Below are positions 1 to 64,000 of a stretch of 64,000 nt of DNA, piece after piece. This stretch comes from Acidimicrobiaceae bacterium (GTDB lineage: Bacteria > Actinomycetota > Acidimicrobiia > Acidimicrobiales > RAAP-2). The stretch spans positions 56,875 to 120,874 of the forward strand of contig PLRX01000128.1 in assembly GCA_003164095.1 (NCBI GenBank). The letters run 5' to 3'. The notes below the pieces were generated by a model. That model had not been told where the DNA came from. It saw only the letters and a program-made list of their open reading frames with translations, and searched no databases. Positions within the stretch are counted from its first letter, which is position 1. The number at the start of each line of letters is the position of its first letter. The translations under genes and the position numbers were made by a program.

Positions 1-60
1 GACCCGGATGCAGATGAGCAACGCCGCATCCGGGCCCTGGACGCCACGGGAAGGAGCGAC

Positions 61-768
61 GTGCCCGAAGGACTCTCGCCGAGTGAGGTCGGCAAGGAGA
101 TCGCCGAGCACCACGCCCACACCGTCGCGAACGGCGACAACGAGGACAGCCCGTTCTCGAGGAGATTGACGGTCGTCGAGGCCGCGCTCCTGGCGGTCGT
201 GGCGGTGCTGGCGGCCTACTCGGGGTTCGCGTCCGCGAAGTGGGGCACGGAGTCCTCGTTGCGGCTCGCCAAGGCCAACACCGAGCGGAACCTGGCGAGC
301 CGCGCCGAACTGCAGGGGCTGTCCACGAAGAACTTCGACGGCCTCGCGTTCAACGCCTGGTTCAGCGCGTACCTGTCCGGCAACCAGGTCGGGATGCAGG
401 TGGCCGAGCACCGCTTCCGTCCCCAGTTCGACGTCGCCTTCAAGGCCTGGATGGCCACCGATCCCTTCACCGACCCGGATGCCCCCAAGGGACCCACGTA
501 CATGCCGCAGTACGTTCAGCCGGGCCAGGCGGCGTCGAACGAGCTCGACGCGGAGGCGACGGCCGCCTACGCCGAGGGGGTGGCGGCCGGCGGGCACTCG
601 GACGACTATGTGCGTACCACCGTCTTCCTGGCCACCGTCCTCTTCCTGGTGGGGATCTCGGGCCACTTCCGCGTCCGGGCGGCCCGGATCGGCCTCATCG
701 CGGTCGGTGGTGTGATCCTGCTGACGTCGATCATCTTCCTGATCGACCTGCCCAAGCCGTTCTTCTGA
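61..768 (+). CDS. Hypothetical membrane protein (3 predicted TM segments, DUF4337-like layout)
   Basis: GTG-start ORF of 235 aa; one N-terminal and two C-terminal hydrophobic segments. Confidence 0.7.
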   Translation: MPEGLSPSEVGKEIAEHHAHTVANGDNEDSPFSRRLTVVEAALLAVVAVLAAYSGFASAKWGTESSLRLAKANTERNLASRAELQGLSTKNFDGLAFNAWFSAYLSGNQVGMQVAEHRFRPQFDVAFKAWMATDPFTDPDAPKGPTYMPQYVQPGQAASNELDAEATAAYAEGVAAGGHSDDYVRTTVFLATVLFLVGISGHFRVRAARIGLIAVGGVILLTSIIFLIDLPKPFF

Positions 769-824
769 TCGCCCCGCACAAGCCGCACTGCTGATCCGGC
801 GGGGCTGATCCGGCCTGGCCACCG

Positions 825-1562
825 TCAGTCCAGCAACGTCGGGTCGGCGCGCAGCTCGGCCCGCACGGCGGCCTCGAAGAAGCCGTGGAACCCTTCGGCA
901 TCGCTTGCCGCCATCCGCTCGAGGAACGCGGCCGGCAGGACCGTGTCGCCCGATGCGCCGGCCGCCCGGACGTGCCACGCGCCGCGGCACCGCTGCTCCA
1001 GTGCCACGGCACGCTGGTGGACGGCCCGCGCCGAGTTGCCGACCACGAACACACCGTGGCCGGCCAGCAGGGCGGCGGTGGCGTCGCCCATCGCCTCTAC
1101 CGCACGGCCCGCCGAGCCGGCGTCGTTGACCGGGCCCGAGTACTCGTCGACCAGCACGAGCCGGCCGCCGCCGAGCGCCGACGACTGGTCGAGGATCGCC
1201 GGTACCTCGGCCATGTCGGCCCACACGGTGCCGAAACGGGGGTGGCTGTGGGCGGCCCAGCCGATGTCGGGCCGGCGCCGGTGGAGTTCCAGGTGGAGCG
1301 GGATCCCGAGAGGGACCGGCCACTCACCCTCGACGACCTCGCCCTCGAGGGTGATGCGCAGCACGTGCTCGGGCCGGACCTCCTGCCAGGTGAGCAGCCA
1401 CGGGTTGCACAACAGCGTGCCGTCGCCGAGGTTGGCGGTGATGTGCCCGGCCAGGTGGTCGTCGTAGCCTTCGCGCCACAGCACCCGGGCCAGAAGGGCC
1501 AGCTCCTGGCGGGCGGTCAGCTCCGGCATCAGCCGGTCGGGTTTCGGCGTGAACGTGGTCAT
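825..1562 (-). CDS. Class II aldolase/adducin family protein
   Basis: 245 aa; LARVLWREGYDDHLAGHITANLGDGTLLCNPW and AAHSHPRFGTVWA metal-binding His pattern; 4-nt overlap with upstream amidohydrolase. Confidence 0.85.
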   Translation of the reverse strand: MTTFTPKPDRLMPELTARQELALLARVLWREGYDDHLAGHITANLGDGTLLCNPWLLTWQEVRPEHVLRITLEGEVVEGEWPVPLGIPLHLELHRRRPDIGWAAHSHPRFGTVWADMAEVPAILDQSSALGGGRLVLVDEYSGPVNDAGSAGRAVEAMGDATAALLAGHGVFVVGNSARAVHQRAVALEQRCRGAWHVRAAGASGDTVLPAAFLERMAASDAEGFHGFFEAAVRAELRADPTLLD

Positions 1563-2749
1563 GGCAGTACCTCGTCGGGTAGCGGGTGACGGAACAGGGC
1601 TGCGGCATTGCCACTGCAGATGGCCCGTACCTCGTCGTCAGGAAGGTGTCCCCAGCACGACCGCAGGACGTCCTGGGTGTCGGGCCAGGTGCCGTCGCCG
1701 TGGGGGTAGTCGGTCTCCACCATGATGTTCCCCACCCCGATGCGGTGCCTGGTGTCGATCGTCGACGGGTCGTCGAGCGTGCAGAACCAGAAGTTGCGAC
1801 TCAGTACGTCCGCCGGTCGGGTGTCCCACCCGAGGCCGTAGCCGGACCTGTCGACCACGTTGTCGAGGCGGTCGAGCAGCATCGCCACCCAGCCGATGCC
1901 GCCCTCGCTCATTGCGATGGCGAGGTCCGGATGACGGAGGGGGTGGCCCGACCACAGCCACTCGGCGCAGGCCGTCAGCGACAGTTGACCGAACAGGGTG
2001 GCGCCGATCTGGAGTGCCGGTGCACCGGGCGGGATCGGTGGCATGCCCGAGCTGCCCACGTGGAGGCAGACCACCGTCGAGGTCTCGACGCACGCTTCGA
2101 GGATCGGGTCCCAGTGGTCCGTGTCCCACAAGCTCGGCAGGTCGACGGCGTGGGGTCGTTCGGGCAGGGCGACGGCCTTGAAGCCCCTGGCCGCGTTGCG
2201 CCGGATCTCGGCGGCCGCCTCGGCCGAGTCGGACAGCTGGGCGATGCCCAGCGGGATGATCCGGTCCGGATGGACCGACGCCCACTCCTCGTACAGCCAG
2301 TCGTTCCAGGCCCGCACGCATGCTGCACCGAGTGCCCGGTCCTCGGCGGCGAAGAACACCCGACCGCAGAACCCGGAGATCTGCGAGGGGAAATTGAGCG
2401 AGGCCCAGACTCCGTTGACGTCCATGTCGGCGACCCGGGCATCGACGTCGTAGCAGCCGGGCCGCATCTGCTCGAAGCGGAAGGGCTCGAGTCGCACGCC
2501 GTCCGGGCGCCGGCCGGCGACGGCGTTCATCCCGACCTGCGAGTACCGGCCTCCCTCGAACTCCCACACCTGGTGGCCGTCGGCAGTCTCGACGATGCGC
2601 GGGGCACGGTCGGCGAAGGTGGCCGGCAGCCGGCCCTCGAAGGTGTGGGCCGGCTCGACCACGTGGTCGTCCACGGAGATGACCGTCGCCCACTGCTCGC
2701 GCGCCGTCGGCTCGGGCAGGAACAGGTCCGGGTCGAGCACGTGCGTCAC
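1559..2749 (-). CDS. Amidohydrolase family protein (amidohydrolase 2 / PF04909-like)
   Basis: 396 aa; ISVDDHVVEP start motif, AMSEGGIGWVAMLLDRLD and VETDYPHGDGTWPDT motifs. Confidence 0.88.
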   Translation of the reverse strand: MTHVLDPDLFLPEPTAREQWATVISVDDHVVEPAHTFEGRLPATFADRAPRIVETADGHQVWEFEGGRYSQVGMNAVAGRRPDGVRLEPFRFEQMRPGCYDVDARVADMDVNGVWASLNFPSQISGFCGRVFFAAEDRALGAACVRAWNDWLYEEWASVHPDRIIPLGIAQLSDSAEAAAEIRRNAARGFKAVALPERPHAVDLPSLWDTDHWDPILEACVETSTVVCLHVGSSGMPPIPPGAPALQIGATLFGQLSLTACAEWLWSGHPLRHPDLAIAMSEGGIGWVAMLLDRLDNVVDRSGYGLGWDTRPADVLSRNFWFCTLDDPSTIDTRHRIGVGNIMVETDYPHGDGTWPDTQDVLRSCWGHLPDDEVRAICSGNAAALFRHPLPDEVLP

Positions 2750-3017
2750 CCGTGCCCCGCCGACGGCCCCGGGACAGGCTGCACCGCGGTCACGCGGCGT
2801 GTGGACGCGGTGCCAGTGGGTCGGGCGGGGGCTGCCTGCATCTGCGTCATGGTCCTTCCCGCTGGAGTGGCTCCGGTGGACCGTTCCCGGTAGCCGGCAC
2901 GGTGTCGTGCTCTGTCTAGCGCACGCGTTCCGCAGCTGCGCAGCACCTGCGGCCGGGGGCGCAACGCATGCCGGTCCCGCCCCTTGACGAGGTGTCCACG
3001 GTGTCTACCATGGGCCC

Positions 3018-3179
3018 ATGGCGACGACTACCGCTACCCGCGCACAGACCTACCGGGCATCGTGGACCGAGGCGCCGGCGACCGGACTCGGGCGGTATGC
3101 CGCCCGCAAGTCCCGCACCTCGGCGTTCCGGACGTCCGACGGCATGACCAGGGAACTCCTTCGACCGATCCTCGACTAA
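3018..3179 (+). CDS. Possible small protein (53 aa), unknown function
   Basis: ATG...TAA ORF MATTTATRAQTYRASWTEAPATGLGRYAARKSRTSAFRTSDGMTRELLRPILD in a gap between divergent genes; no homology recognised. Confidence 0.25.
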   Translation: MATTTATRAQTYRASWTEAPATGLGRYAARKSRTSAFRTSDGMTRELLRPILD

Positions 3180-3189
3180 CGGGGACGGC

Positions 3190-3515
3190 GGGATGCCCGC
3201 CACGGGGGCGATCGCCCGGACGGCGGTTGACGTCCGCGCCGGGGCCCGGACCCGCATGGCGGCCATCACCCACTCGGTGGTGATCGTCGTGATGATCCTG
3301 GCCGCCTCCCCCGTCTCAGTCGCGTGCCCCTTGCCGCGCTTGGCGCCGTGCTGCTCATGACCGCGGTCCGCATGGTCGACCACGTTCGGGTGTTCGTCGT
3401 CGTCCGGTCCCACGTCTCCGAGGCCGTCGTCCTCATCGCCACCGCGGTCGTCACGGTGGCCATCGACCTCGTCACCGCCATCGAGGTCGTCCTGGGCGAT
3501 GTGGGAGCGGCGTAG
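3190..3515 (+). pseudogene. SulP-family permease remnant (C-terminal TM core, frameshifted)
   Basis: Frame 1 reads GMPATGAIARTAVDVRAGARTRMAAITHSVVIVVMILAASPVS, then the reading continues in another frame as VPLAALGAVLLMTAVRMVDH...VVLIATAVVTVAIDLVTAIEV; together they follow the SulP TM core pattern but no N-terminus or STAS domain is present. Confidence 0.7.
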
Positions 3516-3572
3516 GCGGAGCGGTCCAGTGCCACCAGGCTCGGCCGGCTGCCTTCTGCTAGGAAACCCACA

Positions 3573-5444
3573 ATGGCGCTGACCGGGTCGACGACTCCCC
3601 AGCTCGAACACGTGGCCCCGCCTCAGGCGGCCGCCACCCCGGAGGAACGCGCCGACCACGGTCGCGTCATCGGCCCATCGCTCCTCGTCGTTGCCGGCTA
3701 CGCAGTCATCGGCGTCCTCGCCTTCCGGCCGGTTGCCGCTGCATTCTCCAGCCGGCTCAACGGCCCGCCCCAGGGTGACACCATCCTGTTCGCCTGGTTC
3801 ATCGGGTGGGTTCCCCACGCGCTGTTCCACGGTCTCGACCCGCTGTTCAGCCATGCCATCCTCGTGCCGCACGGCGTGAACCTGCTCGTGAACACGTCGA
3901 GCCCGTTGCTCGGACTCCTGACCGCCCCGGTGACGGTCCTGTTCGGGCCGGTGGTCTCCACGAACGTGCTCACGTTGGCGGCAATGCCGGTCTCGGCCAC
4001 CGCAGCGTTCGTCGTCCTGCGGGTGTGGAAGGTGTGGCTTCCGGCAGCGGCGCTCGGCGGCCTGCTCTACGGGTTCTCGCCCTACATGGTCGGCGAGAGC
4101 ATCGCCCACCCCGAGTTCACATTCGTGCCGCTCCCGCCGTTCATCGTGCTGGTGACCGTCCTCGTCTTCCAGCGGAAGGGGTCGCCTCGTACGCTCGGCA
4201 TCGCCCTCGGACTCCTGGTGACGGGACAGTTCCTCATCTCCCAGGAGGTCCTGGCCACGGTGGCCTTGCTCGTGATGGCCGGGGTCGTGCTCGTCGCGGT
4301 GCGGCATCCTGACGGGGTGGCCGACATGGCGCGGGCCGCCTGGCGTCCGACGGCCGTGGCGGCGCTCGTCGGTGCGGTGCTGCTGGCGTATCCGTTGTGG
4401 CTGATGCTCGCCGGGCCGCAGCACTATGCCGGGACGCCGTGGCCGGTGGGCAACAGGTACCACAACGATCTCCTCAGTCTCATCGCACCCGGGCCGATGC
4501 AGGCCGTACCGCTGTGGCTGCGGTCGCTCGGCACGAGGCTGATCATCGTGGCGCCCGCCGAGACCGGCGGTTACGTCGGCATCCCCCTACTGGTGGCCAC
4601 GGCCGTCCTCGCCTGGCGGTCGCGACGGCGCCCGCGCATGCAGCTGGCCATCGCCCTGCTCGTGTTCGCCGTGCTCCTGTCGCTCGGGACCCACCTGTCC
4701 GTCGATGGTCACGCCACGGCCGTCCCCCTGCCCTTCCTCCTGCTCGGTCACTTCCCGGTGTTTTCCGACATCCTCCCGAGTCGCTTCTCCCTCGAGATCG
4801 GCGCACTGCTGGCCGCAACCCTGGCGTTCGGCGTCGACGACCTGCGCCGCCCCGCGACGCGGAGTGACCGTCAGCCGCGCCGCGCCGACCGAACCGACTG
4901 TCCGGGTCGCGTGGCGGTGCTCGGCGTAATCGTCGTGGCCCTGGTGGCGGTGGTCACGCTGCTTCCCGAGTGGCCCTACCCGACCCAGTCAGCCGTCGGA
5001 CTGCCGGTCGGAGTGCGGACGGGCATCCCCTCGGGCGACCCGGTCGCCATCACGTACCCGTTCGTCACCAAGTACCGCACCCTGCCGGAGATCTGGCAGG
5101 CCGAGGACGGCTACCGGTTCCGCCTCCTCGGCGGCTACGTGCTGCACCCGGATGCATCGGGAACCGCCACGATCTTCCCGGGGCCGATGGTCCCGGCCGA
5201 CCTGCAGCGGTACCTCCTCCACGAGCAGAGCTCCGTCGTCATCGGCTCCGGCCCACCGGTCACCACGCCCACGGCTGCAGCTACGAAGGACGCCCTAGCG
5301 CGCAACGACGTGCGCCTGGTACTGGTCGACGACACGGAGCCCAACAGCGACTGGGTCATCGCGGTCTTCATGGAGGCGCTCGGTCCGCCCACCATCGCCA
5401 CCGGGTCGGTCACCGCCTGGATGAGCCGCGCCGGACCGCTCTGA
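3573..5444 (+). CDS. Multi-spanning membrane protein, GT-C-type glycosyltransferase-like
   Basis: 623 aa, many TM segments, GDTILFAWFIGWVPHAL near N-terminus. Confidence 0.7.
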   Translation: MALTGSTTPQLEHVAPPQAAATPEERADHGRVIGPSLLVVAGYAVIGVLAFRPVAAAFSSRLNGPPQGDTILFAWFIGWVPHALFHGLDPLFSHAILVPHGVNLLVNTSSPLLGLLTAPVTVLFGPVVSTNVLTLAAMPVSATAAFVVLRVWKVWLPAAALGGLLYGFSPYMVGESIAHPEFTFVPLPPFIVLVTVLVFQRKGSPRTLGIALGLLVTGQFLISQEVLATVALLVMAGVVLVAVRHPDGVADMARAAWRPTAVAALVGAVLLAYPLWLMLAGPQHYAGTPWPVGNRYHNDLLSLIAPGPMQAVPLWLRSLGTRLIIVAPAETGGYVGIPLLVATAVLAWRSRRRPRMQLAIALLVFAVLLSLGTHLSVDGHATAVPLPFLLLGHFPVFSDILPSRFSLEIGALLAATLAFGVDDLRRPATRSDRQPRRADRTDCPGRVAVLGVIVVALVAVVTLLPEWPYPTQSAVGLPVGVRTGIPSGDPVAITYPFVTKYRTLPEIWQAEDGYRFRLLGGYVLHPDASGTATIFPGPMVPADLQRYLLHEQSSVVIGSGPPVTTPTAAATKDALARNDVRLVLVDDTEPNSDWVIAVFMEALGPPTIATGSVTAWMSRAGPL

Positions 5445-5479
5445 CGCACCTCGAGCGGTCCAGCTCCACGGCAAGGTAC

Positions 5480-6649
5480 TCAGTCGGCGACGACGGTGAC
5501 CGGCAACGAGGCGAACGACCGGATCAGATTGTTGTGCTTGCGCACCGTCGGAGCGCACAGCTCGAACCGTTCGACGCGCGCCGCCAGGGCGCTGAGGACC
5601 GCCGTCGCCTCCAGTCGGGCAAGGCCCATGCCGACGCAGGCGTGCTCCCCGTGGCCGAAGCCGACGTGGCCGGCGCTGGTCCGGGTGATGTCGAACTCCT
5701 CCGGACCATCCCACCGGCGCTCGTCCCGGTTGGCCGACGCGAAGCTCACGAGGACCCGGGCCCCGGCGGGGACCGTCACCCCGGCGATGTCGACGGTGCG
5801 GGTGGCGACCCGGGTGAAACAGCTGATCGGACTCTCCAGCCGGAGGACCTCGTTGAACGCCTGCTTCACCCGGTCCCGTTGACGTCGGAGCACGTCCCAC
5901 TGTTCCGGGTGCGTGGCGAACAGCCAGATGGCATTGGCGAGCGCGGCGGTGGTCGTGTCGAGTGACGGGCCGAGGTAGCCGATGAACATCATCGGGCACT
6001 GCCCGGCGTCGATCTCCCCCCGCTCGGCAGCCGCGAGGATGCCCGCTCCCGTCGACCCGTCGGGGAGGTCGGAGGCTGCGACCTTCTGGGCGAAGTCGGC
6101 CATCTCGTGGATACCGGCGCCTGCTGCCAGCGCCCGGTCGTTCAGCGGGCCGAGCCCGTCGAACGTCGCACCGGCCCAGTCGAGCAGGTGCTCGCGTCCG
6201 GCCTGAGGCCAGCCGAGCAGGTCCGGCACCCACGTGGTGGGGAGTACCTCGGCGACGTCGGTCACGGCGTCGACCTCCCGGCGCGCCACCACCCGGTCGG
6301 CGAGCGCTGCCGCACGGGCATGCGCTTCCTGGCGGAGCTCGGCGAGCGCTTTGGGGGTGAGCGGGCGCCCGATGACGGTGCGGAGCCGGTCGTGCTCGAC
6401 GCCGTCGCTCATCAGCGTCGTGCCCCGACCGCCCTCATTGATGAACTCGTTGAGGCCCACGCCCTCGCCGGAGCAGAACGCGCGCCCGTCGGCCAGCACG
6501 GCCCGGACGACCTCGTACCGGGTCACGGCGTAGACCTGGCGCGCTTCCAGCCAGACGACAGGTCCGAGGTCACGGAGTGTCCGGAGGTGACCATAGGGAT
6601 CGTCCAGCGCGTCGTCCGTGAACAGATCGGCCTCGTACGTGGGGATCAT
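5480..6649 (-). CDS. Cytochrome P450
   Basis: FGHGEHACVGMGLARLE heme-binding Cys motif, MFIGYLGPSLDTTTAAL I-helix, EVLRLESPI (ExxR); start chosen at MIPTYEADLF rather than ORF start 6757. Confidence 0.93.
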   Translation of the reverse strand: MIPTYEADLFTDDALDDPYGHLRTLRDLGPVVWLEARQVYAVTRYEVVRAVLADGRAFCSGEGVGLNEFINEGGRGTTLMSDGVEHDRLRTVIGRPLTPKALAELRQEAHARAAALADRVVARREVDAVTDVAEVLPTTWVPDLLGWPQAGREHLLDWAGATFDGLGPLNDRALAAGAGIHEMADFAQKVAASDLPDGSTGAGILAAAERGEIDAGQCPMMFIGYLGPSLDTTTAALANAIWLFATHPEQWDVLRRQRDRVKQAFNEVLRLESPISCFTRVATRTVDIAGVTVPAGARVLVSFASANRDERRWDGPEEFDITRTSAGHVGFGHGEHACVGMGLARLEATAVLSALAARVERFELCAPTVRKHNNLIRSFASLPVTVVAD

Positions 6650-6968
6650 GTGGTCGCTCCCCACGGCGATCCGGCACGGAGGGGCACGCCGGCGTCCTGT
6701 CCGTCCGGGAACACAGGTGACACGACCATCGGCCCGGCGGTCTGCACGGAAGGTCACTCTACGTCGGAACGACTTCCGTGAGCCGATGCCATGATCTGCT
6801 CCGTCCCGGTACGCCGCGGACCAGCGAGCGGCAACGGCGAGCGGCGGATCAGCCCGCCCCGAGAGGAGTGCCGACTACTCGTTCGGTCCCTCCGGCACCA
6901 GGCGGAAGCCGCACGGCGTGGACAGCTGCCGTCCTCGGGCGACCCCTCGGCATGGGTAGCGTTGCCAC

Positions 6969-7175
6969 GTGACCCGATGGATCGACGCCCACAGGTTCCG
7001 GTACTGGCTGCTGACCGCCGTGGTCGTCCTCGCAGTGATCCTCCCGGTGTGGGCGTCGGGACACCGACCGATGTGGCCGGTCGCGGCCTCGACGGTCGTC
7101 GTGGTCGGTGTCGGCGCCGTGCTCGTCCCGCGGCTCCCCCGCCTGCGTTCGTGGTCCCAGCATCGCCACCACTGA
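6969..7175 (+). CDS. Small membrane protein (68 aa, 2 TM)
   Basis: GTG-start short ORF with two hydrophobic segments. Confidence 0.4.
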   Translation: MTRWIDAHRFRYWLLTAVVVLAVILPVWASGHRPMWPVAASTVVVVGVGAVLVPRLPRLRSWSQHRHH

Positions 7176-7234
7176 CCTGAACAACGCCACTGCATGAAGG
7201 TCGGTCCTCGGAACGCCTCCGCAGGGCACCAGCG

Positions 7235-7308
7235 TGGGGACGGAGGGAGTCGAACCCTCACTCGGGGCGGTTTAAGCGCCCTGCCTCTGCCAATTGGGCT
7301 ACGTCCCC
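7235..7308 (-). tRNA. tRNA with anticodon TAA (tRNA-Leu-like, but short variable loop)
   Basis: Reverse complement folds as GGGGACG/TA/GCC-CAATTGGCAGA-GGC/A/GGGCG-CTTAAAC-CGCCC/CGAGT/GAGGG-TTCGACT-CCCTC/CGTCCCC/A: complete cloverleaf with 5-nt variable region. Confidence 0.85.
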
Positions 7309-7408
7309 CTGCCGGACGACTGTAGGACCACGCCGCCCGGACGCCGCGCACCGGAGCCCGGGCACCGGTCGCCCACGCAGGGCCCAGACATCTCGCCCGA
7401 TCACGAGC

Positions 7409-9073
7409 TCACCCGACCCGGTGCCCCGGTAACGGTCCGACCACGGCATCCACCGCCGCGAGTTCGACACCCCGCGGATCGTCGACCCGGTGGACGATCC
7501 CCGTCGCACCGGGCCACGGGCCGAGCACTGTCGTCGGACGGACCTCGGGGTCCCACGTCTCCCATGTCCCGCCGGCAGCGCCGGCAGCGCCGGCAGCGCC
7601 GGCGCCGGGAAGTCCGCACTCGGGCACGCCGGACCGGGCGAAACTCGCCCACGCACGACCCATCTGCGCCGACAGGGTGAACGCGTCGTCGCTGCCGCCG
7701 GAGAAGGCCTGGACCACCGGGTTCTTGAGGGTACCGAAGACGAATGGGATCTCGAGGGCGTGGCAGGACCCCAGCACGCCCTCGAAGGCCGGTGACTCCC
7801 AAGTGAACAGATACGCGAACGTACCGATCCCGGGGTCGGCCGCCGCAGCATGGGCACTGGCGAACCGGGCGGTCCCCACCCGGAACACGACCTCGGTGGA
7901 GATGGCCGACCACAGGTCCCGGGGCGCCGTCGACTCACCACGCTCCGCCCGCGCCGCCAGCACGGCGGACACCGCCCGGTGGGCAGCCTCGTCGTCCGGG
8001 GTCACACGGCGCACCCAGTGCCGCAGGCCGTCCATCGTGAGGCTCATCAGCTTGGGACTGCCGAGGACGAAGAAGGCGGACTCGTCCCGGTTCGTCCCGA
8101 TCAGCAGGGGGATCGACGAGGCGGACCCCCCGGCCACCGCCACCTCGGGCGGCAACGGCAGCAGACCGCCGTCGACGACCGGTGTCATCAGGAGCCCGGC
8201 ATCGGACCCCCCGTCGCCATCGGTGTAGTCCGCGCCCGCGGCAACCAGTCGCTCGGCGGGCACGGAGACAAGGGCCTCGCGGGTGCACGCCACCCCCAGG
8301 TGGTCGGCCAGCCGTTCGGCACGGTCCGCCGCCGCCTCCAGCGAGCACGTGAACGGCGGCCCACTCTCGACGACCGCACGGTGGAAGAGTCCGGCCGCGA
8401 CCGGCACGGCCAGGAGCGCGGACACACTCATACCTCCGGCGGACTCGCCGAACACGGTGACGTTGCCAGGGTCGCCCCCGAACCCCTCGATGTGGTCGCG
8501 CACCCACGTGAGGGCCGCCACCTGGTCGGCCAGTCCCCAGTTGCCCGAGCCTGCCCACTCCCGGCCGTCGAGCCAGGGCTGGCCCGGGTCGTCGAGCACC
8601 GGATGGGCCAGGAAGCCCAGCAGTCCGAGGCGGTAGTTGATGGTGACGACGACCACGTCCTCGGACCGGGCGAGTTCGCCACCCCGGTAGAGGCCGGACG
8701 ACCCCGTCCCGGTCATGAACGATCCGCCGTGGATCCACACCATGACCGGGCGGTGGCCGCTGTCGAGCCCGGGCGTCCACACGTTCAGATTGAGACAGTC
8801 CTCCGAGGACTCTGGCGGCTCACCCCCACCACTGAGGGCCTGGTCCATGAATCCCATGGCCTGCGGAGCCACCGGACCGAACCGGTCGCACTCGCGGACG
8901 CCCGCCCAGGGCTCCGGCGGTGCCGGAGGGCGCCAACGGCGCTCCCCCGCAGGGGATGCGGCGTACGGGATCCCGGAAAATGACCAGGCACCCCCACGCT
9001 CCACCCCGCGCACACGGCCGCCCCGCACCTCCACCACTCCGTCCACGACGACGACCTCCAGTTCCGGGTGCAA
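7409..9073 (-). CDS. Carboxylesterase/lipase, type B family
   Basis: 554 aa; GIPYAASP, VMVWIHGGSFMTGTG oxyanion hole, GESAGGMS nucleophile elbow. Confidence 0.93.
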   Translation of the reverse strand: MHPELEVVVVDGVVEVRGGRVRGVERGGAWSFSGIPYAASPAGERRWRPPAPPEPWAGVRECDRFGPVAPQAMGFMDQALSGGGEPPESSEDCLNLNVWTPGLDSGHRPVMVWIHGGSFMTGTGSSGLYRGGELARSEDVVVVTINYRLGLLGFLAHPVLDDPGQPWLDGREWAGSGNWGLADQVAALTWVRDHIEGFGGDPGNVTVFGESAGGMSVSALLAVPVAAGLFHRAVVESGPPFTCSLEAAADRAERLADHLGVACTREALVSVPAERLVAAGADYTDGDGGSDAGLLMTPVVDGGLLPLPPEVAVAGGSASSIPLLIGTNRDESAFFVLGSPKLMSLTMDGLRHWVRRVTPDDEAAHRAVSAVLAARAERGESTAPRDLWSAISTEVVFRVGTARFASAHAAAADPGIGTFAYLFTWESPAFEGVLGSCHALEIPFVFGTLKNPVVQAFSGGSDDAFTLSAQMGRAWASFARSGVPECGLPGAGAAGAAGAAGGTWETWDPEVRPTTVLGPWPGATGIVHRVDDPRGVELAAVDAVVGPLPGHRVG

Positions 9074-9275
9074 CCTGCCGATGCACTGAGCAACCTACCC
9101 AGCGGTGGGTCCGAGCGGCATGCCCGGGCCCGTCCGGTCGCTCCGGAGACCCGATGACACCTCACAGACACCCTTCGTCCACCCAACGTCCATCTGCGCC
9201 GACGGTAGCCGTGACCTGGAATTCTCCTTCCGTCCTGCCATTGTCCGACACCCGTCCGGGCAGTACCGTTCCGGG

Positions 9276-10613
9276 GTGGCCACAATGACGACCGGACGAC
9301 GCCCCCAACGGGCCATGAGCCACCGCGCCCGGCGTCCGGGCCGCCCGCGATGGGTGACCGCCGTCACACTGGCGGCCGTCGTGGCCACCGGGCTCGCCAC
9401 CGCCACCGTGGGCCGGGCGGGTGCCGCCGGCACGTCCGCCACGACGACGACGGCCCCGGCAGCGGCGGGCTCCACGACTACGACCACGTCGCCCACCCAG
9501 GGGCAGATCACCGCGGGCGAGGCCCAGATCGCGGCCCTCGAAACCCAGATCGCGCAGCAGCAGGCCTCGCTCGACCAGGCGACCGAGGGTTATGACCGCT
9601 CCATCGTCCTCGTGGACGCCACCAGGTCCGCGCTGGCGGCCACCAGCGCGTCACTGACCGCCGAGCGGGCGAAGCTCGCCGCGGCAAAGTCGGTGCTCCG
9701 CAACGAAGTGATCCAGGCCTACATCGACGGAACCGCCTCCGAGGCGGTCGCACGGCTGTTCGCCGCACCCAGCGGCAGCACGCAGACCCGCAACCTCTAC
9801 GAGCACCTGGGCCTGGGGGACCTGACCCAGGAGGTGGCCACGGTCCAGTCCGGTCAGCGGGCACTGTCGGCCACCCAGGCCAAGCTCCAGTCCGAGGAAC
9901 AGAGCCAGCAGGCCCAGACCGCCGCCGCCGATCGCGCCGCCCAGCAGGCATCGGCCGCGGCCGCCCTGTCCCAGGCCACCCTGGCCCAGGTCAAGGGCAC
10001 GTTGGCCCAGGAGATCGCCCAGCAGGCCGCCCAGCAGGCCGCCACCGCAGCAGCTGCCGCTGCGAGCGCCACGACCGCCGCCGGCAAGCAGGCCGCCGCC
10101 GCACAGGCGTCGCAGGCGGCCCAGGTGGCCAGTACCGTCAGCGGTGGCAGCGCCGCAGCGACCAGCGCCAACCAGTCGGCCAACCAGGCCGGCGGGGGGA
10201 CTCCGGTGTCGAGCGACGGCCACAACGCCGCCGGACTCGCCGCCGTGCACGCGGCGATGCACTACTTCGGGGTGCCCTACGTGTGGGGCGGAGCGAGCTC
10301 CGCCGGCCTCGACTGCTCCGGGCTGACCATGCTCGCATGGGCGGCCGCCGGTGTCTCCCTCCCCCACTCGGCAGCCCTGCAGTACTCCGAGAACCCGCAC
10401 GTGAGCCTCACCGCACTGCAGCCTGGCGACCTGCTCTTCTACGATCTCGACGGGACGGGCATCGACCACGTGGTGATGTACGTCGGCCCCACCCTCGACG
10501 GTCAGCCCACGCCCTACGGGTCGGGCACCATCATCCAGGCCGCCCACACCGGCACCGTGGTCACGTTCGACCCGCTCTGGTACTTCGGGCTGGTCGGTGC
10601 CGCACGCCCCTGA
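9276..10613 (+). CDS. Secreted NlpC/P60 family peptidoglycan endopeptidase with N-terminal coiled coil (RipA-like)
   Basis: Signal peptide, Q/A-rich coiled coil, C-terminal YVWGGASSAGLDCSGLTMLAW ... GDLLFYD ... DHVVMYVG. Confidence 0.92.
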   Translation: MATMTTGRRPQRAMSHRARRPGRPRWVTAVTLAAVVATGLATATVGRAGAAGTSATTTTAPAAAGSTTTTTSPTQGQITAGEAQIAALETQIAQQQASLDQATEGYDRSIVLVDATRSALAATSASLTAERAKLAAAKSVLRNEVIQAYIDGTASEAVARLFAAPSGSTQTRNLYEHLGLGDLTQEVATVQSGQRALSATQAKLQSEEQSQQAQTAAADRAAQQASAAAALSQATLAQVKGTLAQEIAQQAAQQAATAAAAAASATTAAGKQAAAAQASQAAQVASTVSGGSAAATSANQSANQAGGGTPVSSDGHNAAGLAAVHAAMHYFGVPYVWGGASSAGLDCSGLTMLAWAAAGVSLPHSAALQYSENPHVSLTALQPGDLLFYDLDGTGIDHVVMYVGPTLDGQPTPYGSGTIIQAAHTGTVVTFDPLWYFGLVGAARP

Positions 10614-10622
10614 ACGGGCCCC

Positions 10623-10642
10623 CGGCGGGCGCTGGCCCGCCG
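10623..10642. terminator. Terminator-like hairpin after the NlpC/P60 gene
   Basis: cggcgggc-gctg-gcccgccg: 8-bp perfect stem, 4-nt loop, 10 nt after the stop codon; no clear U-tract. Confidence 0.4.
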
Positions 10643-10682
10643 TAGCGCGCGTTGACACGGCGGGCGGCAGACTGGACGGTCG

Positions 10683-11714
10683 ATGACCCTCCAGCTGACC
10701 ATCGTGATGCCCGCCTATAACGAGGCCCACCGGCTCGCCGAAGGGATGCGCCGACTGGACGCCGCCGTGTCGGCCGGGGCCGTGGACCTCGACCGCACCG
10801 AGGTCCTGGTCGTCGACGACGGCAGCACCGACGAGACGGCGGCGGTGGCCGACAAGCTGCTGGCCGCCCTACCCCACCACCGGGTCATCCGCCTGCCGTT
10901 CAACCAGGGCAAGGGGGCTGCCGTACGGGCCGGGGTGGCCGCCTCCCGGGCGGAGTACACGGCCTACATGGACGCCGACATGGCCATCGACCCGCTCGCC
11001 GTTCCGCTGCTCCTCGACGGACTCGGGCACGACGACGTGGCCATCGGCTGCCGGGCCAGACGCGACTCCATGGTCGAGACGACCTACCTCGTCCGCAGCC
11101 TCATGGGGCGGCTCTTCAACGAGCTGGTGACCGCCGGCACCGGCCTCGGGCTGAAGGACACCCAGTGCGGGTTCAAGGCCTTCCGGACCCCGGCCGCACG
11201 GCTGCTCTTCCACCTCGTGCGCATCGACCGGTTCGCGTTCGACGTCGAGGTCCTGGCCCGGGCACGCCGCCTCGGGCTCGGGATCACCGAGGTGCCGGTG
11301 CACTGGAAGCATGTCGAGGGCAGCACCGTGCACCCGATCCACGACTCGTGGAGCATGGTGGCCGACGTCTACCGATCGCGTCGTGGCCGGCTGGCCGGAC
11401 CACCCGTTCCCTCGGTCTCGGTCCGGCCACCCACCGGCGCCCTCGACCCCGAGGACCTGGCGCGCCGGGTGGGTGCCCTCATCGACCCGATCCTCGACGG
11501 GGCACCGGTGCCCGTCGTGCGGGATGCCGCAGGCGTCACCGTGCTCTTCGCCATGGTCGACCCGGCCGACGTCGCTCGGGCCAACACGGCCCTCCGCGAC
11601 GGCCTGGGGGACGCCGAGGCGACCCGGCGGCCCCTCGGACTCGACGACCTGGTGGCACTCGGGTCGCTCGGCGGCCGGCTGACGCCCGGCACGCCGTCCG
11701 GCCCGCACAGCTAG
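10683..11714 (+). CDS. Glycosyltransferase family 2 (dolichyl-phosphate-sugar transferase-like)
   Basis: 343 aa; TIVMPAYNEAHRL, VVDDGSTDET, YMDADMAID, DTQCGFKAF motifs. Confidence 0.92.
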   Translation: MTLQLTIVMPAYNEAHRLAEGMRRLDAAVSAGAVDLDRTEVLVVDDGSTDETAAVADKLLAALPHHRVIRLPFNQGKGAAVRAGVAASRAEYTAYMDADMAIDPLAVPLLLDGLGHDDVAIGCRARRDSMVETTYLVRSLMGRLFNELVTAGTGLGLKDTQCGFKAFRTPAARLLFHLVRIDRFAFDVEVLARARRLGLGITEVPVHWKHVEGSTVHPIHDSWSMVADVYRSRRGRLAGPPVPSVSVRPPTGALDPEDLARRVGALIDPILDGAPVPVVRDAAGVTVLFAMVDPADVARANTALRDGLGDAEATRRPLGLDDLVALGSLGGRLTPGTPSGPHS

Positions 11715-11752
11715 GGGTTCCGGACCCACACCGCCGGGGTACGCTTCACCGC

Positions 11753-12766
11753 GTGAGCGCGGACGACGGTGACACGGGAACGGTACGTCCGGCGGGGCAC
11801 CCGGATGACGCCGACCTGATCGAGGCCATCGTGGAGCACGCCGAGGCCGAGAGCCACGCTGCCGGCACCGGAACGGTCGGCCGAGCCGCCGGGCCCACTC
11901 CCGCCCTGTCCGGGGCGACCGTCTCCTATCTCCCTGTGGCCACCCGACGCTACGGAGCGGTCGACGCGGAAGTCGACGACGCCCGACGCTCCGACGTCGA
12001 CGAGTGGGGTCGGTCGGAGCGCATGCGCTCCGTCGTGCGCCGGCTCTACGGCCCGATGTACAAGTACTGGTTCCGGGTCGAGTGGGACGGCCTGGACAAG
12101 ATCCCGTCGGACGGCGGTGCACTCCTGATCGCCAACCACGCGGGCGCCATCCCCTCGGACGCGCCGGCCATCATGCACGGCATCGAGACCGAGCTCGGCC
12201 GCCCCGTCTACGGGCTCGCCGACTACTTCTTCCGGACCATCCCGATGGTGGGGACCCTGTGGTCCCGGACCGGCGGCGTGCCCGCCCACCCGGACAACGC
12301 CTACCGGCTGCTCCACGACCAGCAGCAACTGGCCATGGTGTTCCCCGAGGGGACCAAGGCGACGTCCAAGACCTACTCCGACCGCTACCGCCTCCGCCGG
12401 TTCGGCCGTGGCGGCTTCGTGGAGATCGCCATGCGTGCCGGCGTCCCGGTGATCCCGATCGCCGTGGTGGGCGCCGAGGAGTCGATGCCGATCCTGTTCC
12501 GCCTCCCCCGGGTGGCGAAGGCCCTGAACCTCCCGTACTTCCCGGTGACCGCGAACTCGCTCCTGCTCGGGCCGCTCGGCTACGTCACCTACTTCCCGTC
12601 CAAGTTCAAGCTGCGGGTACTCGACCCGGTCACGTTCGACGTCGAGCCCGGCCTGGAGCGCTACTCCCGCAGCCGGGTCATGGACGAGGCCGAGAAGATC
12701 CGGGCCACGATGCAGGACGCCCTCCACGACATGCTGCGCGAGCGCCGCAGCGTCTGGTTCGGCTGA
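11753..12766 (+). CDS. 1-acyl-sn-glycerol-3-phosphate acyltransferase (PlsC-like)
   Basis: LLIANHAGAIPSDAP (NHx4D-like) and VFPEGTKATSK motifs; GTG start at 11753 chosen over ORF start 11165, which overlaps the GT2 gene. Confidence 0.88.
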   Translation: MSADDGDTGTVRPAGHPDDADLIEAIVEHAEAESHAAGTGTVGRAAGPTPALSGATVSYLPVATRRYGAVDAEVDDARRSDVDEWGRSERMRSVVRRLYGPMYKYWFRVEWDGLDKIPSDGGALLIANHAGAIPSDAPAIMHGIETELGRPVYGLADYFFRTIPMVGTLWSRTGGVPAHPDNAYRLLHDQQQLAMVFPEGTKATSKTYSDRYRLRRFGRGGFVEIAMRAGVPVIPIAVVGAEESMPILFRLPRVAKALNLPYFPVTANSLLLGPLGYVTYFPSKFKLRVLDPVTFDVEPGLERYSRSRVMDEAEKIRATMQDALHDMLRERRSVWFG

Positions 12767-12770
12767 GCCG

Positions 12771-13817
12771 ATGGGCCGACGCGTACTCGTCACCGGACTC
12801 GACACCTTCTGGGGCGGCCGCATGGCCCAGGCACTGGAGGGCAAGCCGGACGTCGAGATGATCCTCGGCCTGGGCACCAAGGAGCCGAAGGTGCCGCTCG
12901 AGCGCACCGAGTTCGTGCGGTCGGACCAGAAGTACTCGATCCTCAGCCGGATCGTCCGGGCCACCCAGGTCGACACCATCGTCCACACGTTCCTCGAGAC
13001 CAACTCGTCCGCCGTCAGCAACCGTGTGCTCCACGAGATCAACGTCATCGGCACCCTCAACCTGCTGGCCGCGGCGGGAGCCGCGGGGGCGTCGGTCCGT
13101 AAGGTCATCGTGAAGTCCTCGACCCACGTCTACGGTGCCGCCGAGCAGGACCCGACATGGTTCCGGGAGGAGGACGTCCGCACGGGGCCCGTCCGGACCC
13201 GCCTCGAGCGCTCGCTCCTCGAGGTCGAGTCGCTGGTGCGGGACTTCGCTGAGGACAACCCCCACCTGGCGGTGACGGTGCTGCGCTTCGCCAACGTCCT
13301 CGGCACCGACATCATCACCCCCATCAGCTACAACCTGCGCAAGCGCGTGCTGCCCTGCATCGCCGGCTTCGACCCGCTCGTGCAGTTCGTCGAGGAGGAC
13401 GACGTGGTGCGGGCCCTCGAGTTCGTGACCGCCAACCGCGTGCCCGGCGTGTTCAACGTGGCCGGTGAGGGCAAGCTGCCGTGGAGCGAGGTGGCGTCGA
13501 TCGGCGGTGCCCACCTCCTGCCGTTGCCGCCGTTCCGCCCCCGCCTGTTCGCCGCCCCCTTCGAGCGGGTCGGCGCCATCCGGTTCCCTCCTGAGCTCGA
13601 GGGGTTGATCCGCTTCGGTCGTGGGGTCGATACGTCCAAGCTGCGCGAGGCCGGCTTCGAGTACCGCTACTCCAGCGCCGGCACCATCCGCAGCTTCGCC
13701 CAGGCCAACAACCTGCGCCGTGCCACCGGAGGGTCGGGCGAGGAGTACCGCTACGAGCAGGACGTCGAGCAGTTCTTCCGCCACTCCCCCACGGTGGTGC
13801 GGGGCGTCGACACCTGA
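12771..13817 (+). CDS. NAD-dependent epimerase/dehydratase family protein
   Basis: 348 aa; VLVTGLDTFWGGRMAQALE, VKSSTHVYGA, YN/LR region, extended SDR-like. Confidence 0.85.
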   Translation: MGRRVLVTGLDTFWGGRMAQALEGKPDVEMILGLGTKEPKVPLERTEFVRSDQKYSILSRIVRATQVDTIVHTFLETNSSAVSNRVLHEINVIGTLNLLAAAGAAGASVRKVIVKSSTHVYGAAEQDPTWFREEDVRTGPVRTRLERSLLEVESLVRDFAEDNPHLAVTVLRFANVLGTDIITPISYNLRKRVLPCIAGFDPLVQFVEEDDVVRALEFVTANRVPGVFNVAGEGKLPWSEVASIGGAHLLPLPPFRPRLFAAPFERVGAIRFPPELEGLIRFGRGVDTSKLREAGFEYRYSSAGTIRSFAQANNLRRATGGSGEEYRYEQDVEQFFRHSPTVVRGVDT

Positions 13818-13841
13818 GCCGTCGCGTCGGTCGCGGCCCCG

Positions 13842-15170
13842 TCAGCCACCAGGTGCGACGACCGGCACGGCGCCCGACACCGACAGCTTGCGGAGGTAGA
13901 GCGACCGGCTGTTGGGATAGCCCACGGCGTCCGGCGCCCAGGCGTCGAAGGCGATCCACAGCACACCCGAGGCGTCGACGAACACGGACTCCCCTCCGGG
14001 GCCCTTCATCCCGGCGTCGCTCGCCAGGATCGGGCCCGGCAGCTTGGTGCACGGACCGACGGGCCCGACGCACGTCGCGACACCCACGGCGTAGTCCGCC
14101 GTCTTCCACGAATTCCCCGAGTAGAAGAGGAGATACCGCCCTCCGACCATGACCATGTCGGGGGCCTCGATGACGCCCCCCTCCCACGACTGGTCGGGCA
14201 CCAGCAGCTGGGTGGGCGTGGTGGCCGGGGCGAACGCCGTGCCCGCGGCGTCGAGTTGCTGCGACCAGATGGCCGACGTCCCCCCACCGCCGTTCGACTT
14301 CCACACCAGGTACGGGGTGCCCGTCGCGTCCGTGAACAGTGACGGGTCGATCGAGCCGCCCAGGTTCGGCTGGCACTCGACCGGCCCGGTCGAGCTGTCA
14401 GCGAAGGGGCCCTGGGGCTGGGTGGCGGTCGCCACCGAGATGCACTCCGCCCCACCGCCGCCCGGTCCGGCCACCCGCACCGCGTAGTAGAGCACGAAGG
14501 TGGCGCCGATTTGCATGACCGTCGGGGCCCAGGTCTCGTCCGGGGTCGCCCACGTGGGCAGGCTCGGCAGTGCATCGCCCACGGCGGTCCAGTGCGTCAG
14601 GTCGGTCGACGTGATGATCTGGATGTTGCCCGCCACCGAGTTGGTGGCGTAGCCATAGTACGCCGAGCCGACAGTGATGACGTCCGGGTCCGGGAAGTCG
14701 AAGGGGTAGACCAGCCCGTCGCCGGTGCCGCCCTCGATGGTGGAACAGGCCCCGGCGACCGCCGAGATGGCCTGCGCCGCTGCGTTGTCGTCACCCGCCC
14801 CGATCTGCTGGAGCGACTGCTGCACGCCGCCGAGGCACGTATGGAGCGTCCCGATGTCGACCGACTGGAGGTAGCCCAGGACGGCGGCGCCCGACAGCGA
14901 GCTCTGGGTCGAGGCGATCTGACCCAGGGTGGAGGCGACCGACGCCTGGAGGCCGTTCCGGTGATTGGTCGTCACGGCCTTCACATAGGTGGTGATCGCC
15001 AGGTCGGTGCGCTGCTTCGCGAGCCTCGAGCGCGCCGCTGTGAGCTCCGTGTGCTCGGAACGGTTGCGGGCGTGCGCCTGGAGGTCGGTCGCCACGGCGG
15101 TCGTCAGGACTGCCAGCACGGCCACGCACATGGCCGCCACCGACGCCCGGCGCCACCACCGGTCACGCAT
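13842..15170 (-). CDS. Membrane-anchored glycoside hydrolase family 43-like protein with N-terminal TM/coiled-coil/HTCLGGV module
   Basis: C-terminal YPFDFPDPDVITVGSAYYGYATN... five-bladed propeller motifs; N-terminal TM; ATG at 15170 overlaps the stop of the upstream gene. Confidence 0.82.
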   Translation of the reverse strand: MRDRWWRRASVAAMCVAVLAVLTTAVATDLQAHARNRSEHTELTAARSRLAKQRTDLAITTYVKAVTTNHRNGLQASVASTLGQIASTQSSLSGAAVLGYLQSVDIGTLHTCLGGVQQSLQQIGAGDDNAAAQAISAVAGACSTIEGGTGDGLVYPFDFPDPDVITVGSAYYGYATNSVAGNIQIITSTDLTHWTAVGDALPSLPTWATPDETWAPTVMQIGATFVLYYAVRVAGPGGGGAECISVATATQPQGPFADSSTGPVECQPNLGGSIDPSLFTDATGTPYLVWKSNGGGGTSAIWSQQLDAAGTAFAPATTPTQLLVPDQSWEGGVIEAPDMVMVGGRYLLFYSGNSWKTADYAVGVATCVGPVGPCTKLPGPILASDAGMKGPGGESVFVDASGVLWIAFDAWAPDAVGYPNSRSLYLRKLSVSGAVPVVAPGG

Positions 15171-15690
15171 CGGACGCCACCGCCGACTCACAGCTTGCCG
15201 CAACGGCATCGAGCGCGGCGACGGCGTGGCTCTGGTCACCCACCGACAGTGCGTTGAGCGCCTCCTCGACACCGCCGAGGCAGGTGTGGAGGTTGGAGAT
15301 GACCGTGCTCTGCCGGGAATTGTTGGCCTGGGAGTTGGCCAGTGCCACCTTGGCGCCGTTCAGCTTGGTGGTGTCAGCGGCGAGTGTGGCCGAGTCCTGA
15401 GTCACCTGGCCCTGCAGATCCGTCAGCTGGCTGCGGACGGTGGCGAGCTGACCGTCGACGCCGTCGATCCGGGCGCGCGTGATGTCGAGGCTGCGATGGG
15501 CCCGGTCGAACTGCGTGTTCGCCTGGACCTCGTTCCCCACCAGGTAGCCGAGCGCCGCCGCAAGCACGACGAACACGACCGCCGCCAGGATCCACCGTCG
15601 GCGTCGCCCACGCTGCTCCGGCCGGTCGCAGGGGACGTCGAGGGCATCCCCTGCGGCATCCCCTGCGGCACGGACCTCAGTGGTCGTCAT
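15163..15690 (-). CDS. TM/coiled-coil protein with C-terminal LHTCLGGV...C module
   Basis: 175 aa; one TM helix, long coiled coil, LHTCLGGVEEALNALSVGDQSHAVAALDAVAASCES; overlaps start of GH43 gene. Confidence 0.75.
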   Translation of the reverse strand: MTTTEVRAAGDAAGDALDVPCDRPEQRGRRRRWILAAVVFVVLAAALGYLVGNEVQANTQFDRAHRSLDITRARIDGVDGQLATVRSQLTDLQGQVTQDSATLAADTTKLNGAKVALANSQANNSRQSTVISNLHTCLGGVEEALNALSVGDQSHAVAALDAVAASCESAVASDA

Positions 15691-15977
15691 CGCTCAACTT
15701 CGTTCCGCCGCGTTCACTGGACGTCCTCACGATATGGAAGGGCCCCGGCCAGGGGCAAGTGAATTCTACGTTTCGTGCTGCCCGATCTGGGGCGGGTGGT
15801 CTCGGCAGCCGGACACTACGCCCGAGTGGACCGGATGTGGTCGCGAGCTACGGAACCACCAGTTGCGCAGCATGGAACCCCGCTCCGGGACCCCGCTGCC
15901 GACCCGGGTCGCGTCCGATCCGGGTCGGCGGACGCGCAATGAGGTAGGACTGGTCCACAACGGCTGGGGAGGATGCC

Positions 15978-16898
15978 ATGCACCGACCGATTCGACTCCT
16001 TGCGTCCGCAGTGATCGGGGCACTCCTGGCACTGGGTGCTCCGGCCGCACTCGTCACGGCGGGCCCCGCCGGTGCCGCCACTGCGGCCACGCCCCGGTTC
16101 GTCGCCCGGACCGGCTACTGGCTGGTCGCCCGGGACGGTGAGACGTTCGCCTTCGGCGACGCGCAGTTCTACGGCTCGATGGGTGGGAAGCACCTCAATG
16201 CTCCCGTGGTCGGGATCGCGTCCACACCGGACGGGAACGGCTACTGGCTGGTGGCGTCCGACGGGGGTGTCTTCACGTTCGGTGACGCCGGGTACTTCGG
16301 CTCGGCGGCCACCGGCCACCTGAACGCACCGGTTGTCGGCATCACGCCGACCACCGACGGCAACGGGTACTGGCTCGTCGCGGCCGACGGTGGGGTCTTC
16401 AGCTATGGCGACGCCGTGTTCCACGGCTCGGAGGTCGACCCGGCACCCACTGCACCGATCGTGTCCATCGCCGCCACCCCTGCCGGAGCGGGGTACTGGC
16501 TCGTCGGCGCCGACGGCACGGTCTATCCCTTCGGTGACGTCGCATCGGGCGGTTCTGCAAAGAACATCACCGCGCCCGCGGTGTCGGTCGTGTCCAGCCC
16601 CGACGGCACCGGCTACTGGGTGGCCGGGTCGGACGGCAACGTCTATCCACTGGGACTGGCGCCCTCGCACGGATCGGTCGTCGGGACCACGCTGGCGGCA
16701 CCGGTCGTCGGCATGTCGGCCGACTCCTCCAACGGCGGCTACTGGTTGGCGGCAGCCGACGGCGGGGTCTTCGCCATCGACGCACCCTTCCTCGGCTCCA
16801 TGGGCGGCATGCCCCTGGCCCAACCTGTGTCCGGTATCACCGCGTTCTACGCGTCCGGGTGCGGTGCCGTCGTCCGGCACCAGGCGAGCGCCTGCTGA
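15978..16898 (+). CDS. Secreted GYWLVASDGG-repeat beta-propeller-like protein
   Basis: Signal peptide followed by six repeats of GYWLVAxDGGVFxFGDAxFxGSxxxxxLxAPVVGI. Confidence 0.85.
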   Translation: MHRPIRLLASAVIGALLALGAPAALVTAGPAGAATAATPRFVARTGYWLVARDGETFAFGDAQFYGSMGGKHLNAPVVGIASTPDGNGYWLVASDGGVFTFGDAGYFGSAATGHLNAPVVGITPTTDGNGYWLVAADGGVFSYGDAVFHGSEVDPAPTAPIVSIAATPAGAGYWLVGADGTVYPFGDVASGGSAKNITAPAVSVVSSPDGTGYWVAGSDGNVYPLGLAPSHGSVVGTTLAAPVVGMSADSSNGGYWLAAADGGVFAIDAPFLGSMGGMPLAQPVSGITAFYASGCGAVVRHQASAC

Positions 16899-16971
16899 TC
16901 GTCCGGCAATTCCGCGCGGCTACGGCCGGCATCGCCCTCGACCCGCCGAGGCCCGCCCCCCTCCGGACGTG

Positions 16972-17691
16972 TCAGTCGATCCAGGCGGCGATGAGCTCGG
17001 CGCCCCGTACCGCCCACTCCTCGGAGGTCATGGCGTACCGGACGTGGTCCTCCCACTGGCCGTTGATCTCGAGGAATCCGAGGGCCACGCCCTCGTTGCG
17101 CAACGCGAGCTTTTCCGCCACCCGCCGGCTCGCGCCGTTGCGGGGGATGATGGCCACCTCGATGCGGTGCAGGCGCAGCGTCTCGAAGGCGAATCGCAGC
17201 ACCACGACCACCGCCTCGGGCACGATCCCGAGGCCGGCCAGGTCCTTGTCCACCCAGTAGCCGATCGAGCCGTTCTGGAACGGGCCCCGCAGGATGGACG
17301 ACAGTGTCACTTCGCCGACGAAGCGACCCTCGTAGAAGATGCCGAAGCCGAAGCCCGAGCCCAGCTGTCGCTCGCGCTCGCGCATGGCGCACCGGGCGAC
17401 GAAGCTGCCATGGTCCTCGGCCGGCAGCGGCGACCCCTTGGAACGGGGCTCCCACGGCACCAACCAGTCGCGACAGCGGTTCCGGACCTCGAGCCACGCC
17501 TGGTAGTCCGCCTCCATCAGCGTGGCCACGCGGATGCGGCGGCCCGGGAGCTCGAGCGACCGGACCTGCTGGGCCCGCAGGCTCGGCGTCACGAGGACGA
17601 CCCGGGAGCGGGCGGGGTCAAGGAGTCGGATGACGGGGTGCGGAGAGCGTCCACCCACGGAATGGTAGGGCACGGGACCACCCGCAGGCAC
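16972..17691 (-). CDS. GNAT family N-acetyltransferase (RimJ-like)
   Basis: 239 aa; SIGYWVDKDLAGLGIVPEAVVVVLRFAFETLRLHRIEVAIIPRNGASRRVAEKLALRNEG. Confidence 0.88.
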   Translation of the reverse strand: MPAGGPVPYHSVGGRSPHPVIRLLDPARSRVVLVTPSLRAQQVRSLELPGRRIRVATLMEADYQAWLEVRNRCRDWLVPWEPRSKGSPLPAEDHGSFVARCAMRERERQLGSGFGFGIFYEGRFVGEVTLSSILRGPFQNGSIGYWVDKDLAGLGIVPEAVVVVLRFAFETLRLHRIEVAIIPRNGASRRVAEKLALRNEGVALGFLEINGQWEDHVRYAMTSEEWAVRGAELIAAWID

Positions 17692-17715
17692 CCCCGGTGC
17701 GTCGACGCCACGACG

Positions 17716-20700
17716 TCAGCTCGCACGGGCCAGTCGGGCGCGGACGGCACGGCGGGCCTCGGCGTAGATCCGGCGGTGCTCGGCCACCACCCGCTCCCAC
17801 CGGAACGCCAACGACCGCTGCTCGGCCCGCGCCGCCAGCTCGTTGCGGAGCGACTCGTCGTCGAGCACCCGGCCCACCGCCCGGGCGATCCCGTCCACGT
17901 CGTTGCTCTCCATCACCAGGACCGCCTCGCGGGCGTCGTGGAACAGCGGCTGGTCGGTGACGGCAATCGCCCGTCCGAGGGGCAGGACGAACCGGAGAGC
18001 GGCGCTCGACGACTCGCCGGTGTCCCGGTACGGCAACACGATCACGTCGGAGCCACGGAGCAGCACCCGTGCCGCGTCATCCGACAGGTAGTCGGTCAGG
18101 AGTAGGACGTTGTCCTCCATCCCTCTGGCGGCCACCTCGGACCGGATGCGGGCCTCGTACTCCGCGGACTCGATGTTCGGGTACCGGGCGCACAGGGCGA
18201 GGAGCAGGACGTCGGGGTGGGCTGCCCGCAGCCGGTCGACGGCCTCCACCAGCTCGAATGTGCCCTTGTGCGGCAGGAGGAAGCCGAACGTGCCGACGAC
18301 GGGCCGGTCGCCCAGCCCGAGCTCGGCCCGCACCTCCTCCGGCGTGAGGTCCGGCGGCGGGGCACTGCCGATCGGGACGAGGGTGACGTTGTCCTCGATC
18401 CCCATGTCGGCCAGGTACCGGGCATCGGACTCCTGGTGGACGATGAGCTGGTCGACCCGGCTGAGGGTGTCACGGATCTGGCGCAGGGTGAGGACGTCGC
18501 CCCGGTCGTCGTAGTCGAGGGTGCGGTGCATGGTGAGCACCACGCCGCGGCGGTCGAGCTGGCGCTCGAGCAGGTCGGCGAGGTGGCCGAACTCGAAGAA
18601 CCCGAAGTTGAACTGCACGTGGAGCACGTCGGCATCGCTCACCAGCAGCGCGTCCTCGAGGTCGCCGAGTTCCGGACTCCAGCGGTCCTTCCAGGTCCGC
18701 ACGACGCCGTGCTCGGCCGACGGGTCGATCACCTCGACGTCGACATCGGCGAAGATGTCGTAGGCCACCTCACCCAGGGTGTGCTCGACGAGGTAGCGGC
18801 TGTTTTCCGCGATGCCGCACCGCGAGTTCCACGAGGTCACCATGGCCACCCGGCCGCGGCCGAGCTCGTCCTCCACCTCGGTGATGAGGTCCCGCCACCG
18901 GTCGGCTGCCGCCTCCCACGAGTACTCGGAGGCGATCAGCTGCTGCGCACGCGCCACCCGCTGCACCACCTCGGGTGCGTCCGGCGCCGCATGCATGCGG
19001 ACCAGTTCCGCTGCCAGCGCTCCGAAGTCGGGCTCGGCCCACCGGGAGCCACCCTCCGTCAGGTGGCTGTCCGCCTCCACCAGGGTGAACGGGACGCATG
19101 CCGCCGTCTCCTCGGACACGAAGTCGGCCAGACCCGACCAGGCCACGCTGATGACGGGCACACCGGCGAGCATGGCCTCGGCGACCGGCAGACCGAATCC
19201 CTCACCCCGGGCCGGGTGCACATAGCAGTCGGCCAGCCCGAACAGGCCGGCCAGCTCGGCGTCCTCCAGGTCCCTGTCGATCCAACGCACCTCCGGCGGG
19301 TCGGCATGGGTGGCGCGCAGCTCGTCCAGCAGGTCACCGACCACGTTGTGCGGGTTGGGGAAGGTCTTGAGGACCAGCACGACGTCATCGGTACCCGAAC
19401 AGGCCGCGAAGTACGCCCGCAGGAGGACGTCGGTCCCCTTCCGGGGGAACGCCGAGCTGATGTGGAGGAACGTGAACCCGGACAGGCCGTCGAGCTCGGG
19501 GGCCTCGATCGTGGCGCCCGGCGCAGGGGCGTCGACCCCGTTGCCCACCACCCGGATCGGGACGGTCGCCCCGGAGTTCCGCAGGGCGTCGGCGACGAAC
19601 GTCGACGTGACCCCGATCCCGTCGAGGTGCGCGTTGAAGTCCTCGACGATCCAGCCGGGCACCCGGCTCTCCTCCCACGGGAAGTACTCGAGGGTGATGC
19701 CACCGGTTGAGTCGATCGTCCGGGGCGGCCACATCTGGCGGATCACCACGTCGGGGTAGGGAACGCGCCGGGCCCGCCGGTACAGGGGGACGACCTCGGG
19801 GTACCGGGCCAGGTCGGCGTCGTCCGGCACGTAGTCACCGGGTCCCTCGGTCGGGTAGAGCGACACGTCCGCGTCGGGCGACCGGTCGAGCGCCAGCGCG
19901 AGCTTCCTGTTCATGGCGGCCAGGCTGTAGCTCGTCTCGAAGGGTCCCTGGACCTGCACCTCGAGCGGCGGCTCGGCACCCTCGGCACGGGTGACGATGC
20001 GCCGCAGCGCCGCGGGCACCTCGAAGGCGCCGACCTGTTCCATCCGCACCGACTGGCGGTCGACGAGCCGGGCCCGGAGCCCGTCGTCGGACAGCACGGC
20101 GTGCACCGTGGCGGCCACCGTCACGGGGTCCTGGGTGCGGAGCAGCACACCGGCGCCCCCGAGCGTCTCGGGAACGGCCGACGACGCATAGGCCACGACC
20201 GGGAGCCGTGCGGCCATGGCCTCGAGGAGCGGCACGCCGAACCCCTCGTGATCGCTCAGGGACACGTAGACCCCGGCCTCGGCGAAGGCGGTCCGCAGTT
20301 CCCGGTCCGACACCTTCCCGCGGAACAGCACCCGGTCCGCCACCTGCAGGCGCTCGGCCGTCTCGAACAGTTCCCGGCGGTAGGGCTCGTCCGACGTGCC
20401 GCCGACCAGGATCAGTCGTGCACGGTCGTCGAAGGTCCGGCTGTAGGCGGCAAACGCCTCGATGAGCAGGTGCTGGCACTTGTTGGGCACGATGCGGCCG
20501 ACGAAGAGCCAGTCGTTGGACGGGCGTCCCCCGAGCAGACCGGCGGCCTCGAACTCGCTGAAGTCGACACGCACGGGGAGCACGTCGACCCGGCGGAACC
20601 CGGCGGCAAGCATCTCGGCCCGGTTGAAGTTGGAGTCGGCCACGCCGAACAGCGCACGTCGGGCCAGAAGGCCCAGCTGTTCCCGGCCCATCCGGCTGAA

Positions 20701-21024
20701 CCGGCGGGCGACGACGTCCGCGAAGTAGTGCTCCGGTGTGACGTTGTGGTAGATCGCCACGATCGGATTGGGCAGGTCGACCACGTCGTCGAAGGCCAGG
20801 TACCCCTGGGAGTGGTGGGCCAGCAGCAGCTCGGACCCGTCACCCCCGTAGGCGCCGATGGGACGTATCCGGTCGGCCAGGTCGGGGGCCACGTGCTCGG
20901 CGAAGATCTCGGACCGCCACCCGAGGCGACGCAGGTGGGCCTGCACGTCGAGCATCTGGTTGGTGATGGCGTCACCCGGCGCGGTCCCCGCGTGGAACTG
21001 ATGGACGGCTGCGAAGCGGCTCAC
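17716..21024 (-). CDS. Three-domain GT-B glycosyltransferase (GT4-like)
   Basis: 1102 aa; HEGFGVPLLEAM in domain 1, GEGFGLPVAEAM in domain 2, degenerate DTGESSSAALRFVLPLG in domain 3. Confidence 0.88.
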   Translation of the reverse strand: MSRFAAVHQFHAGTAPGDAITNQMLDVQAHLRRLGWRSEIFAEHVAPDLADRIRPIGAYGGDGSELLLAHHSQGYLAFDDVVDLPNPIVAIYHNVTPEHYFADVVARRFSRMGREQLGLLARRALFGVADSNFNRAEMLAAGFRRVDVLPVRVDFSEFEAAGLLGGRPSNDWLFVGRIVPNKCQHLLIEAFAAYSRTFDDRARLILVGGTSDEPYRRELFETAERLQVADRVLFRGKVSDRELRTAFAEAGVYVSLSDHEGFGVPLLEAMAARLPVVAYASSAVPETLGGAGVLLRTQDPVTVAATVHAVLSDDGLRARLVDRQSVRMEQVGAFEVPAALRRIVTRAEGAEPPLEVQVQGPFETSYSLAAMNRKLALALDRSPDADVSLYPTEGPGDYVPDDADLARYPEVVPLYRRARRVPYPDVVIRQMWPPRTIDSTGGITLEYFPWEESRVPGWIVEDFNAHLDGIGVTSTFVADALRNSGATVPIRVVGNGVDAPAPGATIEAPELDGLSGFTFLHISSAFPRKGTDVLLRAYFAACSGTDDVVLVLKTFPNPHNVVGDLLDELRATHADPPEVRWIDRDLEDAELAGLFGLADCYVHPARGEGFGLPVAEAMLAGVPVISVAWSGLADFVSEETAACVPFTLVEADSHLTEGGSRWAEPDFGALAAELVRMHAAPDAPEVVQRVARAQQLIASEYSWEAAADRWRDLITEVEDELGRGRVAMVTSWNSRCGIAENSRYLVEHTLGEVAYDIFADVDVEVIDPSAEHGVVRTWKDRWSPELGDLEDALLVSDADVLHVQFNFGFFEFGHLADLLERQLDRRGVVLTMHRTLDYDDRGDVLTLRQIRDTLSRVDQLIVHQESDARYLADMGIEDNVTLVPIGSAPPPDLTPEEVRAELGLGDRPVVGTFGFLLPHKGTFELVEAVDRLRAAHPDVLLLALCARYPNIESAEYEARIRSEVAARGMEDNVLLLTDYLSDDAARVLLRGSDVIVLPYRDTGESSSAALRFVLPLGRAIAVTDQPLFHDAREAVLVMESNDVDGIARAVGRVLDDESLRNELAARAEQRSLAFRWERVVAEHRRIYAEARRAVRARLARAS

Positions 21025-22289
21025 TTGTTGGCGACGATCACGTAATCCTGGTAGCCGAACACGCTCTCGAGGAGCCTCTGCACCGATGTTCCCACCGCGT
21101 CGTCAGGAAGCCCCTCACGCAGGTCGAGGGCGGGGTGGGGCGACCGCTCCTCGAGCGCCACCGTCGAGAACCCGACCTGCTCGCAGATGAACCGGAGCGT
21201 CTCGGGGTGCACGGGACGCACGTGGGACGTGTCGGCGTAGTAGTGATTGCCGAGGGCGAACGAACTCCTCGGATTGATCGTCTCCATGACCAGCACACCG
21301 TCGTCGGCCAGCGCGACGAACGAACGACGGACGAGCTCCTCGAGTTCGGCGGGCAGCAGGTGCTCCACCACCTGGGCGCAGAACACCCCCTTGAGCGAGC
21401 CGGGCACCGCCTGGGCGAGGTAGTGCAGCCCGTCGTCCTGCACCGCCGGCAGTCCCTCGTCGAGGCAGGCCTGCACCATGCCGGCGTCCATGTCGACACC
21501 CAGGACCTCGTGGCCCTCCTCGGCCAGCATGGCGAGCATCTCGCCCCGACCGCAGCCGATGTCGACGATCGTCCCGGGCACCGCGACCGACGGGAAGAGG
21601 CTGAGATAGCGCCGCTGCGCTTCGGCGATGTGTTGCAGGTCCCCCCGGAACCGACGCTCGAACTCCACATAGTCGAGGTCGACCCCGCTGACGGTGTCGG
21701 CGCCGAGCCGGTCGAGCAGCGTGGCGAACTCCTTGCTCAGCACCCGCAGCTCGTCCTGGTCGGCAGCGCCCCGGACCACCTCCTCGAGGTGTGCCACGAG
21801 CTCGGCCACGCGGTCGACCACCAGGCGCTGGCGCCGGATCCGCTCGCCGGCCACCACCACCTCCAGCCGGGTCCGCACGTTCTGGCGGCGGAGCTCCTCG
21901 ATCTCCTCCTCCATCCGCACGAGTGCGTTGTACGTCTCCGCTGCAAACTCGACCGCCTGGCCGTCGATCTGCTCCTGGACCTGGAACCTCGGCTCCACGT
22001 ACCAGCTGGTCATGCGTCGGACGGTCTTCTTGAGGAGGGACCCCGCACCGCCCCGTGCCCCACCCCCTCCGACCTCGGGAGGATGCATCTCGCGGTGCAG
22101 GACCCGCATGCCGTGCACGGGAGCCACCACGGCGGCCAGGCCGCTCGGTGCGGACTCGTCGACAGGCCCGTCGGCATCGATGCGCTCGATCAGCTGCTCG
22201 ACCCTGCTGACCAGGGCATCGGCCGAGGCGACGCTGCCGTCGACGTCGAGCACCGGGCCTCCGGCGGGGGTCGTGCGCGACGTCTCCAT
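21021..22289 (-). CDS. Class I SAM-dependent methyltransferase with N-terminal coiled coil
   Basis: GTIVDIGCGRGEMLAMLAEEGHEVLGVDMD SAM motif; start METSRTTP at 22289; overlaps GT gene by 4 nt. Confidence 0.88.
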   Translation of the reverse strand: METSRTTPAGGPVLDVDGSVASADALVSRVEQLIERIDADGPVDESAPSGLAAVVAPVHGMRVLHREMHPPEVGGGGARGGAGSLLKKTVRRMTSWYVEPRFQVQEQIDGQAVEFAAETYNALVRMEEEIEELRRQNVRTRLEVVVAGERIRRQRLVVDRVAELVAHLEEVVRGAADQDELRVLSKEFATLLDRLGADTVSGVDLDYVEFERRFRGDLQHIAEAQRRYLSLFPSVAVPGTIVDIGCGRGEMLAMLAEEGHEVLGVDMDAGMVQACLDEGLPAVQDDGLHYLAQAVPGSLKGVFCAQVVEHLLPAELEELVRRSFVALADDGVLVMETINPRSSFALGNHYYADTSHVRPVHPETLRFICEQVGFSTVALEERSPHPALDLREGLPDDAVGTSVQRLLESVFGYQDYVIVANK

Positions 22290-22417
22290 GGCAAGGGAGC
22301 ATATCCCGGCACCCTCCGGGCTTCGTCGATCCGGAGGCCGCCGATCGTCCGCCGACGAGGCCAGGTGTGCCTCCACCGTCCCCAGGGGCGCCCGCCGGCG
22401 ACCGGTACACTCCGGGG

Positions 22418-24016
22418 GTGGCGACGGTCGAACCTGCAGAGGCCCCGGCCACCGGCCCGGCGCCGCCCGACGGGTCCCCCACCGGGGTCGACGGGGCCGG
22501 TCGCCACACCCACGCCCGGACGCGCAGTCGTCGCTCCAGCTGGAGCAGGTTCCGCTGGACCGGGTCGGCCGTCCTCGCGCTCTGGGCGGTGGGCCTCGGG
22601 GCCCTCTCCAGCTTCGTGTACCACCGGGTCTTCCTGGGCGAGGACTTCGCCATCTACAACCAGGCGTGGACCCTGATCGGCCAGGGACACCTGAACCCGT
22701 ACGAAACCGTCTACGGGTTGCCGTTCGTCCAGTCCAACTTCGAGCTGATCATCTGGCCCCTGGCGCTGCTCCACCTCGTCATCCCCCAGCCCGTCGTCCT
22801 GCTCTGGGTCCAGGACCTCGCCCTGGCCGGCGCCGGGATCGTCACCTTCGTCTGGATCACCGAGTACCTCGAGCGCCGCCAGGTGCGCCGTGGGGTGGGG
22901 ATCGGCATCGCCGTGGCCGCGCTCGTGGTCATCATGGTCAACCCCGGCGTCTACAGGAGCCTGCAGTTCGACATCCACATGGAGCCGCTGGCCACGTTCT
23001 TCCTGGTGCTGGCCGGGCGCGACCTCTGGCACGGGCGGACCCGCCGGGCCTGGGCCTGGGTGGCGGTCGTCCTGCTGTGCGGCTCCTTCGGCGCCATCAT
23101 GGTGGTCGGGCTCGGCGTGTCGGCACTGCTCGCCGGCCGGGAGACCCGCCGTGCCGGCGTCCTGATGGTGGCCGCCGGATTGGCATGGACGGTCCTGATC
23201 TCCGCGCTCCACGCCAACCAGGGGTCAGGTCTCTCCCTCTACGCCTATCTGGCCGGGCGACCCACGTTGTCGGGTGGCGGCGGGGTGGCGCTCATCCTGG
23301 CCGGCATCGTCACCCACCCCTGGCGCGTCGTCGACCAGTTGAACCGCCGCCTCGGCGACGCCTACGCCCTGATCAAGCCGGTGGGGGTCGTGGGCCTCGC
23401 CAACGCGTGGGGCTTCGGCGTGCCGGTGACCGTCATGACCGTGGACGCACTCAACTCCCGGCCGGACTTCCTGACCGACTCGTACCAGAACTTCGCCGTC
23501 TTCCCCTTCGTCCTCCTCGGCACGGTGATGGTGCTCGTCTGGTTGGCCCAGTGGCTGTCGTGGGGCTGGATCGTGTCGGCGGTCGTCGGCGCGCTCGTGC
23601 TCGCGCAGGCACTGGCCTACGGGCTCACGGCCTCACCGACGTCCGTGCGCTGGACCACGTCACAGGTGTCACCGGCGATGGCGGCACAGCTGCGGACCGC
23701 ACTGGCCAGGACACCGGCGGACGCCGAGACGATCGTCACCCTCCAGGTCATGGGCCGGTTCTGCGGTCGCCAGTGGTGCTTCTTCTTCTACCCCGACGGG
23801 GCTCGGCCGGTGCACAGCCGGGACGTGGTGTTCGTGTTCGCCACCCCCATCGAGAGCCTCACCACCCAGGCCGGCTCGGCCTATGCCATCGCCTACGTCC
23901 GCGACACCCTCCACGCCCGGGTGCTGGTCGACGCCGACGGGGTGGCGGCCTTCGACTGGACGCCGCCTCCAGGTACCTCCTACGTCACCGTCCCGACCTC
24001 ACCGCCCGCGGGCTGA
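22418..24016 (+). CDS. DUF2079-like polytopic membrane protein
   Basis: FRWTGSAVLALWAVGLGALSSFVYHRVFLGEDFAIYNQAWTLIGQGHLNPYETVYG followed by many TM segments. Confidence 0.78.
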   Translation: MATVEPAEAPATGPAPPDGSPTGVDGAGRHTHARTRSRRSSWSRFRWTGSAVLALWAVGLGALSSFVYHRVFLGEDFAIYNQAWTLIGQGHLNPYETVYGLPFVQSNFELIIWPLALLHLVIPQPVVLLWVQDLALAGAGIVTFVWITEYLERRQVRRGVGIGIAVAALVVIMVNPGVYRSLQFDIHMEPLATFFLVLAGRDLWHGRTRRAWAWVAVVLLCGSFGAIMVVGLGVSALLAGRETRRAGVLMVAAGLAWTVLISALHANQGSGLSLYAYLAGRPTLSGGGGVALILAGIVTHPWRVVDQLNRRLGDAYALIKPVGVVGLANAWGFGVPVTVMTVDALNSRPDFLTDSYQNFAVFPFVLLGTVMVLVWLAQWLSWGWIVSAVVGALVLAQALAYGLTASPTSVRWTTSQVSPAMAAQLRTALARTPADAETIVTLQVMGRFCGRQWCFFFYPDGARPVHSRDVVFVFATPIESLTTQAGSAYAIAYVRDTLHARVLVDADGVAAFDWTPPPGTSYVTVPTSPPAG

Positions 24017-24096
24017 AGGTGCCGGAGCCTCCCTGGAGGCGACGACGGCCGGTGGTCACCGGACGGGGCATCCGGGCCGGGTTAGCGTCTGAGGCG

Positions 24097-25425
24097 ATGC
24101 AGCCCGCGCCCACCCTTCCTCCGACAGATGCCGACGTGGACGCCATCGTGGCGCCCGGGCCGACCAACGGCTCCGACGGAGGACCCGGGGACGTCCAGGT
24201 CCTGTCCTCGATCGACGAGCTCGAGGGCAAGCTCGAGGAGGTGGACCGGGCGTGGGCCGTGTCCGACGACGCCATGCGCGCCGTCTTCCTGAGCTTCGTC
24301 TTCGAGCCGGCCGGCGACACACCGCCCGACCCGTACAGTCCGGAGTATGCCGAGCACCAGTTCGCCCTCTACCGGCTGATCGCCGACCGCCCGCACTACG
24401 AGGTCCAGAACGAGCGGTCCGACTTCCCGGTCGACGCCAACCGGCCGTTCCCGTACTACACCGAGAGCCCCGAGACCGTCGGCCACACGCTCATGGCGAT
24501 CGGCTTCATCGTCCGCACCATGGGACTGGCGGCCGGCTCGTCGATCCTGGAGCTGGGCCCGGGTTGGGGGAACACGACCATCGAGCTGGCCCGCATGGGC
24601 TACGACGTGACCGCCATCGACATCGACCCGACATTCGTGGGCCTCATCGCCGAGCGGGCCGCCAAGTTCGCCCTCGCCGTCGACGCCCGCCAGGGCACGT
24701 TCCTGGAGATCGACCGCCTGGACCGCCGCTACGACGCCGTCCTGTTCTTCGAGTGCTTCCACCACTGCTCCGACCACCGGGACCTCGTGGCCAAGCTGGC
24801 CGACGTCATCACACCCGGCGGTCGGGTCTTCTTCGCCGCCGAGCCCGTCGTCGAGACCTTTCCGGTGCCGTGGGGTGTCCGCACCGACGGCGAATCGCTG
24901 TGGGCCATCCGCCGCAACGGCTGGCTGGAGCTCGGCTTCCAGGAGTCCTACTTCCTGCGGATGCTCGCCCACGCCGGCTGGGTGGTCACCAAGCACACCA
25001 CCGATGCCACGTATCTCGGGGTCGTGTTCGAGGCCCGCCGGGCCGAGGGTGTCTACCCCGTGTGCGGCCGGACCCTGCCCCCCGACGAGGAGGCGACGTG
25101 GCTCCCCCTCGAGGCGCCGGACTCGACGCATCGGTACTCCGGGGCCCGGAGCGAGCTGTCCGTCGAGCGGGGCGGTCCCTACGAGCTGGCATCAGTGGAG
25201 GTGGTCAACACGTCGCCCCTGGAGCTCCCGTACCGGGTCTCCCACGGCCGCAACTCGGTCGCCGGGGTGGCCCCGGCCGGGAGTGACCACCTCATCGACG
25301 TGCCCTACGACCCCGAGGGGCGGACCGTGGTCGTCGAGGTCGAGACGTGGCGGCCGGCCGAGGTGCTCCAGAGCACCGACCAGCGCACCCTTGGCCTGCT
25401 CGTGACGGGCGTGACGCTGCGCTGA
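24097..25425 (+). CDS. Class I SAM-dependent methyltransferase
   Basis: ILELGPGWGNTTIELARMGYDVTAIDIDP; ATG at 24097 chosen, as the 1243-aa ORF from 21694 overlaps two real genes. Confidence 0.85.
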   Translation: MQPAPTLPPTDADVDAIVAPGPTNGSDGGPGDVQVLSSIDELEGKLEEVDRAWAVSDDAMRAVFLSFVFEPAGDTPPDPYSPEYAEHQFALYRLIADRPHYEVQNERSDFPVDANRPFPYYTESPETVGHTLMAIGFIVRTMGLAAGSSILELGPGWGNTTIELARMGYDVTAIDIDPTFVGLIAERAAKFALAVDARQGTFLEIDRLDRRYDAVLFFECFHHCSDHRDLVAKLADVITPGGRVFFAAEPVVETFPVPWGVRTDGESLWAIRRNGWLELGFQESYFLRMLAHAGWVVTKHTTDATYLGVVFEARRAEGVYPVCGRTLPPDEEATWLPLEAPDSTHRYSGARSELSVERGGPYELASVEVVNTSPLELPYRVSHGRNSVAGVAPAGSDHLIDVPYDPEGRTVVVEVETWRPAEVLQSTDQRTLGLLVTGVTLR

Positions 25426-25482
25426 CCCGCGCGTCCCACTGCCGACCCGTGCGTACCCCCTGCCGACCCGGTCCAGCCCCCA

Positions 25483-27222
25483 TTGGCCACCGTGCCCACT
25501 GACGTCATCGAGTCACCGGACGCCGCCCCCGAGGCGACCAGGCCGTCCTTCGATCCGCCCGAGGGTACGCATCCGTCCCACGCCGCCCCCGGGGGGACGT
25601 GGGTACCCCCCGTGCCGATGGCGGCCGTCGTCGTACTCGTCGTCCTGGCCGGGCTCGTCGGACTGGTCATGCGACTCTGGTTCACGTTCCACAGTCCGTC
25701 GTCGGCCGACGAGGGCGTTGCCGCGATCCTGGCCCAACAGGCACTCCACGGACACTTCCAGGCTTTCTACGGCGGCCAGCAGTACGGGGGCACCGCCGAG
25801 CCGTACCTGATCGCCGTCGCCTTCAGCGTGTTCGGCCAGACCATCGTCGTGGCCCGACTGGTCCTCGTGGTCCTGGTGGCGGTGGCCGCTGTCCTGGTGT
25901 GGCGGATCACCCTGCGGGTGGTCGGTATCCGGTCGGTGGCGCTCCTGGCAGGCGCCCTCGCCTGGTGCGCCCCGGCGGTCACGGTTCGGGACTCCGTCCG
26001 GGTCTACGGCTTCCGCGGGGTCGCGCTGGTCTGTGGCCTCGGCGCCGTCCTCTTCGCGCTGCGGGTCCACGACGGGCGACGGGGCTGGCCGCAATTCGCC
26101 GGTCTGGGCCTGGTGGTCGGACTGGGGTGGTGGTCGACGCCGGAGATCGCCTACGTCGCCATCCCGGTCCTGGCACTCCTCCTCCTTGGTGTCGTCAAGA
26201 CGCCGTCTGGTGAGCGGAGGCGGTGGTGGGCCGCGTTGCCCGTGATGGTCGTGTCGTTCGGTATCGGGTGCCTGCCGTGGATCTGGGCCAACATCCGGTC
26301 GCACCTCGGCTCACTCGCCACCGGCGCGTCTGCCAGCAACCCCGTGACCTTCACGGGTCGGCTCAGCGTCTTCTTCCACCGCGCCCTACCGATGGTGCTG
26401 GGGCTGACCCGGATGGACGACGGCCACCGGCTCTTCGGTGTCGACCAGCGGTTGCTGCAGCTCACGTTCCTGTCGGTGATCGTGGTCGCCCTGGTCCTGA
26501 GCATCCTCCGGGGCGGGCCGGCGCTGGCGATGGCCACCGGCGTGATCGCCTTCCCGTTCGTGTACGCACTCTCGCCCGCCTCGTGGGCCTGGACGGACGG
26601 CCGCTACTCGTACTTCCTCCCGCCCCTGTTGACGGTCGTGCTGGCCGTGGGGGCCACCGAGGCCGTCCGTCGGGTCGGGCTCACCCGGAGCGCCGGGTCG
26701 TGGCTGATGGCCATCGCCCTCGTGGTGTCTGCCACCGTCAGCATCGTCGGCGTCCGGGCCCTCGTGCCGTCCGAGCGGGGCACCTACACCGCCACGTGGG
26801 GGAATCCCGACGACGCCACCCTCCGGGCCGTACGCGAGATGGAGGCCGCGGGCGTCCGGACGGCGTATGCCAACTACTGGGTGACCTACAAGTTGGACTT
26901 CGTCTCGAAGGGACACCTGGTGGTGACCACCGTCGGCTACGAAGACGACCGTTCGGCCGCCATCGACGCCACCGTCGACCACAGCAGCCGTCCGGCGTGG
27001 ATCTTCGTGCCCCTGAGCGAGGCGAGCATCGACGCCACCCAGTTCACCAGCCCGTCCCTGACCGTCGCCATCGACACGGTGACCCAGAGCGAATTCGAGC
27101 AGACACTCGACCGCCTCGGCGTCCACTACCGGGTGCTCGACTTCGGGATCCTCCATGCCGTGGTGCCAGCGCGGACGGTCAACCAGTTCGAGGTCGGGAT
27201 GCCCGGGGCGGCCTCGCCCTGA
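25483..27222 (+). CDS. Polytopic membrane glycosyltransferase (GT39/ArnT-like)
   Basis: 579 aa; FHSPSSADEGVAAILAQQALHGHFQAFYGGQQYGG extracytoplasmic loop plus many TM segments. Confidence 0.78.
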   Translation: MATVPTDVIESPDAAPEATRPSFDPPEGTHPSHAAPGGTWVPPVPMAAVVVLVVLAGLVGLVMRLWFTFHSPSSADEGVAAILAQQALHGHFQAFYGGQQYGGTAEPYLIAVAFSVFGQTIVVARLVLVVLVAVAAVLVWRITLRVVGIRSVALLAGALAWCAPAVTVRDSVRVYGFRGVALVCGLGAVLFALRVHDGRRGWPQFAGLGLVVGLGWWSTPEIAYVAIPVLALLLLGVVKTPSGERRRWWAALPVMVVSFGIGCLPWIWANIRSHLGSLATGASASNPVTFTGRLSVFFHRALPMVLGLTRMDDGHRLFGVDQRLLQLTFLSVIVVALVLSILRGGPALAMATGVIAFPFVYALSPASWAWTDGRYSYFLPPLLTVVLAVGATEAVRRVGLTRSAGSWLMAIALVVSATVSIVGVRALVPSERGTYTATWGNPDDATLRAVREMEAAGVRTAYANYWVTYKLDFVSKGHLVVTTVGYEDDRSAAIDATVDHSSRPAWIFVPLSEASIDATQFTSPSLTVAIDTVTQSEFEQTLDRLGVHYRVLDFGILHAVVPARTVNQFEVGMPGAASP

Positions 27223-27269
27223 CCCGATGCCGGGCCGGACGCCGCCCGACCATCGCCGCAGGTGGTCGG

Positions 27270-28199
27270 CTACCCGACCACCTGGCTCGCCACCAGGCCG
27301 TCGAGGATGTCGGCCTCCGACACCAGGCACTCGGCGAAGCCCAGCCGGTCCATCACCGCGTCGAGGATCAGCGCGCCCCCGACGATCACGTCCTGGCGAC
27401 CCGGCACCATTCCCGGCCGGCCCAGCCGATCGGCCACGGTGTCGGCGGCCAGCACCTCGTACCAGCGCTTCACGTCGGCAGCCGTCAGCACGGCGTGGTG
27501 GACGAGGTCCCGGTCGTACTCGGCCATCCCCTTGTGCAACGACACGAGCGTCGTGACGGTCCCGGCCAGTCCCACCAGCCGGTGCGAGGCGGTGAACCTC
27601 GGGTGCTCGGCCACCGCCCGGTCGAGCTGGGCGACGACCTCGGTCCGGGCGGCCGCCAGCTCACCGGCGGTCGGCGGGTCCGTGGCGAGGAAGCGCTCGG
27701 ACACCCGGACGCAGCCCAATTGCAGTGACACGGCGGCCAGTTCGGGATCGTGGGGACCGTCGCCGGCCACCAGTTCGGTGGAGCCGCCACCGATGTCGAG
27801 GACCAGAAACGGTCCCTCGGACGGGTCGAGATCGGCCACCGCCCCGGCCAGCGACAGGCGCCCCTCGTCGAGCCCGGTCAGCAGCTCGGCGTCGAGCCCG
27901 GTGACCCGGCCCGCAGCGGACAGGAAGTCGGCACCGTTGACCGCGTCGCGTGTCGCCGAGGTGGCGGCCAGGCGGCCCCGACCCACGCCGAGTCGGTCCA
28001 TGACCTGGCGGTACTCGGCCAGGACGGCCACGCAGCGTTCGATCGCCTCGGGAGCCAGTCGACCGGTCGAGTCGACCCCCTGGCCGAGGCGGGTGATGCG
28101 CATGAGGCGCTCGAGGGGCCGACCGGCGGCGTCGGCGACGAGCAGCCGGGTGGAGTTGGTGCCGCAGTCGATGGCCGCGATGGCCGCGTCGGATGGCAT
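27270..28199 (-). CDS. ppx: Ppx/GppA phosphatase family protein (exopolyphosphatase)
   Basis: IAAIDCGTNSTRLLVAD and LVLDIGGGSTELVAG motifs; downstream of DUF501 in typical actinobacterial order. Confidence 0.92.
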   Translation of the reverse strand: MPSDAAIAAIDCGTNSTRLLVADAAGRPLERLMRITRLGQGVDSTGRLAPEAIERCVAVLAEYRQVMDRLGVGRGRLAATSATRDAVNGADFLSAAGRVTGLDAELLTGLDEGRLSLAGAVADLDPSEGPFLVLDIGGGSTELVAGDGPHDPELAAVSLQLGCVRVSERFLATDPPTAGELAAARTEVVAQLDRAVAEHPRFTASHRLVGLAGTVTTLVSLHKGMAEYDRDLVHHAVLTAADVKRWYEVLAADTVADRLGRPGMVPGRQDVIVGGALILDAVMDRLGFAECLVSEADILDGLVASQVVG

Positions 28200-28269
28200 G
28201 TGCCCTTGCTACCACGCACCGCGGTCGTCAACCATCGGCCACCCCTTTCGCGGTGGCGGTCCGACCCGA

Positions 28270-28730
28270 TCAGGCGGGGTGGAGTCCGATGCGCCGGGCC
28301 GTCCACTCCCCCACAGGGTCGTCGGCACCGGTCAGCCACCAGGCCAGGTGGGCGTGCAGGCACTTGACGCCCTCACGGGTCCCGCCGACGCCTCCGGACG
28401 GACGGGGCCCGCTGTGGTCGGGGTCGATCAGGGCATCACGCTCGGCGGCGTAGGCGGCATGGGCCGCAGCGATTCGGTCGGCCGGCACCTCCGCCTCGGC
28501 CGCCCGGACGCCTCCTGTCGACTCCAGGCGGCTGACCGCCTCGCGTAGGTGGGGATCGCACAGCCAGTACCGGGTCGGCATCGGCGTGCCGTCGTCGAGG
28601 AACGGGGCGTTCTCCAGCACCGCCGGGGTCCCGTCAGCAGCACGGACCACGACCTCGAAGGCACCGGCCGGGGCCCGGCCCAGCAGCTCGGTGACCCGGG
28701 CGACGTCGTCGACCGATGCCCCGTCGGTCG

Positions 28731-28734
<4 letters not shown>
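28270..28734 (-). CDS. DUF501 domain-containing protein
   Basis: VTTDGASVDDVARVTELLGRAPAGAFEVVVRAADGTPAVLENAPFLDDGTPMPTRYWLCDPHL; GTG start overlaps the TGA of the upstream gene (GTGA). Confidence 0.88.
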
Positions 28735-30967
<2,233 letters not shown>

Positions 30968-31058
30968 CTACCACCCGACACCCCGCCCACCAGGGGATTC
31001 CGGGAAGCAATCGAGGCATCCGGCGGCTCGGACCGGCGGCTCGTCCCCCGTCGACGAC

Positions 31059-32486
31059 TCAGCCGCGCGCCTCGACCTCCGAGCGGAAGGCCACCGACCG
31101 CGACAGCAGGGCCGTCTCGGGATCGACACCCAGGGCGCGGGCCACGGCCACCGCGGCGAAGAGCAGGTCACCGACGGCGTCGGCCCGGTCCCGTGCACCA
31201 CCTTGGCCGTCGGCGACGGCACCCACCGCCCCGGCACCGTCATCGGCGAGGCGGGCTGCGGCGTCGGCCACCCTGACCGCCTCGTCGGCCAGTCCGGGCA
31301 GCACCATCCCGATGGCGGTGGCCTTGCGCTGCAGCTTCGCCGCCAGCGCCAGGGCCGGCAACGCCGCCGGAATGCCCTCGGTCACGCTGGCGCGGCCCTT
31401 CTCCACCTTCTTGATGGCCTCCCAGTTGGCTGCCACGTCGTCGGCCGTCTCCGCCGACACGTCGCCGAACACGTGCGGGTGGCGGGCGACCAGCTTGTCG
31501 TTGACGCCCCGGGCCACGTCGGCCAGGGTGAACCGACCCTCCTCGGCGGCCAGGGTGGCATGGAAGTAGACCTGGAAGAGCAGGTCGCCGAGCTCCTCCT
31601 CGAGGTGGGCCACGGCATCGTCGACGTCCTCGTCCGGGGTGACGTCCGAGGCGTCGGCGGCGGCCACCGCGTCGATGGCCTCGAGCACCTCGTAGGACTC
31701 CTCCAGCAGGTGTCGCCCCAGGGAGGCGTGCGTCTGGCGCTGGTCCCACGGACACCGCTCGCGCAGGGTGTGGACGAGTTCGTCGAGCGATACCAGTTCG
31801 GCGGCGACCGGTGCGGCCAGCCGCGGCACCCACAGCGACGTCAGGTGGTCGGGCTCGAACGAGCGGTCCATGTCGTCCCACGCGACCTCGGTCACCCGCT
31901 CGTCCGCCAGGCCCAGGTGGTGCAGCACGGTCACGGGCGCGTCGGGGGCGGTCTCCACGGACAGCTTCACCTCGGACAGCACCTGGCGGCTCCAGCACTG
32001 GGCCACCAGCAGTGGGCCCCGCTCCCCCGCGGCGTCGACGGCGAAGCGCTCGGCGTCGACGATGCGGACCGCGGCGTCCACCGGGTCGACCCCGAGCCGG
32101 GCGAAGGCCAGGTCGAGGAACGAGACCGACGGATGGACGACCACGGTCACCTCGCCGGACACCACCCGCGGGTCCCCGGCCAGCAGCACCACCGTGCGCT
32201 CGGCCACCGTCGGCGACCCCGGGACGGCGTAGGCGACGGGACCACCGGCCAGTGCGGCGTCCACCAGGTCGGCCACGATCGTCCGGTAGACGTCCTCGAA
32301 CGTGTCGGCCGACTCGTAGTGGTGGTCGAACGTCCGGGCACCCTCCACCGCCGAGGCGGCCGGATGCCGCCCGGTGCGTAGGAACACCTGGGGAGCCTCG
32401 GCCAGTACGGCCAGCGTCCCCGCGGTGATCAGATCACTCCCGGCCGGGCCGAGTCCGACGACGTCGATGCGGGCGGCTCCGGCCAC
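31059..32486 (-). CDS. mazG: Tetrapyrrole methylase-MazG fusion nucleotide pyrophosphohydrolase (YabN-like)
   Basis: N-terminal IDVVGLGPAGSDLITAGTL; MazG domain CPWDQRQTHASLGRHLLEESYEVLEAID...EELGDLLFQVYFHA. Confidence 0.9.
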   Translation of the reverse strand: MAGAARIDVVGLGPAGSDLITAGTLAVLAEAPQVFLRTGRHPAASAVEGARTFDHHYESADTFEDVYRTIVADLVDAALAGGPVAYAVPGSPTVAERTVVLLAGDPRVVSGEVTVVVHPSVSFLDLAFARLGVDPVDAAVRIVDAERFAVDAAGERGPLLVAQCWSRQVLSEVKLSVETAPDAPVTVLHHLGLADERVTEVAWDDMDRSFEPDHLTSLWVPRLAAPVAAELVSLDELVHTLRERCPWDQRQTHASLGRHLLEESYEVLEAIDAVAAADASDVTPDEDVDDAVAHLEEELGDLLFQVYFHATLAAEEGRFTLADVARGVNDKLVARHPHVFGDVSAETADDVAANWEAIKKVEKGRASVTEGIPAALPALALAAKLQRKATAIGMVLPGLADEAVRVADAAARLADDGAGAVGAVADGQGGARDRADAVGDLLFAAVAVARALGVDPETALLSRSVAFRSEVEARG

Positions 32487-32493
32487 GCCGAGC

Positions 32494-33675
32494 TCAGCCC
32501 GCGGTCGTGGTCGAGGTCGACGACCCCGACGACGACGGACTCGCACCCGAACCCGACGACGCGATCACCGGGGTGGTGGTGGTCGAGGCGTAGGTCGGGA
32601 GCAGGTAGCGGGGCGCGGGCGACGCCGGCGGCACGATCTGGGCCTTCGTCCACGTGCCGTACTGGGGATTGACCTGCACCGAGGACGTCTTGGCGAACGC
32701 CAGCACCTCGTTGGAGACCCGATTACGGTTGGCCGTGGTCTGCAGGAGTGCCTGTTGGACCTCGGAGGTCACCTCGGTCACCGGCAGCACCGTCCGGCTG
32801 GTCACCTGGAAGACCTCCCACGTGCCGGACTGAGTCTGCTCCGGTGTGACCGGCGAGCCCACCGCGATCGAACTGACCTGGAGGGCCGTGAGCACCTGGG
32901 ACTCGGGGAAGTTGCATCCCAACTGCCCGCCGGACGAGGCCGTCGTGGTGTCCGTCGAGGCCGACTTGGCGAGCGTGGCGAAGTCGGCCCCGGCCTTGAG
33001 CTTGTTGTAGACGGTGTCCGCGGTGGCCTGGTCGGCCACGACGATGACCCCGACACAGTCGAGGGTGAACGCCGACGTGTTGGCCGCGTAGTAGTTCAGG
33101 ATGGCGGCGGCGGACAGGTCGGCACCACGAGTCAGGAGCAGTTCCTCGATCGCCTGGTTGGACACCTCGGTCGACTGGACGCCGGCCGGCAGACCGGCCA
33201 GCACCTCCTTGCCGGTCAACGTGTTGCCCGCCGGGTCCACGCACGTCGGGGTCCCCCCGAGAGAGGAGGACTGCTGCACCTGGGACTTGATGGCGCCGTC
33301 CAGCGTGGCCTCGTAGTTGCTCTTGGCGGCGGTCAGGTCGGCGGACGACAACGTGATGCCGTGGGCGGCCGCGTACTGGGTGGCCAGCAGGTTGTAGACC
33401 GAGCTGCCGAGGATGGTCGAGGCGAAGCTGGTCTGGTAGGTGCCGCTCCCACCCGCGCCCTGGGCCGTCAGACTGAGGGACTCGGGGAACTTGAGGGAGA
33501 GCAGGCACTGCCCCGCCGACGACTGGTTCAACGAGTCGAGTTCGGTGTTGAGCGAGGACACCGAGATCGTGGCGCCGTTGACGGTCGCGGCCACGGGGGC
33601 CACGTTGCACGCCGAGGTGGCGATGCCCGTGCCGAGGACGGCGGCGACGGCGACGAGTGCTGCAGGAATGCGTTT
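32494..33675 (-). CDS. SurA/PrsA-like peptidylprolyl isomerase lipoprotein
   Basis: Lipobox-like TSAC near N-terminus; NGATISVSSLNTELDSL; parvulin-like LKAGADFATLAKSASTD...GGQLGC. Confidence 0.82.
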   Translation of the reverse strand, partial: KRIPAALVAVAAVLGTGIATSACNVAPVAATVNGATISVSSLNTELDSLNQSSAGQCLLSLKFPESLSLTAQGAGGSGTYQTSFASTILGSSVYNLLATQYAAAHGITLSSADLTAAKSNYEATLDGAIKSQVQQSSSLGGTPTCVDPAGNTLTGKEVLAGLPAGVQSTEVSNQAIEELLLTRGADLSAAAILNYYAANTSAFTLDCVGVIVVADQATADTVYNKLKAGADFATLAKSASTDTTTASSGGQLGCNFPESQVLTALQVSSIAVGSPVTPEQTQSGTWEVFQVTSRTVLPVTEVTSEVQQALLQTTANRNRVSNEVLAFAKTSSVQVNPQYGTWTKAQIVPPASPAPRYLLPTYASTTTTPVIASSGSGASPSSSGSSTSTTTAG

Positions 33676-33750
33676 CACGGCGGCGATGCTACCGGGCACG
33701 GCGGGGCACCCCCGGGCGCGGACGGCCGCCGACCGGCCCGGGCGACGCGC

Positions 33751-36700
33751 TCACCCGGCCGGGACGAGCTCGCGCAGGAGGCCCACCAGAGCCGGCGCGT
33801 ACCCCCCGGTGGCCGGGTCCGGGGCGATGGGCACGGTCAGGCGCCCGACCTCGGGCTGGTACGTGCCCCCCGGGGCGAGGCGGCGCAGCCGCACCTCGGC
33901 CGAAGCCGGCAGGGTGATCGGCGTCAGCTTGGCCACGGCCCGCCCACCGGGGCCGCCACGGGGGCCGGCGCCCTCCGAGGCGAACCGGGGCAACGACACG
34001 GCCAGGTCCTCGATTCCGAGCCGCAGGCACTCGACCCGGAGCAGGGCGACCTCGAGCAGGGCGGCGGCCGGGGCCGGCAGCGGCCCGAACCGGTCCATCC
34101 ACTCGGCCCGCACGTCGTCCACCTCGTCCACCGTCCGCACCGAGGACAGGCGCCGGTACGCCTCGAGCCGTACATCCTCCGCCTCCACGTAGTCCGGCGG
34201 GAGGTGGGCGGCGTCGGGCAGGTCGACGGACAGCTCGATCGGCTGGGGACGCGGCTCGCCCTTCAGTTCGGACACCGCCTCGGACACCATCTGGACGTAC
34301 AGGTCGTAGCCGATGGCGGCGATGTGGCCCGACTGGTCGCGTCCCAGCAGGTTGCCCGCACCGCGGATCTGCAGGTCCCGCAGGGCGATCTTGAAGCCCG
34401 AACCGAGCTCGGTATGGTCACCGATGGTGCGCAGCCGCTCGTAGGCCGTCTCCGACAGGATGCGGTCAGCGGGGTGGAACAGGTAGGCGTAGGCACGCAT
34501 GCCGGCACGGCCGACGCGGCCGCGCAGCTGGTGGAGCTGGCCGAGGCCGAGCAGGTCGGCCCGGTCCACCACCAGGGTGTTCACGGTCGGCATGTCGATG
34601 CCCGACTCCACGATGGTGGTGCACACCAGGACGTCGTACTCACCCTGCCAGAAGTCCATGACCACCTGCTCGAGCGTGCCCTCGTCCATCTGCCCGTGGG
34701 CGACGGCCACCCGGGCCTCGGGCGCCATCTTGCGGACCCGGTCGGCGGTGGCCTCGATGTCCTGGACCCGGTTGTGCACGTAGAAGACCTGACCCTCGCG
34801 CAGCAGCTCGCGCCGGATCGCCTCGGAGGCGGCCGCCTCCTCGAACTCGCCGACATGGGTCAGGATCGGGCGGCGGGAGGCCGGCGGGGTGTTGACCATC
34901 GACAGGTCGCGGATGCCCGTGAGCGCCATCTCCAGCGTCCGGGGGATCGGGCTGGCCGTCAGGGTGAGGACGTCGACGCCCTCGGACATCGCCTTGATCG
35001 ACTCCTTGTGGGTCACCCCGAACCGCTGCTCCTCGTCCACCACCAGGAGTCCGAGCTTGCTGAACGAGACGTCCTGTCCGAGCAGCCGGTGGGTCCCCAC
35101 CACCACGTCGATCGAGCCGTCGGCCAGGCCGGCCAGCACCTCGGCGGCCTGGGCGTTGGTAAGGAACCGGCTGAGCAGGGCCACCTTCACCGGGAACGGC
35201 GCGAAGCGGTCGGCGAACGTCTGGGCGTGCTGACTGGCGAGGAGGGTCGTCGGCACCAGCACGGCCGTCTGGTAGCCGTCCTGGACGGCCTTGAACACCG
35301 CCCGGATCGCCACTTCCGTCTTGCCGAAGCCGACGTCGCCACAGACCAGGCGGTCCATTGGCTGGGCCCGCTCCATGTCAGCCTTGACGTCCTCGATGGC
35401 CGTCAGCTGGTCGGAGGTCTCGACGAACGGGAACGACGACTCGAGCTCGGCCTGCCAGGGTGTGTCGGGCCCGAACGCGTGCCCCGGCACCTCGAGGCGG
35501 CGGCGGTAGAGGGCGACGAGCTCCTCGGCGATCTCGTGGACCGCGGCCCGGGCCCTGGAGCGGGCCTTCTGCCACTCGGACCCGCCCAGGCGGTTGACCG
35601 AGGGCGAGTCGCCCCCCGCGTACGGCGTGAGCAGCTCGATCTGGTCGGTCGGCAGGTAGAGACGGTCGCCGCCCCTGTACTCCAGCAGCAGGTAGTCGCG
35701 GGTGGCGCCGCCCATGGTCCGGGTGACCATGCCGCCGTAGAGGGCGACGCCGTGCTGGCGATGGACGACGTAGCTGCCGGGAGCCAGGTCGTCGAAGAAG
35801 CCATCGACCGGGCGCGCCCGGGTCCGGGCCTGGCGGTGGGGGCGCATCCGGCCGGTCACGTCGGACTCGGCCAGCACGGCCACCCGGCTGCCGGGCAGCA
35901 CGAAGCCGCGGTCGACGGCAGCCACCACAATGCGCGCCCCGGGCACCGACAGGTCGTCGTCCGGCCCGGCGACGGGTACCAGCAGCCCCTCCTCGGCCAG
36001 GAGTCCGCTCAGCCGCTCGGCGCCGCCCGCCGACGAGGTGCACAGGACGACCGAGTACCCGGTTTCGGTGAGCTGGCGCACCTGGGAGGCCATCCGGGTG
36101 CCGTCCCCGAGGATCGGCTCCCACCCCCGGCTCTCCACGAGCGGCGCTTCGGGTCCCTCGGCCGTGGGGACCAGGGAGACCACGGCAGCCGTGGTGTTCG
36201 CCAGGAGCCGGTCGAACCCCACGTGCAGGCGCGGGGCGTAGACCCCGTCGGGCAGGCCCCAGGTGTCGGCCAGCGCGTCGGCCAGGGCCGACTCCTCGTC
36301 GAGCAGCTCGGCGGCCCGGTCGCGCACCCGCCGGGGCTCGACGAGGACCACCAGGGCGTCGTCCCCGAGCAGGTCGCACAGGAGCTCCTCGCCCTCCACC
36401 AGCCAGGGCAGCCAGGACTCCATGCCGTCGAACTGCTGGCCGTCCGCGATGCGGTCCCACTGCTGGCGCCCCCAGGGCGCCGAGCCGACGAGCCCGGCAG
36501 CCCGCTCCCGCATGTCGGCGTCGGCCACCAGCTCCCGGCAGCCGTAGAGCTCGACCCGGTCGAGGTCGTCGGTGGAGCGCTGGTCGGCCACGTCGAACCG
36601 GGTGAGCCGGTCGACCTCGTCACCCCACAGGTCGATGCGTACCGGCTCGTCGGCGGTCGACGGGAACACGTCGACGATGCCACCGCGCACGGCCAGCTCG

Positions 36701-37326
36701 CCCCGGTGCTCGACGATCGACTCGCGGCGGTACCCGAGGGACACCAGTTCGGCCACCAGCTCCTCGACCACCACGCGGTCGCCCCTACCCACCACCACCG
36801 GTCGGGCCGCCGTGCGCCAGGGCCCGAGGCGCTGCAGCACCGCCTTCACGGGTGCCACCACGATCCCCGGGCCGGTGCCCGGCCCGGCGTCCGGGCCGCC
36901 CAGCTCCCACAGGAGTCGGAGGCGCTTCCCCATGGTGTGGACCTCGGGGCTGACCCGCTCGAAGGGGAGAGTCTCCCAGGCAGGGAAGACCTCCACCGGG
37001 TTCGCACCGTCGGGGCCGGCGCCGGCGAACACCTCGAGGTCGTGGGCGAGCTGCGAGGCGGCCGCACCGGTCGGGGTGACGACCAGCACGGGCCGTCGGG
37101 TCCCGAGACGCAGCAGCCCGGCAAGTACGAAGGCCTGGGCCGGCGTGGTGACCGCCAGGGTCGCGCCGCGCGCCCCCACCACACTGGTCATGGCGGGCTC
37201 GTCGCGGAGGAGTGCGGGTAGGGACCGGAGGCTCACCCGGTCAGGGTACCGGGGGTCGGCCGTGGGCCAGGAACGGGTGTCGTCCGGGTCGAACGCGGTG
37301 GTCGGCCCGTCGAGGTCGGACGGCAC
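33751..37326 (-). CDS. mfd: Transcription-repair coupling factor
   Basis: 1191 aa; VCGDVGFGKTEVAIRAVFKAV, LLVVDEEQRFGVTHKE, RVGRAGMRAYAYL, RID/TRCF domains. Confidence 0.98.
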   Translation of the reverse strand: MPSDLDGPTTAFDPDDTRSWPTADPRYPDRVSLRSLPALLRDEPAMTSVVGARGATLAVTTPAQAFVLAGLLRLGTRRPVLVVTPTGAAASQLAHDLEVFAGAGPDGANPVEVFPAWETLPFERVSPEVHTMGKRLRLLWELGGPDAGPGTGPGIVVAPVKAVLQRLGPWRTAARPVVVGRGDRVVVEELVAELVSLGYRRESIVEHRGELAVRGGIVDVFPSTADEPVRIDLWGDEVDRLTRFDVADQRSTDDLDRVELYGCRELVADADMRERAAGLVGSAPWGRQQWDRIADGQQFDGMESWLPWLVEGEELLCDLLGDDALVVLVEPRRVRDRAAELLDEESALADALADTWGLPDGVYAPRLHVGFDRLLANTTAAVVSLVPTAEGPEAPLVESRGWEPILGDGTRMASQVRQLTETGYSVVLCTSSAGGAERLSGLLAEEGLLVPVAGPDDDLSVPGARIVVAAVDRGFVLPGSRVAVLAESDVTGRMRPHRQARTRARPVDGFFDDLAPGSYVVHRQHGVALYGGMVTRTMGGATRDYLLLEYRGGDRLYLPTDQIELLTPYAGGDSPSVNRLGGSEWQKARSRARAAVHEIAEELVALYRRRLEVPGHAFGPDTPWQAELESSFPFVETSDQLTAIEDVKADMERAQPMDRLVCGDVGFGKTEVAIRAVFKAVQDGYQTAVLVPTTLLASQHAQTFADRFAPFPVKVALLSRFLTNAQAAEVLAGLADGSIDVVVGTHRLLGQDVSFSKLGLLVVDEEQRFGVTHKESIKAMSEGVDVLTLTASPIPRTLEMALTGIRDLSMVNTPPASRRPILTHVGEFEEAAASEAIRRELLREGQVFYVHNRVQDIEATADRVRKMAPEARVAVAHGQMDEGTLEQVVMDFWQGEYDVLVCTTIVESGIDMPTVNTLVVDRADLLGLGQLHQLRGRVGRAGMRAYAYLFHPADRILSETAYERLRTIGDHTELGSGFKIALRDLQIRGAGNLLGRDQSGHIAAIGYDLYVQMVSEAVSELKGEPRPQPIELSVDLPDAAHLPPDYVEAEDVRLEAYRRLSSVRTVDEVDDVRAEWMDRFGPLPAPAAALLEVALLRVECLRLGIEDLAVSLPRFASEGAGPRGGPGGRAVAKLTPITLPASAEVRLRRLAPGGTYQPEVGRLTVPIAPDPATGGYAPALVGLLRELVPAG

Positions 37327-37332
37327 GGGCTG

Positions 37333-37938
37333 TCACCCGGCGGTGTTGATCCGGTTCATGGCCGTCTCGACGCCGGCGGTGGCGATCAGTTCGATGGCGT
37401 CGGCCGCCACCTCGGCGGCCACGGCCAGGACCTCGCGCTCGTCCTTGCCCGGCCGCTTCAGCACGTAGTCGGCCCCGGGCTGGCGCCCCGGCGGCTTGCC
37501 GATACCGATGCGGACGCGCAGGTAGTCGCCCGTGTGGAGGTGGGCGTGGATCGACTTCAGCCCGTTGTTGCCGGCCGTGCCGCCACCCACCTTGACCTTG
37601 ACCCGGCCCGAGGGCAGGTCGAGCTCGTCGTGCACCACCACCAACCGGGTGGTCACGGTGGGCAGCCCCGTCGCCTCGTCGGTCCCGTCGAGCCCGGCAC
37701 GTCGCACCAGGGGTGCGACCGCCTGCCCGGACTCGTTCATGTAGGTGAGCGGAACGGCACAGAGGACCCGGTGGTCGCCGATCCGGATCTGTCCGGCCCG
37801 GGCGTGGAGGCCCTTCTCCGCCGACAACGCGCCGTGGTGGCGCGCGACCAGCAGGGCGACGGCGTCGGCGCCGATGTTGTGGCGGGTGCCCTCGTACTCG
37901 GCGCCCGGGTTGCCGAGCCCCACGACCAGCAGGTCCAT
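37333..37938 (-). CDS. pth: Peptidyl-tRNA hydrolase
   Basis: VVGLGNPGAEYEGTRHNIGADAV, LTYMNESGQAV, VVHDELDLPSGRVKVKVGGGTAGNNGLKSI. Confidence 0.97.
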   Translation of the reverse strand: MDLLVVGLGNPGAEYEGTRHNIGADAVALLVARHHGALSAEKGLHARAGQIRIGDHRVLCAVPLTYMNESGQAVAPLVRRAGLDGTDEATGLPTVTTRLVVVHDELDLPSGRVKVKVGGGTAGNNGLKSIHAHLHTGDYLRVRIGIGKPPGRQPGADYVLKRPGKDEREVLAVAAEVAADAIELIATAGVETAMNRINTAG

Positions 37939-37989
37939 GGGGGTGCCCCGGCGTGCGCCACCCGCCCCCTCGCGGCGGCGGAGCAGGGC

Positions 37990-38622
37990 CTAGGCCTCGG
38001 TGCTCTCGGCGGCGGGGGCGGCCTCGTCGCCGGCTGCCTCCTCGGCGACCTCGGTCGCCGTCTGCACGCGGGGCGGGTTGCCGGCAACGACCGTGGCATC
38101 GAGGTCCGTCTCGAGCTCGACGCCTGGCGGGATCACGATGTCCGACACGTGCAGGGCGCCGCCGATGGTCAGCGACGAGATGTCGATGTCCACCGAGGGC
38201 GGGATCTCGGTCGGCTTGGCCTTGACGTGCAGGGTGAACAGCTGCTGGTCGACGATGCCGTCGCCGTGTCCGACCTCGACGGCCTCGCCCACCAGGTTGA
38301 TGGTGACCTCGGCGCTGATGAGCTCGTCACGGTTGACGATCAGGAAGTCGACGTGGGTGACGGTGTTCCGCACCGGGTGGTGCTGGATGTCACGAGCCAG
38401 GGTCAGGAGGGCCTTGCCTTCGACGTCGAGCGACAGCAGCGTGTTCAGGCCGGCCTCGCCCGACATGGCGATCTGGAACTCGCGGGCGACGACCGCCACA
38501 GCGATCGGCTCGGTGCCGTGGCCGTACACCACACCGGGGATCTTGCCCTCGGCGCGCAGGCGACGGGTCGAACTCGACCCGATCTCGCGGCCGGTCTGGG
38601 CGGTGAGCGTGGCTTCGGACAT
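37990..38622 (-). CDS. rplY: 50S ribosomal protein L25/general stress protein Ctc
   Basis: MSEATLTAQTGREIGSSSTRRLRAEGKIPGVVYGHG; HVDFLIVNRDE; start 38622. Confidence 0.95.
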   Translation of the reverse strand: MSEATLTAQTGREIGSSSTRRLRAEGKIPGVVYGHGTEPIAVAVVAREFQIAMSGEAGLNTLLSLDVEGKALLTLARDIQHHPVRNTVTHVDFLIVNRDELISAEVTINLVGEAVEVGHGDGIVDQQLFTLHVKAKPTEIPPSVDIDISSLTIGGALHVSDIVIPPGVELETDLDATVVAGNPPRVQTATEVAEEAAGDEAAPAAESTEA

Positions 38623-38816
38623 GCGGGGACTCCTCGGGAGGTACGGAGACGGGCGCAGGGCTACCCCTACCGGTCGTGCCCGTGGCACGGTCCGGCAGCG
38701 ACCGCTGCTGACGGCCCACCATGATAGACGCACCGGGAGGGCGGGGCCACACGCCCCCGCCCGGGGACCGCGGTGTCGTCGTCGGCCGGCCGGAACGCGC
38801 CCGCCCGACAGGTGCC

Positions 38817-39788
<972 letters not shown>

Positions 39789-39797
39789 GCCGTGACG

Positions 39798-40979
39798 CTA
39801 CCGCGACGGGGCGCCGGGGTCAGATGCCGCGGGACCGACCACGCCACCGGCCGGCACCTCGGTGCCCTCGGCCAGCACGGCGAACGGCCCGACCCGGGCG
39901 TCCGGGCCGATGACCGACCGCCGACAGACGCTGGCGGCGACGATCGCACCCTCGCCGACCACGGAGTCGACCAGCCGGGTGTCCGGGCCGATCTCGGCGT
40001 GCTCCCCCACGACGCACGCCCCCTGCAGGATCACCCCGGGCAGCAGGACGACGTCGGTGGCCAGCGTCACGTCGGTGTCGATGTAGGTGGTCTGGGGGTC
40101 CCACATCGTCACGCCGCGCCGCATCCAGCGCTCGTTGATCCGGTCGCGCAGCTCGGCCTCGGCCACCGCCAGCTGGGCCCGGTCGTTCACCCCGGCGACC
40201 TCCATGGTGTCCTCGACCACCATGGAGCCGACGCGGTGCCCGGCCTCGTAGAGGACCTCGACGACGTCGGTCAGGTAGTACTCGCCCTGCGCGTTGGCCG
40301 GGCTGAGCCGACGCAGCGACGGTGCCAGCACGCTCCGCTTGAAGCAGTACATCGACGTGTTGACCTCGCGGACCTCGAGCTCCTCGTCGGTGGCGTCGCC
40401 CTGCTCGACCACATGGGCCACTGCGTCGTCGCGTCCCCGGACGACCCGGCCGTACCCGGTGGGGTCGTCGAGCACCGCGGTCAGCAGGGTGGCGGCGTCG
40501 TCCTGGGCGCGGTGCGTCCGCACCAGCGCGGCCAGCGTGCCGGGGCGGAGCAGCGGGGTGTCACCGGGCAGCACGACCACGTCGCCGTCGTCGCCGTCGT
40601 CCTCCTCGGGCAGCCCGGTGAGGGCGACCGCCATGGCGTCACCTGTCCCCCGTTGCTGCGCCTGCTCGACGAACTCGATGGCGAGCCCGGGCGGGGCATG
40701 CTCGATGAGGGTCTTGGTGACCCACTCGGCCCGGTGGCCGACCACGACCACCACGCGGTCGATGGGCAATTCGGCCAAGGCGTCGAGTACGTGGAGGATC
40801 ATCGGGCGTCCGCAGAGGCGGTGCAGCGGCTTCGGCCGGTCCGACCGCATGCGGGTGCCGTGACCGGCGGCCAGCACGACGGCGGACAACGGCCGGCCCG
40901 GCGGGTCCGAACGCGACGTCCCGACGCCGGCGGATTCCCACTCGTCGGGCGAGCCCTGTGGGTACGTGCGGATCACCAT
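39798..40979 (-). CDS. UDP-N-acetylglucosamine pyrophosphorylase (GlmU-like, C-terminally short)
   Basis: LSAVVLAAGHGTRMRSDRPKPLHRLCGRPM; VEQAQQRGTGDAM; hexapeptide region ends at IGPDARVGPFAVLAEGTEVPAGGVVG. Confidence 0.9.
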   Translation of the reverse strand: MVIRTYPQGSPDEWESAGVGTSRSDPPGRPLSAVVLAAGHGTRMRSDRPKPLHRLCGRPMILHVLDALAELPIDRVVVVVGHRAEWVTKTLIEHAPPGLAIEFVEQAQQRGTGDAMAVALTGLPEEDDGDDGDVVVLPGDTPLLRPGTLAALVRTHRAQDDAATLLTAVLDDPTGYGRVVRGRDDAVAHVVEQGDATDEELEVREVNTSMYCFKRSVLAPSLRRLSPANAQGEYYLTDVVEVLYEAGHRVGSMVVEDTMEVAGVNDRAQLAVAEAELRDRINERWMRRGVTMWDPQTTYIDTDVTLATDVVLLPGVILQGACVVGEHAEIGPDTRLVDSVVGEGAIVAASVCRRSVIGPDARVGPFAVLAEGTEVPAGGVVGPAASDPGAPSR

Positions 40980-41124
40980 GCAGGCGCTCCAGATCGGTCG
41001 ACGGCCACTGCGGTGCAGGTCTCGTCACGCGGCGCTGAGGTCATGGGCCTATTCTTCCCACGTCGGCCGCTTCGATGCGACACTCTGTCGACACACCTCC
41101 CCCACCAGGGGATCAACGAACCCC

Positions 41125-42723
<1,599 letters not shown>

Positions 42724-42730
42724 TCGGACG

Positions 42731-44818
42731 ATGACCCCTCCCCCCGCCGACGGCACACCGAACGGGCCACCCGTGCGCCCGGTCACGCGCCTGCTGGTGG
42801 CGAACCGCGGAGAGATCGCAGTCCGCATCATGCGCTCCGCCCGCGCCATGGGCATCGCCACGGTGGCCGTCCACTCGGACGCCGACGCCGACAGCCCCCA
42901 TGTCGCCGAGGCGGACCTCGCCGTCCGGCTGCCCGGGGTCGCACCCGCCGACACCTACCTCCGCCACGACCTCCTGCTCGACGCCGCCCGACGCACGGGC
43001 GCTGACGCCGTCCACCCCGGCTACGGCTTCCTGTCCGAGTCGGGCGCATTCGCCCGCGCCGTGACCGATGCCGGCCTGATCTGGGTGGGCCCGTCCGCCG
43101 ACGCCATCGACGCCATGGGGTCGAAGATCGGCTCGAAGGACCTCATGCGGGCGGCGGGCGTGCCGACTCTGCCCTCCGTCACCGTCGACGGTGACGCACC
43201 TCCCGACCCGGACGACGTCGCCGCCCTCGGCTGGCCGCTCCTGGTCAAGGCCTCCGCCGGCGGCGGTGGCCGTGGCATGCGGATCGTCGAGGGACCCGAG
43301 GCACTGGCCGAGGCCCTGGCCGGTGCCCGGCGTGAGGCCCAGTCGGCGTTCGGCGACGGGACCGTCTTCCTGGAGCGCTATGTCACCTCCCCCCGCCACA
43401 TCGAGGTCCAGGTCCTGGCCGATGCGCACGGCGCGACGGTCGCCCTGTTCGAGCGGGAGTGCAGCATCCAGCGCCGCCACCAGAAGATCATCGAGGAGGC
43501 GCCGTCACCGGTCGTCGGTCCGGCCCTGCGTGCCCGCCTGTCCGATGCCGCCGTGGCCGCGGCCCGTGCCGTCGGGTACGTCAATGCCGGCACCGTCGAG
43601 TTCGTACTCGACACCGGGGGCGCCGGGGGCCCGGGCGATGGCGAGCCCTTCTTCCTGGAGATGAACACCCGCCTGCAGGTGGAGCACCCGGTGACCGAGG
43701 AGGTGACCGGGCTCGACCTGGTCCGCCTGCAGCTCCTCGTGGCCGGCGGCTCGCCACTGCCCGACGAGGTCCACGAGGCGGTGGCCCGGGGCCCGGTCGG
43801 CCATGCGGTCGAGGCCCGCCTCTACGCCGAGGACCCGGCGGCCGGCTGGCTCCCCTCGACCGGTGACCTCCATCTGTTCGACGTGCCCCGTGATCGCCCG
43901 GGTGTGCGGATCGACGCCGGTGTGGTGTCGGGCGGCGTGGTCAGCCCCCACTACGACCCGATGCTGGCCAAGGTCGTCGTCCACGCCGCGACCCGTGCCG
44001 AAGCGGTGGCGTCACTGGCCGCCACCCTGGCCGACGCCCGGATCCACGGCGTCACCACCAATCGCGACCTGCTCGTCCGCACGCTGCGCCACGAGGCGTT
44101 CGGTCAGGGCGCCACCGATACCGGCTTCCTCGACCGCCATGGGCTCGACGTACTGGCAGCACCCCTGGCCGACACCGACGCGGTCGGTCGCCACGCCGCG
44201 GCAGCCGCCCTCTGCGGCCAGGCCGCTCGACGGGCCGGGGCCCCGGTGTTGGCGCCGCTGCCGTCCGGCTGGCGCAACAACACGGCGGACCACCAGTCCG
44301 TCAGCTTCGAGTCGGGCGATCGGACCGTGGCCGTCGACTACCGCTTCGGTCGCCGGCGCCGGGCGCTCGCATGGTTGGCCATCGACGGCCACGACCTCGA
44401 CGCCGCCGTCCACGACCTCACCCCGCAGGGTGTGGCGCTGACGGTCGACGGCGTCACCCGTCGCTACGCTGTGCAACAGGTGGGACCCATCGCCTTCGTC
44501 GACGGTCCGGACGGGTCGTCGCGACTGGTCCAACAGGAGCGCCACCCGGTGGCGGCAGAGCAGGTGGCGGAGGGCTCGTTCCTGGCGCCCATGCCCGGCA
44601 GCGTGGTCCGGGTGGCGGTGGCGCCGGGCGACCGCGTGGAAGCCGGGCACGTGCTGGTGGTGATGGAGGCGATGAAGATGGAGCACGCAGTGACCGCAGG
44701 GGGACCCGGCACCGTGGCGGAGGTGGCCGTGGCGGAGGGCGACCAGGTCGAGACCGGCCGCATCCTGGTCGTCGTCGAGGCCGACGACGCGGCCGACGAC
44801 GGGGAGGCCCCGGCATGA
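42731..44818 (+). CDS. Acyl-CoA carboxylase alpha subunit (biotin carboxylase + BCCP)
   Basis: RLLVANRGEIAVRIMRSAR; FLEMNTRLQVEHPVTE; C-terminal VMEAMKMEHAV biotinylation motif. Confidence 0.97.
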   Translation: MTPPPADGTPNGPPVRPVTRLLVANRGEIAVRIMRSARAMGIATVAVHSDADADSPHVAEADLAVRLPGVAPADTYLRHDLLLDAARRTGADAVHPGYGFLSESGAFARAVTDAGLIWVGPSADAIDAMGSKIGSKDLMRAAGVPTLPSVTVDGDAPPDPDDVAALGWPLLVKASAGGGGRGMRIVEGPEALAEALAGARREAQSAFGDGTVFLERYVTSPRHIEVQVLADAHGATVALFERECSIQRRHQKIIEEAPSPVVGPALRARLSDAAVAAARAVGYVNAGTVEFVLDTGGAGGPGDGEPFFLEMNTRLQVEHPVTEEVTGLDLVRLQLLVAGGSPLPDEVHEAVARGPVGHAVEARLYAEDPAAGWLPSTGDLHLFDVPRDRPGVRIDAGVVSGGVVSPHYDPMLAKVVVHAATRAEAVASLAATLADARIHGVTTNRDLLVRTLRHEAFGQGATDTGFLDRHGLDVLAAPLADTDAVGRHAAAAALCGQAARRAGAPVLAPLPSGWRNNTADHQSVSFESGDRTVAVDYRFGRRRRALAWLAIDGHDLDAAVHDLTPQGVALTVDGVTRRYAVQQVGPIAFVDGPDGSSRLVQQERHPVAAEQVAEGSFLAPMPGSVVRVAVAPGDRVEAGHVLVVMEAMKMEHAVTAGGPGTVAEVAVAEGDQVETGRILVVVEADDAADDGEAPA

Positions 44819-46644
44819 GTGAGCCGCTACGCATCGCCAACTGCTCCGGCTTCTACGGCGACAGGCTCTCCGCCGCACGCGAGATGGTCGAGGGTGGACC
44901 GATCGACGTCCTGACCGGCGACTGGCTGGCCGAGCTCACCATGCTGATCCTCTGGAAGGGGATGCAGCGCGATGCCTCGCGGGGCTGGGCCCACACCTTC
45001 CTCACCCAGATGGAGGAGGTGCTCGGCACCTGCGTCGACCGTGGCATCAAGGTGGTGACCAACGCCGGGGGCCTCAACCCCGCCGGCCTGGCCGATCAGG
45101 TGGGCCAGTTGGCCGACCGGCTCGGGCTGTCGGTGGCCGTCGCCCACATCGAGGGGGACGACCTGCTGCCGCGCCTGGGCGAGCTGCGCGACGAGGGCCA
45201 CCCGATGGCCCACCTCGATACCGGCCAGCTGCTCGAGCAGGCCCGGGGCACCGTGGTGTCGGCCAACGCCTACCTCGGTGCCTGGCCGATCGTGGACGCG
45301 CTGGCGTCCGGCGCCGACGTGGTGGTGTGCCCCCGCGTCACCGACGCCTCGCTGGTCGTCGGCCCGGCCGCCTGGCACCACGGCTGGAGTGAGACGGACT
45401 GGGATGCGCTGGCCGGCGCGGTGGTGGCCGGACACGTCATCGAGTGCGGGCCCCAGGCGACGGGCGGCAACTACGCCTTCTTCACCGAGGTCCCCGGCCT
45501 CGAACACCCCGGCTTCCCCATCGCCGAGGTGGCCGACGACGGGTCGTCGATCATCACCAAGCACCCCGGGACGGGCGGCGCGGTGACCGTCGGCACCGTC
45601 ACCGCGCAGCTCCTCTACGAGATCGCCGGCCACCACTACCCGAACACGGACGTGGTGGCGCGCTTCGACATCATCGAGGTCGCCGAGGTCGGGACCGACC
45701 GGGTCCGCCTGTCCGGCACCCGTGGTCTGCCCGCCCCACGGGACGTCAAGGTGTGCTGCAACCTTCTGGGTGGCTGGCGCAACTCGATGACCTTCGTCCT
45801 GACCGGACTCGACATCGAGGCCAAGGCCGACCTGACGGTGCGGTCGCTGTCGGACGCCCTCGGGGGGACCGGCCAGTTCGCCGAGTTCGACGCGCGCCTC
45901 ATCCGCTCCGACAAGCCCGACGCACCGACCAACGTCGAGGCCACCGCCCAGCTCCGGGTGACGGTCAAGGACGACGACGCCGACCGGGTGGGGCGACGCT
46001 TCTCCGGGGCCGCCACCGAGCTGGCCCTGGCCGGCTACCCCGGCCTCCACCTGACCGCCCCGCCCGGGGCGGCCACCGCCTACGGCGTCTACTGGCCCGC
46101 GCTGGTACCGGCCGACCTCGTCGTGCCGACCGTGGTGCGCCCGGACGGCACCCGTGTCGACGTGCCCCACCACATCCACCGGGCCCCCGACGGTCCGGCC
46201 GTGATCGACGGGGCAGACGCGTCGCTCGCACCCGGGGTGACGGTCGCGCCCGACACGGCCGAGCCGGTGCCGGCTCCCGCCCGGACCCCGGCGGCCGGTG
46301 CGACCGTGCGACTCCCGCTCGGGACGATCATCGGCGCCCGGTCGGGCGACAAGGGCGGCAATGCCAACGTCGGCCTGTGGGCCAGGTCGGACGAGGCGTG
46401 GGTGTGGCTCGACGCTGAACTGACCCTGGACCGGTTCCGCGAGCTCCTGCCCGAGGCCGGCGACCTCGTTGTCCAGCGCCACGCCTTCCCCAACCTGCGC
46501 GCCCTGAATTTCGTGGTCGTGGGCCTGTTGGGCGAAGGTGTGGCCTCCTCGACCCGCCCCGATCCCCAGGCCAAGGGACTGGGCGAGTACCTGCGGAGCC
46601 GATCGGTCGACCTGCCGGCCCACCTGGTGCCCCACTCGTCGTAA
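44815..46644 (+). CDS. AtuA-like / DUF1446 acyclic terpene utilization family protein
   Basis: LRIANCSGFYGDRLSAAREMVEGGPIDVLTGDWLAELTMLIL; C-terminal GARSGDKGGNANVGLWAR; ATGA overlap with alpha subunit. Confidence 0.88.
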   Translation: MSEPLRIANCSGFYGDRLSAAREMVEGGPIDVLTGDWLAELTMLILWKGMQRDASRGWAHTFLTQMEEVLGTCVDRGIKVVTNAGGLNPAGLADQVGQLADRLGLSVAVAHIEGDDLLPRLGELRDEGHPMAHLDTGQLLEQARGTVVSANAYLGAWPIVDALASGADVVVCPRVTDASLVVGPAAWHHGWSETDWDALAGAVVAGHVIECGPQATGGNYAFFTEVPGLEHPGFPIAEVADDGSSIITKHPGTGGAVTVGTVTAQLLYEIAGHHYPNTDVVARFDIIEVAEVGTDRVRLSGTRGLPAPRDVKVCCNLLGGWRNSMTFVLTGLDIEAKADLTVRSLSDALGGTGQFAEFDARLIRSDKPDAPTNVEATAQLRVTVKDDDADRVGRRFSGAATELALAGYPGLHLTAPPGAATAYGVYWPALVPADLVVPTVVRPDGTRVDVPHHIHRAPDGPAVIDGADASLAPGVTVAPDTAEPVPAPARTPAAGATVRLPLGTIIGARSGDKGGNANVGLWARSDEAWVWLDAELTLDRFRELLPEAGDLVVQRHAFPNLRALNFVVVGLLGEGVASSTRPDPQAKGLGEYLRSRSVDLPAHLVPHSS

Positions 46645-46696
46645 TCTGTGCGTCGGGTGGTCGGGCCACCCGCCGCACCTACATCTGGAGGCAGCC

Positions 46697-47860
46697 ATGG
46701 ACTTCACCCAGTCGGACGAGCTCACCATGCTCCGCGAGGCCGTCTCCTCGATCGCCGCGAAGTTCGGACACAGCTACTACGTCGAGAAGGCCCACGCCGA
46801 CGAGCGCACCGACGAGCTGTGGAACGCCGTCGCGGAGCAGGGCTTCCTCGGCGTCAACGTGCCGGAGGAGTACGGCGGCGGCGGGGGCGGCATCACCGAG
46901 CTCGCCGCGGTGGCCGAGGAGCTCGCGGCCCAGGGCTGCCCGCTGCTCGTCATCGTCGTGTCGCCGGCCATCTGCGCCACCATCATCGCCAAGTTCGGGA
47001 CCGAGGCCCAGAAGCAGCGGTGGCTGCCGCGCTTCGCCACCGGCGAGCTCAAGATGGCATTCGCCATCACCGAGCCGGACGCCGGGTCGAACTCGCACAA
47101 CCTCGCCCTGACGGCCACCAAGGACGGCGACGTCTACCGTCTCAACGGGCAGAAGTACTACATCTCCGGCGTCGACGAGTGCGAAGCGATCCTCGTGGTC
47201 ACCAAGTCGGGCGTCGACCCGGACACCGGGCGCGGCCGCCTGTCCCTCTTCGTCGTCGACACCGACACGCCCGGACTCGACAAGCAGGTGCTGCCCGTCG
47301 AGATCACCGCACCGGAGAAGCAGTTCACCCTGTTCTTCGACAACGTGCAGGTGGAGGCCGACCGGCTCATCGGCGAGGAGGGCGAGGGCCTGCGTCAGGT
47401 GTTCTACGGGCTCAACCCCGAGCGGATCCTGTCCGCCGCCACGGCCAGCGGCATCGGCCGCTACGCGCTCGACCGTGCCGCCGAGTACGCCACCACCCGC
47501 GAGGTGTGGGGCACGCCGATCGCGCGCCACCAGGGCATCGCCCACCCGCTGGCCAAGTCCAAGATCGAGGTGGAGCTGGCCCGGGTCATGACCGACAAGG
47601 CCGCGTGGTACTGCGACAACGACGGCGACTCGCCGCTGGCGGGCGAGACCGCCAACATGGCGAAGTACGCCGCAGCCGAGGCGACGTTGGCCGCGCTCGA
47701 CCAGTCGATCCAGACCCACGGTGGCAACGGCATGTCGAGCGAGTACGGGATCGCGGACCTGTGGGGAATGGCGCGACTGCTGCGCATCGCACCGGTCAGC
47801 CGCGAGATGATCCTCAACTACGTCGCCCAGCACTCCCTCGGACTGCCCCGCTCGTACTGA
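46697..47860 (+). CDS. Acyl-CoA dehydrogenase
   Basis: AFAITEPDAGSNSHNLALTA; YATTREVWGTPIARHQGIAHPLAKSKIEVELAR; QTHGGNGMSSEYGIADLWGMARLLRIAPVSREMILNYVAQHSLGLPR. Confidence 0.95.
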   Translation: MDFTQSDELTMLREAVSSIAAKFGHSYYVEKAHADERTDELWNAVAEQGFLGVNVPEEYGGGGGGITELAAVAEELAAQGCPLLVIVVSPAICATIIAKFGTEAQKQRWLPRFATGELKMAFAITEPDAGSNSHNLALTATKDGDVYRLNGQKYYISGVDECEAILVVTKSGVDPDTGRGRLSLFVVDTDTPGLDKQVLPVEITAPEKQFTLFFDNVQVEADRLIGEEGEGLRQVFYGLNPERILSAATASGIGRYALDRAAEYATTREVWGTPIARHQGIAHPLAKSKIEVELARVMTDKAAWYCDNDGDSPLAGETANMAKYAAAEATLAALDQSIQTHGGNGMSSEYGIADLWGMARLLRIAPVSREMILNYVAQHSLGLPRSY

Positions 47861-48255
47861 GCACGAGCCGCACGCTGATCACGAGCAGCGCGGCGCTCGC
47901 GTGACGACGACCGTGCGGTACGGCGACCGCCCGTACGCACAACCCTCAACCACTGCGTGAGGCTTTCCCGGCGCGCCCGATGACGGGTCGTCGCGCTCCG
48001 AATTCGTCTTCGACTGACGACGAACTCGACGTTTCGGGACCGTCAGTCCACCGCTCTGACGCGCCGTCGTAGGGGCCGTTCGGCATCCATCGCGGCCCGC
48101 GCGCGGGTGCTGCAACGAGCTTGCTACCGAACTGCACCGGAGCACCCCCGGTTGACGACCCCCTCAAGTCCTGACGGTGCCGGGACGATAGGTGCGTAGG
48201 TGGAATTACGCCTAGGCCCGGGGTGTTCCCGCCCTTACTCTGCCGAAAGAGCACC

Positions 48256-51087
48256 ATGCACCGAACGACAGGTCACCACCGCAGTCCGGCCGAGAGCCGG
48301 AGTGACGGGCTGGGTACAGCCCGAGTGACGCGCCGCGCCCTGATGGCGACGCGCCGTGGCGGCGACGACGGTGTGACCCTCATCGAGGTCCTGGTCGCCG
48401 GCGTCGTGCTGCTGATCGTGATGATCCCGATGGGCATCCTGTTGACCAACGTGTCCCAGGCCGCAGCGCAGGCCCGCCAGCACCAGGCCGCCCAGCAGCT
48501 CGCCGACTCCTGGATCCAGGTCCTGTCGAACTCGGGTCTCGGGCCCCCGATCTCCGGCGGTGCGATCCTCACCAACCAGCCCACGCTCCTGACCAGCGCA
48601 TACACGACGCAGGTGGGCACGCCCGCTCTTGCCGATGCAAACGGCCTGACGCAGAGCGAGGGTACGACCTTCAAGTCCACGGTCGACTACACGGAGAACC
48701 TCGTCAACGGGGTCGGCCAGTCCGACCTCTGCTCGGCCGGTACACCTCCCAGTCCGACGCATCCCGGCGTCATCCAGCTGCAGGTGACCGTCACGTGGGG
48801 CCACAGCTTCTCCAGCTCGCTCTCCGAGGTCACCGACATCGACTACCCGACGCCGGGCGTCCAGACCCAGGGCTTCGTCGCCATCACCATGTCGAACGTC
48901 CACGAGGACGACGTGCTCAGCAACTCGTACATCAAGCGGCTCGAAACCGTACCCGTCACACTCACCCAGACGTCGAGCTCACCCACCCTGCAACAGCCGC
49001 CCAACCTCTCCCCCAATCCGTACGTGCTCTACCCAGACCTCAACGGGTGCATCTTCGCCCAGGTGCCGGTGGGTCAGTACACCGTGTCGGCCGGACAGCC
49101 CGGGACGGTCTATCCCGGCTACACGGACACCCCCGTGCTCCCGAACTACTCCGGACCGCCGATCCAACCCGCATTCGTGAGCACCTCCAATCTGGCCACC
49201 GATACCCAGAGTGGCGAGCCGGTGACCGTCACGGCCATGACGGTCGTGCAGCTGGGCGGATTCGACGAGGGGATCAACGCCAACCTCACCTTCGCGGGCG
49301 CCTCCGCCGTCGACTCCGGCGTCGAGTGCCCCGGCGCCGCCAGCCTCACCTGCGTGACGACCGGAGACGGTTCCACCGGGGCGTCTGCGGCGTGGGGCGG
49401 GGCGAGCTCGTCCTGGACGTCGACCTCGCTGTCGAACGGGACGCACATCAACCAGGTCGACTGCACCAACGCCACCCCCGCCAAGTGCGTCGCCGTCGGC
49501 TACGTCGGTGGCAACGGCCTGGTCTACAGCACGACGTCCGATCTCGGCACCACCACCACCGACGCCACACCCGGCACCGTCACGGACATCACGCAGGTCA
49601 ACTGCCCCTCCTCTCAGGGCTGCTACGCCATCGGCACCACGGCGGGAGGCCCGGCACTACTCGCCGGAAGAGTCGGATCGGGCAGCGACATCTGGTCGGT
49701 CGTGACTCCTGCGATCCCCTTCACGGCGATCAACTCGATCGCCTGCCCCACCACGACGACCTGCGAGCTGAGCTACGCCACTGCTTCGGGCGCCGGGGTC
49801 CTCCGCCTCGACGGCGATCCGGCCACCCTCGCCGGCAACTCCGGATGGACGCCGACCGTCACGGTCGACAGCCTGCCGACCGGCAACATCGTGCAGTCGG
49901 TGGCCACCATCACCTGCCCGTCGTCGACCGAGTGCCTGGCCACCGCGAGCACCATCGCCAACAGCACTGCGAATAACACCATCGTCGAGGGGACCATTGC
50001 TGCGACCGGGCCGAGCTCGTGGGCGCCCGAGGCGACCTTCCCGACCGACGCCACCGCAGTGACCGGAATCTCCTGCGTCGGCACCAACTGCGTAGCCATC
50101 GGCAATGCCTCACCCAATTCCGTCGGCACCGCCGCCGTCTGGACCGGCGACCTGACCTCCACCCCCGACAACTGGGTCCAGTCGAACGGCATCCCGGCAT
50201 CGGTCGCCAACGTGAGCACCGTCTCCTGTGGACAGCCGGCATCGGGTGACTCGGCCGACTGCGTCATCTCGGCGGAGTCGGCCAGCGGAGCCGGATCGGG
50301 TCAGCTCCTCGTCGGTTCACTTACGGGTGGGAGTGTTGGGAGCTGGGCGTGGAACTACGCCGTTTCTCCTGCCGGAACCAACGTCGAGTACTACCTCGGC
50401 GTGGCGTGTGAGAACCCGCCATCGGCCAGCACATCCACGTGCGCGGCCGTGGGTGCGACCACGTCCGGACCGGTCGTCCTCGCATCGGGCACCGGACCGA
50501 AGGGCTCGTGGTCCGTCGAGACCCCGACGACGATCACCGGGGCGACCGTCAGCGGTATCCCGGTCCAGGTCGCACAGTGGTCGACGGCGGCGTGGACGCC
50601 CGTAGCGACGCAGACGTCGGGCGGCGCGACCTCGCTGTCACAGGTGCTCTATCCGCAACCGAACGGGTACTCGGTCTCGGCAGGCAATTGCTCCACAGAA
50701 GCGCAACCATCCGCGTCGGCGCTCACGGCGCTGCCCGGAGGAACAGCTTCCGCGACCATCCCCCTCGGGTTGCTGCCCCTCAAGCTCAACCTCCCTGGCG
50801 GTGCTCCCGACGTGGGCGCGACGTTGACGCTGACCGCTCCCGCCTGCCTCAGCCCTTATGAACCGCAGCTCACGTACAACATGCCGGTCAGCGACGCGAC
50901 GGGCGTGACCATGAACTCGGTCCCGTACGGGACCTACACGATTTCGGTCACCGGCGGTGGGACGGCGGTCACGCCGACGAACCTCACACTGATCGTCGGC
51001 CAGAACACCGTGAAGGTGGTTGACAGCATCAACGCAAGTAACAACACCACGACCTACCTTCCGGGCCTCGTCCAGGTGACGCTGTGA
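48256..51087 (+). CDS. Minor pilin/pseudopilin-like protein with class III prepilin signal and Cys-rich predicted beta-propeller
   Basis: DDG|VTLIEVLVAGVVLLIVMIPMGILL (Gly -1, Glu +5, hydrophobic helix), then about eight (I/V)xCxxxxxCxAxG-type units over ~49321-50455; GAAAGAG upstream of ATG. Confidence 0.85.
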   Translation: MHRTTGHHRSPAESRSDGLGTARVTRRALMATRRGGDDGVTLIEVLVAGVVLLIVMIPMGILLTNVSQAAAQARQHQAAQQLADSWIQVLSNSGLGPPISGGAILTNQPTLLTSAYTTQVGTPALADANGLTQSEGTTFKSTVDYTENLVNGVGQSDLCSAGTPPSPTHPGVIQLQVTVTWGHSFSSSLSEVTDIDYPTPGVQTQGFVAITMSNVHEDDVLSNSYIKRLETVPVTLTQTSSSPTLQQPPNLSPNPYVLYPDLNGCIFAQVPVGQYTVSAGQPGTVYPGYTDTPVLPNYSGPPIQPAFVSTSNLATDTQSGEPVTVTAMTVVQLGGFDEGINANLTFAGASAVDSGVECPGAASLTCVTTGDGSTGASAAWGGASSSWTSTSLSNGTHINQVDCTNATPAKCVAVGYVGGNGLVYSTTSDLGTTTTDATPGTVTDITQVNCPSSQGCYAIGTTAGGPALLAGRVGSGSDIWSVVTPAIPFTAINSIACPTTTTCELSYATASGAGVLRLDGDPATLAGNSGWTPTVTVDSLPTGNIVQSVATITCPSSTECLATASTIANSTANNTIVEGTIAATGPSSWAPEATFPTDATAVTGISCVGTNCVAIGNASPNSVGTAAVWTGDLTSTPDNWVQSNGIPASVANVSTVSCGQPASGDSADCVISAESASGAGSGQLLVGSLTGGSVGSWAWNYAVSPAGTNVEYYLGVACENPPSASTSTCAAVGATTSGPVVLASGTGPKGSWSVETPTTITGATVSGIPVQVAQWSTAAWTPVATQTSGGATSLSQVLYPQPNGYSVSAGNCSTEAQPSASALTALPGGTASATIPLGLLPLKLNLPGGAPDVGATLTLTAPACLSPYEPQLTYNMPVSDATGVTMNSVPYGTYTISVTGGGTAVTPTNLTLIVGQNTVKVVDSINASNNTTTYLPGLVQVTL

Positions 51088-52088
51088 TCACCGCATTCCG
51101 AAAGCGTGAGCGGAACGACGAGGGCATGACGATGGTCGAGTTGCTCATCACCTCCGCCGTCCTCGTGGTTCTCCTCGGCATGGTGCTCATGTCGATGAAC
51201 CTCATCGACTCGCTCGACTCGAGCGTGACCGCCCAGTACCAGGAGTTCGACCAGGTGATCCCGGCACTCGCACCTCTGCGGACACTCGTCGCCGCCGAGG
51301 TGGAGCCCGCACCGACCAACGCCGGCGTGCCGTTGCCGGCTACTCCGGACCCCAATGGAGCGCAGGCGCCGGCGCCGGGGTTCCAGTCCATCGGCAACTT
51401 CTCCGCCACATGGACCACCAACGTGGGGACCAACTACGACAACGTCGTCGGGGCGAGCAATTGCCCCGTCCTGTGCACGGCGGGGCCGGCCCAGGTGGTG
51501 GCCGGGGAGTACGACTCCAACGACAACCCGGTCGACTCGACGCCCACAGGGATCAACAACTCCACGTGCTCCACCACGAGTTCCTGCAGCTTTCAGGTGC
51601 GTCTGTACCTGCCCACGATGAGCCAATCGTCGCCCGGCACCTCTACTTGCCCGGTCCCGATCAACGGGACACCGAACGGGACGTGCCAGTACTCGAGCAC
51701 CTACCGAATGATCTCCAACATCCAGGACGTGGTCAACAATCCGTCCTCGGTCGACGGATCCGGAAACCCCCTGCACCCGATCTTCACCTACACCCTGGCT
51801 GACGCCACATCCGATGCCACGCTCGAGTTGACCCCGGCGATGGTGAACCAGCCCAACTCCGTGATCTCCGGTTCACAGCAGCTGAACACCTGCACCGGCA
51901 GCACCGGCCTGCTGTGCCCCCTGGACGACATCCAGAGCATCGCGATCCACCTCGTCGTCTCCAAGGCCGGCGCCGGCACCAACGGTGCGGTCGTGAACCA
52001 GATCATCGAGTACCGCCAGCCGCTCAGCGCCATCGCCGGCTGCTACGCGTACCAGTACTCCTCCCAGTGCGATCCCTACGAGGACTAG
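51084..52088 (+). CDS. Pseudopilin (PilW/PilJ-like) with class III prepilin signal
   Basis: NDEG|MTMVELLITSAVLVVLLGMVLMSM; GTGA overlap with upstream gene. Confidence 0.85.
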   Translation: MITAFRKRERNDEGMTMVELLITSAVLVVLLGMVLMSMNLIDSLDSSVTAQYQEFDQVIPALAPLRTLVAAEVEPAPTNAGVPLPATPDPNGAQAPAPGFQSIGNFSATWTTNVGTNYDNVVGASNCPVLCTAGPAQVVAGEYDSNDNPVDSTPTGINNSTCSTTSSCSFQVRLYLPTMSQSSPGTSTCPVPINGTPNGTCQYSSTYRMISNIQDVVNNPSSVDGSGNPLHPIFTYTLADATSDATLELTPAMVNQPNSVISGSQQLNTCTGSTGLLCPLDDIQSIAIHLVVSKAGAGTNGAVVNQIIEYRQPLSAIAGCYAYQYSSQCDPYED

Positions 52089-52092
52089 GCGA

Positions 52093-55000
52093 ATGATGAC
52101 CGCGATGTCAGTACTGAGGAAGTACAGCCGGAAGGCAACGGTAACCAGGGCCATGCAGCGTCGCGGCGTCGGGTACTCCGACCTCGGTCAGACGGCGATC
52201 GTCGCCGTCCTGGCCCTCGTCCTGATCATCGGTGTGATCGGGGGGACGCTCGTCCTCACCGTCGTCCAGTCGACTCCTCTCCAGCAGACCGCATCCCTCG
52301 CCGACTACTCCAACCAGGCAGTCACGGCCGGCGAGAACGCCTACGTCACGGCGGTCAACGCCAACCCGGGCCTCGCCTACTGCAGCACCCAAACCGTCGG
52401 CACGGGCAAGTGCCTTGGCATCAACTACGGCGAGTGGACGCCCATCACCGGCACTGCCTCGACCGACACCGGTGCGGAGTACTACACGTACGGCAACCCG
52501 CAGCCGACGTTCGACCCGACGACGCACGAGCTCACCAACTTGGCGGTCGAGGTGGTCGGCGCGGCCAAGGACCCCCAGAGCTCCACCGGCTACATCTTCG
52601 CCCACAAGGTCCTCAACCTCGCGCCGAAGAACGGCTTCCTCTCCCACGTCTGGTGGTCCAACTATGAGTCCTACAGCCCGAACGGCGACTACTCGACCTG
52701 TGGCTACAACTGGAGTTCGGGCATCAACTACGACATCGACGGCAGCAATGCGAGCTGCAGCTCCCAGGTCTACTTCGGCCCCAACGACTACCTCTTCGGT
52801 CCGACGTTCACCAACGACTCCGTCTTCGTGAGTGGTGACGGGACGCAGGCGGGCTCGCCCTCGTTCGGCAATCCGAACGTCACTCCGCAGGTCGCGTCCT
52901 CAGTCGAGACCGCCGATCCGAATTGTCAGTTCGTCGACGACAACAACAGAGGCACCCAGAGCACGGACGGCATGAACAGTAACGGCACGGCCGCTGGCTA
53001 CTCCACCTGCGCCAACGCCTCCAAGGAGGTCTACCTCTTTGACCAGGCGAACAGCACGTACGGCAATCCGGTGGAGGCGCCGCCGTCCACCGACTCCCAG
53101 CTCGGGACCATCGCCAGCTACAACGGCTGCCTGTACTCCGGCCCGACACAGATCACCTTGAGCACCGATACATCGGGGGTCGGGCAGATGACGGTGGTCA
53201 GCCCCGACACCCCAGAGTCAGTCGTCAACGGCAACACACTCGACACCAACAACATCCTCACCAATACGAACAACTGCCCGAACAACGGCACCGCGCCGCT
53301 GCCTCTTAACGGTGTCGTCTTCGTCCAGAACGCCACCGCCGGCCAGGCCGTCACCGGAGCCAACCCGTTCGACGACTACGTGACCAACTCGGCCACCAAC
53401 CTGACGTCCTCCCCGGCGGCCCCGACGCCCAGCAACTCCGTGACGCTGACCGCCACCGTCACCTCCGCGGTCCAGCAGATCAGCAGCGGTGCCACCGTCG
53501 CCTTCAGCCAGACGACGAGCACCACGAGCTATTACCACACGACGACTTCGTCCGCCGTCATACCGGCCTGCTCGGCGGTCTCCAACTGGTCGGCCCCCGT
53601 GGCTGTCGGAAGCAATTGGCAGTCGACCGCGACCTGCACGACGACCGAGGCCAGCAACGGCACGGGTGCCTTCTCCGCCGCTTACAGCGGCGGCACCTAC
53701 GTGTCGGCGTCCCAGGGCAACCTCGGGCAGACCAACTCCTACTCCTCGACCGTCTCCTACGCCGCCAACTCGCAGACCACCGCCGGCGGCTGCACGGCCT
53801 GCTACTACGGCGAGACCGGCACACCGGACAGCGAGGGCGATGCCTTCGTCAACGGGAACCTCTCCGGCCAGCTCACCATCGGCACGGCCAATGACGTCAT
53901 CGTCGACGGCAACATCACCTACGAGGACTGCTCGGGACAGTGGGTCACCGGTCAGAGTGGCTCCAGTGCCCAGTCCGAAGGACTCTGCCCCTACGTCCCC
54001 GGTGGCACCAACGACTCCCTCGGCCTCATCGCCAATGAATACGTCGAGGTCAACCATCCGGTGACCTCGGGGAACTACGGCTCCGTACTTCCTGCATGCG
54101 CCGGGACCCCGGGCGCCCTCTGCGACCCCTCGGCCGGGACCGGCAACGTCTCGACCGGGACCGGTGGCATCACCATCGATGCCGCGATCCTCGCGCTCAC
54201 CCAGTCGTTCGTGGTCAACAACTACGGCACAGGTGGGGACGAAGGGCCCCTGTACGTGTACGGCTCGATCCAGCAGTTCGCCCGTGGTCCAGTGGGCACG
54301 TTCAGTGGGAACACGACGGCATCGGGCTACGTCAAGCACTACACGTGGGACCCGCTCCTCGATTTCCTGGCGCCTCCGAGCTACCTGGTGCCCACGACGC
54401 CATCGTGGGTCCTGACCTCCGTCACCGCCGACTCCAGCGCGGTGCCGACGACGTTCTGCCCGACCCTCCTGCCCGTCTACGGCTCCACGCAGTCGATCTC
54501 GCAGTACTGCGCCACGAACCCAGGCGCGCTCCCGGGCTACCCGAGCGTCACCGCTCCCGCGCCGCCGACGTCCGTGACCGCTACGGCGGGCATCGGGGGG
54601 TTCGCGACGGTCAGCTGGGTCGATCCCGCCAACCATGGATCGCCGATCATCCGGTACAACGTGAGCCCGATGCCGTCGTGCGGGACGTGCACTGGCACGA
54701 CGGTCACCGGTGCCACGGCCACGTCGGCGAGCATCGGCGGCCTCACCCCGGGGGTGAGCTATGTCTTCACGGTGACCGCCACCAATGGCAGCGGTACGAG
54801 CGACCCGTCATTGCCGTCCCCGTCGACGGCGACACCTGCCGTCCCCTATGCCCCGACCCAGGTGACCGCAGCCGGCAACGCCAACGACACGGTCACCGTC
54901 GGCTGGACCGACCCGGCATCACCCGGCTACCCGATCACCAAGTACACAGTCACACCGTCGCCGGCGTGCGGCAGCTGCACGGGCCTGGTCGTGACCAGTG

Positions 55001-58000
55001 CCACCGCTACCTCGACCACCATCTCCGGACTCAGCGTCGGTGGCACGTACACCTTCACCGTCACCGCCACGAACGCGGTTGGGACCGGCCCGTTGTCCCT
55101 GCCGTCCAACTCGGTGGTGGTGCCGACCACGCCGGGCGCACCTACCGGGGTGACCGCCACGTCGTTCGCCAACGGACAGTCCGTGGTTTCTTGGACCCCA
55201 CCCGGCTCGAACGGCGGTCTGCCGATCACCGGGTACAGAGTGACCTCTTCGTCAGGTATGACCTGCACGACCACCGGTAACACTTCGTGCACGGTGACCG
55301 GGCTCACCAACGGGATGTCGTATACCTTCACCGTGACGGCCACCAACGCCATCGGGACGGGTCCTGCTTCCGCTGCATCGGCCCCCGCCACGCCGGCGGC
55401 CTTGCCCGGCACCCCGACCATCGGCAGTGCCACGGCCAGCAACGGGTCGGCCATGGTGACGTTCAGCGCACCGGCAGCCAATGGTGGCGCCCCGGTTACC
55501 TCCTACACGGTGACCGCCACCGACACCACGACCACGGCCAACGGTGGCCAGACATCGACGGGGTCGGCCAGCCCCATCACCGTGACCGGGCTGACCAACG
55601 GGGACAGCTACACCTTCAAGGTCGCTGCGACCAACGGCGCCGGCACCGGCCCGTCGTCGGCTTCGTCGAACTCGGTCACCCCGATCGGCCCACCAGTGGC
55701 CCCGACCAACGTTGCCGCCACGTCGAACGCCAACACACAGTCGGTCGTCACGTGGGCGGCATCCGCGTCGACCGGCGGCTCGACAATCACCCACTACACC
55801 GTCACCTCGAATGGCGGTCAGACATGCACCACGGCCAACGGCACGACGACGACGTGCACCGTGACCGGTCTCACCAACGGGACCTCCTACACCTTCACCG
55901 TGACCGCCACGAACGCGGTCGGCACCAGCGCGGCCTCGGCTCCGTCGGCGCCAGCTATCCCGGCCACCGCCCCCGGGCCGCCCACCGGCGTCACCGCAGT
56001 GGGCGGGTACACCCAGGGCACCGTCTCCTGGACCGCGCCTGCCTCCAACGGCGGCGCTGCCATCACCGGGTACACCGTCATGTCGAGCCCAGGTGCCAAG
56101 ACCTGCACCACCAGCACCACGTCCTGCATCGTGACCGGACTGACCGACTTGACCAGCTACACCTTCACCGTGGTCGCCATCAACTCGGCGGGCACCAGTG
56201 CCTCCTCTGTGGCCTCCAATGCCGTCGTTCCGACGACCACCGTTCCCAATCCGCCCACAAATGTGACCGCCACGTCCTACGCCAACACACAGTCGGTCGT
56301 GAGCTGGACGGCACCTGCGTACACCGGTGGCGCCACGATCAACCAGTACATAGTCACTTCTAGTCCGGGTGCGAAGACCTGTACCACCGCCGCTACTTCG
56401 TGCACGGTAACCGGGCTCACCAACGGTGTTGCCTACACCTTCACGGTCACAGCAGCACACACGACCACGGCACCGACCGGGCCGTCTGCACCATCTGTTG
56501 CCTCAGCCTCTGCCACCCCGTCGACGGTGCCCCAGGCCCCCACTATCGGCTCGGCCAGCTACACCGCGGGCATCGCCTACGGCGCCAATCCGCAGGTGGC
56601 CGTCACGTGGACCGACCCCGCCAACAGCGGCGGCTCCGCCATCACCGGCTACACCGTGACCTCCAGCCCCGCGGGCGGGACCTGCACCGTCGCCGGTGCC
56701 ACGGCCACTGCCTGCACGATCACCAGCGGTCTGACCGCCGGCACGGCGTACACCTTCTCGGTCGTGGCCACCAATGGCTCCGGCACCAGCGCGGCCTCTG
56801 CCGCATCGGCCGCCATCGTCCCGGCGACGGTGCCCGGCACCCCGACGGCCGTCACGGCCACCTCCAACGTCAGCGGTCAGTCGGTGGTGTCCTGGACCGC
56901 ACCGGCATCGAATGGCGGACTGGCCATCACGGGGTACACCGTCACGTCGAGCGTCGGTCAGACCTGCACCACCACGGGCGCGACCACCTGCACGGTCACG
57001 GGCCTGACCAACGGCACGGCTTACACGTTCACGGTGACGGCCACCAGCCCCGCCGGCACCGGCGCCGCCTCGGCGGCCTCGAACCCGGCGACGCCCGGCG
57101 GGCCCCCGCAACCTCCGACCGGCGTCACGGCCACGACGGGGCAGAACGTTTCCTCGACGGTGTCATGGACCGCACCTACCGACAATGGCGGCTCGGTCAT
57201 CACCGGCTACACCGTCACCGCCAGCCCGGGCACAAGGACGTGCACCACCACAGGTGCCACCAGCTGCACCGTGACGGGCCTGACCAACGGCACCACGTAC
57301 ACATTCACAGTCACCGCCACCAACGCTGTCGGGACCAGCGCCGCCTCCGCCCCGTCGAACGCCATCACCCCGGCGAGCACGCCCGGTGCACCGACCGACG
57401 TCACCGCGACCAACGTGCCCGGTACTCCGTTCACCTCGACACCCCAGGTCATGGTCTCCTGGACAGCTCCGGTCGTGACCGGAGGCTCGGCCATCACGAG
57501 CTACACCGTGACGTCCAGCGGTGGTCACCCCTGTACGACCGGCAACGGGAACACGACCACGTGCACCTTCCTCGGTCTGACCGCCGGCACGAACTACACC
57601 TTCACCGTGATGGCCACCAACGTCGTTGGCACCGGACCGGCCTCTGCCCCGGTGAGCGCGACCGCGTCGACCGTCCCGGGCGCCCCGACCGGGGTGACGG
57701 CGACGTCGTTCGCCAACGCCCAGTCGGTGGTCACCTGGACGGCACCGGCCAGCAACGGCGGCTCATCCATCACCGGCTACACCGTGACCTCGAGCGGCGG
57801 TCAGACCTGCACCTCGACGTCGACGGCCCCGGCCACACCGGCCACGACCTGCACCGTGACGGGTCTCACCAACGGCACCGCCTACACCTTCACGGTGACG
57901 GCCACCAACGTGAACGGGACCGGGCCGGCCTCGGCCGCCTCGGCATCGGCCACACCGGCCACCACGCCGGGCGCCCCGACCGGGGTGGCGGGCACGTCCA

Positions 58001-59472
58001 ACGCCAACGCCCAGTCGGTGGTCACCTGGACGGCACCGGCCAGCAACGGCGGCTCGTCCATCACCGGCTACACCGTGACCTCGAGCGGCGGCCAGACCTG
58101 CTCCTCGACATCGACGGCCCCGGCCACACCGGCCACGACCTGCACCGTGACGGGCCTCACCAACGGCACCGCCTACACCTTCACGGTGACGGCCACCAAC
58201 GCCGCAGGCACGAGCTCGGCGTCGGCCGCCTCAGGCACGGCCACACCGGCCACCACGCCGGGCGCCCCGACCGGGGTGGCGGCGACGTCGTTCGCCAACG
58301 CCCAGTCGGTGGTCACCTGGACGGCACCGTCCACCGGCGGTGCGGTGATCACCGGCTACACCGTGACCTCGAGCGGCGGCCAGACCTGCACCTCGACGTC
58401 GACGGCCCCGGCCACACCGGCCACGACCTGCACCGTGACGGGTCTCACCAACGGCACCGCCTACACCTTCACGGTGACGGCCACCAACGTGGTCGGCACC
58501 GGCTCGGCGTCGGCCGCCTCGGCATCGGCCACACCGGCAACCGTTCCCGGAGCACCGACCACACCGACCGCAGCGGCCGCCGACCAATCGGCCGTCGTCT
58601 CCTGGACGGCACCCGCCTCGAACGGCGGCGCTGCCATCAGCACCTACACGGTCACGTCGACCCCGGGCAGCTTCACCTGCTCGTCCGCTACGTCCCCGTG
58701 CACGGTCACCGGCCTGACGGCAAACACGTCGTACACGTTCACGGTGAAGGCGACCAACGCCGCCGGCACCGGCGCTGCTTCGGTTGCGACCACTGGGGTC
58801 ACCCCGACGCCGACGCCGACGCTGGTCGAGCAGGTCTCCACGGCCGGCACCTCGAGCGGGACGGGCAACACGCTGACGACCGCCGCACTGGGCAGCAACA
58901 CCACGGTGGGCGACGTCATGATCGCCACTATCGGTACCGACTACACGGGCTCTGCAACAGTCACCGGACTCTCTGGGGGCGGCGTCTCCACCTGGACCAA
59001 GGTCTACGCCAAGACGGGCACCGGCGGAGGCACCGGCGACATCGAGGTCTGGTATGGCTACGTCACCTCCGCTGCGACAACCGGGGTCAAGGCCACCACC
59101 AGCTCGTCGAGCTTGGTCATCCGGCTCCTCAACGCTTCGGAATGGTCGGGTCTGGCTGCTTCGAGTCCAGTGGACACCAGCGCTACCGGCACCGGCTCGT
59201 CCCTGAGCTTCACGGCCGGCCCGATCACCACCACGCAGGCCGGCGACCTGGTGATCAGCGACGCATGGACGGCCAACACGTCGGGCACGTCGGTGCAGAA
59301 CTCGACCACCTCCGGCTACACGGCCCTCAGCCAGACGGCGATCACCACCAAGTACCAGGGCTGGGCCGCCTACCAGGTCGTTGGTGCCACCGGTGGGTAC
59401 TCGGCCGGATGGACCGAGGCTGGCTCGACTGCCGCCAACTACGCCACCGGTATCGTGGCCTTCAAGGCCTGA
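52093..59472 (+). CDS. Giant PilX-like protein with 15 fibronectin type III-like repeats and a C-terminal unassigned beta-rich domain
   Basis: N-terminal DLGQTAIVAVLALVLIIGVIGGTLVLTVV helix; YGSIQQFARGPVGTFSGNTTASGYVKHYTWDPLLDFLAPPSYLVP as in actinobacterial PilX-type proteins; then PxAPTxVTA...WTAPxxNGGxxITxYTVTSS...CTVTGLTNGTxYTFTVTATNxxGTG repeats. Confidence 0.88.
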   Translation: MMTAMSVLRKYSRKATVTRAMQRRGVGYSDLGQTAIVAVLALVLIIGVIGGTLVLTVVQSTPLQQTASLADYSNQAVTAGENAYVTAVNANPGLAYCSTQTVGTGKCLGINYGEWTPITGTASTDTGAEYYTYGNPQPTFDPTTHELTNLAVEVVGAAKDPQSSTGYIFAHKVLNLAPKNGFLSHVWWSNYESYSPNGDYSTCGYNWSSGINYDIDGSNASCSSQVYFGPNDYLFGPTFTNDSVFVSGDGTQAGSPSFGNPNVTPQVASSVETADPNCQFVDDNNRGTQSTDGMNSNGTAAGYSTCANASKEVYLFDQANSTYGNPVEAPPSTDSQLGTIASYNGCLYSGPTQITLSTDTSGVGQMTVVSPDTPESVVNGNTLDTNNILTNTNNCPNNGTAPLPLNGVVFVQNATAGQAVTGANPFDDYVTNSATNLTSSPAAPTPSNSVTLTATVTSAVQQISSGATVAFSQTTSTTSYYHTTTSSAVIPACSAVSNWSAPVAVGSNWQSTATCTTTEASNGTGAFSAAYSGGTYVSASQGNLGQTNSYSSTVSYAANSQTTAGGCTACYYGETGTPDSEGDAFVNGNLSGQLTIGTANDVIVDGNITYEDCSGQWVTGQSGSSAQSEGLCPYVPGGTNDSLGLIANEYVEVNHPVTSGNYGSVLPACAGTPGALCDPSAGTGNVSTGTGGITIDAAILALTQSFVVNNYGTGGDEGPLYVYGSIQQFARGPVGTFSGNTTASGYVKHYTWDPLLDFLAPPSYLVPTTPSWVLTSVTADSSAVPTTFCPTLLPVYGSTQSISQYCATNPGALPGYPSVTAPAPPTSVTATAGIGGFATVSWVDPANHGSPIIRYNVSPMPSCGTCTGTTVTGATATSASIGGLTPGVSYVFTVTATNGSGTSDPSLPSPSTATPAVPYAPTQVTAAGNANDTVTVGWTDPASPGYPITKYTVTPSPACGSCTGLVVTSATATSTTISGLSVGGTYTFTVTATNAVGTGPLSLPSNSVVVPTTPGAPTGVTATSFANGQSVVSWTPPGSNGGLPITGYRVTSSSGMTCTTTGNTSCTVTGLTNGMSYTFTVTATNAIGTGPASAASAPATPAALPGTPTIGSATASNGSAMVTFSAPAANGGAPVTSYTVTATDTTTTANGGQTSTGSASPITVTGLTNGDSYTFKVAATNGAGTGPSSASSNSVTPIGPPVAPTNVAATSNANTQSVVTWAASASTGGSTITHYTVTSNGGQTCTTANGTTTTCTVTGLTNGTSYTFTVTATNAVGTSAASAPSAPAIPATAPGPPTGVTAVGGYTQGTVSWTAPASNGGAAITGYTVMSSPGAKTCTTSTTSCIVTGLTDLTSYTFTVVAINSAGTSASSVASNAVVPTTTVPNPPTNVTATSYANTQSVVSWTAPAYTGGATINQYIVTSSPGAKTCTTAATSCTVTGLTNGVAYTFTVTAAHTTTAPTGPSAPSVASASATPSTVPQAPTIGSASYTAGIAYGANPQVAVTWTDPANSGGSAITGYTVTSSPAGGTCTVAGATATACTITSGLTAGTAYTFSVVATNGSGTSAASAASAAIVPATVPGTPTAVTATSNVSGQSVVSWTAPASNGGLAITGYTVTSSVGQTCTTTGATTCTVTGLTNGTAYTFTVTATSPAGTGAASAASNPATPGGPPQPPTGVTATTGQNVSSTVSWTAPTDNGGSVITGYTVTASPGTRTCTTTGATSCTVTGLTNGTTYTFTVTATNAVGTSAASAPSNAITPASTPGAPTDVTATNVPGTPFTSTPQVMVSWTAPVVTGGSAITSYTVTSSGGHPCTTGNGNTTTCTFLGLTAGTNYTFTVMATNVVGTGPASAPVSATASTVPGAPTGVTATSFANAQSVVTWTAPASNGGSSITGYTVTSSGGQTCTSTSTAPATPATTCTVTGLTNGTAYTFTVTATNVNGTGPASAASASATPATTPGAPTGVAGTSNANAQSVVTWTAPASNGGSSITGYTVTSSGGQTCSSTSTAPATPATTCTVTGLTNGTAYTFTVTATNAAGTSSASAASGTATPATTPGAPTGVAATSFANAQSVVTWTAPSTGGAVITGYTVTSSGGQTCTSTSTAPATPATTCTVTGLTNGTAYTFTVTATNVVGTGSASAASASATPATVPGAPTTPTAAAADQSAVVSWTAPASNGGAAISTYTVTSTPGSFTCSSATSPCTVTGLTANTSYTFTVKATNAAGTGAASVATTGVTPTPTPTLVEQVSTAGTSSGTGNTLTTAALGSNTTVGDVMIATIGTDYTGSATVTGLSGGGVSTWTKVYAKTGTGGGTGDIEVWYGYVTSAATTGVKATTSSSSLVIRLLNASEWSGLAASSPVDTSATGTGSSLSFTAGPITTTQAGDLVISDAWTANTSGTSVQNSTTSGYTALSQTAITTKYQGWAAYQVVGATGGYSAGWTEAGSTAANYATGIVAFKA
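54545..58810 (+). repeat. Array of 15 FnIII-like coding repeats, about 280-290 bp each
   Basis: Counted from the translation by the recurring (A/G/N)xPTxVTA start and TFTVTATNxxGT end motifs. Confidence 0.9.
57670..58560 (+). repeat. Three near-identical tandem FnIII units at DNA level (291-bp period)
   Basis: gcgccccgaccggggtg...gcccagtcggtggtcacctggacggcacc recurs at a 291-bp spacing (57670, 57961, 58252). Confidence 0.9.
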
Positions 59473-59517
59473 CCCTCTGGCTCCGCAACGCCCCTCACAG
59501 CACCCCCTCGCCGCAGT

Positions 59518-59545
59518 GGTCCGGCCGGTTACGACCGGCCGGACC
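59518..59545. terminator. Strong terminator-like hairpin after the pilin operon
   Basis: ggtccggccggt-tacg-accggccggacc: perfect 12-bp stem with 4-nt UACG loop, 46 nt after the stop codon. Confidence 0.75.
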
Positions 59546-59588
59546 CTCGGTCGGGGACCCCGCAACGGACCGCTAGCCTTGTACGACC

Positions 59589-61424
59589 ATGCCTACCCAG
59601 ACCCGTGACGACATCCGCAACGTGGCCATCGTGGCCCACGTCGACCACGGGAAGACCACCCTGGTGGACGCCATGCTGTGGCAGTCGGGGGCGTTCCGGG
59701 ACAATCAGGCCGTCAACGAGCGGGTCATGGACTCCGGTGACCTGGAGCGCGAAAAGGGCATCACCATCCTCGCCAAGAACACCGCCGTGCTCCACGGCGG
59801 GGTCAAGATCAACATCATCGACACCCCCGGCCACGCCGACTTCGGTGGCGAGGTCGAGCGTGGCCTGACCATGGTCGACGGCGTGCTCCTCCTGGTCGAT
59901 GCCTCGGAGGGTCCCCTCCCCCAGACCCGGTTCGTGCTCCGCAAGGCCCTCCAGGCCCGCCTGCCGGTCGTCCTGGTGGTCAACAAGGTAGACCGTCCCG
60001 ACGCCCGCATCGCCGAGGTCGTGCACGAGGTCGAGGAGCTGTTCCTGGACCTCGACGCCGACGAGGACCAGATCGACTTCCCGATCCTGTACGCCTGCGC
60101 CCGGGCCGGCTGGGCAGCGACCGAGCAGGGCGTCGAGGGCACCGATCTCGAGCCCCTGTTCCAGGCCATCCTGGACCGCATCCCGGCCCCCCACTACGAG
60201 GAGGGCGCACCGCTCCAGGCCATCGTGTCCAATCTCGACGCCTCCCCGTACCTGGGCCGACTGGCCGTGTGCCGCGTCCACAACGGGACGCTGAAGAAGG
60301 GCGCCACGGTGGCGTGGTGCAAGCTCGACGGCACCATCGAGCGGACCAAGATCACCGACCTGTTCATCACGGACGCCCTCGACCGCGTCGAGTGCGAGGA
60401 GGCGGGTCCGGGCGAGATCGCGGCCGTGGCCGGCATGGCCGAGATCACCATCGGCGAGACGCTCGCCGATGCCGAGGACCCGCGCCCGCTGCCCGTGATC
60501 ACGGTGGACGAGCCAAGCCTGGCCATGACGATCGGCATCAACACGTCGCCCCTGGCCGGTGCCGACGGCAACAAGCTCACCGCCCGCCAGGTCTTCGGCC
60601 GGCTCGAGTCCGAGCTGATCGGCAACGTGTCGCTCCGGGTCAACCCCACCGAGCGCCCGGACACGTGGGAGGTCCAGGGTCGAGGTGAGCTCCAGCTGGC
60701 CGTGCTGGTCGAGACCATGCGGCGCGAGGGTTTCGAGCTGACCGTGGGCAAGCCCCAGGTCGTCACCCGCGAGATCGACGGCAAGCTGCACGAGCCGATG
60801 GAGCGGGTCGCCATCGACGTGCCCGACGACTACCTGGGTGTGGTCACCCAGCTGATGGCGCTCCGCAAGGGGACCCTCGTCGAGATGGTGAACCACGGCA
60901 CCGGGTGGGTCCGGATGGACTACCGGATCCCGGCCCGTGGCCTGGTCGGCTTCCGCACCGAGTTCATGACCGAGACCCGCGGCACAGGCATGCTCCACCA
61001 TGTGTTCGACGGCTGGGAGCCGTGGCACGGCGAGCTGAAGACGAAGCGCAACGGCTCGATGGTGGCCGACCGGCGCGGCATGACCACCGGCTACAGCCTG
61101 ATGAGCCTCCAGGAGCGCGGCATGCTCCTCGTCGGCCCGGTCACCGAGGTCTACGAGGGCATGGTCATGGGAGAGAACGCCCGCGACGAAGAGATGGACG
61201 TCAATCCCACCAAGGAGAAGAAGCAGACCAACATCCGGTCCGCCTCCGCCGACGAGGCGATCCGCCTGACGCCGCCGCTGCTGCTCTCGCTCGAGCAGGC
61301 CCTCGAGTTCATCGCCGACGACGAGTGCGTGGAGGTGACCCCGAAGGCGGTCCGCCTCCGTAAGGTCATCCTCGACCAGACGACCCGCGGTCGTCTGCGC
61401 AGCCGGGCTCGCAAATCGAACTGA
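59589..61424 (+). CDS. typA: Translational GTPase TypA/BipA
   Basis: 611 aa; IVAHVDHGKTTLVDAMLWQSG, DTPGHADFGGEVERGL, VVNKVDRPDAR. Confidence 0.98.
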   Translation: MPTQTRDDIRNVAIVAHVDHGKTTLVDAMLWQSGAFRDNQAVNERVMDSGDLEREKGITILAKNTAVLHGGVKINIIDTPGHADFGGEVERGLTMVDGVLLLVDASEGPLPQTRFVLRKALQARLPVVLVVNKVDRPDARIAEVVHEVEELFLDLDADEDQIDFPILYACARAGWAATEQGVEGTDLEPLFQAILDRIPAPHYEEGAPLQAIVSNLDASPYLGRLAVCRVHNGTLKKGATVAWCKLDGTIERTKITDLFITDALDRVECEEAGPGEIAAVAGMAEITIGETLADAEDPRPLPVITVDEPSLAMTIGINTSPLAGADGNKLTARQVFGRLESELIGNVSLRVNPTERPDTWEVQGRGELQLAVLVETMRREGFELTVGKPQVVTREIDGKLHEPMERVAIDVPDDYLGVVTQLMALRKGTLVEMVNHGTGWVRMDYRIPARGLVGFRTEFMTETRGTGMLHHVFDGWEPWHGELKTKRNGSMVADRRGMTTGYSLMSLQERGMLLVGPVTEVYEGMVMGENARDEEMDVNPTKEKKQTNIRSASADEAIRLTPPLLLSLEQALEFIADDECVEVTPKAVRLRKVILDQTTRGRLRSRARKSN

Positions 61425-61491
61425 GGTCCCTCCAGGACCCCGCAGCACCGTCCTGAGGGCTCCGGACGTCCCCTACCGGGGAAACTTTTCC

Positions 61492-61521
61492 GTCCCGGTG
61501 TTCCCGGCGTCACACCGGGAC
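61492..61521. terminator. Hairpin between the convergent typA and tRNA-Gln genes
   Basis: gtcccggtgt-10 nt-acaccgggac perfect 10-bp inverted repeat directly 3' of the minus-strand tRNA. Confidence 0.5.
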
Positions 61522-61526
61522 GAGGG

Positions 61527-61599
61527 CTCCGAGGGGAGGGCTCGAACCTCCAACATCCGGCTCCAAAGGCCGGCGTTCTGCCAATTGAACTACCTCGGA
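61527..61599 (-). tRNA. tRNA-Gln (anticodon TTG)
   Basis: TCCGAGG-TA-GTTC-AATTGGCA-GAAC-G-CCGGC-CTTTGGA-GCCGG-ATGTT-GGAGG-TTCGAGC-CCTCC-CCTCGGA-G. Confidence 0.95.
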
Positions 61600-61753
61600 C
61601 CGGACCGGTGCGGGTGACCGGCAGCGTGTTCGCTCCCCCGCCGGCGTCCCGCCCAGGCTAGTACCGGTGCCGATGGGCTCCCGGCCCTCATCGGGACCGG
61701 CCGGAGGCACCTGCCACGAGTCCCCGGCACGGCCCCGGTAGGCTGCCGACCCG

Positions 61754-62425
61754 ATGCGCATCCTGGTAGTCGACGACGATCCTGCGGTCAGCGGGGCCCT
61801 GCAGCGGGCGCTCCGCCTGGACGGCTACGAGGTCACCCTGGCGGGCGACGGGCCCCAGGCCCTCGAGGAGTTGGCCATCCGTCCGCCGGATGCCGTCATC
61901 CTCGACATCGGCCTGCCCACCATCGACGGTCTCGACGTCTGCCGGCGCATGCGGGCCGCCAGTGACGACACCCCCGTCCTGATGCTGACCGCGCGCGATG
62001 CCATCGAGGACCGCGTCCAGGGCCTCGACGCCGGCGCCGACGACTACGTGGTCAAGCCCTTCGCCCTGGCCGAGCTGCTGGCCCGCCTCCGCGCCCTGCT
62101 GCGGCGGCGCCCCGAGGACCCGGGCGAGACGCTGACCTTCATGGATCTGAGCCTCGACCCGGTCACGCGCGAAGCGCGCCGTGGCGACCGGTCGTTCACG
62201 GTCACCCGGATCGAGTTCGACCTGCTGGAGCTGCTGCTGCGGCACCCGCGCCAGGTCCTCACCCGCGAGCTGATCCTCGACCGGGTGTGGGGCTACACCT
62301 TCGACTCCGGCACCAACTCGCTGGCCGTCTACGTCGGCTACCTGCGTCGCAAGACGGAGGAGAACGGCGAGCCCCGCCTCATCCACACGGCACGGGGGGT
62401 CGGCTATGTCCTCCGTGAGCCCTGA
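61754..62425 (+). CDS. OmpR-family response regulator (MprA-like)
   Basis: [19 protein letters not shown] receiver; C-terminal winged helix [31 protein letters not shown]. Confidence 0.94.
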
Positions 62426-62446
62426 CCTGACGGACGGCGCACGAAG

Positions 62447-63859
62447 GTGACGTTCCGCACCCGCCTCGTGCTGGTCGCGACCGGTGCGGTGCTGGTCGTG
62501 GTGCTGCTCGGCTCGGTAGCCACGTACGCCGTGGCCTACAACTCACTGGTCGGCTCCCTCGACACCACGCTCGAACAGAACGCCCGCAGCCTGATCGCCG
62601 GCAACGCCGAGGGTGTGGTGCCCAAGATCGAGAACACCTGCGGCCGTGCCGCCGGCTACTGCTCACAGGTGGTCTGGGCCGATGGCCACGTGAACCCCGG
62701 CGACCCGCAAGCCCTGGCCATCACCCCGGTGACGGCCGCCCTGGCCGGGAGCCTCGGCAACGGCACCCCGCAGCTGTTCACGACCCACGTCGACGGCATC
62801 TCTGTCCGCGAGATCGTCTATCCGCTGGGCAGCAACTACCGGTACAACAACGTCACGTCGCCGGGAGCCCTCGTCATGCCCTATGGGGGAGCGCTGCAGC
62901 TCACGCTCCCCCTGGCCGGCGTCCACGAGGGGCTCCACCACCTGGCCGTCGCCCTGTGGCTGATCATCCTCATCGGGGTGGGCTTCGCCGTCCTCCTCGG
63001 CCTCGGGGTCGGCCGGGCCGTCCTGCGCCCGCTGGACGAGCTGACCCACTCCGTCGAGGACCTGGCGCGCACGACCGACGTGTCCCAGCAGCTCGACCCC
63101 GGCGGTCCCGACGAGCTCGGCCGGCTGCGTCGTGCCTTCAACCGGCTACTGGCGGCCCTCGACGCATCCCGCGAGAGCCAGCGCCAGCTGGTCCTCGACG
63201 CCTCCCACGAGCTGCGCACCCCGCTCACCAGCCTGCGCACCAACATGGAGGTGGCGCGCCAGATGGAGAAGCTCGCCCCCGAGGACCGCGACGTCCTCAT
63301 CAACGACGTCCTCACCCAGCTCGACGAGCTGACGTCGTTGGTGGCCGACATGGCGGAGCTGGCCCGTGGCGACCTGCCCCAGGTCACCAAGGGCCCGTTG
63401 CGCTTCGACGAGCTGGTGCTCGGGGCCGTCGAGGCCGCCACCACCCACGGCCGCAGCCGCGGGGTGACGTTCGCCACCTCGATGTCCCCCAGCTGGATCT
63501 CCGGCTCGACGCACCGCATCGAGCGGGCGGTCAACAACCTGCTCGACAACGCCGTCAAGTACAGCCCCGACGGAAGTGTCGTCGAGGTGGCTTGTGGCGA
63601 CGGCGTCCTGGTCGTCCGGGACCACGGCCCGGGTGTGGCCGATGCCGACATCGACCACATCTTCGACCGCTTCTACCGTGCCCCCGAGGCCCGCAGCCGG
63701 CCCGGATCGGGCCTGGGCCTCGCCATCGTGGCCCAGGTGGCCCTGGACGAGGGTGGGCGGGTCAGCGTGTACCACGCCCCGGGTGGCGGCGCCCTCTTCC
63801 AACTGGCCTTCCCCACGGTCACCGCGCCGCACCCCTCCGGGTCCGCCGGCCCCGACTGA
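62447..63859 (+). CDS. HAMP-domain sensor histidine kinase (MprB-like)
   Basis: DASHELRTPLTSLRTNMEV H-box, NLLDNAVKYSPDG N-box, RSRPGSGLGLAIV G-box. Confidence 0.95.
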   Translation: MTFRTRLVLVATGAVLVVVLLGSVATYAVAYNSLVGSLDTTLEQNARSLIAGNAEGVVPKIENTCGRAAGYCSQVVWADGHVNPGDPQALAITPVTAALAGSLGNGTPQLFTTHVDGISVREIVYPLGSNYRYNNVTSPGALVMPYGGALQLTLPLAGVHEGLHHLAVALWLIILIGVGFAVLLGLGVGRAVLRPLDELTHSVEDLARTTDVSQQLDPGGPDELGRLRRAFNRLLAALDASRESQRQLVLDASHELRTPLTSLRTNMEVARQMEKLAPEDRDVLINDVLTQLDELTSLVADMAELARGDLPQVTKGPLRFDELVLGAVEAATTHGRSRGVTFATSMSPSWISGSTHRIERAVNNLLDNAVKYSPDGSVVEVACGDGVLVVRDHGPGVADADIDHIFDRFYRAPEARSRPGSGLGLAIVAQVALDEGGRVSVYHAPGGGALFQLAFPTVTAPHPSGSAGPD

Positions 63860-63932
63860 GCCGGCCGCCCGGGCCGGTGCGATCCAGGCCCTTTGGCGTC
63901 AAATGCCCAGGTCGACTAGGGTTCCACCCGAC

Positions 63933-64000
63933 ATGGGATCTCTGATCAAGAAGCGCCGCAAGCGCATGCGCAAGAAGAAGCACAAGAAGATGCTGAAGCG
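63933..64000 (+). CDS. AURKAIP1/COX24 domain protein (bS22-like small basic protein), truncated by window edge
   Basis: MGSLIKKRRKRMRKKKHKKMLK... is characteristic of this small basic family. Confidence 0.85.
   Translation, partial: MGSLIKKRRKRMRKKKHKKMLK

Follow-up and report, generated by a model that had tools for sequence, protein, structure and literature searches.

A leucine-type tRNA(UAA) without the class II variable arm as the apparent sole UUA decoder in an Acidimicrobiales lineage

A stretch of 64,000 nucleotides from an Acidimicrobiaceae bacterium (contig PLRX01000128.1; this whole 64-kb stretch is called the window below) carries a tRNA-Leu(UAA) gene of class I architecture. The tRNA has a complete cloverleaf with leucine identity features, is conserved in relatives, never shares a genome with its class II counterpart among the genomes searched and occurs in genomes with a single leucyl-tRNA synthetase (LeuRS); two TTA codons could be compared with homologous proteins, and both align with leucine. 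We consider it very probable that this is a functional housekeeping tRNA, charged by the ordinary LeuRS, which has replaced the class II form as the only decoder of UUA. Its expression, charging and decoding are what we infer from these comparisons.

Structure of the tRNA and its locus

Read on the minus strand, positions 7308-7235 give GGGGACGTAGCCCAATTGGCAGAGGCAGGGCGCTTAAACCGCCCCGAGTGAGGGTTCGACTCCCTCCGTCCCCA. ARAGORN reported tRNA-Leu(taa) at 7234-7308 on the same strand, the Rfam model RF00005 matched 7308-7235 with 60.1 bits (E 1.7e-10), and folding of this stretch recovered the cloverleaf (z -2.14). The segments are GGGGACG-TA-GCC-CAATTGGCAGA-GGC-A-GGGCG-CTTAAAC-CGCCC-CGAGT-GAGGG-TTCGACT-CCCTC-CGTCCCC-A, which on direct reading comprise an acceptor stem of 7 bp, a D stem of 3 bp with an 11-nt D loop, and anticodon and T stems of 5 bp each; the gene does not encode the CCA end. 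The 7/5 acceptor/T branch and a variable region within the 4-5 nt of class I tRNAs place the molecule in that class, the five nucleotides CGAGT falling short of the paired arm of at least 10 nt that defines class II. The anticodon UAA includes the A35 expected of leucine, and the discriminator is the A73 of bacterial tRNA-Leu. Leucine identity in E. coli is attributed in PMC9976931 to A73, the A15-U48 Levitt pair, G18G19 and A20a, and all of these are present in the window tRNA, whose D-arm layout moreover equals that of the class II leucine tRNAs of the same genome (Table 1). The initial annotation, made from the sequence alone, had given the same stem lengths, D loop, 5-nt variable region and discriminator A, all of them rightly; the TACAGT element that it had placed at 7319-7324 is also there, on the minus strand and outside the tRNA proper (7235-7308). 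Besides the tRNA-Leu, the window encodes just one tRNA, a tRNA-Gln (61525-61599).

Table 1. Coordinates of the tRNA gene, its elements and its neighbour in the window
Feature	Position	Strand	Basis
Class I tRNA-Leu(UAA) gene, 74 nt, G1 to A73	7235..7308	-	ARAGORN, RF00005, relatives
Anticodon UAA in loop CTTAAAC	7272..7274	-	sequence; invariant in BLAST-found relatives
Variable region CGAGT, 5 nt, last base U48; a paired arm stands here in class II tRNA-Leu	7260..7264	-	sequence
Discriminator A73	7235..7235	-	141/141 unique relatives
Leucine-type D arm GCC-CAATTGGCAGA-GGC, with A14, A15, G18G19 and A20a	7283..7299	-	sequence
TACAGT, -10-like hexamer whose first base lies 16 nt upstream of the tRNA	7319..7324	-	sequence
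Carboxylesterase family gene (PF00135), upstream neighbour in the same orientation	7409..9073	-	Pfam E 8.8e-107

Upstream of the class I genes, TAnnnT at -26 to -7 was found in 13 of 30 relatives against 2.8 expected, an enrichment that may hint at a promoter of their own. Homologues of the carboxylesterase (36-49% identity) accompany the tRNA gene in this position at a further 13 class I loci, 14 in total, and at 0 of 51 class II UAA loci; this shared synteny indicates that in those species the class I gene has long been in place and was inherited vertically. The gene is unlikely to be a class II gene whose arm was deleted in place. The carboxylesterase itself is not thought to be part of the function of the tRNA; it happens to contain, at codon 548 of 554, one of the 12 TTA codons counted in 466 kb of the genome, probably by coincidence.

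Distribution in Actinomycetota and viruses

Across 148 genomes of the order, BLAST retrieved class I UAA tRNAs from about 33, most of them 82-95% identical, and all those recovered had anticodon TAA and a short variable region; the total for the order reached 36 of 148 genomes. The TAA anticodon, A14, A15, U48 and A73 are invariant in the near-identical relatives from the order, and because the search patterns partly impose C13, A14 and A15, we do not count the conservation of these three bases as independent evidence. A pattern for class I leucine tRNAs matched in 50/148 genomes (its reversed control gave no matches), and among its matches are relatives with UAG, CAA and CAG anticodons, so that short-armed leucine tRNAs form a family. 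Class I tRNA-Leu(CAA) is present in order genomes G006, G064, G134 and G136, some of which also have a class I Leu(UAG).

The class II tRNA-Leu(UAA) pattern matched in 64 of the 148 genomes, rising to 87 after looser searches, and none of the 148 contained both UAA classes. At the level of the phylum (Actinomycetota), 67 genomes had the class I and 145 the class II form, again without a single case of co-occurrence. Fisher p values for this exclusion (2.5e-18 for the order, 1.9e-15 for the phylum) ignore phylogeny and are not true probabilities, since the genomes are related. About 25 order genomes showed neither form by the patterns used. A search blind to class, which asked for UAA and a T arm alone, gave a single UAA tRNA in 25 of 28 order genomes and likewise in each of the eight genomes behind the named records, including Mycobacterium sp. 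ENV421. In the taxonomic class of a 6-Mb isolate, UAA with class I spacing was matched in 77/148 genomes, although a few of the listed matches behind this count show no tRNA motif and seem to be spurious. One order genome (G004) carries two class II tRNA-Leu(UAA) genes (C21:4551 and C64:2767).

For comparison we assembled 141 unique class I UAA sequences and counted stem pairs segment by segment. A73, which no search pattern fixes, is present in 141/141, the variable region is 5-6 nt long throughout, and U48 occurs in all 34 sequences of the order set. All pairs of the acceptor and anticodon stems, and most of those in the T stem, vary among G-C, C-G, A-T and T-A, a single position showing as many as six kinds of pair, and yet remain paired in 133-141 of the 141 sequences. 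With dozens of genomes conserving the gene and its stems covarying, it is beyond chance, and the same observations led us to reject a pseudogene or one-off. The initial annotation had held that a clear identity for another amino acid, or absence from all relatives, would count against its reading; the identity features found are those of leucine, and the gene is kept by relatives.

The genome of origin (3.72 Mb) gave 43 RF00005 matches, among which the Leu CAA, TAG and GAG tRNAs are ordinary class II molecules and the Ser and Tyr tRNAs are long-armed as usual. A class II tRNA-Leu(UAA), for which the initial annotation had proposed a search, is not among the 43, nor is any second UAA anticodon of either class; as the assembly consists of 163 contigs and is 95.5% complete, a further UAA tRNA could be missing from it. 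Anticodon CAA cannot read UUA, which leaves the window tRNA as the apparent sole UUA decoder. Eight further genomes of the same family show the same pattern.

The class I UAA pattern also matched at least 120 viral stretches in IMG/VR. The IMG/VR loci that were read hold 81 short UAA tRNAs, often in arrays and with a median GC of 0.41, and annotated actinophages have close relatives with anticodon tag, labelled merely tRNA-Leu in public records. One phage-like contig binned as Deinococcales (L162, 2464-6721) carries 23 tRNAs, its Leu TAA, CAA, TAG and GAG tRNAs all being short. Small odd arrays (Met/Ala/Cys/Leu-CAG/Pro) of phage- or mobile-like appearance at L070, L079 and L080 (G115, G146) include a class I tRNA-Leu(CAG). 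It is possible, though we regard it as doubtful, that phages and actinomycetotal chromosomes share one mobile tRNA lineage that has repeatedly displaced class II tRNA-Leu(UAA), and in some lineages likewise the UAG, CAA and CAG forms. Under such a scheme, loss of the arm would perhaps free the tRNA from enzymes that read it (SerRS, tRNA-targeting toxins, defence nucleases), with LeuRS still accepting it.

Charging, codon use and competing explanations

Searches with the bacterial LeuRS model (TIGR00396) returned one match above the curated cut-off in each of 20 genomes, whichever class of UAA tRNA they carry, split pieces in one frame being counted as one. Other TIGR00396 matches were weak, as expected from related synthetases, and a dedicated second LeuRS was found in none of the 20. 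We propose that this single bacterial LeuRS would charge the tRNA through A73, A15-U48, the G18G19/A20a D-loop layout and the elbow formed by the D and T loops, the variable arm being unnecessary for charging of the class I form. According to PMC9976931, neither the sequence nor the folding of the long arm matters in E. coli tRNA-Leu, and an armless minimal tRNA-Leu is active. The leucine-charged class I tRNA would then decode the rare UUA codons, taking the place of the absent class II tRNA-Leu(UAA) in the lineage.

Codon use was surveyed in 466 kb of the genome (323 putative genes, GC 0.704), where TTA makes up 12 of 120,817 codons, or 0.10 per thousand, as rare as the initial annotation had supposed; scaled up, the whole genome would contain about 96. 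A simple position-independence model predicts 190 TTA codons in the surveyed part, while the other leucine codons (TTG x CTA / CTG) predict 12.2, so that TTA is avoided no more than the general leucine codon bias entails. Among the TTA genes that could be recognised are those of a LysR regulator, a GAF histidine kinase, glycosyltransferases, a cupin and the carboxylesterase; several of the twelve TTA-bearing ORFs may be no real genes. TTA codon 7 of the LysR gene aligns with Leu in solved homologues, and so does codon 28 of a glycosyltransferase, there in a weak stretch of the alignment.

The extreme rarity of UUA, together with the auxiliary nature of the recognisable TTA genes (LysR, GAF histidine kinase, glycosyltransferases, carboxylesterase), would suit a regulatory tRNA like Streptomyces bldA, whose level limits the translation of a few UUA genes in a condition-dependent switch. 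We nevertheless judge such a role unlikely: TTA is as frequent as the other leucine codons predict, the window tRNA is the only UUA decoder found, its 5-nt variable region departs from the class II structure of bldA-type tRNAs, and the developmental role of bldA is confined to Streptomycineae according to a review (PMC4255298). We found no evidence of a regulatory role for the window tRNA, and of the initial suggestion that the tRNA might be regulatory, atypical or otherwise specialised, only the second term has held: it is a leucine-type tRNA, with leucine identity features, that lacks the class II arm, whereas for an apparent sole UUA decoder, with TTA codons no rarer than predicted, a regulatory or specialised role is not supported.

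A tRNA whose shape differs from that of the other leucine tRNAs of its genome might be charged with a different amino acid, UUA being recoded or mistranslated, and phenylalanine would come nearest (A35, A36, A73). However, PheRS looks for G34, which the window tRNA lacks; the leucine D-arm layout, A15-U48 and A73 are kept in relatives, both TTA codons tested align with Leu, and very different genomes have this type of tRNA as their sole UAA tRNA, all of which makes charging with anything but leucine very improbable. Marginally less credible still is a decaying or mobile-element tRNA that the cell does not use. The viral contigs and some actinophages that carry the same type would accord with it, but the same neighbouring gene at the 14 loci of diverged species, compensatory changes that keep the stems and the lack of an alternative UAA tRNA among the RF00005 matches of the genome speak against it. 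That the short arm is an error of assembly or prediction is scarcely conceivable and was rejected: the window does come from a fragmented assembly, but the same structure recurs in many independent assemblies, in single-contig genomes, in annotated phage records and in a Mycobacterium isolate. A housekeeping class I tRNA-Leu(UAA) thus remains the preferred explanation.

Significance and comparison with known systems

The long variable arm is commonly held to be a defining trait of bacterial tRNA-Leu, and leucine tRNAs now appear less uniform than textbooks state. A natural armless sole UUA decoder, apparently kept in many lineages, agrees with the arm-independence of LeuRS in vitro. It bears on isotype calling and on class-based tRNA annotation, and offers a natural system for studying what use synthetases, modification enzymes and tRNA-cutting toxins make of the arm, and how one tRNA gene comes to be superseded by another that belongs to a different class. 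In the open-licence literature we found no paper on a bacterial tRNA-Leu(UAA) of class I, although an earlier report elsewhere is possible; the searches brought up only a passing remark on a mycobacterial tRNA-Leu(TAG), considered below, and the passages retrieved from reviews on non-canonical tRNAs and on leucine identity describe no such UAA form.

With class II tRNA-Leu(UAA), including Streptomyces bldA, the class I form shares the UAA anticodon, the 3-bp D stem, the 11-nt Leu-type D loop, A14, A15, G18G19, A20a and A73, as well as the decoding of UUA that we ascribe to it. It differs in its 5-nt variable region and in A9 and C12-G23/C13 of the D arm; moreover, no genome was found to contain both it and the class II gene, and it shows no sign of a developmental switch. 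Allo-tRNAs are likewise unusual bacterial tRNAs, a few of them with leucine anticodons, but their cloverleafs are 9/3 and 8/4 (PMC7609411), whereas the window tRNA has a 7-bp acceptor stem, a 5-bp T stem and a short variable arm. Animal mitochondrial tRNA-Leu(UUR) is a UUR leucine tRNA without a long arm, recognised via A73 and A14 (PMC9976931); both it and its synthetase are organellar, while the window tRNA has a full bacterial cloverleaf with A15-U48. The short phage tRNA-Leu genes (Mycobacterium phage Rey, Streptomyces phage JXY1, IMG/VR) have in common with it the TAGCCCAA..GG(N)AGAGGC D arm, the short variable region and A73, but they lie in phage tRNA arrays, and those of Rey and JXY1 read tag, those of IMG/VR taa. 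Another short-variable-loop leucine tRNA of Actinomycetota is the cluster-borne tRNA-Leu(TAG) of Mycobacterium mucogenicum and M. phocaicum, whose normal isoacceptor has a long loop (PMC6582537); there the short form is an extra copy beside a normal class II tRNA, whereas the window form is chromosomal and the sole UAA tRNA.
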